DNA of 45,977 nt from a virus. The DNA lies in IMG/VR virus record IMGVR_UViG_3300023083_000006, positions 1-45,977 of that record. The stretch is one strand, 5' to 3'. The translations under genes were made by a program, and so were the position numbers. This document shows, piece by piece, positions 1 through 45,977 of this stretch. The notes beneath the pieces were generated by a model. The model was not told the DNA's origin, ran no database searches, and worked only from the letters and a program-made list of their open reading frames with translations. How positions within the stretch are numbered: position 1 is the first letter of the stretch; the number at the start of each line of letters is the position of its first letter.

Positions 1-6
1 GTCCCC

Positions 7-20
7 AGGCCTCAAGGCCT
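7..20. repeat. Twin AGGCCT palindromes at the left edge
   Basis: AGGCCT occurs twice, at 7-12 and 15-20, separated by CA. Each copy is its own reverse complement, so the pair is both a direct and an inverted repeat. It lies just downstream of the HNH stop codon and could be a weak hairpin or a protein site; no T-run follows on either strand. Confidence 0.35.
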
Positions 21-35
21 AGACTCTCGACCCGC

Positions 36-497
36 CTACCCCCTCCGTGGCCGGGCGCCGAGGCGCGGGGATGGGGCGCCAGGGGGCGGAGGGGAGCGAC
101 CCGCCACGGCGGGACGTCCGAACGGCTTCGGCCCTGGGGCGCCCTTCCTGCTCGGTGCACCGCTGACCATGGGATGGGCCGAGTCGATGGGCCAGCCGTC
201 GTCCCCGATCTCGGTCGAGAAGCCCCTCGCCTCGTCGGCCTGCGCCTCGCTGTCATGGTGCGGCTTGCACAGGCTGCGCAACGGGCCTTCGAAGAACTGG
301 CGATAATCCTCGTTGTGCCGAGGGTGGTGGTCGACGATCGACATAAGACGAACGATCCCGTCCCTCTCGCACAAGCAACAGGTCGGGTGCTCGGCGCGCT
401 GTTGCGCCTTGCGGATCTTCCACGCCTTGGACTTGTACCAGGCCCGGCTGGGCTTCTCAGCCCTGCGCTTGGCGTCATAGGTGCGGGAGGTGGTCAC
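36..497 (-). CDS. HNH endonuclease
   Basis: HNH nuclease of the kind that accompanies terminases in many HK97-like phages, where it assists DNA cleavage during packaging. Visible signs are a CCLC zinc knuckle near residue 40, the VDHH core near residue 57, and a downstream LCKPHH element that supplies the last His and a structural Cys. The GTG start at 497 is chosen because its GTGA overlaps the stop of the preceding gene, as at many junctions here; a GTG at 509 is also possible. The tail after about residue 110 is Pro/Gly/Arg-rich and probably disordered. It is the last gene of the leftward operon; its usual partner, the terminase, is at the other end of the window, which suggests a circular map. 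Confidence 0.85.
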   Translation of the reverse strand: MTTSRTYDAKRRAEKPSRAWYKSKAWKIRKAQQRAEHPTCCLCERDGIVRLMSIVDHHPRHNEDYRQFFEGPLRSLCKPHHDSEAQADEARGFSTEIGDDGWPIDSAHPMVSGAPSRKGAPGPKPFGRPAVAGRSPPPPGAPSPRLGARPRRG

Positions 498-679
498 GCC
501 TTGTCCCACTTCTTCCGCTGGTCAAGCTCATACGCCGCCTTCTTAGCGTGTGCGTCCAAGGCGTCCCCAAGCTTTACCCAGGGGCGCACCACGTTCCAGA
601 CAAACCCAACCAAAAGCGTGGTCACGAAAACCCCCTGATACCAGGGAAGGCTGTCGATGTAGGCCAATAGGGCGCTCAC
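494..679 (-). CDS. Small single-pass membrane protein
   Basis: A 61-residue protein with one hydrophobic segment at about residues 13-30 followed by a charged, Lys-rich C-terminal helix. The GTG start overlaps the upstream stop as GTGA. Function is not recognised; a short helix plus charged tail is seen in holin- or spanin-like peptides, but it lies far from the lysis genes, so this is only a possibility. Confidence 0.7.
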   Translation of the reverse strand: MSALLAYIDSLPWYQGVFVTTLLVGFVWNVVRPWVKLGDALDAHAKKAAYELDQRKKWDKA

Positions 680-1569
680 GACGGCTCACCCCTGCGCCGA
701 GGCGGCTTGATACCGCCATCGGGAAGAGGCGGAACGCGCCTTATGCCCCGGGGTAGGGAAAGGTTCGGATCATCCTTCGCCCCGTCCGGGCCATCGACGA
801 TGGCAGGGCGGACCCACCCAGGGGGCGGCACGTCTAGCCGATCCTGGGCGGCCTCGCATTTCTCCATCGCCTCGCGAAGGGTAGCGCCTTCGTGAAGCAC
901 AGGAACGGGCTTGAGGCCAAGGAATGTCTGCGGCTTCGCCTCTGGATCGCCTAGGGCCCAGAGCGCCTTGTCGCTCTCTGGCTCCCCGATCTCACGGACC
1001 AGGGCCGGGTTAGGGCGCGGGTCGTTGCAGTCGACCACATCCCAGCGAATGCGCTCGCCGCTGTCGTCGACGGGCCCGCCATCCATGTAGAGCGATGGCC
1101 GGCCGTCCGGGCTTCCGATCGGCTCAACCCTGCGCCGAACGGGTCGAGCGCCTTCCGGTAGCGCCTCGGTGCCCATGGCCCTATCCCGGGCCTCCTGCTG
1201 GGCCAAGGCGCCGAACTCTCCGCGCCTGGCCATGTAGTCGGATCCACTGTCGCGCACATACCCCGGCGCCACGCTGTCGACCACGTCGGGCGCCTTCTCG
1301 GCCATGCGCCCGATCGCCGTCGGTGAGGTCCAGCGCTCGGCGACCTTGTGCGGGGGCGTGACCTGGTGATGATCCAAGGCCTGGCCGAGGACTTCGAAAA
1401 AGCCGGCGGCTTCGTGGGCCGCGCCTTGGTCGTCGTAGTGCGTCTCTTCGGATCCGACCATGAAGCACCGGCCCGCCCAGATAATGATGCTCAGCCTTCC
1501 GGCGAAGGCGTCGGGAATTTCGCCGGTTCCTTCAAGCACGCCCTGGCGGCTTATGAGGCGGAATTTCAT
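676..1569 (-). CDS. Hypothetical protein, 297 residues
   Basis: No family is recognised. The first 50 residues look like a small beta-rich domain, followed by a helical part and then a long Pro/Arg/Asp-rich, probably flexible C-terminal half. The ATG start overlaps the upstream stop by ATGA, and the downstream gene begins inside its stop, so it is translationally coupled within the early operon. Confidence 0.7.
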   Translation of the reverse strand: MKFRLISRQGVLEGTGEIPDAFAGRLSIIIWAGRCFMVGSEETHYDDQGAAHEAAGFFEVLGQALDHHQVTPPHKVAERWTSPTAIGRMAEKAPDVVDSVAPGYVRDSGSDYMARRGEFGALAQQEARDRAMGTEALPEGARPVRRRVEPIGSPDGRPSLYMDGGPVDDSGERIRWDVVDCNDPRPNPALVREIGEPESDKALWALGDPEAKPQTFLGLKPVPVLHEGATLREAMEKCEAAQDRLDVPPPGWVRPAIVDGPDGAKDDPNLSLPRGIRRVPPLPDGGIKPPRRRGEPS

Positions 1570-1898
1570 CGGCGAACCCTCCCGCCGGCGCCGAGCCTGA
1601 AATCGAAGCCGGGCGGAAAAATACGACCCGCGGCGCGGGCGGTGCTTTCGGCGAACTCCCTCACGAACTCGGCGAGTTGCGCTTGCTCTTCGGGCGTGAG
1701 TTTCCGAGGGCCTGCCAGGAGGGCGGCCGCCTCGTCGAGCTCGAGCGCGGCGGCCTCATGGCTGGCCTCGATCGTTCGAAAGTCCCTGGCATCACCTTCG
1801 CACCGCTCAGCCTGGCCCCGGGCGCTTTCGGCCTCGCGTCGTTTGGTGATCGCCAGCGTCTTGAGGCCGCTGATAGCCTCCTGGAATTTCCCGGTCAT
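1566..1898 (-). CDS. Hypothetical coiled-coil protein
   Basis: A 110-residue protein rich in Ala, Glu and Arg, mostly helical, with a likely coiled coil at about residues 5-90. No enzymatic motif is visible. It is coupled to the next gene by ATGA and sits three bases from the upstream gene. Function unknown. Confidence 0.7.
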   Translation of the reverse strand: MTGKFQEAISGLKTLAITKRREAESARGQAERCEGDARDFRTIEASHEAAALELDEAAALLAGPRKLTPEEQAQLAEFVREFAESTARAAGRIFPPGFDFRLGAGGRVRR

Positions 1899-1901
1899 CG
1901 G

Positions 1902-2138
1902 TTATTTCCCCTCTGGGCCAAAGGTGGCCGTTTTGCTGAATGGAGTAACGCTGATTTCGGCCGTCCAGCGCCCGCCCGCGCGACCTGTCGCCGAAACGTC
2001 CAATATGAACCGGCAGACACCGCCGGCGCTATAGTTGTGCGGGAATGGGCCCGTCCCGACGATTTTGACGCTCGGCGGGAGAAGGGCGAGGAATTCGCCG
2101 AGGGCGGGTACGGCGACGTCTATGAACGCGGTTTCCAT
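1902..2138 (-). CDS. Hypothetical protein, 78 residues
   Basis: Small, probably beta-rich protein with no recognised family. Its ATG lies inside the 3' end of the 45-residue gene upstream (overlap 2120-2138), and a GGAG-like site (AAGTGGAG) precedes it. Function unknown. Confidence 0.65.
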   Translation of the reverse strand: METAFIDVAVPALGEFLALLPPSVKIVGTGPFPHNYSAGGVCRFILDVSATGRAGGRWTAEISVTPFSKTATFGPEGK

Positions 2139-2257
2139 TTATTTCTCCACTTCCGAAAGTCGGCCACGGCGGCCGCGATAAATCCGACGAGGTAGGGCCA
2201 GGCGAGCGCCACAACGATTCCGAACGCCCAGGCCTTGGCGATTTCAAGCGGGGTCAT
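2120..2257 (-). CDS. Tiny membrane protein, 45 residues
   Basis: The open frame starts at ATG 2257, whose ATGA overlaps the stop of the preceding gene, and ends at TAG 2120-2122 inside the next gene. The product begins MTPLEIAKAWAFGI, has one hydrophobic helix at about residues 9-31, and a basic, Trp-containing tail (RKWRNKWK). The overlaps at both ends and the membrane-like composition make it a likely real gene. Function unknown. Confidence 0.6.
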   Translation of the reverse strand: MTPLEIAKAWAFGIVVALAWPYLVGFIAAAVADFRKWRNKWKPRS

Positions 2258-2454
2258 GACGCGTCGACCTGGGCGGCCGCCGCCTTCTGCGTCACGAACT
2301 GCCGGGCCGCCTCTTCCAGACGCTCGCCGGCCTTGTCCGCGGCCTTCTCGGCCTCCGCCTTTTCGAAGGCGTTTGCGATGGCGAAATTATTCGCAGCGGC
2401 GCAGGCGCGAACATAGGCGTGCGCGGCCATGCGGAGGTTTCCGGCGGTGATCAT
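2254..2454 (-). CDS. Hypothetical helical protein, 66 residues
   Basis: An Ala-rich, entirely helical small protein with no recognised family. The ATG overlaps the stop of the upstream gene (ATGA), preceded by a strong GGAGG and an AT-rich spacer. Function unknown. Confidence 0.65.
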   Translation of the reverse strand: MITAGNLRMAAHAYVRACAAANNFAIANAFEKAEAEKAADKAGERLEEAARQFVTQKAAAAQVDAS

Positions 2455-2696
2455 GATTTAATTTCCTCCGGCTCGTTCCTGCCCGGGCTTTCGAGAACAA
2501 CCTGCGCCAGGCCTGCGAGATATTCGACGCCGTACTGACCTTTCGCGAGGTCGGCGCAAACCGTCACGATGACGCAAACGGCCTCGTCGAGCTCCAGGTT
2601 ATGGCCCTGGACGGCGGCGACGATAAAATCGACGGTTTCGTTTGCGAGGTTCGCAAATCTTTCGTCGCCGCTCACGGTCTCCATTTTCATGCTCAT
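2451..2696 (-). CDS. Hypothetical protein, 81 residues
   Basis: Small acidic protein with two predicted helices and no recognised motif. It starts at ATG 2696 inside the upstream stop. Its last residues, EEIKS, are encoded by the DNA that also provides the ribosome-binding site and ATGA of the next gene; the upstream gene ends in almost the same way (GIKS). Confidence 0.65.
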   Translation of the reverse strand: MSMKMETVSGDERFANLANETVDFIVAAVQGHNLELDEAVCVIVTVCADLAKGQYGVEYLAGLAQVVLESPGRNEPEEIKS

Positions 2697-2977
2697 GATT
2701 TAATTCCCCTGGTCAGATCGTGGCATCGCTCGCCCTGGTCGGCGTAGCAGCGACCGCAAGCGCCATCCGAGCGAACGATATTTGTTTCGTCACGGCAGGG
2801 CGGCCTATCATCGACTCCCGCCTTGGCTTCCTCACGGTTCAGCCTGGCGACCAGGACGCCCGCGCATCGAGCGCAGAATTTCCCGTGCGTCGCGTTCACG
2901 CGGTTGAAGACCTCGCAGACGGCCAGCTTGCCGCATCGGTCGACGGCGCATTTTCCGAAGTCTCGAAAATAGGCCAT
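2693..2977 (-). CDS. Small zinc-finger protein A
   Basis: A 94-residue Cys-rich protein. The N-terminal unit has C-x4-C (KCAVDRC) followed after about 20 residues by GKFC-x2-C, a four-ligand zinc site; a second Cys cluster (CGRCYADQGERCH) lies near the C-terminus. The first unit resembles the product of the adjacent upstream gene (KLGKCFHDGC...GKFC-x2-H), so the two look like tandem paralogues. Role unknown; such modules bind DNA or protein. Confidence 0.7.
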   Translation of the reverse strand: MAYFRDFGKCAVDRCGKLAVCEVFNRVNATHGKFCARCAGVLVARLNREEAKAGVDDRPPCRDETNIVRSDGACGRCYADQGERCHDLTRGIKS

Positions 2978-2980
2978 CGC

Positions 2981-3421
2981 TCAGACCTCCCCATCTGAGA
3001 ACGCCTGTTTATCGCGGCACAGTTCGCCACAGAAAAAATAGCCGTTCTGATTTTCGAGCCAGCCGATTCCGCGAACCTCGCCCTCGGCGACGTGAAGGCT
3101 CTGCGCCTCGAGCTCGATCGTCTCGCCGCACCATTTGCAGGTGCACGTCCCGATCCACTGAAATTGCGGCTTGCCGTTCGGCCCCGAAAAAACGCCCGTA
3201 CAGCCCTTTTCCGCGTCGCCCGCTACCTGGGTAGCAGGAGGGTCTCTTTCCTGCCCTCCTGAATTTTCCTGGGCCGCCTGAGGCCATCCATTTTTCAGAG
3301 GGGATGGCGGGACGTGATCCCAGCAGAATTTTCCGGTGCGGTATCCGTTTTCGTCGAACGTGTTGACCATGGCGTCGGCGCTGCACCCGTCGTGGAAACA
3401 TTTTCCCAATTTAGCGAACAT
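2981..3421 (-). CDS. Small zinc-finger protein B
   Basis: A 146-residue protein with an N-terminal C-x4-C...GKFC-x2-H unit like its neighbour, then a Pro/Gly-rich linker, then a second Cys cluster (CTCKWCGE near residue 95) and a C-terminal FFCGELC. It probably holds two zinc-binding domains. The ATG at 3421 follows a strong GGAGG and an AATTAATTCG spacer that overlaps the end of the replication gene. Function unknown; the setting suggests a DNA transaction role. Confidence 0.7.
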   Translation of the reverse strand: MFAKLGKCFHDGCSADAMVNTFDENGYRTGKFCWDHVPPSPLKNGWPQAAQENSGGQERDPPATQVAGDAEKGCTGVFSGPNGKPQFQWIGTCTCKWCGETIELEAQSLHVAEGEVRGIGWLENQNGYFFCGELCRDKQAFSDGEV

Positions 3422-3425
3422 CGAA

Positions 3426-4277
3426 TTAATTCCTCCGCTCGTTTGCGATCCGCTCGCAGACGGACACGAAATAGGGCTTGGCGGCCCGGGGGTTTGCTCG
3501 CCAGACGATGACGGCGGCCTTGGCGAGGTCGTCGGCGTCCAGGTCGTGTTTTTTCGACATTTCGCCGATGACGGTCCCGGCGGCCTTGGCGTCCATGCCG
3601 TTGACGACCAGGGCGCCCCGGATCATCCCCCAGACCTCGGCCCGGCGAATTTCGGCCGGCAGGGCGTAGGCTGGGTTTCGATTATCGCCGGACTCCTCGG
3701 CCTCGAGGCATTCGCGCAGGGTCAGCGGTATTTTCTCGCCGGCCTTGGGTCCGACCGTAATTTCCGCCACTCGAACGATAATCGAATCCACGGTTTGGCG
3801 GCCGTTCGCCAATGGGGGTTTGGGGGATTCTTCTAGCTTCTGGACTCTGGCTTCTGGTATCTGGGTCTTAACCCCCCCGGTTAACTCCGGCTTATCCGAC
3901 CCGGAATTTCCCTTGTCTTTTGAAAGCAATGGAGAGCCGCCCTTCTTTCCGTTTTCTCGATTAATTCTCCGCTTTTTCTCGTCAGATTCCATCCGCGAGC
4001 TGTAGATCACCCCGTTCTTTTTCTTCTTGGCGACCTCGGATTCGAGGAGCTCGTCGAGGGCTGGAATTATTTCCTCGCGGTCGGATCCGATGATTTTTCC
4101 GAGGCTCTCGATCGTCATCGCCTGGCCCTTTTTATCGACCAGATGGCCGTAGGGTTCGGCCTCATGCATGATCGAAATTAAATCGATCCAGAGGCCGCGG
4201 GCGGCGAGCGAGACGTCGCGAAGGGCGGTGTTGGCGCGCCAATCGGCGGCATAGAATTTCATCCACGGATCGCTCAT
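3426..4277 (-). CDS. Phage replication organizer / initiator-like protein
   Basis: A 283-residue protein whose first 100 residues match the winged-helix N-terminal domain of phage replisome organizers (DUF1376-like): WMKFYAADWRANTALRDVS, then a second segment on early and late helices ending in GVIYSSRM. A Lys/Arg/Gly-rich linker (GKKGG) and a helical C-terminal domain follow. Such proteins bind the origin or load the DnaB-type helicase, which is encoded in the same operon. The ATG at 4277 is chosen over upstream starts because the reading before it is low complexity and overlaps the next gene; ATGA coupling supports it. Confidence 0.7.
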   Translation of the reverse strand: MSDPWMKFYAADWRANTALRDVSLAARGLWIDLISIMHEAEPYGHLVDKKGQAMTIESLGKIIGSDREEIIPALDELLESEVAKKKKNGVIYSSRMESDEKKRRINRENGKKGGSPLLSKDKGNSGSDKPELTGGVKTQIPEARVQKLEESPKPPLANGRQTVDSIIVRVAEITVGPKAGEKIPLTLRECLEAEESGDNRNPAYALPAEIRRAEVWGMIRGALVVNGMDAKAAGTVIGEMSKKHDLDADDLAKAAVIVWRANPRAAKPYFVSVCERIANERRN

Positions 4278-4546
4278 AGGCCCGTAGCCCTCCGAATAGC
4301 CGATCGGATCACGCACCGGCCAGCAGCGGCCATGATGCGTTCCCCGCGCCTGGTGGTCGCCAACCATGATTTTTTGTCGCTCATGATCCAGCCGCGGCGC
4401 TTGCAAGCGGCCTTGGCCTTCCGATGGCGGGTTCGAGCCGCCAGAGAGACAAGCCGGTAATGGTCCTTGCAGAGCCACCAGGCCCAGGACCCGCGACAGC
4501 TTTTGGTGCAGAACGGGACCTCGCAGCGGGTGCGCTCGTCGGTCAT
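4274..4546 (-). CDS. Small basic zinc-finger protein C
   Basis: A 90-residue very basic protein. Near the N-terminus it has C-x4-C (RCEVPFC) followed by WLCKDHY, giving C-x4-C...C-x2-H, the same general plan as the two zinc-finger genes downstream. The rest is Arg/Lys-rich helix, suitable for nucleic acid binding. The start at 4546 is set by ATGA overlap with the upstream gene. Function unknown. Confidence 0.65.
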   Translation of the reverse strand: MTDERTRCEVPFCTKSCRGSWAWWLCKDHYRLVSLAARTRHRKAKAACKRRGWIMSDKKSWLATTRRGERIMAAAGRCVIRSAIRRATGL

Positions 4547-4899
4547 AGGCCGTCCCGCCCGTAGAAGTAGACGAGGCGCGCGGCCTCCAGGATGGCTATC
4601 CGCGACACGCCGAGGGCGAGGTCGCGACGGTACGTGTCCGGACGCCCCACGACGCCCGTCGGAGGTCGCGCAGGAGGGCCGCCGAACAGGTTGTCGAGCG
4701 CGACCCAATCGGCCAGGGTTTTAGGCTCGAACGACCCTGTCGCGGTAATCACGCCGCCCTCAGGGGTCCAGGTCGTATCCCTAAAGTCACCACAACGAGC
4801 AAACCCCGAGGGTGCCTCGATCGCGGCCTTGAGACTCGTCCACTCGCCGGCCCGGCCCTGGATCTGAATTTCTCCGGTTCCGAAGGTGTAGGAGGTCAA
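4543..4899 (-). CDS. Hypothetical protein, 118 residues (TTG start)
   Basis: No family recognised. The best start is TTG at 4899: it overlaps the stop of the upstream gene as TTGA and has GGAG eight bases before it. The N-terminus then reads as a beta-rich segment (TSYTFGTGEIQIQG) instead of the basic low-complexity stretch given by longer starts. The last 20 residues are hydrophobic. Function unknown. Confidence 0.6.
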   Translation of the reverse strand: MTSYTFGTGEIQIQGRAGEWTSLKAAIEAPSGFARCGDFRDTTWTPEGGVITATGSFEPKTLADWVALDNLFGGPPARPPTGVVGRPDTYRRDLALGVSRIAILEAARLVYFYGRDGL

Positions 4900-5213
4900 A
4901 ACGGGATCTCCGTTTCCTTCTCCCAAGCGGCGGCGTCGGCGGCCACCTGGGCGATATTCGGGTTGATGACCACCTCTCGGAGCCTGCGCACCCAAAGCTC
5001 GACTCCGTCATCCAGGCGGAGCACCACATAGGGCAGAGAGTCGTTCGGGGTTAGGACGAGGGCGCTCAAGGCATAGTGGACGGAACCTTCGAACGACTGT
5101 TCGCCATCTATGCGACGATACATTTCGCCATGCGTGCGGTCGGAAAAGCCGTAGGCATAGGCCATGACGCGCGGCGGCTTGCGGGCGGACTCCGCCCCGG
5201 ATATATTCGGCAT
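4896..5213 (-). CDS. Hypothetical protein, 105 residues
   Basis: No family recognised. The start at ATG 5213 has a clear GGAGG nine bases upstream and removes a basic low-complexity extension. The middle (residues 45-85) is predicted beta-strand with several hydrophobic pairs. First gene after a roughly 100-base gap, so it may have its own promoter. Function unknown. Confidence 0.65.
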   Translation of the reverse strand: MPNISGAESARKPPRVMAYAYGFSDRTHGEMYRRIDGEQSFEGSVHYALSALVLTPNDSLPYVVLRLDDGVELWVRRLREVVINPNIAQVAADAAAWEKETEIPF

Positions 5214-5285
5214 CGTTGCGGCCCTCCTGCGGCCGTGACCTGGGCGGCTAGGTCTGATCACCTGCCGCCCGCCCTTTCTCCTCTC

Positions 5286-5315
5286 GGTTAAGCGACCCGT
5301 CAAGTGGGTTAAGCG
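5286..5315. repeat. Direct repeat GGTTAAGCG, 21-base period
   Basis: GGTTAAGCG is present at 5286-5294 and again at 5307-5315, exactly 21 bases (two helical turns) apart, in the 104-base gap between two leftward genes. That arrangement suits two protein sites on the same face of the helix. TTGACG also occurs between them on the minus strand, but no convincing -10 box was seen. Confidence 0.4.
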
Positions 5316-5317
5316 AA

Positions 5318-5518
5318 TTAATCCGCCTCGTCGAACCGGCGCAGGGGCGAATATTCGGGCGAGCGGGCCGGCGCAGGGGCGCCTTGGCTGGCGTAGTAGG
5401 CCCCGCCGACCGTCTTCCGGCCCCGGTTCATGTAGGCGACGACCTGGATCGCCGCCGCCTCTACCCGGCGCCGAAGGTCCGGGTCATCGATCCGGGAGCG
5501 GGTGACATCGTGGGTCAT
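5318..5518 (-). CDS. Hypothetical protein, 66 residues
   Basis: Small basic protein with a helical first half and a Pro/Ala-rich C-terminal half. It starts at ATG 5518, overlapping the cytosine methyltransferase stop by ATGA. No recognised family or function. Confidence 0.6.
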   Translation of the reverse strand: MTHDVTRSRIDDPDLRRRVEAAAIQVVAYMNRGRKTVGGAYYASQGAPAPARSPEYSPLRRFDEAD

Positions 5519-6924
5519 GGCTCCTCGCCTCCCATCATCCGAACAAGTCGCGCTGCACCGGCGGAGCCTCGCGCGGCAAGCCGAGTCGCATTAACTCGGA
5601 TCGCATACGCGCCCGCCAGCGGATAAACGCCGTTTCCGAGCATGCGAAGTTCGTCCACCCGGGCGGCCACCCCATCAACCATTCGACGAACCGCGGGTTC
5701 AAGCTCCGGCGCTCTGGCGAGGACGTCGGCCCATCCGGCGACGTCGGCGGGTCCAGGCGGGTGCAGACGTCGCGGGCCTGGCCGGTCAGCAGCAATTCGT
5801 CGCTCCGAGGTCCCCCACGGTTCGCTTGCCCCCCCGATGCGCAGCTCACTTGCGGGGTTTCCCAATGGTTCACCTCGTGGTGCAGACTGATCCCCTTGCG
5901 GAAGCCGTTCGCGCCCGAGTCGATCGTCATTTGACGAAGCGCTACCCCGTCCCTCTCCGAGTCCATGACTGCAGGAGTCGGCCACACCTCCCCGGCAGGG
6001 AACGGCCGGGGAGGTGTGGCCGACTTGCTGAACTCCGCCGCCTGGGTCGGCAACGGAACCCCGCCGCCGCCGAACGCCATGTTCGGCCCGCCCTTCTCCC
6101 CGTCCGTTGAGCGCGGAGTCGACCTGGTCGACTCCGCGCTCATGGCCTTCGCCGCCGCCGGAAGAGAGGGGTTGCTCGGCCCCCGGCTGAAACAGTTCGG
6201 CGCCTTGTCCCCGTCCGTCGCGTTCGGGGTCGGCCAGGCCGCCGGCTTCGGCTGCTGAAATTGTTGCACCTGAACCCCCAAAGGAGTTCCCATGCCGTTT
6301 CCGTTGATCCCCTTTGCTATGACCTCCTGGCGCCTCGCCTCGAATTTGGCCGGGTCGTGTGTCAGGCCGAAAACGCCCGCGTCCGGGGTCGACCACCCCG
6401 AGGATAAAAACCCGCTGGCGTTCGTGCGTCGCGCCGACCTCATCCGCGCGGAAGAGTCCGCCCTCAACCTGGAAACCCAGGCGGTGTAAGTCTCGGCGGA
6501 CTCGCTGCGCTCCCGGAACGAGGCCGGGCTTCGCCGAGAGCATGCCGGGAACGTTCTCGATGAGGACGAACCAAGGCCGGGCCTGGACGATGATGCGTCG
6601 GGCGTCGGACCAGAGGTCGCGCTCGTCATCGGATCCCTCGCGCTTTCCGGCGAGGCTATGCGGCTGGCAAGGGATTCCGCCAATGACGCCATCCACAAGG
6701 CCGCGCCATGGGCGGCCGTTGAAGGTGGTAACATCGCCCCAGATAGGAGCGGGAGCCAGGAGACCCTGTTCCATCGCGTCGACCAGGTGCGCGCAGGCGA
6801 AAGACTCCCTCTCCACGAAACAGACTGCTCGAGCGCTTGGAATTGCGAGATCGAGGGCGAGGTCAAGCCCGCCGCCTCCCGCGCAGAGGCTGATAGTGGT
6901 GATTGGCCCGGAACGTAGATCCAT
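5515..6924 (-). CDS. C5-cytosine DNA methyltransferase (Dcm type)
   Basis: Transfers methyl groups from SAM to C5 of cytosine in DNA, probably protecting phage DNA from restriction. Seen in order (ATG start): SAM-binding motif I near residue 15 (SLCAGGGGLDL), motif IV with the catalytic Cys at residue 86 (IPCQPHSLAG), the ENV motif at 123-125 (IENVPGM), motif VIII (ATHERQRVFILG), a long Gly-rich target-recognition region with repeated [LV]ADP/ADS units, and motif X near the C-terminus (RMLGNGVYPLAGAYA). A TTG at 6933 is an alternative start. From about motif VIII to the stop, the same DNA is also open in another frame with protein-like sequence and better GC3 (see the overlapping entry), so the true product may be shorter or frameshifted. 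Confidence 0.88.
   Translation of the reverse strand: MDLRSGPITTISLCAGGGGLDLALDLAIPSARAVCFVERESFACAHLVDAMEQGLLAPAPIWGDVTTFNGRPWRGLVDGVIGGIPCQPHSLAGKREGSDDERDLWSDARRIIVQARPWFVLIENVPGMLSAKPGLVPGAQRVRRDLHRLGFQVEGGLFRADEVGATHERQRVFILGVVDPGRGRFRPDTRPGQIRGEAPGGHSKGDQRKRHGNSFGGSGATISAAEAGGLADPERDGRGQGAELFQPGAEQPLSSGGGEGHERGVDQVDSALNGRGEGRAEHGVRRRRGSVADPGGGVQQVGHTSPAVPCRGGVADSCSHGLGEGRGSASSNDDRLGRERLPQGDQSAPRGEPLGNPASELRIGGASEPWGTSERRIAADRPGPRRLHPPGPADVAGWADVLARAPELEPAVRRMVDGVAARVDELRMLGNGVYPLAGAYAIRVNATRLAARGSAGAARLVRMMGGEEP
5535..6443 (-). CDS. Overlapping W-x-T-P repeat protein inside the methyltransferase
   Basis: A second open frame, +1 relative to the methyltransferase, runs across its variable region and C-terminus. 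It holds four W-x-T-P units (GWSTPDAG, AWPTPNATDG, VWPTPAVMDS, HWETPQVS), an INGNGMGTPLGV segment, and a C-terminus with LNPRFVEWLMGWPPGWT followed by an R-W-R-x-R-M-R-S-E-L helix. From memory, phage proteins with W-[PA]-T-P repeats and an L-N-P-x-[FWH]-x-x-W-L-M-G-x-P ending are common and often labelled DNA methyltransferase. GC3 is higher here than in the methyltransferase frame: 18 of 20 codons against 12 of 20 over 5641-5700. ATG 6443 is a candidate start, ATG 6293 another; a frameshift from the methyltransferase is also possible. Function unknown. Confidence 0.55.
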   Translation of the reverse strand: MRSARRTNASGFLSSGWSTPDAGVFGLTHDPAKFEARRQEVIAKGINGNGMGTPLGVQVQQFQQPKPAAWPTPNATDGDKAPNCFSRGPSNPSLPAAAKAMSAESTRSTPRSTDGEKGGPNMAFGGGGVPLPTQAAEFSKSATPPRPFPAGEVWPTPAVMDSERDGVALRQMTIDSGANGFRKGISLHHEVNHWETPQVSCASGGQANRGGPRSDELLLTGQARDVCTRLDPPTSPDGPTSSPERRSLNPRFVEWLMGWPPGWTNFACSETAFIRWRARMRSELMRLGLPREAPPVQRDLFG

Positions 6925-6925
6925 G

Positions 6926-8548
6926 TCACTCAAATTCCCCTATGTCATAGGCCGAAAGCGGCGGCTCTTCTGGCCCGTCGGCGGGCGGTGTTGAGCCTTC
7001 GCTCGAATAGGTGGTTTCCGTGGCGGGAGAAGGGTTTGCGGCCGGTGCTGAGAGCCCGTAGCTCGCCGCCGTCTCCTCGAACTGGTGAGCCCAGAGCCCG
7101 CCCCCGAACACGTTGTCGGGCTGGCGATCGCGCACGGCGTTGCGGGCGATATCGACCCAAAGTTCCTTGGTCCCGCCCTCGCCCTCGCGGATTTTGCCGA
7201 TGATGACCTCGAGCACCTTGGACGCCTTTCTGGACTCCCAGAACTGGACTTGGTCGGCGCGCTTGGGCGTGGTCTCGCGGATCGCGTAATAGGCATCGCG
7301 GTAGAAGAACAGGGCGCCGTCGGCGTTCTCTTCCCAGGCGCCGGAGTCGCGCAGGTCGGGCAGGCTGGGCCGCTTGTCGTCGCGCTTCTCGACCTCCCGG
7401 TTCAGCTGGACCAGGGCCAGGATGGGAATTCCGAGTTCGCCGGCCAGTTCCTTAAGGCCGATGGCGATCATCGTTTGCGCCTCGGTGCGTTGGTGGCGCG
7501 GATCATCGGGGCGCATGAGTCCGACGTGGTCGACGATGAGCAGGCCGGGAGCGATGCCCTGGCGATGCCACGCGGCGACCTGGCGGCGCATGAGGGAGCG
7601 GAGACGCGAGAGCGTGATCCCCGTGACCTTGATCACCTGGAGCTGGTCTTTCAGCGCGGCGACCTGGCGGGCGGCCTCGTGGAAACACGCACGCTCGACA
7701 TTGGTCACGTTGCGCTTGCGGAGCTTCGCATAGGACGGGGCGTCGCGCGGGGCGAGCTCGAACGCCAGGTCGGACGTATATCGGCGCATCATCGCCGACA
7801 CGCCCATTTCGCCGTTCACGGTAGCGACGCCCAAGGGCCGGCCGTCGGCGTGCTTGCCGTGGCGCGCGATGTTCAGCGCCACAGACGAGGCGAACGCCGA
7901 CTTTCCCATCCCGGGCCGGCCGGCGCCGAGCCAGAGTTCGCCCGGCATGAGGCCGCCGATCTCGCTGTCCAGGGTATCGAGGCCGAAGATCACGCCCGAT
8001 GCGACGGCCGGGTTATCGAACTCGTCGATCATCTGGCCGACAGCCGTCTCGGCGTTCACGAACCCGGCGGCGCGGCCCTTCATCTGAATCGCCAGGAGGT
8101 CGCGTTCGGCGTGCTCCAGGATCTCCGCCGGCCGGATCTCGCCGCTCATGGCGAACTTCTCGATCTCCTCGGCCGTGCGCAGAAGCTGGCGGCGCTGGCT
8201 GAACTCCCGGACGATCTCGGCATAGGTCGACCCGTTGTAGCCGGGCGGGGCCCGCTCTGTCAGGTCGGCCAGGTAGCGGACGCCTCCGAGCTCATCGAGG
8301 CCCTTGTCGGCGCCCAGGCGGTCGGCGACGGTCATCGCGTCGGCCCGGCCGCCCATGCTCACCAGGGCGGATATCGCGGCGAAGATTCGCCCATGCGTCG
8401 GGTCATAGAACGACTCCAGCGTGACGATCCCGTCAATGTCGGCCAGGTGCGCGGACTCGAACAGGAGCACGCCCAGGAGGCTCTGCTCGGCCTCGAGGTT
8501 GTGTGGCTGCGTCCGCCCGGTCGGGTAGAGGATGGAGTCGCGGGCCAT
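6926..8548 (-). CDS. dnaB: Replicative DNA helicase, DnaB family
   Basis: Hexameric 5'-3' helicase of the phage replisome. Residues 14-115 form the DnaB N-terminal domain (QPHNLEAEQSLLGVLL). The RecA-like motor follows, with Walker A at about 208-218 (GAGRPGMGKSAF), Walker B in LLIVDHVGLM, and the classic helicase stretch ALVQLNREVEKRDDKRPSL followed by DLRDSGAWEENADG. At 540 residues it is somewhat longer than usual because of a Pro/Ser-rich tail after about residue 485. No separate primase was found; the replication-organizer-like protein in this operon may recruit it. Its stop overlaps the start region of the cytosine methyltransferase. Confidence 0.95.
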   Translation of the reverse strand: MARDSILYPTGRTQPHNLEAEQSLLGVLLFESAHLADIDGIVTLESFYDPTHGRIFAAISALVSMGGRADAMTVADRLGADKGLDELGGVRYLADLTERAPPGYNGSTYAEIVREFSQRRQLLRTAEEIEKFAMSGEIRPAEILEHAERDLLAIQMKGRAAGFVNAETAVGQMIDEFDNPAVASGVIFGLDTLDSEIGGLMPGELWLGAGRPGMGKSAFASSVALNIARHGKHADGRPLGVATVNGEMGVSAMMRRYTSDLAFELAPRDAPSYAKLRKRNVTNVERACFHEAARQVAALKDQLQVIKVTGITLSRLRSLMRRQVAAWHRQGIAPGLLIVDHVGLMRPDDPRHQRTEAQTMIAIGLKELAGELGIPILALVQLNREVEKRDDKRPSLPDLRDSGAWEENADGALFFYRDAYYAIRETTPKRADQVQFWESRKASKVLEVIIGKIREGEGGTKELWVDIARNAVRDRQPDNVFGGGLWAHQFEETAASYGLSAPAANPSPATETTYSSEGSTPPADGPEEPPLSAYDIGEFE

Positions 8549-9906
8549 TAATCAGCCTCTCCGAACAGGGGCCCGGCCGCCTGTTGCGGCTTCTGTTTCT
8601 TTTCCTGCGCCGCGAGTCGGCCCTCGCCGCGGTAGAACGCAAGCTTGCGGTGAATGTCGGCCACATACTGCGGCTCCCGCTCGATCAGGATGGCCCGGAA
8701 GCCCTCGAGCATGGCCGCGACGCCCGTCGACCCGGATCCGGCGAACGGGTCCAGGACCAGCCCCCCGGGCGGCGTCACAAGCCGGCAGAGGTAGCGCATG
8801 AGGTCAACCGGCTTGACCGTCGGGTGCTTGGACCCTAGGCGGTCGTCGGCATCGGCCTTGGCGCTGTAGAAAAACCGGGCGGCGGAACCGCTGTCGCCGT
8901 GGAAAACTCCAGGAACCCTTTTTTTTGTGCCGTAGACGTCCGAGCCATGGACGGCGCTCGGTTCGTTTCCAGACACCCGGGCGAACGCACCAGCCTCGGG
9001 CGGAAACGCCGCGACGACCTCGTCGCTCTCGTCGTGGATCACGTTGGCGGGGAAGCGACCTGCAGGATTCAGGGTTTCCGCTTCAATCCTGCACCCGTCG
9101 ATATTGATCGCCCCCGTCCCGTGCGTGAGCACGTTCGCGGCGACGGTCCCGATCAGCGGCTTGCGGGCCATGATGATGGGCTCGAGGGCAGGCTTTAGGG
9201 CGGTTCCCCAGCCTGACCAAGCCGCCGAGGCCGCCGAGGCCGGAGCGGTGATCTCGCTAAACCGCTCCTGCTTGAATTCTCCGAGCGCGCCATAGGTCTG
9301 GGCGCCACTGTCGCCCTTATTGTTTTGCTTAAGCCCGATGACCTTGCGGGCCGCTCCGGCGGCGCGATCGATCCCCTTGCTCACGTCGTGCGACTTCGGA
9401 AACCCGGTCCCGAAGATCCACGCGAGCTCGCCGCCGAACGTCGACTCCTCGATGCAGCGGAGAAACGCGCCCTGCTGCTCATGGGTTAGCGAGTTCATGA
9501 ACGCGGCGACGTGCGTGTCGCACGCGATCAATTCGACGATGCGGTCGCGGATCTCAAAGCCCGCCCCCTCGATCGCCGTCGCCAGCTGGTGCACTGCGCG
9601 GCCGGCGCCGAACGCCAGGACGTGGCCGCCGGGCTTGAGGACGCGATAGACCTGTTCCCAGAAATCGACCGCGAACGCCGTCTCGCCGGTGTCCCAGGCC
9701 TGGCCCATGAACCCGGCCGAGGCGCGGGCGTATGCCTCGTTCCCCTTGGCGGGCGCGGAGTTGGCTGATCCGAACCGCTTCACGATCGAGACCAGTGCAT
9801 AGGGCGGATCGCAGACGACCGAGTCGACAGAGTTGTCGGCCAGGGTCTTAAGCACGTCGCGGCTATCGCCGTGGTGGACGGTTACAGGAGACCGACGACG
9901 GCTCAT
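8548..9906 (-). CDS. DNA methyltransferase, DPPY/beta-class (adenine-N6 type)
   Basis: SAM-dependent methylation of an exocyclic amino group, most likely adenine N6. The catalytic motif IV DPPY is at residues 33-36, and SAM-binding motif I FAGSGSTGVAA is near residue 388, so the order IV then I places it in the beta class with CcrM. A long central part (KPGGHVLAFGAGRAVHQL; HPTVKPVDLMRYL just before motif I) is typical of phage site-specific methylases. The specificity cannot be read from sequence. The ATG overlaps the stop of the GcrA-like gene by ATGA, so the two are probably translated together. Confidence 0.93.
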   Translation of the reverse strand: MSRRRSPVTVHHGDSRDVLKTLADNSVDSVVCDPPYALVSIVKRFGSANSAPAKGNEAYARASAGFMGQAWDTGETAFAVDFWEQVYRVLKPGGHVLAFGAGRAVHQLATAIEGAGFEIRDRIVELIACDTHVAAFMNSLTHEQQGAFLRCIEESTFGGELAWIFGTGFPKSHDVSKGIDRAAGAARKVIGLKQNNKGDSGAQTYGALGEFKQERFSEITAPASAASAAWSGWGTALKPALEPIIMARKPLIGTVAANVLTHGTGAINIDGCRIEAETLNPAGRFPANVIHDESDEVVAAFPPEAGAFARVSGNEPSAVHGSDVYGTKKRVPGVFHGDSGSAARFFYSAKADADDRLGSKHPTVKPVDLMRYLCRLVTPPGGLVLDPFAGSGSTGVAAMLEGFRAILIEREPQYVADIHRKLAFYRGEGRLAAQEKKQKPQQAAGPLFGEAD

Positions 9907-10409
9907 CGAGCACGCGAGGGAACGGGCTTGTTAAGGCGCTTGGCGCAGGGCTCGCAGTAGGTTTCGAACCCGCCGATCCCGGAGCGAGACCCGCGGGGCG
10001 TCGCCTTCGTCTGGGCCCCGCAATGCTGTTGGTCGGCGCCGCCGGCCTTGCCGACGGGCGCGCGGCACATGCCGGTTTCGAGCTCGGAGCACGTCGGGCC
10101 GGCGCCTTCGCGATCGGGGATGATCGTCGGCGGCTTGAAGTCGGCGATGCGCTGCGGGTTGATGCTCGAGGGGGCCGGGGCCAGCTTGGGAAGCTTCGGC
10201 GTCGCCTGTTTGGCCGGGATAGCGCGAACCTTCGTCGGCGGCCGTTGCGTCGGAAGGCGGCCAAGAATAATGCCGTTACGGCTGCAAAGTCCGATGACCG
10301 CATTTCTTGACCGACCGCCGCCCAAGCGCTGGGCGATCTCGCTGCTCGAGAGCCCATCTTTCGCCCAGGCCCTGATTTTCGTAATTTGCTCTTCGGAATA
10401 TTTAGACAA
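9903..10409 (-). CDS. GcrA-like cell-cycle regulator
   Basis: Homologue of GcrA, the alphaproteobacterial sigma70-associated regulator that reads methylated GANTC promoters. The N-terminal DNA-binding helix region is clear: SKYSEEQITKIRAWAKDGLS, then EIAQRLGGG and RNAVIGLCSRNGI. A Lys/Pro-rich linker follows, and the C-terminus carries the Cys pairs expected for GcrA (MCRAPVG, QHCGAQ, YCEPC). TTG at 10409 is chosen as start because GGAGG lies about eleven bases upstream and the longer reading is low complexity within the resolvase gene. Coupling to an adenine methylase suggests a module that both writes and reads DNA methylation, or retunes host cell-cycle transcription (inference). Confidence 0.85.
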   Translation of the reverse strand: MSKYSEEQITKIRAWAKDGLSSSEIAQRLGGGRSRNAVIGLCSRNGIILGRLPTQRPPTKVRAIPAKQATPKLPKLAPAPSSINPQRIADFKPPTIIPDREGAGPTCSELETGMCRAPVGKAGGADQQHCGAQTKATPRGSRSGIGGFETYCEPCAKRLNKPVPSRAR

Positions 10410-11076
10410 GGGAACCCCTTCCTCCGTTGATCCGCGCCAGCCAGCGCGGGAAATGTTGCGGCGCGTGGTGCTTGAGGCCGACGAGCCAGACCCCGAAGGC
10501 GTCGGCTTCGTCCTCACCTTCCGGCCCGGCCGAAATGTCGATCCCTGCGCGCCTGGCCGCGAAGATCATGTCGGCCTTCTCGGCCCGGCCGGAGCCGCCG
10601 AGTTCCTTTTTGACCGTCTGCAACGGGACCTCGCGGCATTCGATCGGCCATCCGAGTTCTTTCAGCTGGTAGGGCAGGAGCTCGGCCAGGGCGGCCAGGC
10701 CCTGGAGTTTTCGCGTCGTATAGATGTTCGTTTGCTGCTTGGCCTTCCACTTGCCCCGGACCTGTTCGACCTGGGGAGGCGGGAGAACTGGAGCCTCGAA
10801 AATCACCAAGAGAACGAGCTCATCCTCCTGCGGAGCGTTCGGGCCGTGCGTGTTTGTGGCCGCCTCGTTGCGCTCGGCCCTGGCGCTGTTTTCAGCGACG
10901 ACCGGCGCGAGCAGGGCGTCCAGTTTGGCGGCATACCACTTGGCGAAGAACGCCAGGAAGCCGCCGACGTCTTCCTTGTCGACAGACGGCATTCGCAGGG
11001 TAGCGACGACGGGGGTGTTAGCCCCGTCGCCAAAAGCGAAGCCCGTGCTCGTCGCGAGATCGAGCGCTAGGATCAT
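10402..11076 (-). CDS. RuvC-like Holliday junction resolvase
   Basis: RNase H-fold nuclease of the RuvC family, expected to cut branched DNA during recombination or before packaging. Likely metal ligands are D6 in LALDLATSTGFAF, E94 in VIFEAP, and D189/D192 in the C-terminal DEADAFGVWLVGL. The helix RAEKADMIFAARRAGI just before the last acidic pair is typical. At 224 residues it is longer than bacterial RuvC because of an insertion around residues 60-85. It is coupled by ATGA to the AT-hook gene and overlaps the GcrA-like gene by eight bases. Confidence 0.85.
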   Translation of the reverse strand: MILALDLATSTGFAFGDGANTPVVATLRMPSVDKEDVGGFLAFFAKWYAAKLDALLAPVVAENSARAERNEAATNTHGPNAPQEDELVLLVIFEAPVLPPPQVEQVRGKWKAKQQTNIYTTRKLQGLAALAELLPYQLKELGWPIECREVPLQTVKKELGGSGRAEKADMIFAARRAGIDISAGPEGEDEADAFGVWLVGLKHHAPQHFPRWLARINGGRGSLV

Positions 11077-12347
11077 TCGAATTCGCCGCCTTCCCCTTCG
11101 CCGTGGTCGGCGAGAACCTGGTCGACGAGTTCCGGCTCGACCTCGGCGATCGCCTCGATCATTTCGGAGCCGAGATCCTGGGCCGGCGCGCCGCCGAACG
11201 TCTGGTCGTCGCCCTTGCCGGCCGCGACCAAGGCGTCGAGTTCGGCGTCCAGGTCGGCCACCGGCTCGGCATCGGTCAAGACGCCGTCGGGCTCGCCCAA
11301 GTCCTCATACGCCGGCTCATAGCCGGGTTCGCCCTCGACGCCCTTGGCCGGAGCCTTGAGCGGCCGCTTGGCGACGGTTCCGGTCGCGGGGTCCTTCCAG
11401 AGCACGACGACACGGTCGGCGGCGTCCCAGCGCTGGCGAGCATCGGCAAAGGCCAAGGTCGCCCGGCTGCAGTCGTCGGTATTGTCGACGGTGTCCAGGA
11501 AATCGCCGTTCTGGAAAATGACGATCGCCTCGACCTTGGGCGGGTCGGCCGCGGGCTTGGCCTCGTCCTTCGGATCGACCCAGGTGTCGACCTGGTCGTC
11601 GGGCTTGGCCTCGCCCTTGACCGAACCGTCGTCATTGAAGGCGCCGGCGGTGAGGCGCGATTTCTGCATCGCGACCTTCTGGCCGTCCTTATACCCGTCC
11701 TCGTATTCCGGCAGGCAGATCGGCGGGCAGTAGTCGGGGGCCTTGCAGGGCCGGCCGGCGCGGCCGTCGGTGTTGCCGATCGCACGCCATTTCAGCTTGT
11801 CCTGGTCGAGCGTCGGGATCGAGGGATCGAGTTCGAACAAGTCGCCCTGGACGAGCGGAATCCCCAGGAACTCGTGATAGAAGCGGCGGCGCTCCTCGCG
11901 GGCGACGTGGTCGACCCGATCGGTTTTCGAGTTCTCGATCGCCTCGTCCATTTCCTTGAGGACGATGCCGTCGGCCTTCGCCAGCTGGCGGGCGTCTTTC
12001 TTCCGGCCGTTGATTTCCTTGACGACCAGCTTCGCCGCGGCGAGTTCTTCCTCGATGCGGTTCAGCTGGTGCACGTGCGACAGGAAGACGTCGGCCGTCA
12101 CCATGTTGGCGCCGAAGCCCTTCGCAGCCGGGGCGGGCTTGTCGGCCGCCGGCGGGCCGGTGTGGGTCTTGCCGGCCTTGGCGTCGGCCGCCTTGGCGCT
12201 CTGGCTTTGCGGCTTGCCGGTGCTTTCGATGATGGCGACCGCCTTGTCGGCCGCTTCCTTGCGCTCACCAGGCGCGCCGCTGATCGGCGCCTTTTTCGGC
12301 CTGCCGCGCGGGCGCTTGGCGGCCGGATCGTTGATGGATTGAGCCAT
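11073..12347 (-). CDS. AT-hook protein of unknown function
   Basis: A 424-residue protein. The N-terminus has an AT-hook (KRPRGRPKKAP, about residues 9-19), a short motif that binds the minor groove of AT-rich DNA, followed by an Ala/Lys-rich linker. Residues about 80-165 form a helical region (KEINGRKKDARQLAKADG ... ERRRFYHEFLGIPL) loosely like the GapR/DUF2312 layout, though I would not assign it. A C-x5-C-x3-C cluster (CKAPDYCPPIC) lies near residue 205, and the C-terminal third is very acidic. ATG 12347 is preferred; a TTG at 12377 would add ten residues. It lies between the repressor-like gene and the resolvase, suggesting an early DNA-binding role. Confidence 0.65.
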   Translation of the reverse strand: MAQSINDPAAKRPRGRPKKAPISGAPGERKEAADKAVAIIESTGKPQSQSAKAADAKAGKTHTGPPAADKPAPAAKGFGANMVTADVFLSHVHQLNRIEEELAAAKLVVKEINGRKKDARQLAKADGIVLKEMDEAIENSKTDRVDHVAREERRRFYHEFLGIPLVQGDLFELDPSIPTLDQDKLKWRAIGNTDGRAGRPCKAPDYCPPICLPEYEDGYKDGQKVAMQKSRLTAGAFNDDGSVKGEAKPDDQVDTWVDPKDEAKPAADPPKVEAIVIFQNGDFLDTVDNTDDCSRATLAFADARQRWDAADRVVVLWKDPATGTVAKRPLKAPAKGVEGEPGYEPAYEDLGEPDGVLTDAEPVADLDAELDALVAAGKGDDQTFGGAPAQDLGSEMIEAIAEVEPELVDQVLADHGEGEGGEFE

Positions 12348-12428
12348 GCGTGATGGTCCCTGCATTCGGCCGCGCAAAGATGCGCCGGCGGCCGGAGGCG
12401 CGACGGGATGAAACCCGATTCGGTTAGA

Positions 12429-12740
12429 TCAGCCCTGCGGGGTGTGCCTGATTTTATCGAGTGAATCGGCATACTCGGCGTCGGCGGCGAGAACCTTCTC
12501 GAGGCGCGATCGCTGGGCTTCCTGGATGGCTTTTAGGTTGGCCAATTTGTGCTGGATCAGCGTCTCAAGAGCGGCTTTGCATGCTGAAACCTTGGACGGC
12601 CGGGGCTCGTGATGCCCGTTGAGCCAGCGTGAATATGTGCTGGCTGTCGTCGTGGTCCCCTTCAGCATTTCCCTAACGCTGATCCCGACCTCCTTTCGTC
12701 GGGCCTCGAGGGCCGCAAGAGGGGGATAGATTGACATCAT
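12429..12740 (-). CDS. Cro/CI-like HTH regulator
   Basis: A 103-residue protein with an N-terminal helix-turn-helix: EARRKEVGISVREMLKGT, then TTTASTYSRWLNGHHEPRPS, where RWLNGHHEP matches the recognition-helix-plus-turn pattern of XRE/Cro proteins. The C-terminal half is a long helix, probably for dimerisation. Tandem ATGs at 12740 and 12737 are possible starts. It is the first gene of the leftward operon and faces the rightward operon across an 86-base AT-rich gap, the classical position of a phage switch regulator, although no integrase is present. Confidence 0.78.
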   Translation of the reverse strand: MMSIYPPLAALEARRKEVGISVREMLKGTTTTASTYSRWLNGHHEPRPSKVSACKAALETLIQHKLANLKAIQEAQRSRLEKVLAADAEYADSLDKIRHTPQG

Positions 12741-12826
12741 GAAAATTCCAAAAGTTGCGGGTAACGACAAAATACATATTGCCATTTTCCGCACAATCCC
12801 TAAATTGATTTTCACAAGAGGCCGCC
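12741..12826. promoter_or_regulatory. Divergent early promoter/operator region
   Basis: This 86-base intergenic region is clearly richer in A/T than its surroundings and separates two divergent operons. On the plus strand, TTGCCA at 12779-12784 and TAAATT at 12801-12806 are 16 bases apart, with AAGAGG at 12816-12821 before ATG 12827. On the minus strand, TTGTGC and TATTTT are also about 16 bases apart upstream of the repressor gene. The flanking HTH protein probably binds here, but no strong operator palindrome was found. Confidence 0.55.
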
Positions 12827-13015
12827 ATGAGAACGGCCCTGGCAACCAAACCGGAGACTGAGATTATGGCCAAGGCCAGGAAGACCGCGCCGCGCTTGGA
12901 TATCCAGGAAGCGGCCTATCAAGCCCAGATCGCAGCGACGGCCGGCCGGGTTCGGCTCTTCGCCTCCGAGCCCGGCCTCGTTGGCCTGCTCGCCCGCCAG
13001 GCGTTGCGCGCCTAA
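12827..13015 (+). CDS. Hypothetical protein, 62 residues
   Basis: First gene of the rightward operon. Small basic helical protein; no family recognised. ATG 12827 has AAGAGG five bases upstream; a second ATG at 12866 would give a shorter product. Position next to the switch regulator suggests an early host-takeover or regulatory peptide, but nothing in the sequence shows this. Confidence 0.6.
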   Translation: MRTALATKPETEIMAKARKTAPRLDIQEAAYQAQIAATAGRVRLFASEPGLVGLLARQALRA

Positions 13016-13044
13016 CCCCTCCCGCCAGAACCGGAGTTTCTGAG

Positions 13045-13284
13045 ATGACCGAAGTCGTTCACACCAACACGAGCCCCGACCTGATGTACGGGACGGACTT
13101 GGCTTCCGAAATCCACGCCGCTCACGATGCGGCCTACGATATCGCCAAGTCCTCGGGCAACGATGCCGCCTACTTCTTCGTGCAAGACCAAGACGGTCGC
13201 GGTGCGCAGTCGGTCAAGGTCGTCGAGGACGTGCTGACGGACGGGTCGAAGGCCTACACCATCGTCATCACGTTCGAGCACTGA
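13045..13284 (+). CDS. Hypothetical protein, 79 residues
   Basis: Small acidic protein with a helix near residues 20-35 and two predicted strands at the C-terminus. ATG 13045 follows a GGAG-like site (CCGGAG). No recognised family or function. Confidence 0.65.
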   Translation: MTEVVHTNTSPDLMYGTDLASEIHAAHDAAYDIAKSSGNDAAYFFVQDQDGRGAQSVKVVEDVLTDGSKAYTIVITFEH

Positions 13285-13293
13285 GCGGCTGCG

Positions 13294-13506
13294 ATGAAAC
13301 TGACCCGCCCTCAAATGGCGATGTTGAACGCTTTCCCGCTCGACAGCCCCGAACAGGACTTCGTCATTTTTCGCGCTGTCGGCCTCAGGCGCGTCCACGC
13401 GAGCCGGGTTCTGCGCGCGCTCGAACAGGCCGGCTTGGTCGAAAATCCCGGTTTTGGTCAGTTCTACCGGCTGAGCAAGAAGGGGCTAGCCGCCAGAACC
13501 GCCTGA
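13294..13506 (+). CDS. Putative winged-helix protein, 70 residues
   Basis: The pattern LTRPQMAMLNAF ... ASRVLRALEQAGLVEN ... FYRLSKKGLAA resembles a compact winged helix (recognition helix, then a beta-hairpin with the G-x-x-x-Y-R-L-[ST]-x-x-G form of MarR/ArsR-type wings). It may be a small transcription regulator or nucleoid-binding protein. Family assignment is by pattern only. Confidence 0.6.
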   Translation: MKLTRPQMAMLNAFPLDSPEQDFVIFRAVGLRRVHASRVLRALEQAGLVENPGFGQFYRLSKKGLAARTA

Positions 13507-13564
13507 CTTTCCGCTTTTCCCCTGGGTTCGCGCCCGGGGGATGAGACGAACGCCAGGGGATAAC

Positions 13565-13819
13565 ATGACACCGCTCGCCCAGAACATCGAACGCTCGCGC
13601 GCCGAAGCGGCCGCCCAGCGGTTGAAGGCCGCCGAGATCCGGCGCCGGTCCCTTTGGTGGTGGCCGTGCTTCCGCGCCATCTTGCGGGCCGATGCCGACG
13701 CCCTCGACATGGGCGCGGCCGAGCTCGAGCGGGAAGCCGAGCACTGGCAAGCGCTGAGCGATGACATTGACCGCCGGGATTTCCGGCCCATGCCCCAAGG
13801 ATCATCCGACCATGCATGA
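13565..13819 (+). CDS. Hypothetical helical protein, 84 residues
   Basis: Arg/Ala/Glu-rich helices flank a short aromatic/hydrophobic stretch (SLWWWPCFRAILR). ATG 13565 with AGGGG upstream is preferred to ATG 13541. The 3' end overlaps the next small gene by eight bases. Function unknown. Confidence 0.6.
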   Translation: MTPLAQNIERSRAEAAAQRLKAAEIRRRSLWWWPCFRAILRADADALDMGAAELEREAEHWQALSDDIDRRDFRPMPQGSSDHA

Positions 13820-13955
13820 CGACCGCCAGACGCTCCAAGAGCGCTATGACCGCCTGCCGTTCTGGCTGCGGGCCCTGATCGAACTCGTCGTCATCTTCGC
13901 GGCGCTCTGCACGGCCGGGGCGGTCGTCGGGGTGTTCGGGATGGCGGCGACGTGA
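13812..13955 (+). CDS. Tiny membrane protein, 47 residues
   Basis: Starts at ATG 13812 inside the end of the preceding gene. The product has a charged N-terminal 18 residues and one strongly hydrophobic segment at about 21-46 (ALIELVVIFAALCTAGAVVG). The next gene starts at GTG inside its stop (GTGA). Probably a single-pass inner-membrane peptide; function unknown. Confidence 0.6.
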   Translation: MHDDRQTLQERYDRLPFWLRALIELVVIFAALCTAGAVVGVFGMAAT

Positions 13956-14182
13956 GCGAGTCGACTCTTCCTCCAGGCCTGCCGACGGCGCCGAACGACG
14001 AGCCGTGCATCATGTGCCGCCACCTGGACCCGGAAATCCTGCCGACCGGCCTAGCCTATTGCTGGCGCTGGTACATCTGGCGGCGGCCCGCCGAGGTCGT
14101 CGTCGATTGCAGCGGATACCAAGACGCCGATGGCCGCGAGCCGCCGGGGAAACTTCGATTTGAAAAGCCGAGGAGGGCTTAA
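13952..14182 (+). CDS. Small Cys-rich protein, 76 residues (GTG start)
   Basis: Contains C-x2-C (CIMCRHLDPE) and later Cys residues (YCWRWYIW, VDCSGY), so a zinc or redox site is possible. GTG 13952 overlaps the previous stop as GTGA. Trp/Tyr-rich in the middle. No family recognised. Confidence 0.6.
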   Translation: MSESTLPPGLPTAPNDEPCIMCRHLDPEILPTGLAYCWRWYIWRRPAEVVVDCSGYQDADGREPPGKLRFEKPRRA

Positions 14183-14185
14183 ACA

Positions 14186-14563
14186 ATGACCACGATTGCG
14201 AATATGAACATTATGAACACTGAGGACACGGAACGGTCGACGCAGATCGCCGTGAAGTTTCTCGCCGATATGGCCAAGTCCGAAGGAATCCAGGACCAGG
14301 CCGCACCTGGACCGGCCTTCGCGATCGGCGCCAGCGCTGGACAACTGCTCTTCGTCGCGAACGCGCGCAGCTGGCCGAAGGATGAGGCGTCGCAGCTGGG
14401 TTTTGTCGCCGGGATGGCGTCCGGGTTCGTGTCGTGCCTCTTCCAGGCCATCGGCCCGGCCTCCGCCGACGTGCTCGGCGCAGCGCTCGAGGCGGGTCTG
14501 AGCGATGGCCTCGAGCGCTGCACGACGCTTTATGGTGCGCCCGGCCACAAGGGGGCCTGCTGA
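14186..14563 (+). CDS. Hypothetical protein, 125 residues
   Basis: Predicted all-helical, with Ala/Gly-rich hydrophobic helices that could pack as a small globular or membrane-associated protein. A very good AGGAGG precedes ATG 14186. The next gene's product has a similar layout in its second half ([FY]-[VA]-x-C near the end and a final ALxxGLxDGLxR-like helix), so the two may be distant paralogues. Function unknown. Confidence 0.65.
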   Translation: MTTIANMNIMNTEDTERSTQIAVKFLADMAKSEGIQDQAAPGPAFAIGASAGQLLFVANARSWPKDEASQLGFVAGMASGFVSCLFQAIGPASADVLGAALEAGLSDGLERCTTLYGAPGHKGAC

Positions 14564-14565
14564 CC

Positions 14566-14916
14566 ATGGCGCAGCACTACTACATGACCCCCGAAGATCA
14601 GGCCGCCAACGTGGCCAGCGCCAAGGAACTCTTGGAGGTCGTCGCGGCGCGAGAGGTGGCCCGCGGCATCCGCCCCCAGGGAGAGGAGTTTGACCGCGTG
14701 TCGAACCTGCAAAGCGCCATCACGGCGACGATGGTCGCGGCGCTCGAAGGCGGCCTCCCGCCGGCCGGTATGGTTCACGCGATCGGGTTTTCGATCGGGA
14801 CCTATTTCGCGCAGTGCGACTGCGTTGACGAGGGCCTCGAGGCCCTGGGCAGGGCCATGATGCGGGGCGTTCAAGCGTGCGGCCCCATGATGGCCGAGCC
14901 GGCGGGCCGGGCATGA
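14566..14916 (+). CDS. Hypothetical protein, 116 residues
   Basis: Helical protein with no recognised motif. ATG 14566 is preferred over frames extending into the previous gene. Its end overlaps the start of the next gene (ATGA at 14913-14916). May be distantly related to the preceding gene product. Confidence 0.65.
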   Translation: MAQHYYMTPEDQAANVASAKELLEVVAAREVARGIRPQGEEFDRVSNLQSAITATMVAALEGGLPPAGMVHAIGFSIGTYFAQCDCVDEGLEALGRAMMRGVQACGPMMAEPAGRA

Positions 14917-15158
14917 AGCTGCGCCCCCTCTCCCTCACCCCCGAAGCCCGTCGCGCGCTCGAGCTCTTGCCCGACGCCTGGCGGATGATGCCGACCGGGT
15001 TCCGCGTCGGGGCCGGCCTGCTCGACATGAAGCGGCTCGCCCTCGTCGAGACGAAGCGCGACCGCCCGTTCCCGAAGGCGCCTCACCGCGTCTATGTCCG
15101 CCGCACCGCCAAGGGCCGGGAGGCCGTCGGCTTGGAGAACCCCTCCCATGACCAATAA
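14913..15158 (+). CDS. Hypothetical protein, winged-helix-like, 81 residues
   Basis: The segments LTPEARRALELLPDAW ... AGLLDMKRLALVETK ... YVRRTAKGREAV fit a small winged-helix fold (helices, then a hairpin ending in R-[RT]-T-x-x-G). ATG 14913 is coupled to the upstream gene by ATGA. No specific function can be assigned. Confidence 0.55.
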   Translation: MKLRPLSLTPEARRALELLPDAWRMMPTGFRVGAGLLDMKRLALVETKRDRPFPKAPHRVYVRRTAKGREAVGLENPSHDQ

Positions 15159-15789
15159 CCAGGGCGGTCAGCCCAACCCCGCGAGCCAGGATCATTATGC
15201 CGACGCCGGGGACATGATCGCGAGCCAGGGTGAGCGGGAAGCCGTGGCGCGGGAAACGCTCGACTACCTAGAGAAGGAAGCGCGCACCGAACTTGACGAC
15301 CACAACGAGTGGCTGATCGAGAACGACGAGCAGCCCGACCCCGGCCCCGACGAGGTAGGCGTGCATCCAGAAACGCTGCTCAAGCTGGTCGCCCTCGCCC
15401 GCCATCCCGCAACCCCGGCTGGCCAAGGGGAGGCGGTGGAGGTTTCGCGCCTCAAGACGCTACTCGACGGGCGAGACGCTTTCATCGTCAACGCTGGCCT
15501 ATGGTCAGATTTCGTCGACCAGCTTGATGACCCACCCAAGCCCTCCGAGGCCCAGGCCGTGGGGGAGATCAGCGAGGATATGGTTGAGCGATGCGCTCAT
15601 GAGGCGTGGCGCGAATACCGTAGGTTCTACGGCGAATGCTTTTCTCCCGATGACCCAGGTTTCGACCCCGAACACGACGACTTGGCCGATGATACGTGGC
15701 CGGAAACACGACTGTTTCCGTCGGCCGATGCGTTCCGGGCCTGCGCGCGGGCATGCATCGTCGAGTCGCGGCGGGAGCCCGCGCCTTGA
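15148..15789 (+). CDS. Hypothetical acidic protein, 213 residues
   Basis: Acidic protein with a helical N-terminal half rich in Glu/Asp, a segment LKTLLDGRDAFIVNAGLW that recalls small Ea22-type early phage proteins, and a C-terminal half with FPSADAFRACARACIVE. It starts at ATG 15148 within the end of the upstream gene and ends in TTGA overlap with the exonuclease. Function unknown. Confidence 0.65.
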   Translation: MTNNQGGQPNPASQDHYADAGDMIASQGEREAVARETLDYLEKEARTELDDHNEWLIENDEQPDPGPDEVGVHPETLLKLVALARHPATPAGQGEAVEVSRLKTLLDGRDAFIVNAGLWSDFVDQLDDPPKPSEAQAVGEISEDMVERCAHEAWREYRRFYGECFSPDDPGFDPEHDDLADDTWPETRLFPSADAFRACARACIVESRREPAP

Positions 15790-16703
15790 GCGCCCTTGTC
15801 CGCTGGATCTCCGAGCCGGGACTATATCCAGACCTCGACGCCGGCCGCTACTTCCAGGACCCGGCGCCTATGCCGTCGGTTTCGCAATCCTGGATCAAGC
15901 GGGAAGCCGAGTCGTCGCCCTACCACGCCGCCAACGATCACCCCCGGCTGAACCCCTACGGGACGCGGCGCGGGTCCAAGGCTGCTCACCTGTTCCTGGG
16001 CGACGCCGTCCACCGCCTGGCCCTGGGCAAGGGGCGGGAAATCTCGATCGTCCGCTATCCCGACTATCGCAGCGAGGCGGCGCGAAACGATCGAGACGCG
16101 GCGATCGCCAACGGCCGAATTCCGATCCTGCAAAAGGTTCAGGTCCAGGCTATGGACATGGCCGAACTGGTCAAGGCCAAGATCGAGGAGACGCTCGAGG
16201 GCGAGCCGTACGAAACCGAGGTCCCGATCTTCTGGAAAGAGGAGGTCACGCTCTCAAGCGGCCAGGTCGTCACGGTCTGGTGTCGCGGAATGCTCGACGT
16301 CTGGTGCGCGTCAAAGGCTCGGATCCTGGACGTCAAGACGATGGCCGGCCTGGCCACCGAGGACGGGATCGCAAAGGCCATCGAGAACAACGATTACGCG
16401 ATCCAGGCCCGGTTCTATCCCCGCGGCGTCGAGGCGATCTTGCCGGAGCTCGCCGGCCGGGTGCGGTTCGATTTCCTGTGGATCGAGACGGCCGAGCCCT
16501 ACGGCCACCGGGCCGCGCCCCTGGACGGGTCAACGCGCCACACTGGCGACCTCATGGTCGACATGGGCCTTATGGCCTTCGCCGAGGGCATGACGTCGGG
16601 CGTATGGCCAGCCTATCCGCAAGACGGCGCCCCGATCGGCGTCCGTTCCTTCTACCATCAACGCATTGAGGCCCGCGCGGCCGCGAAAGGTTTTCAGCTA
16701 TGA
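15786..16703 (+). CDS. PD-(D/E)XK nuclease, RecE/exonuclease VIII-like
   Basis: A 305-residue nuclease of the PD-(D/E)XK superfamily (DUF3799/RecE-like), expected to degrade DNA ends and leave a 3' overhang for annealing. The signature residues are D171 in CRGMLDVWC and the D-x-K at 182-184 (ILDVKTM), preceded by a helix bearing FLGDAVHRLALG near residues 70-81. The TTG at 15786 is chosen because TTGA overlaps the preceding stop and the sequence before it is not protein-like. Its stop overlaps the ATG of the Sak4-like ATPase, giving a two-gene recombination cassette. Confidence 0.82.
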   Translation: MSALVRWISEPGLYPDLDAGRYFQDPAPMPSVSQSWIKREAESSPYHAANDHPRLNPYGTRRGSKAAHLFLGDAVHRLALGKGREISIVRYPDYRSEAARNDRDAAIANGRIPILQKVQVQAMDMAELVKAKIEETLEGEPYETEVPIFWKEEVTLSSGQVVTVWCRGMLDVWCASKARILDVKTMAGLATEDGIAKAIENNDYAIQARFYPRGVEAILPELAGRVRFDFLWIETAEPYGHRAAPLDGSTRHTGDLMVDMGLMAFAEGMTSGVWPAYPQDGAPIGVRSFYHQRIEARAAAKGFQL

Positions 16704-18280
16704 GTCGCAAGTTTGAAGCGGTCCCTGCCGTCCGAGAGCAAACGCCGATTTTGTTTGGCCTGACCGGCGCATCAGGCGGGGGAAAGACCTATTCGGCAAT
16801 CCGCGCGGCTATCGGGATTTGTGAGGTCCTCGGCGGAATGCCGTTCGTCGTCGACACCGATAACAGGCGGGCGCTCCAATACGCCGACGCCTTCCGGAAG
16901 GCCGACGGCTCGCCGGGGTTTATCCATGTCCCGTTCAGTCCGCCTCATGGGTCGCTGGACTATGTCGACGCCATCCGGTTTTGCGTTGCCGACGAGCGGT
17001 GCGGCTGCATGGTCATTGACACCCTCTCGCACGAACATAACGGCCAAGGCGGGATGCTCGATTATCAGGAAAAAGAGCACGCCAGGATGGGCGGATCCGA
17101 AGGGACGAAAATGCTCGCCTGGGCCAAGCCCAAGGCCGCCCGGAACGCGCTCCTTATCGAGATCCAGCGCCTCAACAAACCGGCGATCTTCACGTTCCGC
17201 GCCAAGGAAGGCGCCAAGCCGGTCAAGGTCCCCAACGGCAACGGCGGAACGAAAACCGAGGTTATCCAGACCGGCTTTGTTCCGATCGGCGGCGACGAAT
17301 TCGTCTACGAAATGACGCTCAACGCCCTGTTACCCCCGGCGTCGGGGGGGGTTCCGGAGTGGAATCCGTCCGAGGCCGGCGAACGGAAGATGACGAAGCT
17401 TCCGATTCAATTCGAGAGCCTGAGGAAATCAAAAGCGCCGATCGACGAGGAACTCGGCCGCAACCTCGCCAAATGGGCCAGGGGCGGCGTAAAGCGGCCC
17501 GCCGCTCCTCCGCCGCCTGAAACCGACCTCCCGCCCCCTGACGAGCCGGAAACCGGGCAAGGCGGCCGGGAGCCGGAAGGAATCCGGGCCGCAACGCCGG
17601 CAGAGATCGCGTCGGCAAAGGCGGCCCAGGACGGCGCGGCGGCGGCGCATGCCCCCAAGCCCGACTCCCGTGAGGAGCGCCTCGCCGAACGTGGGTTCTC
17701 CGGTGAGGGCCTGGCCCCGGCCGGCGACGACTTCCCCGGTGATCGCCCCCAGGCCTCGGCCGCTGGCGGCGAGACGGCGGCCGACCGCCCTGCATCGCCT
17801 GCGGCCGAGAGCGCGACAGCCTCGAATGCTACTGCGACGAATGCCGAGAACAAGCCCACGCCCTCGGCGCCCGGATCTGACTTCGGCTTCGGGGACCTGG
17901 CCCACGCCCTGGCCGAGGCCAAGGAATGGGCCGACCTGGTCGCCGCCCTGCAGTCGCTCACCAAGGGAGAAGCGTGGAAGGCGGCCGAGCCAGCCATGCA
18001 GGCGCGGGCGCGGGCCGCTGTGTTCACGCGCCTTAAGGAGCTCATGAAAGACGGGCTCCGCATGGACTTCACGGACGATGCGCACGCCTTCCGCTGCTAC
18101 ATCGAGTTCGAAACGGACGGCCCGACGCTGCGCGGAAACTTCGGCGCCTTCAAACTGTCGCCGTCCTTTAAGCGCTTGCCGCCGGCCGCGCAGGCCGCGT
18201 TCGAAAAAGCCGTCACCGGCCGCCTGGCCATCATCGAGCCCGCCGACGGCGCGGCCTCTATCGAGGGGGATTTCAATTGA
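16700..18280 (+). CDS. RecA-fold ATPase, Sak4-like recombination protein
   Basis: Residues 1-260 are an AAA_24/RecA-like ATPase: Walker A near residue 23 (LTGASGGGKTYSAI) and Walker B CGCMVIDTLSHEH near residue 100. Phage Sak4-type proteins of this kind promote single-strand annealing with a partner exonuclease, which here is the gene immediately upstream (ATGA overlap). A long Pro/Ala/Glu-rich linker (about 265-390) joins a second domain of about 130 residues with no family I recognise. No SSB gene was identified nearby. Confidence 0.78.
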   Translation: MSRKFEAVPAVREQTPILFGLTGASGGGKTYSAIRAAIGICEVLGGMPFVVDTDNRRALQYADAFRKADGSPGFIHVPFSPPHGSLDYVDAIRFCVADERCGCMVIDTLSHEHNGQGGMLDYQEKEHARMGGSEGTKMLAWAKPKAARNALLIEIQRLNKPAIFTFRAKEGAKPVKVPNGNGGTKTEVIQTGFVPIGGDEFVYEMTLNALLPPASGGVPEWNPSEAGERKMTKLPIQFESLRKSKAPIDEELGRNLAKWARGGVKRPAAPPPPETDLPPPDEPETGQGGREPEGIRAATPAEIASAKAAQDGAAAAHAPKPDSREERLAERGFSGEGLAPAGDDFPGDRPQASAAGGETAADRPASPAAESATASNATATNAENKPTPSAPGSDFGFGDLAHALAEAKEWADLVAALQSLTKGEAWKAAEPAMQARARAAVFTRLKELMKDGLRMDFTDDAHAFRCYIEFETDGPTLRGNFGAFKLSPSFKRLPPAAQAAFEKAVTGRLAIIEPADGAASIEGDFN

Positions 18281-18603
18281 CCAGGGCCGAACGTCGCAAG
18301 GGGGAGTCGCTCGATCGGCTCCTCGACGCCTTCACGGACGATGCGTCGCGAAAGCTACATGCGGCCGTCGTGACGATCGTGGAAGCAAGGCCGGCGGGGG
18401 TTGATGCCCTCGAGGCCGCCACGGGCGCGGCCGGGGCGCTGCTGTCGGTTCTGGTGCATGCCGTCGGGGCGATCATCCCGGCGGCCGCTGGGGAGCCGAT
18501 CGAAGAACACGCCGCCCGGGTCGTCGGTTTCATCGTCGACGGCCTGGCCGACTCCGCGCCGATCTTCCTCGGCGCCGACCCTCATGGGGACAACGCGCTA
18601 TGA
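18277..18603 (+). CDS. Hypothetical protein, 108 residues (TTG start)
   Basis: Helical protein with a central hydrophobic Ala/Val/Gly stretch (about residues 47-65). TTG 18277 overlaps the stop of the ATPase as TTGA. No recognised family. Confidence 0.6.
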   Translation: MTRAERRKGESLDRLLDAFTDDASRKLHAAVVTIVEARPAGVDALEAATGAAGALLSVLVHAVGAIIPAAAGEPIEEHAARVVGFIVDGLADSAPIFLGADPHGDNAL

Positions 18604-18890
18604 CTTTCACCCCGAACTTGATTCCCGTCATGGACGACCCGCTCGGCAAGCACTGGGATCAACCCAGCGACGTGCGGTTCGCGCCGATGGATGAGACGCA
18701 CGTCATTTTGACCCCTCACCAAACCCGCCAACTCGCGCACTACAACTCGTCGATGCCCTCCGGAGTCTACCCGGGGAAGGTCTGGGGAAGGAAAGAGCCG
18801 GGGCGCTACCTGCTCGCCTGGTACGGCCCCGAAACGCCCGACCACAAATGCCCGATCATGTTCCGGGAAATCTTGGAGGTCGCGCCTTGA
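18600..18890 (+). CDS. Hypothetical protein, 96 residues
   Basis: Mixed alpha/beta small protein with several Pro and His residues; no motif recognised. ATG 18600 overlaps the previous stop (ATGA), and the next gene begins at TTG inside its stop. Confidence 0.65.
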   Translation: MTFTPNLIPVMDDPLGKHWDQPSDVRFAPMDETHVILTPHQTRQLAHYNSSMPSGVYPGKVWGRKEPGRYLLAWYGPETPDHKCPIMFREILEVAP

Positions 18891-19297
18891 GCCCCGCCGA
18901 CGCCGTACGCCTTGGCGAGGCGCTCGAGGGCATGCGCGCGGCCCTGGAGAGGCTGGCCGCCGTCCGTGAGGAGCACGGGCCGCCGCTGCGCGAGATCATC
19001 GTCTCGTCGATCCTGCCGTCTGGCCTGCGGTTCGCCTCTGAGCCCGGCTCGGCGGTCGAGCTCTCGTTCATGACTATTTCGCCGACCGAATGGGAGGGGG
19101 TGCAGACGGCCAGCCGGCGGAACGAGGCCTATGTCTCCGCCGCCGCCCTGGGCGCCGCCCCGGTCAGTTTCCAGGGCGTGCCGGTGTTCGACATGGACAA
19201 GGCCGACGCGGGAAAGTCCGGGGTGGCCGCCGCCGCGCGGGCCGAGGCGATCCGCTACGCCATAGCCGATCGGCTGGCGCGCGGCCTCTCCCTGTAG
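18887..19297 (+). CDS. Hypothetical protein, 136 residues (TTG start)
   Basis: Starts with a helix (ADAVRLGEALEGMRAALER), then a strand-rich core, then an Ala-rich helical end. TTG 18887 is chosen because of TTGA overlap with the previous stop. No family recognised. A short 5-bp hairpin (CCCGC/GCGGG) lies 12 bases after its stop codon. Confidence 0.6.
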   Translation: MSPADAVRLGEALEGMRAALERLAAVREEHGPPLREIIVSSILPSGLRFASEPGSAVELSFMTISPTEWEGVQTASRRNEAYVSAAALGAAPVSFQGVPVFDMDKADAGKSGVAAAARAEAIRYAIADRLARGLSL

Positions 19298-19336
19298 CAT
19301 ATCGAAAACCCGCATTTCGCGGGATAGGAGTCGACC

Positions 19337-19588
19337 ATGAGAGAAAGAATTCAACTCGGCGTAACGCTGATCGAGACGGCCTTACACGGGGCCGAGCTCA
19401 TCGCGCAAACGATCCCCGACCCGGCGGTCAGGGAAGACTGCATGCGCGCGCTGGCCAAGATCCACAAGACGGCCGACGAGGCCCTCGCGGCCCTGCGAAC
19501 CCACTGCCCGGCCCAAACCGAGGGCGTGACCCTGCGTTCGGGCGGCACGGGAAAGAACGAGCCCCCGCCGCCCCCGCCCGGCGGCTAA
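19337..19588 (+). CDS. Hypothetical protein, 83 residues
   Basis: Helical protein of about 55 residues followed by a disordered tail ending in polyproline (PPPPPPGG). TAGGAG lies seven bases before ATG 19337. Polyproline ends are seen in some phage peptides that bind host proteins, but no function can be assigned. Confidence 0.65.
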   Translation: MRERIQLGVTLIETALHGAELIAQTIPDPAVREDCMRALAKIHKTADEALAALRTHCPAQTEGVTLRSGGTGKNEPPPPPPGG

Positions 19589-19591
19589 GCC

Positions 19592-20050
19592 ATGGAGCCG
19601 AGCGCGATCATATCGCTCCTGGTCGCGGTCATCGTCGCGGGGGCGTCTCTCGCGTCCCCGCGACGGTCAGTCATTTACCTGGCCTGGTGGAATCTTTTCA
19701 GCTGCGTCATTTGCAATGGACTGCAGCTGAAATTCCCGGCCGTCATGGGCCTTGACCCTCTTGCTCTGCTCGATGCCGTCGGACTCGCTTCGGCGCTGAT
19801 CTTGACCACCGGAGACCCGCCGCGGCGCTGGCTCTGGGTCGTTGCCGCGGCCTTCCTGGTGCAGCTCGTCGGCCATGGCGTCTACGCGCTCGGCCTGGTC
19901 TCGACGCTCAACTATCGCCGCGTCTTGAACGTGTTCTTTTTCGTCCAGGAGGCCGCAATCCTGTTGGCGATCTTCTCTGCGACCGCCCAAGGAAAAGGCC
20001 CCGGACTTGCGCCCGAGGCCCCACCTCGTCGTCGTTCCGCCAGGCTCTAG
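19592..20050 (+). CDS. Four-helix membrane protein
   Basis: A 152-residue protein with about four hydrophobic segments (about residues 5-21, 57-72, 82-104 and 108-130) and a basic, Pro-rich cytoplasmic tail. Last gene of the rightward operon; it may act in host takeover or superinfection exclusion, as membrane morons often do, but this is inference. Its TAG overlaps the TAG of the convergent gene on the other strand (20047-20050). Confidence 0.7.
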
Positions 20051-21561
20051 CGGCGGGCCCACAGAACCCCGGCAATAGCCGGCTGAAACACGTTGTCATT
20101 GCAGGCGGAATTCGGGTGAGTCCCGTCGCCGCCCGCCATACAGCGCGGGGTCCAAACTCCCCCGTTCTGAGTAAGCCCGTTGTCGTTTGCCGGGTAGCTT
20201 ATCGACGTGCTCGCCGTCGTTTGAGAGGCGCTGACCGTGTAGGTTCCGGTTCCGCCGGCCCCCGTCCCGAGGGCGGTGATATAGGTCCCCGCGGTGACAT
20301 TCGTTCCGGTCAATACGTCGCCGACGTTGATCACGGTCGATGCATTGGCCAGGGCCGTTACCGTCAAAGTCGTGGTCGCAATCGAGCCCGTAAAGGATCC
20401 GGCCGGTTTCGTTTCGACCAAAGCCGCCGCATCCACAACGCCGGAACTCGTCGCAATGGCCGTGGTGCGAAGGGTGGTATTGAACGAAACCCTCTCGACG
20501 TTTGAGGTCGAGGCGCCGGAGATCGATTGCGCCGCCGCATCCCGGAAACCGTTCGTCGACAATGACTGCGGGGTGACGGTGAGATCGAACACGTTGATCC
20601 CGGTCAGTAGGCCCCGGAGCGTAGCGCGGTCGGTCAGGACGTTAGCGGCCGTGCGGCTGTTGGCGAAATCGTTGACGCCAAGGTTTATAAATGCCGTCTT
20701 GGCGCCGCCCATCTGGATCAGCGAAAGGCGGCGGGTGAAGTTGGCTGCGGCATATTGCGCGCGATCGCCGGGGACGCCGTAATTCAGTTGTGGACCAAAC
20801 TGCGCCACGGCCCGGCCGACCTCGCCCCGCCCGCCGTTCGAACTGAGGACCGAGTCGTTGACACCCGCAAAAATGCTGTCCCCGACCAGCGCGTAGACCG
20901 TGCGGTCAGTTAGGCCCATGACGAGCTGGGGAATGACCGCCTGGGTTAGGGAGCTGCCCAGAACAGTCGACGTTTCCGTATAATCCTGCGTCGTGTTGAC
21001 GAGGTACTCGTCCCCGCCGGCGCGGTCGGCCACGTTGGACCAGACGGCGGAAACCACCTGACCGCCGGAGAGGTATTGGTCATCACCGGCCAGGCGGAAA
21101 CGGGCGAAAGCCGGAATGATCGTCGGAAGGGTGGTCAGGTCGGTGCAGCCGACGGCGTTGTCGGCGATGACACCACTGTTCGAACCCGACCACTTGAGAA
21201 CGGTATAGGTGCCGACGGGATATTCGACCGTGATCTTGCTCGTCAGGGCCCCGCCTGCGCCCGTCTCGACGCCGCTAACGCCGCCGGCCGACCCGTTGGT
21301 GTAGCCGTTCCACCGGCAGACCTTAACGGCCGACAGGGGCGCATAGCTCATTTGCCACGTCCGCCAGCCCTGGCGGGTGGCCGACCCCGATTTCGTGTTG
21401 TTGATGGCGGTTCGGTTCGTGACCTGGCGGACGCTCGCCGGGGCGCGGATCCGGGGGTCGACAACCTGGATGGGAGCGCTAGGCGGGATCGCCGGCGCTT
21501 GGGCCAGGGCAGGGGCCGCAAACGCGGTCCAGGCCAGGGCGGCGGCTGCGAGAAATTTCAT
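20047..21561 (-). CDS. Exported SGNH/GDSL hydrolase
   Basis: A 504-residue protein with a clear Sec signal peptide ([20 protein letters not shown], cleavage after about residue 20). The SGNH catalytic blocks are visible: GDS at 227-229 ([11 protein letters not shown]), G-x-N-D at 295-298 (INLGVNDFA) and the D-x-x-H block GDGTHP near residue 476. Such enzymes are esterases or deacetylases of polysaccharide or lipid. A threonine-rich beta-stretch lies at about 385-460. A signal peptide is unusual for a virion protein, so this is probably secreted by the infected cell, for example to alter surface polysaccharide (inference). A second, leaderless SGNH protein lies in the tail module. Confidence 0.8.
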
Positions 21562-21564
21562 AGG

Positions 21565-22023
21565 TCAGTTTCCAGTCACGGCGACGACGTCGGTCGCGTT
21601 GGTGCAGATGATGAAAACGGCGGACGTGTTGGTCACGCCGTAGCTGATTTTTTCGCCGGGAACCAAAGGATACCCGGTCGAGACCGTGACGCCCGACGGG
21701 CCGACGTAGACCGTCCCGGTGTTCGTCGACAGCGACGATAGGACCACGCCGTTGACCAGCGCGTGCGCGGTCAGGGCCGCGGCCGTCACGGCGCAAGTCT
21801 TCTGCGCCGAATAGATGGTCGTCGGGTTGAGGGGTCGCCCGCCCGGTAGCGGGTTCCCGTCGGAGCCGAGCACTTGGACTCCCTGCCCGAACGACAGTTG
21901 CCCGTCGGCCCGCTTGTATCGGGGAACGGCGGTGTCCTGTGCCGCGGCCAGGATGGGGGCGGAAAGCGCCAGAAGGGCCAGCGCGGCCCCGAGCATGGCG
22001 GCGGGCCGTAGTGAGCGGAGCAT
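21565..22023 (-). CDS. Exported protein of unknown function
   Basis: A 152-residue protein with an N-terminal signal peptide (basic MLRSLR, then an Ala/Leu-rich hydrophobic core to about residue 28). The mature part is predicted beta-rich with Gly/Thr/Val repeats and a pair of Cys (KTCAV, IICTN) that could form a disulfide. It lies three bases before the exported SGNH hydrolase and probably works with it in the periplasm or on the surface. Confidence 0.7.
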   Translation of the reverse strand: MLRSLRPAAMLGAALALLALSAPILAAAQDTAVPRYKRADGQLSFGQGVQVLGSDGNPLPGGRPLNPTTIYSAQKTCAVTAAALTAHALVNGVVLSSLSTNTGTVYVGPSGVTVSTGYPLVPGEKISYGVTNTSAVFIICTNATDVVAVTGN

Positions 22024-22099
22024 GGCTTTAGACCTCTTGGCGGGCCGCCAGGGCGCGGCGTTCGATCAATGCCACAAGAGGCGATAGGCGGAAAGAACG

Positions 22100-22483
22100 T
22101 CAATCCGGCGCGGGCGTGAACCATCGGCGCCAGAATGGCAAGGCGCGCCGCTCGCGCGCCGCCTCCTGCTGGTCCTGGAAATCGTGCTCGAGCGCAGCAG
22201 TCTGGGCGAGCAGGGAGCGTTTGCCCTCGCACTCGGCGACGTCCAAGCCTCGAGCCCGGTCCCGGCTCTCAAGGCCGCTGATCGTCGGGGCGAGGTTCGT
22301 CGTCACGGTGCAGGGTTGCAACGCCCAGGCCGGAGCTACCAGGCGCACCGGCGAGGCCACGGTCGGGACACGCGACGGCCCGGCCGCACAAGCTGTCATC
22401 GCCAACGCGAATGCGCTCGAGCACGCTAGGGGGCAGAGCGTCGCTCGCGGCTGGATCCTGGCGGGCTTGATCGTCGAGAGCAT
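22100..22483 (-). CDS. Rz1-like outer-membrane spanin lipoprotein
   Basis: Starts at ATG 22483 with AGGAG eight bases upstream, inside the Rz-like gene in another frame. The leader is basic then hydrophobic and ends in a lipobox-like AMTAC with Cys at residue 32, fitting an outer-membrane lipoprotein. The mature part is Pro-containing at first and ends in a charged helix (HDFQDQQEAARERR). At 127 residues it is longer than the lambda protein (60), but the nested position after endolysin is the classical Rz/Rz1 arrangement. Confidence 0.7.
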   Translation of the reverse strand: MLSTIKPARIQPRATLCPLACSSAFALAMTACAAGPSRVPTVASPVRLVAPAWALQPCTVTTNLAPTISGLESRDRARGLDVAECEGKRSLLAQTAALEHDFQDQQEAARERRALPFWRRWFTPAPD

Positions 22484-22721
22484 TGGCGGCGCTCCTCATG
22501 GCTGCGGCGGAAGACTGCAAGGCGGACGCGGCGTCGCCGAGCTGTTGGGTTCCCTGGACCTCGAGGCCCCGGCCGACGGCGTCGTCGGTGGCATGCTCTC
22601 GGCCGGCCTCGGCGTTGGCGGTGCGGCCTTTCCAGTAGGACACGAACGGGCCGCCGAGGAAGAACGCCCCCGTCAAGGCGATGGCCAGGACCACCAGGCC
22701 CAGGACGAGGGCGCGGCTCAT
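22269..22721 (-). CDS. Rz-like inner-membrane spanin
   Basis: A 150-residue protein with an N-terminal transmembrane helix (ALVLGLVVLAIALTGAFFLG, residues 4-23) followed by a periplasmic Ala/Gln/Asp-rich helical region, typical of i-spanins. Its last 70 residues are encoded by DNA that also encodes the start of the Rz1-like lipoprotein, and they are low complexity. ATG 22721 overlaps the endolysin stop (ATGA). Expected to join the inner and outer membranes in the last step of lysis. Confidence 0.7.
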   Translation of the reverse strand: MSRALVLGLVVLAIALTGAFFLGGPFVSYWKGRTANAEAGREHATDDAVGRGLEVQGTQQLGDAASALQSSAAAMRSAANALDDQARQDPAASDALPPSVLERIRVGDDSLCGRAVACPDRGLAGAPGSSGLGVATLHRDDEPRPDDQRP

Positions 22722-23200
22722 GGGAAAAGCTCGAAATGCGGGCCGTCTGGGAACGACGGCTTTCCGGCGGCGCGTTTGCGGGCGCCGTAGGCGTCGACGA
22801 GGGCTTTCATGGACGCCGGAGTCGGGTTCTCGAGGCCCCTGATCTGGATCCACGCGCCGCCCCACCGAATCCCAAGGCCCAGGTCTGTCGAGGCGATCGA
22901 GGCGGCGGCGGCGATCTCATAGATCGGCGGCCACTCCCAGCGCTTCTTTCCGTTGATGACCGGGACGAGGTCGACCGCATGGCCAAATCCGTCGTCCTGG
23001 ACTCGGTGCTTGGACTCCATCGTCTGCGACACGCCCGTCCGCACGTATTCCTTCTGCTCGGCCAGGGTGCGCAAGCCATCGTGAACGGCGAAGTCGACGA
23101 GCGAGATCGTCAGGGTCCGCTGCGCGAACTCGATGAGGAGGGGATGCACGCCCCGGAGCTCGCCCAGGCTGGCGGTTCCGAAAATGTGGTGCGCGCTCAC
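22718..23200 (-). CDS. M15-family peptidase endolysin
   Basis: Peptidoglycan-cleaving endolysin of the VanY/L-Ala-D-Glu endopeptidase type. The fold markers are FAVHDGLRTLAEQKEYVRTG near residue 40, the zinc-ligand block SKHRVQDDGFGHAVDLVP (H65 and D77), and the C-terminal GPHFELFP that supplies the last His (H156). No signal peptide, so it depends on a holin. GTG 23200 is chosen because GTGA overlaps the stop of the holin-like gene; the longer reading is basic shadow sequence. Confidence 0.88.
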   Translation of the reverse strand: MSAHHIFGTASLGELRGVHPLLIEFAQRTLTISLVDFAVHDGLRTLAEQKEYVRTGVSQTMESKHRVQDDGFGHAVDLVPVINGKKRWEWPPIYEIAAAASIASTDLGLGIRWGGAWIQIRGLENPTPASMKALVDAYGARKRAAGKPSFPDGPHFELFP

Positions 23201-23478
23201 TTCGATACGACCGCGATCGAGTTGTCGAGGGCGTTCGCCATGGTGACGGCCCGACGATGCTTTCGCGCGTTGGAGACGTAGGACCAAAGCAAGGGTCCTA
23301 CCACCAAGACAAGACCGACGGCCGGCTCGACCAGGCTGGAGTCGACAACGCCCTTCGCGGCCATGGCTCCGCCCACTGCGAGGGCAAACGCTCGAATGGT
23401 CGACTCAACCTGAGTCGTGGCGACCGACGCGGGGACAACGATCGGGTTTTCCGGGGGATCAGGTTCGATTTGCGACAT
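23197..23478 (-). CDS. Putative holin, Pam3 gp28-like
   Basis: A 93-residue protein with two hydrophobic segments (AFALAVGGAMAAKGVVD and VEPAVGLVLVVGPLLWSYVS) followed by a basic tail. This R-x-x-x-x-x-G-G-x-x-x-x-K-G-x-[LV][ED] plan matches the small Pam3-gp28 holin family. It directly precedes and overlaps the endolysin, as holins usually do. ATG 23478 has GAGG nine bases upstream; ATG 23493 is an alternative. Confidence 0.78.
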   Translation of the reverse strand: MSQIEPDPPENPIVVPASVATTQVESTIRAFALAVGGAMAAKGVVDSSLVEPAVGLVLVVGPLLWSYVSNARKHRRAVTMANALDNSIAVVSK

Positions 23479-23533
23479 GGCGCTCGGCCTCATGCTGTTG
23501 AAGCCGCGAAGATGCGCGCGCCAGGCTTTACCG

Positions 23534-24013
23534 TCAAACCTGGTCGGCGCGTACCGGGTGCAGGGCGTCGGCCGCGGGAGCCCAAACCGACCCGCTCTTT
23601 GTCGTGGCCGCCAGGGCCGCGAGTTCGGCCGGCTGTAGGATCTGACCGGCCGAGGCGGGTTTCCCCCGGACGATGGCGGCCAGGCGCTCCAGACGGGCCG
23701 TAAGGCGGGCTGGCAAGCGCTGAACGAGCAGGTTCCATACGAACGCCGACTCCACGACGGCGACGGTCGCCAGGAGAAGGGCGATCAGCTGGAGGCGGTC
23801 GGTAGGAGGAAGCCGAACCTGGTCGACCCCTGCAAAGACCAGGTTCATACCGCCATACAGCATGACGACCGATCCGCCGAACAGAACGCGGCAGAGCCAG
23901 CGGGGTGCCCGGGGCCATGCCGAGGAGCTCGGCGAAAGCAAGATGTGGCGCGCGGCCATCGCGAAACTTGCGACCATGGCGGCGAAGCCTGCGACGACCT
24001 CGAAAGTGTTCAT
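23534..24013 (-). CDS. Membrane protein in the lysis cassette
   Basis: A 159-residue protein with about three transmembrane segments (residues 4-25, 45-63 and 74-96), then a helical, Ala-rich cytoplasmic domain. It lies between two holin-like genes and is coupled to the upstream one by ATGA. It may be an antiholin or a pinholin-type partner; family not recognised. Confidence 0.65.
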   Translation of the reverse strand: MNTFEVVAGFAAMVASFAMAARHILLSPSSSAWPRAPRWLCRVLFGGSVVMLYGGMNLVFAGVDQVRLPPTDRLQLIALLLATVAVVESAFVWNLLVQRLPARLTARLERLAAIVRGKPASAGQILQPAELAALAATTKSGSVWAPAADALHPVRADQV

Positions 24014-24342
24014 TCGGTCTCCTCCGGGCTGATCTTCTTGAGGACCCTTCCGCTCATACGCTTAACGAGGTCCGGCGCAATAGGGTTGGCGATCATCCCG
24101 GCCGCTGTCGCCAGGGCGCGCATATCATGGTCGCCAGTGCGCGCGATAATCTCGGCGATGGCAGGAACGAAGGCCGCGGCCATGATCGGGCCGGTTAGGA
24201 TCGCGACGACGAATGTCGCTGCGCAGAGGGTCCAGCCCGTGCCGTTCGTCTTGGCGCTGTAGATGCACGCTACAAGCTTCGGCGCCGCGTAGACGAAGGC
24301 GCCGAGAAATCCCCAGATCGCGACGCTCAAGATCTCGTCCAC
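24010..24342 (-). CDS. Holin-like membrane protein
   Basis: A 110-residue protein with two to three hydrophobic helices (about residues 5-26, 37-60) and a charged C-terminus (VKRMSGRVLKKISPEETE). Start assigned to GTG 24342, six bases after GGAGG; a TTG at 24369 would lie inside the upstream hairpin. First of the three membrane proteins before the endolysin; a holin or antiholin role is inferred from size and position. Confidence 0.65.
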   Translation of the reverse strand: MDEILSVAIWGFLGAFVYAAPKLVACIYSAKTNGTGWTLCAATFVVAILTGPIMAAAFVPAIAEIIARTGDHDMRALATAAGMIANPIAPDLVKRMSGRVLKKISPEETE

Positions 24343-24365
24343 AAGCCGCCTCCGGTCCTGAATCG

Positions 24366-24400
24366 CCAACGCCCGCCGCTACCATAGCGACGGGCGTTGG
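24366..24400 (-). terminator. Strong hairpin between tail and lysis genes
   Basis: CCAACGCCCG (24366-24375) pairs perfectly with CGGGCGTTGG (24391-24400); inside, CGCTA (24377-24381) pairs with TAGCG (24385-24389), so 15 pairs with one mismatch and a 3-base loop. It lies in the gap after the tail SGNH gene and before the holin-like gene. No U-run follows, so it may be a weak or processed terminator that lowers lysis expression. Confidence 0.5.
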
Positions 24401-24447
24401 TCTCGCCGTAGTTGATTTTCGGGCGTCATGATCGCGGGCCCGAAACG

Positions 24448-26199
24448 CTAGGTCTCCCGCACGATGAGCGAGGCGCATTGAATGCCCTTGGCGCTTCCGC
24501 CCAGGACAACGATCCCGGGATAGATCGGCAGGATCGAGGATCCAGAGCCAAGCGCGCCGCCCGCCCCGGCGTTCCGATAGACGCCATAAGCCCCGGAGAC
24601 GGCGTTCGCAACGATCTTGAGAACGCCGACATAGTCGCCAGAGGCCGGGAAAAACGATGTCGCAGTGACGTCGGTGTCCACGCCGTTGACCCGGGTTCGA
24701 AGGATCAAGGTGCTCGGCGTGGTCGCGCTGCGCAGAACCATCAATTGATTGGCCGAACCCGACTTAAGCGACTGGTCCTGATCAAAGGCCATGACCAGGC
24801 CGACATTCCCGTCGTCCGGGATCGTGCCTCTAAATTCGACCTCCCAGCCGGCATAGGTCTTGGCCTCATAGTCGATAAAGCACCAGTCCCCCGTCTCGCC
24901 CATCTTGGAAGCGACGCCGCCGACGCTGGTCGCTCGATCGCCAGAGAACGGCGACGCGGTGGCGCGGTTCGGGGCCTTGAACTTGAGGCCTTCGAAAAAC
25001 GCATCGGCCGCCGGCGAAGCGTCGTTCAAGATCGTCATGTAGCGGTAGCCGCGCGGAAGGCGCTGTCCGAGCACCTTGGACCGCTTGTTCCCGGTTCCTG
25101 GGCTTTTGATCGCCAGGTTCGGCACGCCAGACCCCGCGCCGGCGTAATAGATGGTCATGTCGCGGACGGTACCGCCCGCATTGTACGTCGTGACCTCCGG
25201 ATAGACGTCCGCCTCGCAATAGACGCCGACGCCCAGCGTCTTGGTGGTCGCGATCGTGCGCAGGGCGCCGTCACGCGCGCCGGCGAACGTGAAGAGGACG
25301 CCGCCGTCGAGGCCGTTCGTGTACGGGGTGAGCTGTGAGCCGCCGGCGACGTGGGGAAGCGCCGCGCCGGCCTTGCTGCTGAACAGGGCGGCCAAGTGCC
25401 AACCGAGTTCGTTATAGCCGATGTCCGACAGGTGCACGCCATCGCTCCAGCGCGCGCCGCCCATCCAGGAAATTTGATCGTCCATGTCGACGTTGACGAG
25501 GCTGCGCTCAACCGCAACCTGCCGGTGAGCCTCGCGGTAGGGCTGGAGCGTGCGATCAGCGGCGACTTCCTGGAGGTGCGGCGGGATCAGAACGATCGGA
25601 TAGGACCCGCGCGCCAGTTCCCGGGCGCACCAGCGGGAAATGTAGTCGCGGCTCTCCGAAATGCTCGAGGTGGTTCCGCCGTAGCCGTTGGCGTCGTTGG
25701 TGCCATACATGAGGACTGAAACTTGCGGGGCGACCTGGGCGAGATCCCAGCGGCCGGCCTGGATTCCCGCGCCGCCGCCCGGCCCCCAGCGGTCGTAACC
25801 CATCTTCGTCGTGTCGCCGGAGTACCCGAAATTGCGAACCGTAACGGTCGCGATGCCGGAGAAGGCATAGGCCAGGGCGGCCTGCAACCGGTCAGGCGGG
25901 CGGATCGTCGACGTCGCAAGGCCGCTGTTCACGACGCCACCGGCGCCACCCGCTCTATAGCCTTCGGTCAGGCTGTCGCCGTACCAGTGAACGAGCAGCG
26001 TTCCGCCGGCCAGGGCCGCCGCCAGGGCGTCGGAAAAGCCTTTCATGGCCGGCAGGCCGAAGGGCTGGAATTGCTGCTCGGCGACGGGCCCAAGCGCGCG
26101 GATCTCGGCCTTTGAGGGCTTGCGCGCGCCGGATGAGGCGTCGCCGTCGATGTTGAAGGCGCGCCAGGCGGCCGCAATGGCGGTGGCGAAGTTTCCCAT
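24448..26199 (-). CDS. Tail-associated SGNH/GDSL hydrolase
   Basis: A 583-residue protein at the distal end of the tail module. The first 65 residues resemble a virion-attachment segment, followed by an SGNH domain: GDS at 74-76 (HWYGDSLTEGYR), G-T-N-D at 166-169 (LMYGTNDANGYGG), and D253/H256 in SDGVHLSDIG. The C-terminal 300 residues are beta-rich, likely a jelly-roll or fibre domain. Probably a tailspike-like enzyme that deacetylates or de-esterifies host surface polysaccharide during adsorption (inference). No signal peptide, unlike the second SGNH protein. ATG 26199 has AGGA upstream. Confidence 0.8.
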   Translation of the reverse strand: MGNFATAIAAAWRAFNIDGDASSGARKPSKAEIRALGPVAEQQFQPFGLPAMKGFSDALAAALAGGTLLVHWYGDSLTEGYRAGGAGGVVNSGLATSTIRPPDRLQAALAYAFSGIATVTVRNFGYSGDTTKMGYDRWGPGGGAGIQAGRWDLAQVAPQVSVLMYGTNDANGYGGTTSSISESRDYISRWCARELARGSYPIVLIPPHLQEVAADRTLQPYREAHRQVAVERSLVNVDMDDQISWMGGARWSDGVHLSDIGYNELGWHLAALFSSKAGAALPHVAGGSQLTPYTNGLDGGVLFTFAGARDGALRTIATTKTLGVGVYCEADVYPEVTTYNAGGTVRDMTIYYAGAGSGVPNLAIKSPGTGNKRSKVLGQRLPRGYRYMTILNDASPAADAFFEGLKFKAPNRATASPFSGDRATSVGGVASKMGETGDWCFIDYEAKTYAGWEVEFRGTIPDDGNVGLVMAFDQDQSLKSGSANQLMVLRSATTPSTLILRTRVNGVDTDVTATSFFPASGDYVGVLKIVANAVSGAYGVYRNAGAGGALGSGSSILPIYPGIVVLGGSAKGIQCASLIVRET

Positions 26200-26272
26200 G
26201 AGTGCGTCTTTCCTGACTATCGCCGGTGCGGCCAAGTTGCGGGCGGGAATATGCCCCTTAAGCTAGAGGTCG

Positions 26273-28420
26273 TCACGTAACGGTTGCGCTGTCGGGGCCG
26301 ACGGGGCCCGACCCGTTGCCGTTGGCGTTGAAGGCTTGGACCCAATAATAATAGGTCCCGGCCGCGACCGTGTCGGTGATCGTCATCACTTCGCCCGTTG
26401 CGCCGACGATGGGCGATCCCAGCGGCGCGGCCGATCCGAACACGGCCGTCGTTCCGCGGTAGAGGATGAGGTGATCAAGGTTCGAGGTGGTCGGATTGCG
26501 CCACGACACGTCAGCATGTCCAACCGCCCCGACGGCGTCCAGGTCTGTCGGCTGGGCGGGCGCGACATTCTCCGTCGAGGTGTCGACCGTGAAGGTCGGC
26601 GACCACTCGGTGTAAGCCCCGGCGGCGTTCACGGCCGCGAGCTGAACCTCGATCATCGCATCGGCCGGAACAAAGCCGGTGACGATGTAGGACCCGCCGG
26701 TTATCGCGGTCTCCTCCTCCGGGCTTCCGGTCTCATAGCCCACGCCGCCGGCACGGCGCCAGCGCGCGGCATAGAGCAGATCGGCGGTAACGGCCTGGTC
26801 GCTGTTGACCTGCAGTCGCACGCCGATCGTCCCCACGCCGACCACGGCAAAGAACGGCACGACGTCCAGGATCGTCGGAACGGCCGCATAGATGGGCGCG
26901 AGCCTCGTCGTCTGGTCGACTCCGTCGCCCTCCTCGGCGGCCGGATTCCATGCATCAATCAGCGGGTCGGCGCGGGCGAAGGTGAACGTGATGGTGCGGG
27001 CCGATAGATCGAGTTCAGATTTCGAGATCTCGACCACCAGGTCGCGCAGCGTGGGGACGTCATCGGGGAGGGCGATTCGAAGGTAGCGTTTCCCGCGCTG
27101 CGTCATGCCGCCCAGGTCAGTCGTGATGGTCCCCGACGCGGTGGCATTGAGCGTCGACATGCGGCGCTTTGTGAGCCGGCGGCATTGGCCGTTCGACTGA
27201 ACCCAGATCAAGGCGAGCTCGGCCGACTTCACTTCGCCGCGCTGCGCAATGTCCGTCTCGTCGCGCCAGGGGTCCGTTTCGACCTGGTTATAATCGTGGT
27301 CTGGCGAGACAAAGGTCGGGACCAGTTCGTTAACCGCGTCCTCGTCGTTTGAAAACCGGCGCAGGGTATAGCCGACGGCCGAGGTGATCACGTCGTCAGG
27401 GCCGGGCTCGTAATACTTGCCGGCGAAGATAGGGACGGCGCCGGATCCGTCGACGCTGATCCAACCATCGAACGTGTCCAGATAGTTGCGGATGATCGAC
27501 GACGGCGAGGAGTTCCACGTCCAGGCCCCACCCATACGATAGCGCGGTTCCGTGCCGCCCGCCTTGAGCGGAACGGCCTCGTCGCAGACGGTGGCCGCCG
27601 CCTTCCAGAGATCAATGACCGGCAGGAAGCGCCGGGCGAAATTGAGGCGCGGGCCGCCCTCCGCAAGGCACAGGTACCAGAGCAGGCCCAGCACCGGATT
27701 CCGGCCCTGATCGTTGGGGATGTAAGCCCAGGTCGATTGATCGTCCGGGTCCTGGGCGGGATCTCGAGGGTCATAGTTGACCGCCATGTCCCATTCAGCC
27801 GACGGGACGGGCAGGCCGTTGGGGAAGTCTTCCGGCTGATACTTGAGATCGGAGTGATTGCAGATCAGGGCGAGCGAGGCGATCGCGTCGCCGCGGTGAT
27901 CGTTGGTCCAGATCGTCGGGAGCGCGGCGACGACAGGCGCATAGGCGGTTTCGGTCGCCTCGCCCTTGCGGGTCAAAATCTGCACGTGGTTTGGCGTGTA
28001 GCGCTTACCGCTAAAGCCGATCACCCATCCGGCCCCGTCGATAAAGGCCTCGTCGTCATGCAGCCAGAACCGGCCCGTCGAGCCCTCGGTGAGCCCATCG
28101 TGCACGGCCCCGACGTCATAGGAGAAATTCTCGGCCGCCTCGAAAAGCATATACGAAATGCCCAGGCGGGCGCGGCCGCTTCCCGAGACTCTCACCGGGC
28201 GCGGCTGTTTCTTGCTGGCCTGGATTTGGGCCGGAGACGGGGCGTCCGGGGCGAGAGCCTGGCTCACAGCCGTCGCGGCCACAGCGGCGGCGACGTAGAC
28301 GGCGGTATAGGCCGCCAGGGCCGCGATACTTTGGACGGCGGCAATAGCGCCAGCGTTGGCCGCCGCCGTAGCGGCGGCCGCTCCTGCGGCTTGCGCGGCG
28401 GCGGCGATGGCGGCGGGCAT
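26273..28420 (-). CDS. Central tail hub / tip protein (gpJ-like)
   Basis: A 715-residue baseplate hub protein, the functional counterpart of lambda gpJ. The first 60 residues are an Ala-rich hydrophobic helix, which could insert into a membrane. The body has typical hub features, including ARLGISYMLFEAAENFSYD near residue 80 and a long beta-rich region. The C-terminal 90 residues form a fibronectin type III domain (PTDLDAVGAVGHADVSWRNP ... TYYYWVQAFNANG). It follows the NlpC/P60-like gene, the usual order before the receptor-binding genes. The ATG overlaps the upstream TAA. Confidence 0.82.
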   Translation of the reverse strand: MPAAIAAAAQAAGAAAATAAANAGAIAAVQSIAALAAYTAVYVAAAVAATAVSQALAPDAPSPAQIQASKKQPRPVRVSGSGRARLGISYMLFEAAENFSYDVGAVHDGLTEGSTGRFWLHDDEAFIDGAGWVIGFSGKRYTPNHVQILTRKGEATETAYAPVVAALPTIWTNDHRGDAIASLALICNHSDLKYQPEDFPNGLPVPSAEWDMAVNYDPRDPAQDPDDQSTWAYIPNDQGRNPVLGLLWYLCLAEGGPRLNFARRFLPVIDLWKAAATVCDEAVPLKAGGTEPRYRMGGAWTWNSSPSSIIRNYLDTFDGWISVDGSGAVPIFAGKYYEPGPDDVITSAVGYTLRRFSNDEDAVNELVPTFVSPDHDYNQVETDPWRDETDIAQRGEVKSAELALIWVQSNGQCRRLTKRRMSTLNATASGTITTDLGGMTQRGKRYLRIALPDDVPTLRDLVVEISKSELDLSARTITFTFARADPLIDAWNPAAEEGDGVDQTTRLAPIYAAVPTILDVVPFFAVVGVGTIGVRLQVNSDQAVTADLLYAARWRRAGGVGYETGSPEEETAITGGSYIVTGFVPADAMIEVQLAAVNAAGAYTEWSPTFTVDTSTENVAPAQPTDLDAVGAVGHADVSWRNPTTSNLDHLILYRGTTAVFGSAAPLGSPIVGATGEVMTITDTVAAGTYYYWVQAFNANGNGSGPVGPDSATVT

Positions 28421-28833
28421 TAAAGAACCTCCCAGGCGGCGACGGTGGCGAACTTCGCGACCGTTATGCCTTGGTCTGATAGAACCGCCCACCCCGACGC
28501 CAGACGAACGGCGCCCATGAGGGCCAGGGTATCGGCGACGGGCCCCCAAACCATCCCAACGGCGCCGACAGGCGGGGCGGCGGGATCAGCCGGGGCGCAG
28601 CCGGCGGCCTCGCAGCCGGCGGCCATGAGCGCCTGTTGGCCGCCGGCTTCGATGATCAGCCTGGCCGCGCCGGCCGGGCAGTCGTACCGACCGCGCCAGG
28701 GGGTGGCGGGATCAACGCCGCGGGCGGCAAGGATCCAGTTGGCCGGCATCATGAGGCAATCGTTCACGCCATAGACGAGGCCCAGGTCTGCGGCGGCCTC
28801 GACGAAGGCGCCCGGATCTAGCCGCGGGGCCAT
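28420..28833 (-). CDS. DUF6950 / NlpC-P60-like tail assembly protein
   Basis: A 137-residue protein whose YGVNDCLMMPANWI segment places a Cys (residue 26) in the position of the NlpC/P60 nucleophile, followed by DPATPWRGRY, the pattern of the DUF6950 family. These proteins occur just before the hub gene in many siphophages and may act as a tail-tip peptidase or assembly factor. The expected His of the catalytic pair is not clearly conserved, so activity is uncertain. Confidence 0.75.
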   Translation of the reverse strand: MAPRLDPGAFVEAAADLGLVYGVNDCLMMPANWILAARGVDPATPWRGRYDCPAGAARLIIEAGGQQALMAAGCEAAGCAPADPAAPPVGAVGMVWGPVADTLALMGAVRLASGWAVLSDQGITVAKFATVAAWEVL

Positions 28834-29396
28834 GGCTTGCGCGAGTCAGAGGTGAGAAGCGTTGTGCGCTCGCAAAACCGATCATCCGGCGATCGCCGCC
28901 GCTGGTCTGGGGAGACCCAATATCCGAGGTTGGCGTTCTGCCGAAACGTGAACAGAGAGCCGACCGAAAGACTGACCTGGCGCTGGGTCTTGAACCCCTC
29001 GCTCGTGAACGTGATCTGCGTTGAGTCGGCCCGGCCGTTCCATGGCCAGGATATTTCCGTCTCCTGCTCGTTGGCGTCGAAGCCTATGAGGCCGATAAAG
29101 CATTCGGTCGAGCGCACGAGGGCGGCCTCTTCGTCCGCCAATTCCACGACGCGGCTCGTGATCGCCGCTCCGGAGAGGCCAAATTCAACCCGTTCGGCCA
29201 CGCCATTGACCAGGGCCGAGATAACCGGAAGGTCGACCATCTGGCCGCCGCCCAGGTACCGCCCGCCTTCGACGTCGACCGCATTGGGAGCGATCTCGAG
29301 CCAGCCGTTCCCGCCCCATATCCTGACGGCCGGCTCGGTTAGGATGAGGAACAGGGGCGAGACCCGGACGATCTCGGCGCTCCATCTAATTGGCAT
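28818..29396 (-). CDS. Minor tail protein
   Basis: A 192-residue, mostly beta-strand protein (IRWSAEIVRVSPLFLILTEP ... YLGGGQMVDLP ... QVSLSVGSLFTF). Its position between tape measure and hub matches the distal-tail/minor tail genes of gene transfer agents and lambda-like phages (DUF2163-type slot), but I cannot confirm the family. It overlaps both neighbours by ten to sixteen bases. Confidence 0.65.
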   Translation of the reverse strand: MPIRWSAEIVRVSPLFLILTEPAVRIWGGNGWLEIAPNAVDVEGGRYLGGGQMVDLPVISALVNGVAERVEFGLSGAAITSRVVELADEEAALVRSTECFIGLIGFDANEQETEISWPWNGRADSTQITFTSEGFKTQRQVSLSVGSLFTFRQNANLGYWVSPDQRRRSPDDRFCERTTLLTSDSRKPWPRG

Positions 29397-30054
29397 AGTC
29401 GAAGCTCTCCATGAACGCGGCCGAGCCCTTGGCGTACCGGTGGCGCGTGACGGCCGGCGCGAAGCTGGAGGCGTCGATCTGGCGAACCACGCAACGCGGC
29501 TGCTCGGTTTCCAGGAAAGTCCCGGCGGCGATCGCCTCGCGCAACGGCGGCCGGAAGGTGATCACGGCGCCATCGCGCGCGCCGACGCGGTAGAGCCGCC
29601 ATCCGGCCGTCGGGTGCTCGATCGAAAAATGCTCGCCGGGAGCGATCAGCGAGTCGGAATTGACCGACATTGAGGTGGCGCGCAGCGCAGCGGCGCCGGC
29701 ATAGATCGGGGAGGTCGACTCCTGCGAATAGCCCGTGTCGTCGTCGAAAAGCGTGTCGTCGTCATGGGGAACGTTGTCGACGATGACATAGGGCCAGCCG
29801 GTCGACTGCCGGCGATCGCAGAGTTTGAGGATCACTTCGGTCGCGCCGCCGTCGAGCAAGGCCTCATAGGCCCGCCAGAGTTTCAGGCTTTGGACCTGGT
29901 TTAGGTTGCTGTCGCCCATTTCGAAAAGCCAGCGGCCGCCTCCGTCGGTCTTGACCGTCTGGACGGTGTTGCTCGTCGACTGGCCGCCGGTCAGGGCGAC
30001 GCCGTCCAGGCGCGGACGCCAGGTCTGGAATGAGAACGAGGGAAATTCCAGCAT
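29386..30054 (-). CDS. Distal tail / minor tail protein
   Basis: A 222-residue beta-rich protein beginning MLEFPSFSFQTWRPRLDG, directly downstream of the tape measure gene, which is the usual slot for the distal tail protein that starts the tip. It carries a Q-T-V-[KQ]-T-D-G-G-G-R-W-x-F segment and a C-terminal RHRYAKGSAAFMESFD end. ATG 30054 lies one base from the tape measure stop. Family assignment is by position. Confidence 0.65.
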   Translation of the reverse strand: MLEFPSFSFQTWRPRLDGVALTGGQSTSNTVQTVKTDGGGRWLFEMGDSNLNQVQSLKLWRAYEALLDGGATEVILKLCDRRQSTGWPYVIVDNVPHDDDTLFDDDTGYSQESTSPIYAGAAALRATSMSVNSDSLIAPGEHFSIEHPTAGWRLYRVGARDGAVITFRPPLREAIAAGTFLETEQPRCVVRQIDASSFAPAVTRHRYAKGSAAFMESFDYAN

Positions 30055-30055
30055 G

Positions 30056-32569
30056 TCAGGTTCCCAATTTCGCGTAGCTGATTTGGCGGCCAGGCGCGGC
30101 TTTGTTGGCGGCGCGCAGGGCCCGCGCCGTACCCTCGGCCGCCGCCTGGTGCGCGATCGCGTAGATCGTCGCGTCGCCGTTGGCCCCGGTGAGGTCAATG
30201 GTCTGTTTGAAATTCAGCGTCTGGGCAAAGTTTTGGCGCATCGTCGGTTGCCGCTGCATCATGGCTGCGGTCTGCGCGACGGTGTTGACCCTCGAGCCCT
30301 TCGGAAGCTGGATCGTCTCGTTTTTGTGGACGTAGGCCAGGCCGCCCGGGGCGTAGTTGGTCCCGGTCGCAAAGCCGGGAATTCCCAGGGCCGTTCCGAT
30401 GCCGGAGAGCTTGCGGCCGCCGCCCGTGAACGCATCGGTCAAGACCTTGGCCAGGCCGTCCAGGGCGGCGTTGCTGAGCGAGTCCGCCAGGAACTGCGCG
30501 AACCCTTTCACGCCGTCTTGCTTGACCGCGTCCAGGGCGCTGCGGATGCCGTTATACGTCGCATCATAGTTGGCCTGTTGCAGGCCGGTGAGATAGCTGT
30601 CCGTCGCCTTCAAGACCTCGCCCCGGCGCTCCAGGCCCTGGCCGATACCCTCGTCGACGGTCTTGGCGAACAGGTCCCGAATATCCTCCGCCGAGGACGT
30701 GACGGCGTCGACGGATTCGGTAACGCCGCCAGCGGTCAGGCGCGCCAGGCGGCCGGCGTCGATCTTTGACGCGAAGCGGCCCTCTTTCGCCGCGTCGGCT
30801 TTGTCTTTGGCGTCTCCGGTCAGGGCCTTGACCTTGCCGACCTTGGCGGGATCCAGGAGCGCCGGCGCACGGGCGTTGAGGATGGCGTCGGAATTGAGGA
30901 TCGAGCGCACGGCCGCGTCATAGGCGTCCGAAGCCGCCTTGACGTTGTTCTGGGCCTGTTTGGTTTGCAGCTCGTTTAGGCGCAGCTCGCCCGCCGACGT
31001 CGGCGCCGATCCCTCGCCCATATAGGGGGAGATCGTGTTGCGAACCCGCGTCGCTTCGGCTTGGAGAAGGGCGATCGAGGCTTTCGCGCTCTGGAGTTTG
31101 GCCTTGGCGCCGTCACGAACCTGGATCGCCTCCTCACGGGCGGCGGCGGCGGCGTCGCGGGCGCTGGTCGCCTGCTTTCCGGTGGCGGTGGCGGCCGCGA
31201 GAGCGGCGTCCTCATAGGCCCGTAGCGCGCCCGCGCCGCTCTTGGCCATGTTTGCATATTCGGCCGTCGCTTGCGTCGCCTGGCGCTCGAGGGCGATGAG
31301 TCCGGCGATCGAGGCCGTTATCGCCAAGATGGCCACGCCGACAGGGCCGCCAAAGGCCGACAGGAGCGCCCCGCCCAGGCCGCGGGCCGCCGTGGTCGCA
31401 ACGCCCATCGCTACCGCTTGGCTGCTGATCGCGGCGGTCTGGCTGGCGGCCGTGAGCGTGCCGCGAAGGCCGGCCGCCGCAAGCTGGGCGTTCGCAGCGG
31501 CGGCGGCCTCGGTGGCCAGCGTGGTTCGCACCAGAGCAGCCGTGCGCGCCGTCTCGGTGGCAACGAAGACGGCGCCGGCCGCCGCATAGCGAACGCCGAT
31601 CAAGCCGACGATGACGACGAGGGCCGGGATGACGGTTTCGAGATTGTTCGCAAAGGCCACCAGGCCTTGAGAAATCCGCTCCGTAACCGACAGGCTGGAG
31701 TCCGTCTCGCCGATGTACTTCCCCAGGGCATTGTTAACGACTTGGAAGCTCGCGGCGATCGTGAAATTCGACTTGGTCGCCCGGGCCTCGAGCCCCGCGC
31801 TCGCCTTCAAGATCAGTTCCGCGAACTCGCGGCTCGTCACGTTGCCGGCCTTGACGTCCTTTGTCAGGGCCGCCACCGATCCCTTGTATTTGTCCGAAGC
31901 GCTGGCCACGCCCTGGAGGAGGGGCCGCAAGCCGTCGATCAGGCTGTTATATTCCTCCGCCTGGACCTTGGACCCGCCCAGCACCTGCGACAGCTGGAGG
32001 AGCGCGCCGGAGGCCGCCTCGGTGCTTCCGCCCTGGATCTTGAGGGCGGCGCCGACGGCGTTCGTCAGTTGCAGCTGCTGGGCGGTGCCGAGATTCAGTT
32101 CCTTGGCGGCCGAGGCGTTGCGGCCATAGAGCGTGCCCAGGGCCTCCAGCTCGACCCCGTATTTCTGCGCCGTCGAGAACAGGCGCTCTTGCACGTCCGA
32201 CAGGTTGGCGCTCTCCAGGCCGGCGGTCTTGAGCTGATTCGTAAACCGGGTGTAACCGTCGGCGAAGTTGGCGATCTCGACCGCACCGAACGCCGCGCCG
32301 ATGGACGCCGCCGAACCGAGCAGGGCCGACTTTAGGCCGTTGGACGACTGCAGGGCCGAGGAGGCGGCGCGCTCATAGGAGCGAGCGACGGACTTGGACA
32401 TGTCGTCGGCCGACCGCGAGATCGAACTATTCGACTTGCGAAAGCCGTTCTCCAGCTGCGCCCGGCCCTTCACGGCGATTCCGTTGGCCTTGTCCAAGTC
32501 CTTTTTCAGGCGGTTGTAGTTGGCCGACAGCTCGGCGACGAGAAGGGCCGTGTCTTTTTCCGTCGCCAT
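30056..32569 (-). CDS. Tail tape measure protein
   Basis: An 837-residue protein that sets tail length. The N-terminal 100 residues are coiled coil, followed by a tape-measure domain (DGYTRFTNQLKTAGLESANL ... RLFSTAQKYGVELEAL) and two hydrophobic, Ala/Val/Gly-rich segments at about residues 310-400 (VVIVGLIGVRYAAAGAVF) that resemble the membrane-inserting part of other tape measures. A Gly/Pro-rich region near residue 725 (GTALGIPGFATGTNYAPGG) precedes the basic C-terminus. By the usual 0.15 nm per residue rule, tail length would be about 125 nm (estimate). Confidence 0.92.
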   Translation of the reverse strand: MATEKDTALLVAELSANYNRLKKDLDKANGIAVKGRAQLENGFRKSNSSISRSADDMSKSVARSYERAASSALQSSNGLKSALLGSAASIGAAFGAVEIANFADGYTRFTNQLKTAGLESANLSDVQERLFSTAQKYGVELEALGTLYGRNASAAKELNLGTAQQLQLTNAVGAALKIQGGSTEAASGALLQLSQVLGGSKVQAEEYNSLIDGLRPLLQGVASASDKYKGSVAALTKDVKAGNVTSREFAELILKASAGLEARATKSNFTIAASFQVVNNALGKYIGETDSSLSVTERISQGLVAFANNLETVIPALVVIVGLIGVRYAAAGAVFVATETARTAALVRTTLATEAAAAANAQLAAAGLRGTLTAASQTAAISSQAVAMGVATTAARGLGGALLSAFGGPVGVAILAITASIAGLIALERQATQATAEYANMAKSGAGALRAYEDAALAAATATGKQATSARDAAAAAREEAIQVRDGAKAKLQSAKASIALLQAEATRVRNTISPYMGEGSAPTSAGELRLNELQTKQAQNNVKAASDAYDAAVRSILNSDAILNARAPALLDPAKVGKVKALTGDAKDKADAAKEGRFASKIDAGRLARLTAGGVTESVDAVTSSAEDIRDLFAKTVDEGIGQGLERRGEVLKATDSYLTGLQQANYDATYNGIRSALDAVKQDGVKGFAQFLADSLSNAALDGLAKVLTDAFTGGGRKLSGIGTALGIPGFATGTNYAPGGLAYVHKNETIQLPKGSRVNTVAQTAAMMQRQPTMRQNFAQTLNFKQTIDLTGANGDATIYAIAHQAAAEGTARALRAANKAAPGRQISYAKLGT

Positions 32570-32584
32570 AGCCGCCGCTCTCCG

Positions 32585-32812
32585 TCATTCGCCAAGCCGC
32601 CGAATTTGGTCGTCGAACTCGTCCTCGCTGGGCGGCTCTACCTTGGCCTCGGTGTTGTCGTCATACCAGCCTTCGGCCAGCATGCCGAACTCCCAAAAGC
32701 TCATGGCGCGAACCTGGTCGGGCGTGAAGCCTAGGCGTCCGCCTTGCTTGTAGAGGGGTCCGAAGGCGATTTTTTGCCGGGGGAGCTCGTCGCCGCCTTC
32801 GCCCCCAGCCCT
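32585..32812 (-). CDS. Tail assembly chaperone, frameshifted C-terminal part (gpT-like)
   Basis: This 75-codon open frame is -1 relative to the chaperone gene and runs to a TGA sixteen bases before the tape measure ATG. It reads IAFGPLYKQGGRLGFTPDQV and then MSFWEFGMLAEGWYDDN, a typical chaperone second half. No ribosome-binding site or early start codon precedes it; ATG 32703 is internal. Expression by -1 slippage from the upstream gene is therefore most likely, giving a G-T fusion as in lambda. Confidence 0.75.
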   Translation of the reverse strand, partial: RAGGEGGDELPRQKIAFGPLYKQGGRLGFTPDQVRAMSFWEFGMLAEGWYDDNTEAKVEPPSEDEFDDQIRRLGE

Positions 32813-33192
32813 TTTTTTAGCGGTTCCTCCTCGATCCCCATGATCAGAGCCAGCATTACGGCCTGGGCGATCGGGACGCTTTCAGCCAGCGGACGGCCGG
32901 TCACATAGCGGTCAATGAGGAAGACGACGCGGCCGGCCGGCGTTCCGCCGCCCTCCAGGCCATAGCGTATCGGCGCCACCACGTCATTGATGCGCCAACG
33001 GTTCGTTGACAGGCGGTCCAGGACTTCCGGCGGGCCGGCGTCGCATGTCTCCTGGATAGCCTCGGCGCCGCCGATGCCGGGCCGGAACAAATAGGTCCCG
33101 TCGCCGAGGAAGAGTTCGACCTCTTGCTTTCGATTGGGGATCGGCTTGCGCGCGGCGACCGGAGTCGCCGCGCCTTTGTTGCCCTTGGCCAT
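32731..33192 (-). CDS. Tail assembly chaperone (gpG-like)
   Basis: A 153-residue protein in the gpG / GTA gp10-like position: just after the tail tube and before the tape measure. The core (KQEVELFLGDGTYLFRPGIG ... IRYGLEGGG) fits the family of chaperones that coat the tape measure during tail assembly. The last 30 residues after the A-run are Ser/Lys-rich filler, while the -1 frame continues with protein-like sequence, so a minor longer G-T product is expected. Confidence 0.8.
   Translation of the reverse strand: MAKGNKGAATPVAARKPIPNRKQEVELFLGDGTYLFRPGIGGAEAIQETCDAGPPEVLDRLSTNRWRINDVVAPIRYGLEGGGTPAGRVVFLIDRYVTGRPLAESVPIAQAVMLALIMGIEEEPLKKGLGAKAATSSPGKKSPSDPSTSKADA
32776..32818 (-). promoter_or_regulatory. 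-1 frameshift signal: A7 slippery site and stem
   Basis: On the minus strand, 32818-32812 read A_AAA_AAA in the chaperone frame, a true X_XXY_YYZ heptamer. Two bases later GCTGGGGG (32809-32802) can pair with CCCCCGGC (32783-32776) in an 8-bp stem with one wobble. A second A-run (C_AAA_AAA, 32776-32770) directly follows the stem. Either site leads into the same -1 frame. Confidence 0.7.
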
Positions 33193-33195
33193 GGG

Positions 33196-33636
33196 TTAGG
33201 CGTTGTCCGCCGCGACGACCGGGCCGCTCGAGGCGAACGTCGCGTCGAACGTCATCGAGCCCTGTTCGGGGCCCGTATAGGTCAGGTTCGTCATGATGTA
33301 GGCGCCGGTATAGGTGCGGCCGCCGGGCATGTCGATCTTGACCTTGATGTTGCGCGGGTTCGGGTCGTCGAAGAGCTCGTCGAGGAATTCGACGTCGCCC
33401 AGCTTGATGCGGCCCGACCCGGTGATGTTGGCCGAATAGCTGTCCGTCGTGCGGGTCAGCCAGCCGGGCAGATCGGGCTCATCGCAATCCTGGTCGTTCT
33501 CGTCGGTGGTGGCCTTCTCGCGGGCGAAGCCGCGGTCGGCGTTGAAGCTGCAATAATGGGCGAAATTCTCCGGCGACGCCCCGTCGCCGATCATGATCAG
33601 CAGCTTGCGGCCGCTCGTATTCGGCTGGGTAGCCAT
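33196..33636 (-). CDS. Major tail tube protein
   Basis: A 146-residue beta-rich protein in the tube position between tail terminator and chaperone. Patterns such as GRKLLIMIGDG near the start, GSGRIKLGDVEFLDELFDDP in the middle, and a final MTFDATFASSG are usual in siphophage tube proteins of this class. It should form the hexameric rings of the tail. ATG 33636 follows a 30-base gap with a moderate GGAG. Confidence 0.83.
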   Translation of the reverse strand: MATQPNTSGRKLLIMIGDGASPENFAHYCSFNADRGFAREKATTDENDQDCDEPDLPGWLTRTTDSYSANITGSGRIKLGDVEFLDELFDDPNPRNIKVKIDMPGGRTYTGAYIMTNLTYTGPEQGSMTFDATFASSGPVVAADNA

Positions 33637-33666
33637 GCGCGTAGTCTCCTGGGCTGGCCGCCGGCC

Positions 33667-34113
33667 CTATGCCGGATCGAGCACGTATCGAAGCGTGACG
33701 ATCGAGCGGGCAACGCCGTCGTCTGGGTCAAAATGGCGGATTGTGACCGCTTGGCCAAGGGTGCAGTTAAAACCGGCCACGGCCAGGGGCTTGGCGGCGA
33801 CCTGGCGCACGGCGGAGCAAAGCTCTTTTGTCCCCATCTTGCCGCGCTTGGTCGCATCATCCAGAACTTCGATGTCCTGGAAAACCTCCTGCTCGTCGTC
33901 GCAGTCGTCGGGGTTCTCGCCGCCGACGCTCTGGGCGGTGCTGAACGCCATGAATGGATAGGGCTTGGTCGGCCTGCCGTCGGCGCCGCGCGGGACGTAG
34001 TCGAAGATCTGTACGGGCCCTTTGTCCGCGAAGGCGGCCACAACCGGCGCCGCGCCAGGCAGGAGGGCGAACAGGGCGCGCTGGACGGCGGCCTCGGGCG
34101 TGGGGTTCGTCAT
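33667..34113 (-). CDS. Tail terminator / completion protein (DUF3168)
   Basis: A 148-residue protein that fits DUF3168: N-terminal helix (EAAVQRALFALLPG), YPFMAFSTAQ strand, and the VLDDATKRGKMGTKELCSAV segment, ending in a strand RSIVTLRYVLDP. Proteins of this family cap the tail tube and join it to the head. The start overlaps the neck gene's stop by ATGA. Confidence 0.82.
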   Translation of the reverse strand: MTNPTPEAAVQRALFALLPGAAPVVAAFADKGPVQIFDYVPRGADGRPTKPYPFMAFSTAQSVGGENPDDCDDEQEVFQDIEVLDDATKRGKMGTKELCSAVRQVAAKPLAVAGFNCTLGQAVTIRHFDPDDGVARSIVTLRYVLDPA

Positions 34114-34484
34114 GATGCGCCGGCCTCCTGCATGCCCTTTTTCCAGGCCCTGCGGATGCGGCCCAGGGCGCGCTTCCTCAATGCGCGATAAGCCGGGAAA
34201 AAGAAAGCCTGCGCGCGGGTGCGCGGCGTTCCGAATTCCAGCCAGCGGGCGGCGAACCCGGGGCCAGAGCCCGCTTCGACCCGCCAGATCAGGCCGGCCG
34301 CCTGCAAGATCGCATATGCGACAATCGACCGCTGAATATCGCCCTCTTTCACGGTCACAAGGCGGCGCATGAAAGCGGCCATTTCCTCGGCGCTCTTCTC
34401 CTGGGCCGGTGCCATGTGCTTGCGGAGGGTCGGCTCTACGGCGCGCAGGGCCTTGCGATAGCCGTCGCGGGCCATGCTTCCCAT
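34110..34484 (-). CDS. HK97 gp10-like neck protein
   Basis: A 124-residue basic protein with the HK97-gp10 pattern: long N-terminal helix, then ARWLEFGTPRTRAQAFFFPA, where E-[FY]-G-T-P-x-x-x-[AP]-x-P-F-[FL]-x-P-A is the family signature. It acts in head-tail joining. ATG 34484 shares its last base with the TAA of the preceding gene (TAATG). An ATG four codons in is an alternative start. Confidence 0.83.
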   Translation of the reverse strand: MGSMARDGYRKALRAVEPTLRKHMAPAQEKSAEEMAAFMRRLVTVKEGDIQRSIVAYAILQAAGLIWRVEAGSGPGFAARWLEFGTPRTRAQAFFFPAYRALRKRALGRIRRAWKKGMQEAGAS

Positions 34485-34840
34485 TAGAGGAGCGGGGTCC
34501 GTTCGGCGGCCAAGATGACCCAGCGCGAACGCGGTTGCAGGTCGGCCTTGGTGACGTTGAAGGCGCGGAAGGGAGTTGTGCCCCTGGCTTCGACGAGACG
34601 GTCGCGCACGTCGATCAGCTTCGTCTTTTCCGTGCGGCGCAGCCAGATCTCGAAACGCTCGGTGCTGGCCGGCTGGCCGAGGGCGTTGTTTTCGCCCCCG
34701 GCCGTATTGTCGACCTCGATCGAGGCCCAGAGCGGGCCGACCAGGAGGTCGTATCCTTGCGTGAAGTTGCCGGCCCCGTCACCCGCCGGGTTCGGGTTTT
34801 CGCGTTCGACCGTCACGCGGTGCGGGAGTCTTTTCGTCAT
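34484..34840 (-). CDS. Head closure / head-tail joining protein
   Basis: A 118-residue beta-barrel-like protein of the SPP1 gp16 / HHAdapter type: start RLPHRVTVERENPN, then GPLWASIEVD, and RTEKTKLIDVRDRLVEARG ... NVTKADLQPRSRWVILAA. It should plug the portal vertex. ATG 34840 is within the end of the upstream small gene (62-base overlap) and gives a typical start; longer readings are basic shadow. Confidence 0.8.
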   Translation of the reverse strand: MTKRLPHRVTVERENPNPAGDGAGNFTQGYDLLVGPLWASIEVDNTAGGENNALGQPASTERFEIWLRRTEKTKLIDVRDRLVEARGTTPFRAFNVTKADLQPRSRWVILAAERTPLL

Positions 34841-35015
34841 GGTCGCTCGCCTCTCTGCTCGGCGCCGGGAGCTCCTCGGCCGCGCCCTTGGCGAGGCCTT
34901 GCTCCAGCGCCTCGCGCCTGCACCGCCCTTCATAGCCGGTTTTGTAGGCGACGAGCGAGCGCGGCTTTTCGGGCGGGACGAAATCGAAGTCCTTGAGAAC
35001 CTTCATCCAGGCCAT
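34779..35015 (-). CDS. Hypothetical small head protein, 78 residues
   Basis: Begins MAWMKVLKDFDFVPPEKPR, followed by an AYKTGYEGRCRREALEQG helix and a disordered charged tail. The start at 35015 has AAGGA nine bases upstream. Lambda-like phages often have a similarly small protein with an F-D-[FW]-x-P-x-x-x-P-x-x-x-[VT]-x-[AF]-[KP] start in the head region. The exact role is unknown. Confidence 0.65.
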   Translation of the reverse strand: MAWMKVLKDFDFVPPEKPRSLVAYKTGYEGRCRREALEQGLAKGAAEELPAPSREASDHDEKTPAPRDGRTRKPEPGG

Positions 35016-35020
35016 GACGG

Positions 35021-35659
35021 TTATTCCTTTCGCGTCAAAACGAAGGTTTCGATGCCTTCGCGTCCGATATCGGACTCCATGCTGTTCTGGTCCGCAACTG
35101 CAAATCCGCACTGGCCGGCGAAGTTGATGAACCCGATCCGCGTCCAGTAATGATGGTGCTCATCCTTGCGATAGTGCTTTGACCGCAAGACGTGCTGGAC
35201 GTCGTCGAAGATCGGTAGCGAGACGAACGCCATATAGCCGACTTGGGCCAGGGCGAAATGCGCGTTCTCGATGTGCTCGAGGCTATCCCAGAACGTCGCG
35301 ACCTGGTGGCCAGGATAGGGGTTATAGAGCTCGGCGAAACGTCCTTGCTCCTCGAGATAAGCGACGCCGGCCGGGTTCACGTCGTATCCGAAATCGAAGT
35401 GCTCGCCGCCGCGGCTGCGCAGGAAGGCGCCGTCGCCAATGCCGACGTCTAGGATCGAGCCCGTCCACCAGGTGCGGACCAGATCGCAGCGGGCCTTGTT
35501 CAGCGCCTGGCCGATCTTCGTGTCGGCCTGGCCTCGGTAGCGGTCGAAATACGCCTGGTCGTAAGGGGTGTTCTCGACGGGATAGAACCCATAGCCGAGT
35601 TCTTCGAACCACATAAGGCGGCCCTGCGCGAGGGTTTCGACCATTTCCGGGAGGCTCAT
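35021..35659 (-). CDS. Class I SAM-dependent methyltransferase
   Basis: A 212-residue methyltransferase. Motif I is SILDVGIGDGAFLRSRGG near residue 68, a following acidic strand is FGYDVNPAGVAYL, and motif IV-like FWDSLEHI occurs near residue 125. The substrate cannot be read; its location directly after a glycosyltransferase gene within the head-joining genes suggests methylation of a sugar or of virion components. Its start overlaps the glycosyltransferase stop (ATGA). Confidence 0.8.
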   Translation of the reverse strand: MSLPEMVETLAQGRLMWFEELGYGFYPVENTPYDQAYFDRYRGQADTKIGQALNKARCDLVRTWWTGSILDVGIGDGAFLRSRGGEHFDFGYDVNPAGVAYLEEQGRFAELYNPYPGHQVATFWDSLEHIENAHFALAQVGYMAFVSLPIFDDVQHVLRSKHYRKDEHHHYWTRIGFINFAGQCGFAVADQNSMESDIGREGIETFVLTRKE

Positions 35660-36531
35660 ATTGCGACCTTTCTCACCCAGGCGGCGAATTGACTATCGAG
35701 GTTGCTGATTCGCTTTGTGCAGTGGTGGCGCATGTCCTCGCAGCGGCACGGGCGGTCAGGCATGGCCCAGCCAGCGCGCGTGAGGTTCATGCGAGGGTCA
35801 GTGATGACGGCCGGGCCGTTGTGCGCCAGCTGGCCGCCCAGGATCGTAAACGAGGGCGTTGCGGCGGCGATCGAGGCCGGTGTCAGCCATCCGACCCCGC
35901 CGAGGGTGTAGGCCGCGCCCTTGACCAGGGCCAGGAGGTCACGGACGGCGAACTCGCCGCGGTGGAAGAACTCGTCAAAGCCGGGCGCGCCGCCCTCGAG
36001 GACTTCAGCGGCCGGGTCCAGGTCGGCCACGCCGATCACCTGGTCGCCGCGGTCCTGGGCCAGGAGAACCGCGCGCGCCACCGCCCGGGGGTCGGGGTTG
36101 CGGGCGGCGTTCAGCCATTCGCGGCGAAGGGTGACAGGACGCGCCAGGACATAGCGGCCGGCGATCGGCGACGGCGGCAGATCGGCCGGCAGGTCAAAAA
36201 CGAACGGCGCGGCGTCCAGCGGGAGTTGACGCTCGAGCGTCTTGACGATCGTTGCGCGCCGGAGATCCGCCGTCCCGTAGGAAAGCTGGACGACTTCGCA
36301 GCTTGAGGGCGGCACGAACCACGCGCCGCGCGGCTGGCGGGCCATGTTCTTGGCCTGGGTTCGAAGTTTCGTCGAGGCGGCCACCGGCAGGACGTTGGGG
36401 AGATCGGAGAAGATCTCCGGCCAGGGCGTTTCGAGGTAGACCTCGCGGCGGGCCGCTGCGGCGCGGATGAACGGGCGGGCGAACAGGTTGTCGCCCAGGC
36501 CCTTTTGACCTTTGACGAGCAGGGGCCTCAA
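35656..36531 (-). CDS. GT9-like glycosyltransferase
   Basis: A 291-residue protein resembling the ADP-heptose:LPS heptosyltransferase family (GT9). Seen: GLGDNLFARPFIRAAAARRE near the N-terminus (G-D-x-L-x-x-x-P-x-[IL]-R pattern), two Rossmann-like halves, YVLARPVTLRREWLN in the middle and LGGVGWLTPASIAAATP in the C-terminal nucleotide-sugar domain (family form G-x-D-x-G-x-x-H, altered here). A Cys/His end (PCRCEDMRHHC) could bind a metal. TTG 36531 overlaps the connector stop as TTGA. It may decorate capsid, tail or LPS (inference). Confidence 0.7.
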   Translation of the reverse strand: MRPLLVKGQKGLGDNLFARPFIRAAAARREVYLETPWPEIFSDLPNVLPVAASTKLRTQAKNMARQPRGAWFVPPSSCEVVQLSYGTADLRRATIVKTLERQLPLDAAPFVFDLPADLPPSPIAGRYVLARPVTLRREWLNAARNPDPRAVARAVLLAQDRGDQVIGVADLDPAAEVLEGGAPGFDEFFHRGEFAVRDLLALVKGAAYTLGGVGWLTPASIAAATPSFTILGGQLAHNGPAVITDPRMNLTRAGWAMPDRPCRCEDMRHHCTKRISNLDSQFAAWVRKVAI

Positions 36532-37157
36532 AGGAAAAGCCGGTTCGCCGCGAGCAGGTTATCGGCGCCGAGTTCGACCTCGTATGACCGCTGTTCCTGG
36601 ACCGCGTCGCGGTGCTCATAGAAGTGGCCGGTGAGCAGCAAGACGGCCTTTCGCGTGAGAGGTGGCATCGCTAGGCGGGGATCATCGCCCGACCCGGTCG
36701 CGCCGGCGCGCTCATATCCGGCGACAACCTCGATCGTGACGGCGTTCGGGCGCGACTGCAGGGCGGGGAACGATGGGCCGCCGATCGTGTAGACGCTGCC
36801 GAACTTGCCGAGCTTCTGCCATCCCCACAGGCCTTGCGAAAACGTCTGCTCGGCGCCGTTCTCATCGAGGTAGCGGATCGCGTCAACGCTCGACACCGGG
36901 CCGACCTGGTCGACCATGAGCGGGAAGCACGGCCAGGCGCAGAACTCCAGGCCCAGGACCACGGGCGACAGGTAGAGGTGCGTTTGCGACTCGACGTAGG
37001 AGACCGCCTGCTCGAGCGCTTCCTCGACCTGGTCGTCGATCGCCGCGGCCGCGCCCGTGTCCAGATCGACCGTTTCAATTTGCAGCTGGGCCTTCACGAA
37101 ATCCAGGTCCAGGACCGGCGCCGGGTCGCGCGAAACGATCTGATAGACGGGGGTCAT
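36528..37157 (-). CDS. Head-tail connector (HK97 gp6-like)
   Basis: A 209-residue protein of the gp6-like connector family that docks under the portal. Signs are an N-terminal LDLDFVKAQLQIE segment, helix QVEEALEQAVSYVESQTHLYL, then IEVVAGYERAG and a C-terminal helix KAVLLLTGHFYEHRDAV, typical of the family (A-x-L-L-L-x-G-x-[FW]-Y-E-x-R). It separates the DUF115-like gene from the glycosyltransferase. Confidence 0.85.
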   Translation of the reverse strand: MTPVYQIVSRDPAPVLDLDFVKAQLQIETVDLDTGAAAAIDDQVEEALEQAVSYVESQTHLYLSPVVLGLEFCAWPCFPLMVDQVGPVSSVDAIRYLDENGAEQTFSQGLWGWQKLGKFGSVYTIGGPSFPALQSRPNAVTIEVVAGYERAGATGSGDDPRLAMPPLTRKAVLLLTGHFYEHRDAVQEQRSYEVELGADNLLAANRLFL

Positions 37158-37690
37158 TGCAGGGCGTCCTCGAGCGACATTTTCGGATAGGCCGTCAACG
37201 CCGACGACATGCTCGCGTTTATGACCTCAATTCCGAGCGCCGCCAAGGTCGGCGCCGCCTCGTCCATGTGCCGCCGCCACCGGGCCAGGTTCTGGGCGGT
37301 CGGATTATTCAGCCCGGCGGGGTGGCGGCCGTGCCAGTGAACCCCGGCCGCGAGCGTCATATCGAATCCCAGGAGAATGATCCGGCGGGCGCCGGCCTGG
37401 GCGGCCAGGTTGACGGCCTGAAACCCGCTATTGCCGCCGTCGCCGAGGACTCCGAACCGGTCGAAGAGCATTTGCCCGGAGCGGGCGGATCCGTCCTTCG
37501 GCGGCGGACGGCCGATCGACGCCAGGGAAAGGCCGAACTCGGCCGCCGCGCCCTTGTCGACCGTCACGCGCTGGCCTTCAAAGCCCGCCGCGCCCGCATG
37601 GTGGCGCCACCATACGCCGTCCGCCGCGTAGAGCAGATCAGCCCAGGGCGCGAGCTGATAGGCAGTGTTGACCGCGATAGACCGGATCAA
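37154..37690 (-). CDS. DUF115-like / 'norphogenetic' protein, start uncertain
   Basis: A DUF115/MptE-like protein: LAPWADLLYAADGVWWRHH, GNSGFQAVNLAAQAGARRII, then LLGFDM and HGRHPAGLNNP, as in phage proteins labelled norphogenetic and in sugar-transferase-like domains. The family's N-terminal nucleotide-site-like motif is present in the same frame but upstream of this TTG 37690 (EVLVIAGGPSSDQLRDH, about 37694-37750), and no ATG/GTG/TTG precedes it back to about 37840. The real start may therefore depend on a -1 frameshift from the neighbouring upstream gene, or there is an indel. Probably modifies a glycan on virion or host (inference). Confidence 0.68.
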   Translation of the reverse strand: MIRSIAVNTAYQLAPWADLLYAADGVWWRHHAGAAGFEGQRVTVDKGAAAEFGLSLASIGRPPPKDGSARSGQMLFDRFGVLGDGGNSGFQAVNLAAQAGARRIILLGFDMTLAAGVHWHGRHPAGLNNPTAQNLARWRRHMDEAAPTLAALGIEVINASMSSALTAYPKMSLEDALQ

Positions 37691-37956
37691 CCGCGACGGC
37701 GGCGGATGGTCTCTGAGCTGATCGGAGGATGGGCCGCCCGCGATGACGAGGACTTCGGCGCCCGACCACCTGGGGAGCCAGACGGGGGCGCCGGCGTAGG
37801 GTCCTCGCCGACCGCCCGCCCTTTGGCGTCCAGGCGGACCAGGGCTTTGCGCTCGAGCAGCTGGGCGACGTCCCGATCGGAAAGGCCGGCCTTGGCCTGG
37901 TCGATCTCATCGCCGCGGCGGCCGAGCGCATTGGACTTCAAGAGCTTGAGTTTCAT
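37687..37956 (-). CDS. Small head-module protein, possibly fused by frameshift to the next gene
   Basis: Begins MKLKLLKSNALGRRGDEI, with helix DVAQLLERKALVRLDAKG; the first 55 residues have the usual GC3 pattern. The last 35 residues (from about 37790) are Pro/Ser/Arg-rich with poor codon usage, whereas the -1 frame there reads like a good protein start for the DUF115-like gene. The short N-terminal part resembles small head proteins next to capsid genes. It is the first gene after the capsid terminator. Confidence 0.6.
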   Translation of the reverse strand: MKLKLLKSNALGRRGDEIDQAKAGLSDRDVAQLLERKALVRLDAKGRAVGEDPTPAPPSGSPGGRAPKSSSSRAAHPPISSETIRRRRG

Positions 37957-37969
37957 GGATCCACCACAG

Positions 37970-38003
37970 AAAAGGGGCCCCGGTCTGCACCGGAGCCCCT
38001 TCC
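37970..38003 (-). terminator. Rho-independent terminator after the capsid gene
   Basis: AAGGGGC (37972-37978) pairs with GCCCCTT (37995-38001) and CCGGT (37980-37984) with ACCGG (37989-37993), giving 12 pairs with one mismatch and loop CTGC. Read on the minus strand, the stem is followed by TTCTG after CCCCTT, a T-rich end. It would let the capsid transcript dominate over downstream head genes. Confidence 0.7.
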
Positions 38004-38030
38004 TATGCCTCAATCAGCAACGCCCGTCGA

Positions 38031-39233
38031 TCAGGGGAACGCGCCGTCGACGATCGCTTCGGGACGGTAGTGCGCCACCGTCAAGCGCTCTTCGGCCAGG
38101 AGCGTGACCAGGTTCGAAGTGAAGTCGCTGGCGTGCTGGGTCGCGATTTCGACCGTGATGTCCTCGCGGTCAAAGATCTGCGAGGCCAGGCGGAAGGCGC
38201 CGACAGTGAACTCGCCTTCGGTCTGGGCCGTGGTTTCGACGACCGGGCGGCCCCACAGGGTCGGGGCGTTGTACCGAGCCGGGTTGGCCCAGACATAGGC
38301 GCCGTCGTCGGTCTTGGTGAGCTGGATCTCTTCCCAATCGTTCGGGTGCAGGACGATCCCCGTCGCCGAGTACTCGGCCACCCGGACTTGCGTCAGGGCG
38401 TGCGACACGACGTCGATTTTCGTGTCGCCGGCCTGGTTGCGGGCGGTCTGGTAGGCGGTGGCGACGGTCTTGAGGCCTTCGATCTGCTGGCCGGTGCCGG
38501 TGCCGTTGAGAAGCGCGTCCTCTTCCTTGTGGCGCAGGCCGAAGCGCAGCCGCCCGTCGATGTACGAACGCAGCATCGGGACGTCCGACAGGATCTGGCG
38601 GGTCGCCTTCACCCAATGCGCGATCGTGCGCACAGCCGCGGTCTCGATCGTGAAGGTCAGATCGGATTGCGGCTTGGCCTGGCCTTCGGTGACGAAGTTG
38701 GCGGCGTTGGTGAAGCCCGACTCGCGGATATACTCGATCGCGTTGCTCGAGGTGTTGCCGGGCATGAGGAGGTCACGGATCGTCAGGCCGCGTTCAGCCG
38801 GGCCGACGATGCCCGGGACGCGCATCGGAACGACCAGGTCGCCCGCCGCGCCGGCGCCGGCCGTGCCGCTGTTGATGGTGCTCGCGCCCGACGTGCCGCC
38901 GTTCCACCAGCTGCCGGCCATGGTGACGCGGCCGGAGGCAGAGTTGCCCGCCATGACGGCTTGAAACTCGGGGGACTCGATGGCGGTGGCCGAAATCGAC
39001 GGGATCGTGTTGCCGGCGGCCTGGGCGATCAGCGAGGCGGCGCGCTGCTCGAGCTCGAGCACGCGGTTTTGCATCTTCGTGCCTTGCTCGATCTCGGCGT
39101 TCAGCTTGGCGAGCAGATCGGCGTTGGCCGAGCCGGCCGAAGCGATCTGCCGGCCGTGCTCTTCCATCATGGCCGACATTTTGGCGTCCGACGCGGCCAG
39201 GGCGTCGAGCAGATCCTTAAGTTCCTTGTCCAT
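38031..39233 (-). CDS. Major capsid protein (HK97 fold)
   Basis: A 400-residue capsid protein of the HK97/Phage_capsid family. Residues 1-75 form a charged coiled coil (delta/scaffold domain) probably removed by the S49 protease. The mature region begins near SPEFQAVMAGNSASG and shows family features: RDLLMPGNTSSNAIEYI, ETAAVRTIAHWVKATRQIL, DVPMLRSYIDGRLRFGL and a C-terminal ASDFTSNLVTLLAEERLT. It lies just after the protease and ends 30 bases before a terminator. Confidence 0.95.
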   Translation of the reverse strand: MDKELKDLLDALAASDAKMSAMMEEHGRQIASAGSANADLLAKLNAEIEQGTKMQNRVLELEQRAASLIAQAAGNTIPSISATAIESPEFQAVMAGNSASGRVTMAGSWWNGGTSGASTINSGTAGAGAAGDLVVPMRVPGIVGPAERGLTIRDLLMPGNTSSNAIEYIRESGFTNAANFVTEGQAKPQSDLTFTIETAAVRTIAHWVKATRQILSDVPMLRSYIDGRLRFGLRHKEEDALLNGTGTGQQIEGLKTVATAYQTARNQAGDTKIDVVSHALTQVRVAEYSATGIVLHPNDWEEIQLTKTDDGAYVWANPARYNAPTLWGRPVVETTAQTEGEFTVGAFRLASQIFDREDITVEIATQHASDFTSNLVTLLAEERLTVAHYRPEAIVDGAFP

Positions 39234-39244
39234 CGGGGACTCTC

Positions 39245-40315
39245 CTAGATGCGGGCCAGCTGGGCGCGCAGGGCTGCGAAATGAGCTTTGGCTTGATCGT
39301 CAAATGCCGCCGGAACCGGCGGATCCCCCGCCGTGAGCCCTGCATATCCGGCGGTGACGAACCGCTCGGCCTGCGCGTTAGACAATCCCAGGTCCCCTAG
39401 GGCCGCCTCGACTGCCCTTATAGTGGGAATTTCGCCGGCGGCAAAGGTGGCCCGCGTCTGGGCGCTGGCGGCCTGTTTCTTGGACGGCATGCCCAGGCGG
39501 CCAAGGGTGTCCTGGAGCGTGCCGATGCGGTCGGCCATGCCGCGCTCGACCATGGCCTTGGCGCCGAACACCAGGCCGTCGCCGAACCGGTCGACCACGG
39601 CCTTGCTCGAGACGTTGCGGCCCTGGGCGACGTTGTCGCGGAAGGCCTTGGCGGCTTCCTTGACGAGCGTTTCCATCTGCGCGCGGCCAGCGGTCGACAG
39701 CGGCCCGAACGGGTTGACGATCGCCTTGTTCTCGCCCTCGACGACGATCGTGTGTTTGACGCCGGCCTTCTCGAGCGCGACGCTCAAGTCCTCATGGACC
39801 GAATAGACGCCGATCGAGCCGCCGCGGCCGCCGGGCGTGACGACGATCTCGTCGGCGGCAGTCGCCAGCCAGTAGCCGGCCGAGGCGCCCAGGCTGTCGA
39901 TCTGGGCGATAATCGGCTTGATCCCGCGCGCGGCGATGATCTCCGCATGCGCCTCTTCCACGCCGTAAGTCGAGCCGCCGGGCGTGTCCAGGTGCATGAC
40001 GATCGCCTTGGCGCGGTCATCGTCACGCATCGCCCGGAAATTGGACATGACGCGGTCGAGCGAGGTCCCGCCGGCGCACATTTCGTCCATGGCGCTCATC
40101 CGCTGCGCCATCACGCCGAACACGGGGATAACGGCGATCGCACCCTCTTGGCGCTGAACCTCGGCCTCGCGCTTCTTGGTGAGGGCGGCCTCGGTTTCCG
40201 GCGGATCCAGCCCGGCCGCGCGGGTCGATAGGATCTGCACCGCGGCGCGCAGATAGTCGGGCTGTAGGGCCCAGGGCATGGCGGCGAAGGCCGCCAGAAC
40301 GTGAAGATAGCGCAT
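39245..40315 (-). CDS. S49 (SppA/ClpP-like) prohead protease
   Basis: A 356-residue S49 peptidase that matures the prohead in this phage class. The serine nucleophile is S145 in IDSLGASAGYWLA; LDTPGGSTYG near residue 110 forms the oxyanion region; VEGENKAIVNPFG near residue 193-205 supplies a Lys (K197) in the position of the SppA catalytic Lys. The C-terminal 80 residues are helical and Ala-rich and may serve as a scaffold. ATG 40315 is three bases from the portal stop. Confidence 0.88.
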   Translation of the reverse strand: MRYLHVLAAFAAMPWALQPDYLRAAVQILSTRAAGLDPPETEAALTKKREAEVQRQEGAIAVIPVFGVMAQRMSAMDEMCAGGTSLDRVMSNFRAMRDDDRAKAIVMHLDTPGGSTYGVEEAHAEIIAARGIKPIIAQIDSLGASAGYWLATAADEIVVTPGGRGGSIGVYSVHEDLSVALEKAGVKHTIVVEGENKAIVNPFGPLSTAGRAQMETLVKEAAKAFRDNVAQGRNVSSKAVVDRFGDGLVFGAKAMVERGMADRIGTLQDTLGRLGMPSKKQAASAQTRATFAAGEIPTIRAVEAALGDLGLSNAQAERFVTAGYAGLTAGDPPVPAAFDDQAKAHFAALRAQLARI

Positions 40316-40318
40316 GGC

Positions 40319-41590
40319 TTAGCCTCCTGGGGGCGTGGTGGTTGTTTCGCGCGGCAAGGCGCCTGCGCTTGGCTTGTGGCCGGGCATTTGAGCCAGGTCC
40401 ATGAGGTTCGATTGCACGGTGAAGACCTGGCCCCCGCCGGCCTGGCCGATGGCTGGCCAGTCCTCGAGCTCGCGAACCTCGTCGCGGTTTAGCCAGCCGT
40501 TTTGACCGGCCGACGAGTAGAGTTCGGCGCGCGCGGCGCTATCGCCGCGCAACAGGCCCTCGATCGAGAACTTGGCGAAGAACGTCCCGCGCTCCTCCGG
40601 CTTGAGAAGGCGCAGATTAATCGCCTCCTCGATGCGCTTGAGATAGGTATTCAGCACGAACTTTTGAAAGCCGAGGATCTGTTGCTCGAGGCCGGTTCCC
40701 CAGCTGGTCGTTTTCTCGGTGTGGCCGATCATGAACGGCGGGACTTGGAACCACCGGCAGATTTCTTCGACGTTGAATCCGCGCTCCTCGAGCATCTGGG
40801 CGTCTTTGGGATTGATCGCCATCGGCTTCCAGGAAAGCCCGGCCTCGAGCAGGATCTGCTTTCCGGCGTTCGAGGCGCCCGCGAAGTCGTCGAGGATCGA
40901 CTGCAGCTGCGCCCGCTTTTCCTTGTCCAGCTTGATCGCCGGGTTATCGAGTTGGAAATAGCCGGCCGAGGTCAGGCCGTTGGCGAAGGTGCGGCCGACG
41001 GTCTCTTCGGTGGCCAAGGCGTTGCCGAACGTCTGTGTCCCATACTGGATCACGGATAGGCCGACGTCACGGTTCGCGCCGTTCATGAACCCCTTGACCA
41101 CGAACACGCGGTCGGGCGGCAGATCCTTCTGTGTCCCGTCCGGGTAGCTTGTCCGATAGACGAGCCGGCCGTCGGGCAGGCGAACCGGGCGGATTTTGTC
41201 AGGATCCCAGGGGATGAGCGACGAGACGTCCCCGGCGCCGTTGATGTCCTTGAGCGCGTATCCCATGCCCTGGAGCGCGATCGAGGCCACCAGGCCCTCG
41301 ATGAATTCGAGCGGCGTCTGATCGGCGTTCGGCGAGACATGCAGGAGCGACTGCAGGGTGTGGCGGCTGGCGACGACCTGGCCGGCGGCGGTGCGTTCAT
41401 AGAGGTTTAGCGGAAGCGTCGCGATCGTTCCAGCCAGGAGGCGGACGCAGGCCCAGACCGTCGACAGCTGTAGGGCCGTGTCGATCGTGACGGGCTTCTG
41501 CGCCCAATTGCTCCCGCCGAAGAAAGCGCCCCAGAACCCGCTGTCGGTAAGTCCGATGCGCTGGCCGAACCATTTCGAAAGAATGCTCAT
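40319..41590 (-). CDS. Portal protein (HK97 family)
   Basis: A 423-residue portal protein. The signature N-terminal region SKWFGQRIGLTDSGFWGAFF and the VWACVRLLAGTIATLPLNLY block are typical, as are HEKTTSWGTGLEQQILGF-like residues near 290 (GHTEKTTSWGTGLEQQ) that mark the stem region, and GWLNRDEVRELEDWPAIG near the C-terminus. It forms the dodecameric DNA channel. The ATG overlaps the terminase large subunit stop (ATGA). Confidence 0.95.
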   Translation of the reverse strand: MSILSKWFGQRIGLTDSGFWGAFFGGSNWAQKPVTIDTALQLSTVWACVRLLAGTIATLPLNLYERTAAGQVVASRHTLQSLLHVSPNADQTPLEFIEGLVASIALQGMGYALKDINGAGDVSSLIPWDPDKIRPVRLPDGRLVYRTSYPDGTQKDLPPDRVFVVKGFMNGANRDVGLSVIQYGTQTFGNALATEETVGRTFANGLTSAGYFQLDNPAIKLDKEKRAQLQSILDDFAGASNAGKQILLEAGLSWKPMAINPKDAQMLEERGFNVEEICRWFQVPPFMIGHTEKTTSWGTGLEQQILGFQKFVLNTYLKRIEEAINLRLLKPEERGTFFAKFSIEGLLRGDSAARAELYSSAGQNGWLNRDEVRELEDWPAIGQAGGGQVFTVQSNLMDLAQMPGHKPSAGALPRETTTTPPGG

Positions 41591-43479
41591 CGCGTCATCA
41601 CCGGGTTAGCGAGGAAGTCCAGCAAGGCCGAGCCCCCATCTGTGAATCGGGCCGCCGCCGCCCCGATGGCCATCGCAGCGGCGACCGCGCCGTCAATCCG
41701 GCCCGTTGCCTTGCGCTTGTCAAAGACCTTATTACCCGTTCCGGCCGGATCGTCACGCGGCGTCACGCCGGCGATGTTCCATCGCAGGACCGCGTTAACC
41801 GGAGTCCACAAGCGCTCTTCGATGATCGAATGCTCAAATTCCTCGATCGAGGACGGCATCCAAAGCGGGTTTTCGGCCGGGCTCCCCTTCTCATCGAACA
41901 GGCCGAACCGAATCGCCGTGGCCTCGTCCAGGCGCGCGGCGCGGCGGAAACCCTGCGGGTGCTCGATCATCGGCGGGTCGAACCCGCCGTCGGCCATGCG
42001 ATCCTTGAGGTCCTTGTGGCGATAGCGGTCGAACGCCACGAACCGGAGGTCGAAACGTTCCTGATCTTCGTGCAGCTGGCGGCCGACCTCGCCCATTTGG
42101 ACGATCTTGCCTTGCGTCGGCGTCAACAGGCCCTGTTTGACCCAGAGGCTATAGGGGACGCGGTCGCGGCGCTCGCGCTCGAGCAAGGTCTCTTCCGGCG
42201 TCCAGAACGTCAAAAACAGGTGATGGTGCAGCGCCCCGGCGATCGTTTCGGGGAAGTCGATCGCCCGGGCGGTGAGATCCTGCGAGAACGACAGGTCAAG
42301 GCCGCCGTAGGCCTCGGCGCCGACGAAGTCCTCGATGACCAGGTCGCGCTTGCGGTGAGGCGGCCGGCGCTCGGTGCGCTCCCAGGCCGCTTTCGTCATC
42401 CACGCCCGATCCGCTTCCGTCCAAATGCAGAAGTTGAGGCGCATGACGTCGTTTTGCTTGGACGGCTGGTGCAGAGCGTCGGCCACGCGCTTGCGGACAT
42501 AGGACCGCTTGAGGATGACGTCGATTTCCGGGTTCGCCTTGGCCCAGCACGACTCGTCCGTAAACGGGTCGTCGCCATCGTCCAGGGCGCAGACGTAGGC
42601 GAAAAAGGAGTCGTCCTCGACTTCGCGCGCCGCCACGTGACAGGCGTGTTCGTGATACTCGTAGGCGACCGTTTGGCGGTCTGTTCCGCTGTTGGTGATG
42701 ATGAAAAGCAGCGGCTGGGCGCGCGACTTGAACCCGGCCTCGATCATGTCGACCGTGTAGCGGTCCTTGTGTTCGTGGATCTCGTCGATCAGGCCGCACG
42801 ACGGGCGCGGGCCGCTCTGGCCCTCATCGTTGGCGATCGGCTTAAAGAACGAATTGCTGGGTACGAACGACAGTTGCCAGACCGGCCGCACGCCCGACTT
42901 GACGACGCGCGATGACAGCTCCGGCGAGTTCGTGACCATCGAGACGGCGTCACGAAACAAGACCATCGCCTGGTCTTTCTTCGACCCGGCGGCGTAGACC
43001 TCGGCGTTCGCTTCCCCGTCGGCGAGCATGAAATACAGGCCGACGGCCGCAGCGCCTGGCGACTTGCCGTTCCCCTTGCCCTCTTCGATGAAAGCCGTTC
43101 GAAAGCGGCGCGTCCCGGGTTCGAAGTCCAGGGCGTTACCCTCGGCGACCTTCCAGCCGAAGATTGACCCGTATTTGAACCGCTGGGCCGGCGAGAGGAT
43201 GAACGGAACCGATCGGCCGTTGACCGTGACGGTGCAGCACTCGGCGCAGAAGTCGAAAAAGTCCTGGGCGGCGCCGGCGTCGAAGTAGAGCGACCGATCC
43301 GGCCCCTTCTCGAGGTCGTCGAGGTGGCGATCGGCCGCGGCGCGAACATGGGGCCCGGCGATGATCTCACCAGCCTGGACGGCCAGGGCGTAGGCGGTGA
43401 CGTCGTCGACGGGTTCAGCCCGCGCGGCCGAAGAACCTCGAGGAGTTCGCGGGCTCTTCGCTGAGCGGCTTGACGTCAA
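41587..43479 (-). CDS. Terminase large subunit
   Basis: A 630-residue packaging motor. The ATPase carries Walker A at 134-140 (EEGKGNGKSPG) and Walker B LIDEIHEHKD (D232/E233), and the nuclease domain has an acidic VGAEAYGGLDLSFSQDLTA segment. It belongs to the HK97-type Terminase_1 group. The start is TTG 43479, with GAGG seven bases upstream, inside the small subunit gene; no other start codon occurs before the conserved residues. Confidence 0.94.
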   Translation of the reverse strand: MTSSRSAKSPRTPRGSSAARAEPVDDVTAYALAVQAGEIIAGPHVRAAADRHLDDLEKGPDRSLYFDAGAAQDFFDFCAECCTVTVNGRSVPFILSPAQRFKYGSIFGWKVAEGNALDFEPGTRRFRTAFIEEGKGNGKSPGAAAVGLYFMLADGEANAEVYAAGSKKDQAMVLFRDAVSMVTNSPELSSRVVKSGVRPVWQLSFVPSNSFFKPIANDEGQSGPRPSCGLIDEIHEHKDRYTVDMIEAGFKSRAQPLLFIITNSGTDRQTVAYEYHEHACHVAAREVEDDSFFAYVCALDDGDDPFTDESCWAKANPEIDVILKRSYVRKRVADALHQPSKQNDVMRLNFCIWTEADRAWMTKAAWERTERRPPHRKRDLVIEDFVGAEAYGGLDLSFSQDLTARAIDFPETIAGALHHHLFLTFWTPEETLLERERRDRVPYSLWVKQGLLTPTQGKIVQMGEVGRQLHEDQERFDLRFVAFDRYRHKDLKDRMADGGFDPPMIEHPQGFRRAARLDEATAIRFGLFDEKGSPAENPLWMPSSIEEFEHSIIEERLWTPVNAVLRWNIAGVTPRDDPAGTGNKVFDKRKATGRIDGAVAAAMAIGAAAARFTDGGSALLDFLANPVMTR

Positions 43480-44011
43480 GACGGGTCCTCGCGCTGGGCG
43501 TCATTCCGAGTTCAGCGGCGAAGCGCAGCACGTCCGCCCGGGCCTTGTTCGCGATCCCGAGCAGGGGGTTCTGAACGAGGTTCCCGTTCGTCGTATACGC
43601 CAGGAGTCCGTCAAACGCACCTTCCGGCCGTTTCGGCGGCGCAGGCGGATCCTGGCCGGCCGCCTTCGCCTCGGCGGCCGCGACCAGGTGCTGGACCTGC
43701 AGTCGCTCGAAAGCCTTCTCCTCGGCGCGCCAGGCCTCGATTTGCCGCTTGGCCAGGATCCAGGTTTCGAAGGCGTCGCAGTAGCCGGCGAGGATGGCCA
43801 CGTCGATGCCGGCGAGGCATTTCATTTTCCAGAGATCACGAACAACGCGCTTCCATTCGGCGGCCGCGACCTTGCCGAGATACTTCGGGCAGGTCGGCGG
43901 GCGGTCGAGCTCCGGCGGCTTGGGCTCATTGGCATTGATCGGGCGCTTGCCCGGGTTGCCGGCCGCAAGTTTCAGGTGAGACGGTTTCGGCTTCGGCCCG
44001 CGGGTGCTCAT
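43415..44011 (-). CDS. Terminase small subunit (P27 family)
   Basis: A 198-residue protein with the hallmark P27 start RGPKPKPSHLKLAAGNPGKR, then PPTCPKYLGKVAAAEWKRV and the helix FETWILAKRQIEAW. It binds DNA and directs the large subunit to the packaging site. It ends within the TTG-started large subunit gene (65-base overlap). The region upstream has no confident gene for 544 bases. Confidence 0.92.
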   Translation of the reverse strand: MSTRGPKPKPSHLKLAAGNPGKRPINANEPKPPELDRPPTCPKYLGKVAAAEWKRVVRDLWKMKCLAGIDVAILAGYCDAFETWILAKRQIEAWRAEEKAFERLQVQHLVAAAEAKAAGQDPPAPPKRPEGAFDGLLAYTTNGNLVQNPLLGIANKARADVLRFAAELGMTPSARTRLDVKPLSEEPANSSRFFGRAG

Positions 44012-44089
44012 GGGCGGAAGATGCGCGAAAGGCCGCCAGCGGTCAAACTGGCGGCCAAGCGATGACAGTCCCGCGCGGCTTAACCCTCT

Positions 44090-44171
44090 TGGGGGGAGTG
44101 ACCGGATTTGCCTCTACCGGCTACCTGCCATGCCGAAGCCGTGGCCGCTCTAAGCTATGAGCTACACTCTG
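44090..44171 (-). tRNA. tRNA-like cloverleaf with enlarged loops (possibly degenerate)
   Basis: Read on the minus strand, four helices lie in true tRNA order and spacing: acceptor GAGTG (44169-44165) with CACTC (44100-44096); TA; D-stem GCTC/GAGC with an 8-base loop; anticodon stem GCCA/TGGC; a 5-base variable loop AGGTA; T-stem GCCGG/CCGGT directly joining the acceptor; then a 3' end CCCCCA that could supply CCA. Departures are two unpaired acceptor bases (5' CA against CC), an anticodon loop of 9-11 bases, a T-loop of 11 bases ending CAAAT, and no GG in the D-loop. No anticodon can be assigned with confidence. It may be a decayed tRNA or a tRNA mimic. Confidence 0.4.
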
Positions 44172-44196
44172 CGTATGGCCGCGCCGCCTCACGCAA

Positions 44197-44210
44197 GCGG
44201 ATGCATCCGC
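44197..44210. repeat. 14-base perfect palindrome
   Basis: GCGGATGCATCCGC is a perfect inverted repeat with no loop, typical of a dimeric protein site. It lies 26 bases upstream (in the leftward direction) of the tRNA-like structure, in the region before the terminase genes. Confidence 0.45.
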
Positions 44211-44224
44211 CTAGCCCAGATACA

Positions 44225-44259
44225 CGAAACCCGCCAGCCAGGGAAGGCGGCGGGTTTCG
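44225..44259. terminator. Strong hairpin terminator upstream of terminase
   Basis: CGAAACCCGCC (44225-44235) pairs perfectly with GGCGGGTTTCG (44249-44259), with a further GCC/GGC pair inside and loop AGGGAA. AAA precedes and TTT follows the GC part on either strand, so it could end transcription in both directions. It would separate the small genes near the right edge from the terminase operon. Confidence 0.65.
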
Positions 44260-44307
44260 CGGGCGGGTCGCGCCAGACGATTCGGTTAGCATCCACTCGG
44301 GATGCCC

Positions 44308-44541
44308 CTAGGCGTCGCCATCATGGCCCGGCGATCTGAGATCCTGATCGTCCTGCGACGGCTGGGAGCCTTGCGAGCCGTACCAGACCGGGCCTCTCGG
44401 AATGTACCGTTGCCCGTTCGGGCGAATTACGACCCGCCGCCAGGGCCGGGGGGAGACGATCGGGGGAAAGTCGGCAAACCCTGGCGGCGAGTTCTGGTCC
44501 CCCGGTTCACTGGAAAGGAACAGACAGGACCAGAAACCAAA
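44308..44541 (-). pseudogene. Open frame without a start codon, possible gene remnant
   Basis: Between a TGA at 44542-44544 and a TAG at 44308-44310 this minus frame is open for 77 codons and reads like protein (FADFPPIVSPRPWRRVVIRP, then NGQRYIPRGPVWYGSQGSQP), with largely GC-ending codons. No ATG, GTG or TTG occurs in it, so as it stands it has no normal start; CTG 44523 lacks a ribosome-binding site. The plus-strand readings across this stretch look like shadows. It may be a decayed gene. Confidence 0.35.
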
Positions 44542-44555
44542 TCAGCCGCCTTGCG

Positions 44556-44798
44556 TCAAGCGCCCGTCGTCGCGCAGTCGGGAATTTCCGTGTCCTCGAC
44601 CTCGATCGTGTGGCGATAGGCTCGCGCGACGCCAAAACCGCCGCCGACCAGGGCGACTTGGATCTCGAACGGCATCGAGACGACCGAAATTCGCTTTTTC
44701 CCGTCGAGCACCCCGTTCGCCAGGCCGGCCAGGGCCAGCGCGAGCGCCGATCCGACCTCCTCGAGCGCTTCGCTCGCCTGTTGGTCTTTTTCCGTCAT
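44556..44798 (-). CDS. Hypothetical protein, 80 residues
   Basis: Small protein with an Ala-rich helix (SALALALAGLANGVLDGKKR), two strands, and an acidic C-terminus containing one Cys. AAGGG lies eight bases before ATG 44798. No family recognised. It is the last confident gene before the noncoding stretch upstream of terminase. Confidence 0.65.
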   Translation of the reverse strand: MTEKDQQASEALEEVGSALALALAGLANGVLDGKKRISVVSMPFEIQVALVGGGFGVARAYRHTIEVEDTEIPDCATTGA

Positions 44799-44810
44799 TT
44801 TCGATCCCTT

Positions 44811-45068
44811 TCAAGCGTAGCGATGTTGTGGCGGGGCGGCGGCCGGATTGGCAAGCGCCGCGCGAATATCCGTGGCGAGTTCGTGAAGCCCGTCCTTTTC
44901 GGCCTCGTCCGCATAGGTGTTGGCCGCGACGATCGCGCGGCGGTCGGCGCCGGAGAAGTCCAGGACGAGACTATACCGGCGGTCAGAGGGAATCGGAGCG
45001 CCGTCGGTTCGCTCGATAATAAATCGAGCCTCGAGGCCCCCCTGTAGGGCCCTGGTAGGTTCCGTCAT
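44811..45068 (-). CDS. Hypothetical protein, 85 residues
   Basis: An alpha/beta protein (EARFIIERTDGAPIPSDRR, then YSLVLDFSGADRRAIVAANT and a C-terminal helix). Its start lies inside the 3' end of the DpdA-like gene (86-base overlap). No family recognised. Confidence 0.65.
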   Translation of the reverse strand: MTEPTRALQGGLEARFIIERTDGAPIPSDRRYSLVLDFSGADRRAIVAANTYADEAEKDGLHELATDIRAALANPAAAPPQHRYA

Positions 45069-45699
45069 CGTCTTGCATCCAAGGCGCCTTGGCTGAGATC
45101 AGATCGCGGCGGCGCCTTGCCGCGTCGATCTTGGGAATATTCTTCGCGAACCTCGTCCCGCTACTGCCGTCGACGCTGTCGGCGCCCGCATCCTGGGCGG
45201 CGGCGAACCGCTGCAAGGTGTTAACCCGCGCGACATGGTACCAGCAGCCGGCCGCGGCTGCGAACTCGCCCCAATAGCGCATGGTCGACAGCTTCCAATC
45301 CGTCGTTCCTCCGAGAAATATTCCCGTGTTGCGGCTGACCAGCGGGCGAAGATCGTCGGCCGTCATGCCATCCTGCACCGGAATAAGGATCAGGTTAGAG
45401 CGAGCTCGACAGCGGTTATTCCACCGCATCGACAGATCAAGCGACCGCTGGCCGCCGGCGATAATGTCAGGGGCGACGATGAAATCGGGATCTCCTTTCA
45501 TCGTATCGAGAAACCGGTCGAATTTATCGGGGTTGAACTCAAGGCCTAGCTGAAAGAGCGAATAAACGCCGTTGTCCCAGCAGGCCGGGAAACCCTCGTC
45601 GCGCCACGCGCCCTCACAGGAGACGAGCAGGCGGATTCCGTGCGCCCACATGGCCGCCAGGTTTTGTTTCGTCCCGGTTCGACTGGCGTAGAGGAGCAT
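44983..45699 (-). CDS. TGT-fold enzyme, DpdA-like (putative DNA deazaguanine transferase)
   Basis: A 238-residue protein that fits the tRNA-guanine transglycosylase-like barrel seen in phage DpdA proteins: MLLYASRTGTKQNLAA, WDNGVYSLFQLG, DFIVAPDIIAGG near residue 75, LIPVQDGM near 106, IFLGGTTDWKLSTM near 127, and YHVARVNTLQRFAAAQDAGA then DSVDGSS, where D177 sits where a TGT catalytic Asp is expected. DpdA inserts 7-deazaguanine bases into DNA and thereby blocks restriction. No preQ0 synthesis genes are in the window, so the base would have to come from the host (inference). ATG 45699 is chosen because the longer TTG form overlaps a zinc-finger gene and is not protein-like. Confidence 0.72.
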   Translation of the reverse strand: MLLYASRTGTKQNLAAMWAHGIRLLVSCEGAWRDEGFPACWDNGVYSLFQLGLEFNPDKFDRFLDTMKGDPDFIVAPDIIAGGQRSLDLSMRWNNRCRARSNLILIPVQDGMTADDLRPLVSRNTGIFLGGTTDWKLSTMRYWGEFAAAAGCWYHVARVNTLQRFAAAQDAGADSVDGSSGTRFAKNIPKIDAARRRRDLISAKAPWMQDDDGTYQGPTGGPRGSIYYRANRRRSDSL

Positions 45700-45782
45700 A
45701 TCCGCGCCCGGTTGCAGCTTCCCCGCGACGATGGGAAATGGCCAAGGGCCGCCGAACGGGACGCCGGCGCGGTTCGGGGTGA

Positions 45783-45920
45783 TCAGATCGGCCAAACGCG
45801 CACCGACGGCTTGCAAAGGCGGGGATCCGGCAGGCGGCAGGCCGCGCAACGTTTCGACCTGGTCCTATCAGTGATCGGGGCCGGGCAGACTTTGCAAATC
45901 CTGATTTTCTTCTCGTTCAT
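45783..45920 (-). CDS. Small zinc-finger peptide, 45 residues
   Basis: Starts at ATG 45920 with AGGA close upstream and ends at TGA 45783-45785. The product begins MNEKKIRICKVC and continues to KRCAAC, giving C-x2-C...C-x2-C about 13 residues apart, a zinc ribbon. The frame is also open to the right edge of the window, so a longer protein with an earlier start outside the window is possible. It precedes the DpdA-like gene. Confidence 0.6.
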   Translation of the reverse strand: MNEKKIRICKVCPAPITDRTRSKRCAACRLPDPRLCKPSVRVWPI

Positions 45921-45977
45921 GTCATCCTGGCCGAAAATCGACCCCCCTTCAAAATTGTGCGGCGTTGAAAGCGAAGC

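What the first reader, a model, noticed from the sequence alone, without database searches (positions are those of the whole stretch)
5535..6443. Second coding frame hidden inside the cytosine methyltransferase
Two protein-like sequences share about 900 bases. The methyltransferase frame needs this DNA for its target-recognition region and motif X (LGNGVYP). The other frame has four W-x-T-P repeats, an INGNG segment and a LNPRFVEWLMGWPPGWT ending. The units interlock: DNA such as tggccgacccc reads W-P-T-P in one frame and [LV]-A-D-P in the other. GC3 strongly favours the second frame in the middle and at the end (18 of 20 against 12 of 20 codons over 5641-5700), while the first frame is favoured in the catalytic half. 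Either the methyltransferase overlaps a second gene or a frameshift joins the catalytic half to the repeat domain.
Basis: partly seen in the sequence, partly recalled or inferred. Interest (0 to 1): 0.75.

Follow-up and report, generated by a model that had tools for sequence, protein, structure and literature searches.

The report
Methyltransferase gene with second protein inside
This phage DNA reads as two different proteins at once along almost the whole length of a DNA-methylating enzyme gene, and the second protein most likely supplies the part of the enzyme that chooses which DNA site to mark; the same double use of one gene is found in hundreds of diverse phages and is mostly missed by genome annotation.

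Summary
On the minus strand, F1 (5515-6933, C5-cytosine methyltransferase) is overlapped over about 1.39 kb by F2 (5535-6929), shifted by +1. About 220 related loci from phages, prophages and metagenome bins keep the same +1 pair. Substitutions switch frame where function does: F1 is constrained over motifs I-VIII and at motif X, F2 over the WxTP array and a motif-IX-like segment between them. F2 has no stop in the WxTP part in any locus set tested, including loci fetched with F1 alone (0 observed, 62 expected). In 72 loci the two start codons lie 4 nt apart (NTGANTG). Some loci have an F1 middle full of stops and an intact F2. A Gordonia phage enzyme carries catalytic domain, LLPTP repeats, IX and X in one frame. 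So F2 is most likely the target-recognition and motif-IX chain of a two-polypeptide C5 methyltransferase, and the F1 middle a linker. The closest precedent is M.EcoHK31I. The WxTP modules (median 37 aa, 1-7 per locus, shuffled between loci) look like tandem target-recognition domains. New variant of a known kind; no experiment, and no confident structure of the WxTP array.

The parts
5515..6933 (-). F1: C5-cytosine DNA methyltransferase frame (alpha-like chain), 472 aa from TTG 6933; an ATG at 6924 is an alternative start
   Evidence: ORF; PF00145 8.2e-28 over residues 12-180; phrog_363 2.3e-47
5535..6929 (-). F2: overlapping +1 frame (beta-like chain), 464 aa from GTG 6929, which overlaps the stop of the helicase gene
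   Evidence: ORF; phrog_27243 1.6e-25 and phrog_1008 7.9e-13; conserved start and N-terminus in relatives
6927..6933 (-). Dual start TTGAGTG: F1 TTG and F2 GTG 4 nt apart behind AGGGGAA
   Evidence: Sequence; NTGAATG or NTGAGTG geometry in 72 loci
6400..6891 (-). F1 catalytic half: motif I 6862-6891, IV (PCQ) 6646-6678, VI (ENV) 6550-6570, VIII 6400-6426
   Evidence: substitutions fastest at F1 third positions in relatives
5703..6399 (-). F2 WxTP module array (target-recognition part); in F1 a poorly conserved linker. Modules begin at 6395, 6236, 5984 and 5864; GINGNGMG 6288-6311
   Evidence: Substitutions fastest at F2 third positions; no F2 stops in relatives; shuffled modules
5652..5702 (-). 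F2 motif-IX-like segment LNPRFVEWLMGWPPGWT
   Evidence: Nearly invariant in 50 relatives; in the place of motif IX in single-frame relatives
5620..5643 (-). F1 motif X MLGNGVYP, inside the F2 C-terminal stretch
   Evidence: F1 codon pattern returns here.047/.016/.258
5538..5642 (-). F2 C-terminal stretch CSETAFIRWRARMRSELMRLGLPREAPPVQRDLFG, opposite F1 motif X and the F1 C-terminus
   Evidence: Conserved in the F2 alignment; helices in a low-confidence model

Best explanation
The locus encodes a two-chain C5-cytosine DNA methyltransferase from two fully overlapping genes in +1 frame relation. F1 (alpha-like) carries motifs I-VIII and motif X; its middle is a long, poorly conserved linker. F2 (beta-like) starts 4 nt downstream of F1 behind the same ribosome-binding region. 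The C-terminal half of F2 supplies in trans what F1 lacks: a string of WxTP modules acting as target-recognition domains, and the motif IX segment LNPxFVEWLMGWPxGW. The F2 N-terminal half, opposite the catalytic motifs, is also kept open and under some constraint; its role is unknown. The two chains are proposed to co-assemble and methylate several short DNA targets, plausibly to protect phage DNA from restriction. Shown by sequence: both frames conserved, selection switching frame with function, conserved starts, natural single-frame and split relatives. Inferred: that both proteins are made, their assembly, WxTP modules being the TRDs, multispecificity, biological role.
For: Same +1 pair in 92 IMG/VR loci and two Synechococcus phages and in 63/78 loci fetched with an F1 query only. 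Substitution pattern switches from F1 to F2 after motif VIII and back at motif X. F2 stops 0 against 62, 87 and 68 expected in the WxTP part of three sets; F1 stops there 0 against 205 in the Shelly set. Fourfold F1 sites fixed where F2 dictates them. Dual start. Loci with broken F1 middle and intact F2. Stultus gp4 has catalytic part, LLPTP, IX and X in one frame; Mordred has them split into gp80 and gp81. Model of a single-frame relative is confident at IX and X and matches M.HhaI and M.HaeIII. Precedent M.EcoHK31I: I-VIII and X in one chain, IX in the other (PMC3404938).
Against: No protein or activity data. The WxTP array is not confidently modelled, alone or in the single-frame relative. 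PMC3404938 places the predicted TRD of M.EcoHK31I in the large subunit, not the small one. In some actinophage relatives F1 alone has LLPTP, IX and X and an F2 ORF with LLPTP still exists, so the F2 role there is unclear. Locus pairs are not phylogenetically independent.
Confidence: 0.72

Rival explanations
1. One polypeptide made by programmed frameshifting: F1 catalytic half, +1 shift into F2 for the WxTP array and motif IX, possibly a shift back for motif X.
For: Selection is on F1, then F2, then F1 along the DNA; single-frame relatives have all parts in one chain.
Against: F2 is also kept open in the catalytic part (1 stop against 138 expected) and has its own conserved start. F1 is kept open through the WxTP part (0 against 205). 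Motifs IX and X sit in different frames in different relatives. No common slippery site was identified, though none was searched for systematically.
Confidence: 0.12
2. F2 is an independent phage protein with another job, such as a regulator or an anti-restriction factor, overprinted on a self-sufficient methyltransferase.
For: F2 has no Pfam match. Its N-terminal half is constrained too. F2 ORFs also lie opposite apparently complete actinophage enzymes.
Against: F1 has no conserved TRD or motif IX of its own. The same LLPTP, IX and X order occurs fused to the catalytic domain in Stultus and split off in Mordred. F2 survives where the F1 middle is broken.
Confidence: 0.11
3. F2 is a shadow frame, open by chance in GC-rich DNA.
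For: High GC makes long spurious frames likely; in the window alone P of no F2 stop is 0.03. tblastn similarity of F2 over the catalytic half would follow from F1 conservation alone.
Against: F2 is the conserved frame where F1 is not. It is open at GC 0.44-0.48. It is intact where F1 is broken, and F2-dictated synonymous sites are fixed.
Confidence: 0.03

Closest known systems
M.EcoHK31I (YGGCCR), two-polypeptide C5 methyltransferase (Lee 1995, as cited in PMC3404938)
   Same: One chain with motifs I-VIII and X, motif IX in a second chain. From memory, its beta gene also lies in an alternative frame within alpha; not verified here.
   Different: Here the second frame spans the whole gene, starts 4 nt after the first and carries a WxTP module array; PMC3404938 places the predicted TRD of M.EcoHK31I in the large chain. 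No sequence comparison was possible.
M.AquI, split C5 methyltransferase (PMC3404938)
   Same: Catalytic and TRD parts on two polypeptides.
   Different: The small chain holds IX and X together; Arthrobacter phage Mordred gp80/gp81 looks like this, the window does not.
Multispecific Bacillus phage C5 methyltransferases such as SPR (cited in PMC8936443)
   Same: A string of target-recognising modules between motifs VIII and IX; module length about 40 aa there (from memory), median 37 aa here.
   Different: Single frame and single chain; no WxTP repeats known to me.
phrog_1008 and phrog_27243 (PHROGs)
   Same: These families match F2 of the window and of eight other phages.
   Different: Filed as 'DNA methyltransferase' and 'unknown function'; their overlap with the catalytic frame is not recorded there.
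Gordonia phage Stultus gp4
   Same: Catalytic domain, LLPTP repeats, motif IX-like segment and motif X.
   Different: All in one frame.
Paenibacillus phage Shelly SHELLY_55/56
   Same: Methyltransferase with an annotated internal gene in +1 that carries WxTP and IX.
   Different: The internal gene starts well inside the catalytic part; the annotators gave it no function.
ShiLan domain with hidden HNH endonuclease (PMC11855218)
   Same: Out-of-frame ORF inside a phage methylase gene.
   Different: A mobile insertion encoding a nuclease; here the hidden frame is proposed to be the enzyme's own missing half.

Membership tests
C5-cytosine DNA methyltransferase (PF00145), F1 | Profile match to the catalytic domain | tested here: met
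   8.2e-28, residues 12-180
C5-cytosine DNA methyltransferase (PF00145), F1 | Motifs I, IV (PCQ), VI (ENV), VIII and X present | tested here: met
   Coordinates
C5-cytosine DNA methyltransferase, complete single chain | TRD and motif IX in the same chain as the catalytic motifs | tested here: not met
   No classical motif IX in F1 in the survey; the IX-like segment is in +1; the F1 middle is not conserved
Two-polypeptide C5 methyltransferase of M.EcoHK31I type | Large chain with I-VIII and X, motif IX on the second chain | tested here: met
   definition from PMC3404938. IX assignment is by position, motif likeness and single-frame relatives
Two-polypeptide C5 methyltransferase of M.EcoHK31I type | Both chains needed for activity | not testable with these tools
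   Needs expression
Two-polypeptide C5 methyltransferase of M.EcoHK31I type | Sequence homology to M.EcoHK31I alpha and beta | not tested
   Its sequence was not at hand; the original paper is not held
M.AquI-type split | Motifs IX and X together on the small chain | tested here: not met
   Motif X is in F1, IX in F2; met in Mordred gp81
Multispecific phage C5 methyltransferase | Several short modules in tandem between motifs VIII and IX | tested here: met
   796 modules in 215 loci, median 37 aa, 1-7 per locus, four in the window
Multispecific phage C5 methyltransferase | Each module specifies a different DNA target | not testable with these tools
   Needs methylation mapping of module swaps
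phrog_1008 / phrog_27243 (F2) | Profile match | tested here: met
   7.9e-13 and 1.6e-25; F2 of eight other phages

The most novel reading that the evidence does not exclude
A very widespread class of phage C5 methyltransferases stores its exchangeable target-recognition modules in a frame that overlaps the catalytic chain, so that module shuffling has to preserve two proteins at once. This would be one of the longest and most widely conserved same-strand dual-coding arrangements in DNA phages, in which the two subunits of a heterodimer are encoded by the same base pairs.
Probability: 0.6. Interest if true: 0.82.

Novelty: new variant of a known kind. Interest (0 to 1): 0.72.

Why it matters
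Overlapping genes over more than a kilobase with selection demonstrable in both frames are rare outside small viruses (my knowledge). Here one dual-coded enzyme recurs in phages of Alpha- and Gammaproteobacteria, Firmicutes, Actinobacteria and cyanobacteria, and in genome bins assigned to archaea, and the frame under selection switches sharply along the gene. It explains why databases hold separate families of 'DNA methyltransferase' and unknown proteins for the same DNA, and why near-identical phage records annotate different frames. It implies that such methyltransferases tested as single proteins may lack a subunit. It makes two questions directly testable: what the overlap buys (fixed stoichiometry, co-translational assembly, linked inheritance of two subunits), and whether WxTP modules set phage methylation specificity.

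Tried and rejected
Shadow ORF: rejected by codon-position substitutions, stop counts in F1-fetched and low-GC loci, fixed fourfold sites and loci with broken F1. Folding the F2 C-terminal half alone: low confidence, not used for fold search. F2 profile against PDB sequences: no hit. M.EcoHK31I and M.AquI papers: not held. Paracoccus prophage m5C enzymes with relaxed specificity (PMC3925955, PMC5537653): described as about 700 aa, probably another family, not pursued. F2 against plasmids: one hit, Roseicitreum antarcticum, not followed. Full-text searches for a description of this overlap found none, but only open-licence papers are covered. An early script printed F1 in place of F2 for loci whose F2 covers all of F1; corrected.

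Full report
What is there. On the minus strand of this 46-kb tailed-phage genome, directly behind a dnaB-type helicase gene (6926-8548), two long frames share the same DNA. F1 (5515-6933, 472 aa) has motifs I, IV, VI, VIII and X of C5-cytosine methyltransferases and matches PF00145 over residues 12-180. F2 (5535-6929, 464 aa) is shifted by +1: its first codon base is F1's second, its second is F1's third, its third is F1's next first. F2 has no Pfam or NCBIfam match but matches phrog_27243 and phrog_1008. The overlap is about 1.39 kb, not 0.9 kb.

Relatives. tblastn with either frame leads to the same kind of locus. In 92 IMG/VR loci and two Synechococcus phages both frames are found, with the same +1 offset. 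Two near-identical Synechococcus phage records annotate opposite frames: Ssp-JY39 gives F2 as hypothetical protein, Yong-M2-251 gives F1 as methyltransferase. An automatic survey placed the LNPxFVEWLMG segment in +1 relative to the catalytic frame in 75/77 loci fetched with F2, 12/12 fetched with the window F1, 67/70 from bacterial and archaeal genomes, and 63/78 fetched with the F1 of Paenibacillus phage Shelly, a search that did not use F2 at all. Genomes and bins include Rhizobium, Brucella endophytica, Paracoccus, Sphingomonas, Myxococcus, a Chloroflexi bin and Poseidoniaceae bins. Phages of Salmonella, Acinetobacter, Pseudomonas, Microcystis, Acidovorax and Arthrobacter show the same +1 pair or a variant of it.

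Which frame is selected where. Over 93 locus pairs, substitutions in the catalytic part fall mostly at F1 third positions (rates .124/.062/.242 for F1 positions 1/2/3). After motif VIII they fall mostly at F1 first positions, which are F2 third positions (.176/.061/.133). In 20-codon bins the switch occurs within about 20 codons of motif VIII, reaching .40/.10/.07, and the F1 pattern returns at motif X (.047/.016/.258). Pairs with alignable flanks show the same: L067/L073 .124/.013/.013 in the WxTP part against a flank third-position rate of .240; L064/L074 .217/.038/.032, in loci whose F1 is broken there. In the catalytic half F1 third positions diverge far less than third positions of flanking genes in many pairs (.081 vs .240.063 vs .311.039 vs .179.022 vs .238.120 vs .355), which suggests constraint on the F2 N-terminal half as well; some pairs do not show it, and recombination between flanks and gene may confuse single pairs. 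Fourfold-degenerate F1 sites are fixed where F2 dictates them (A165 G 87/87, A421 T 76/76, A425 C 80/80, G423 G 80/81, L465 T 58/58) and free elsewhere (at G24 the commonest base has 34%).

Stops. Synonymous shuffles of F1 predict a mean of 3.9 F2 stops per locus within the stretch that is in fact open, with P<0.05 in 82 of 91 loci. By part: 1 against 138 expected in the catalytic part and 0 against 88 in the WxTP part. In the F1-fetched Shelly set F2 starts internally and has stops upstream (179 of 259 expected), but none in the WxTP part (0 of 62); conversely F1 has none there given the F2 protein (0 of 205). So both frames are kept open through the overlap. C75C1-type phages at GC 0.44-0.48 keep 303-489-codon overlaps free of F2 stops against 7.6-10.8 expected. 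Caveat: the loci are related, so these sums are not independent trials.

Starts. In 72 loci the F1 start (ATG, GTG, TTG, rarely CTG) and the F2 start lie 4 nt apart (NTGAATG or NTGAGTG), and F2 begins M-x-W[LI][YF]xP or M-W[LI][YF]xP. The window has TTGAGTG with VTWIYVP. This argues for independent initiation on both frames behind one ribosome-binding region. Other clades start F2 differently, the Shelly clade inside the catalytic part.

What F2 is. In Gordonia phage Stultus gp4 one frame runs catalytic domain, LLPTP repeats, LNAAFAEWMMMLPAGW, AIGNGVCP. In Arthrobacter phage Mordred the catalytic part (gp80) and LLPTP + IX + X (gp81) are separate, slightly overlapping genes. In L130-L134 (L133 aside, also L130, L131, L132, L134) F1 has catalytic part, IX and X while about four LLPTP repeats are in +1. 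The segment LNxxFxEWLMGWPxGW therefore occupies the place of motif IX; in the HMMER alignment to M.HhaI it falls on RKLHPRECARVMGYPDSY, although with no significance of its own. An AlphaFold model of the natural single-frame relative L128 (mean pLDDT 74, pTM 0.76) is confident over most of the catalytic part, IX and X, and matches M.HhaI and M.HaeIII (E about 5e-15), while its LLPTP module is not resolved. The F2 C-terminal half by itself is not confidently folded except for moderately confident last helices. In L064, L071, L074, L075, L183, L184 and L187 the F1 middle has 4-14 stops while F2 is intact; in the four of these that were read or aligned (L064, L071, L074, L075) the F1 motif X segment is still conserved, and in the three read in full (L064, L071, L075) it lies beyond the last stop as a small separate ORF. 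The F1 middle is thus dispensable as protein in those loci and F2 is what is kept.

Modules. Cutting F2 at WxTP gives 796 modules in 215 loci, median 37 aa, 1-7 per locus. Near-identical modules recur at different positions in different phages. This resembles the tandem target-recognising domains of multispecific Bacillus phage methyltransferases (cited in PMC8936443), which leads me to read the array as several TRDs. That is inference.

Conclusion. The best reading is a heterodimeric C5 methyltransferase whose chains are encoded by fully overlapping genes: F1 = I-VIII + linker + X, F2 = N-terminal part of unknown role + WxTP TRDs + IX. The arrangement of motifs is that of M.EcoHK31I, where the large subunit has I-VIII and X and the small one IX (PMC3404938); my memory that the M.EcoHK31I beta gene also lies in an alternative frame was not verified. 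Programmed frameshifting is the main rival but does not explain the conserved F2 start, the open F2 N-terminal half or the open F1 middle. I found no paper describing this overlap in the open literature searched. The nearest, PMC11855218, describes hidden HNH endonucleases in methylase insertions, which is a different thing.

Noticed in passing
L064, L074, L075 (F1 2772-3395, F2 2836-4362), L071; also L183, L184, L187: F1 has 4-14 stops in its middle while F2 is intact; in L064, L071 and L075 the motif X segment survives as a small separate ORF in the F1 frame, which would make a three-piece methyltransferase.
   Followed up: partly
L113 and L114, +1 ORF ending at 2338: A +1 frame opposite an insertion in Gordonia phage methyltransferases reads VAGLIDGEGCVHL, like a LAGLIDADG homing endonuclease hidden out of frame; compare the hidden HNH of PMC11855218.
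   Followed up: no
L093 and L094: Two Synechococcus phage records with identical DNA here annotate opposite frames of the same gene: F2 as hypothetical protein, F1 as methyltransferase.
   Followed up: yes
PHROGs phrog_1008 and phrog_27243: phrog_1008 is named 'DNA methyltransferase' although it matches the non-catalytic F2 frame; phrog_27243 of unknown function matches F2 too.
   Followed up: partly
L117, L120, L126, L128, L129, L136 (+1 ORFs): Opposite actinophage methyltransferases that already have IX and X in frame there is still a +1 ORF with a conserved W-rich start (WNPxxxLWETxQxDLFSExxEPYSETWPTSGMTRNG) and LLPTP; its role is unclear.
   Followed up: no
L211, L217: The NTGAATG dual-start pair also occurs in contigs binned as Candidatus Poseidoniaceae archaea; it may be a virus of theirs or a binning error.
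   Followed up: no
window 8548-9906 (-): A second DNA methyltransferase gene (DPPYAL motif, amino-methyltransferase type by eye) lies directly upstream of the helicase gene, so the phage carries two methyltransferases around dnaB.
   Followed up: no
NZ_CP090448.1 1254489-1255210 and NZ_CM129871.1 2951116-2951592: A few E. coli chromosomes carry a close relative of the Salmonella phage S9-5 pair; RefSeq annotates only the methyltransferase frame under the match.
   Followed up: no
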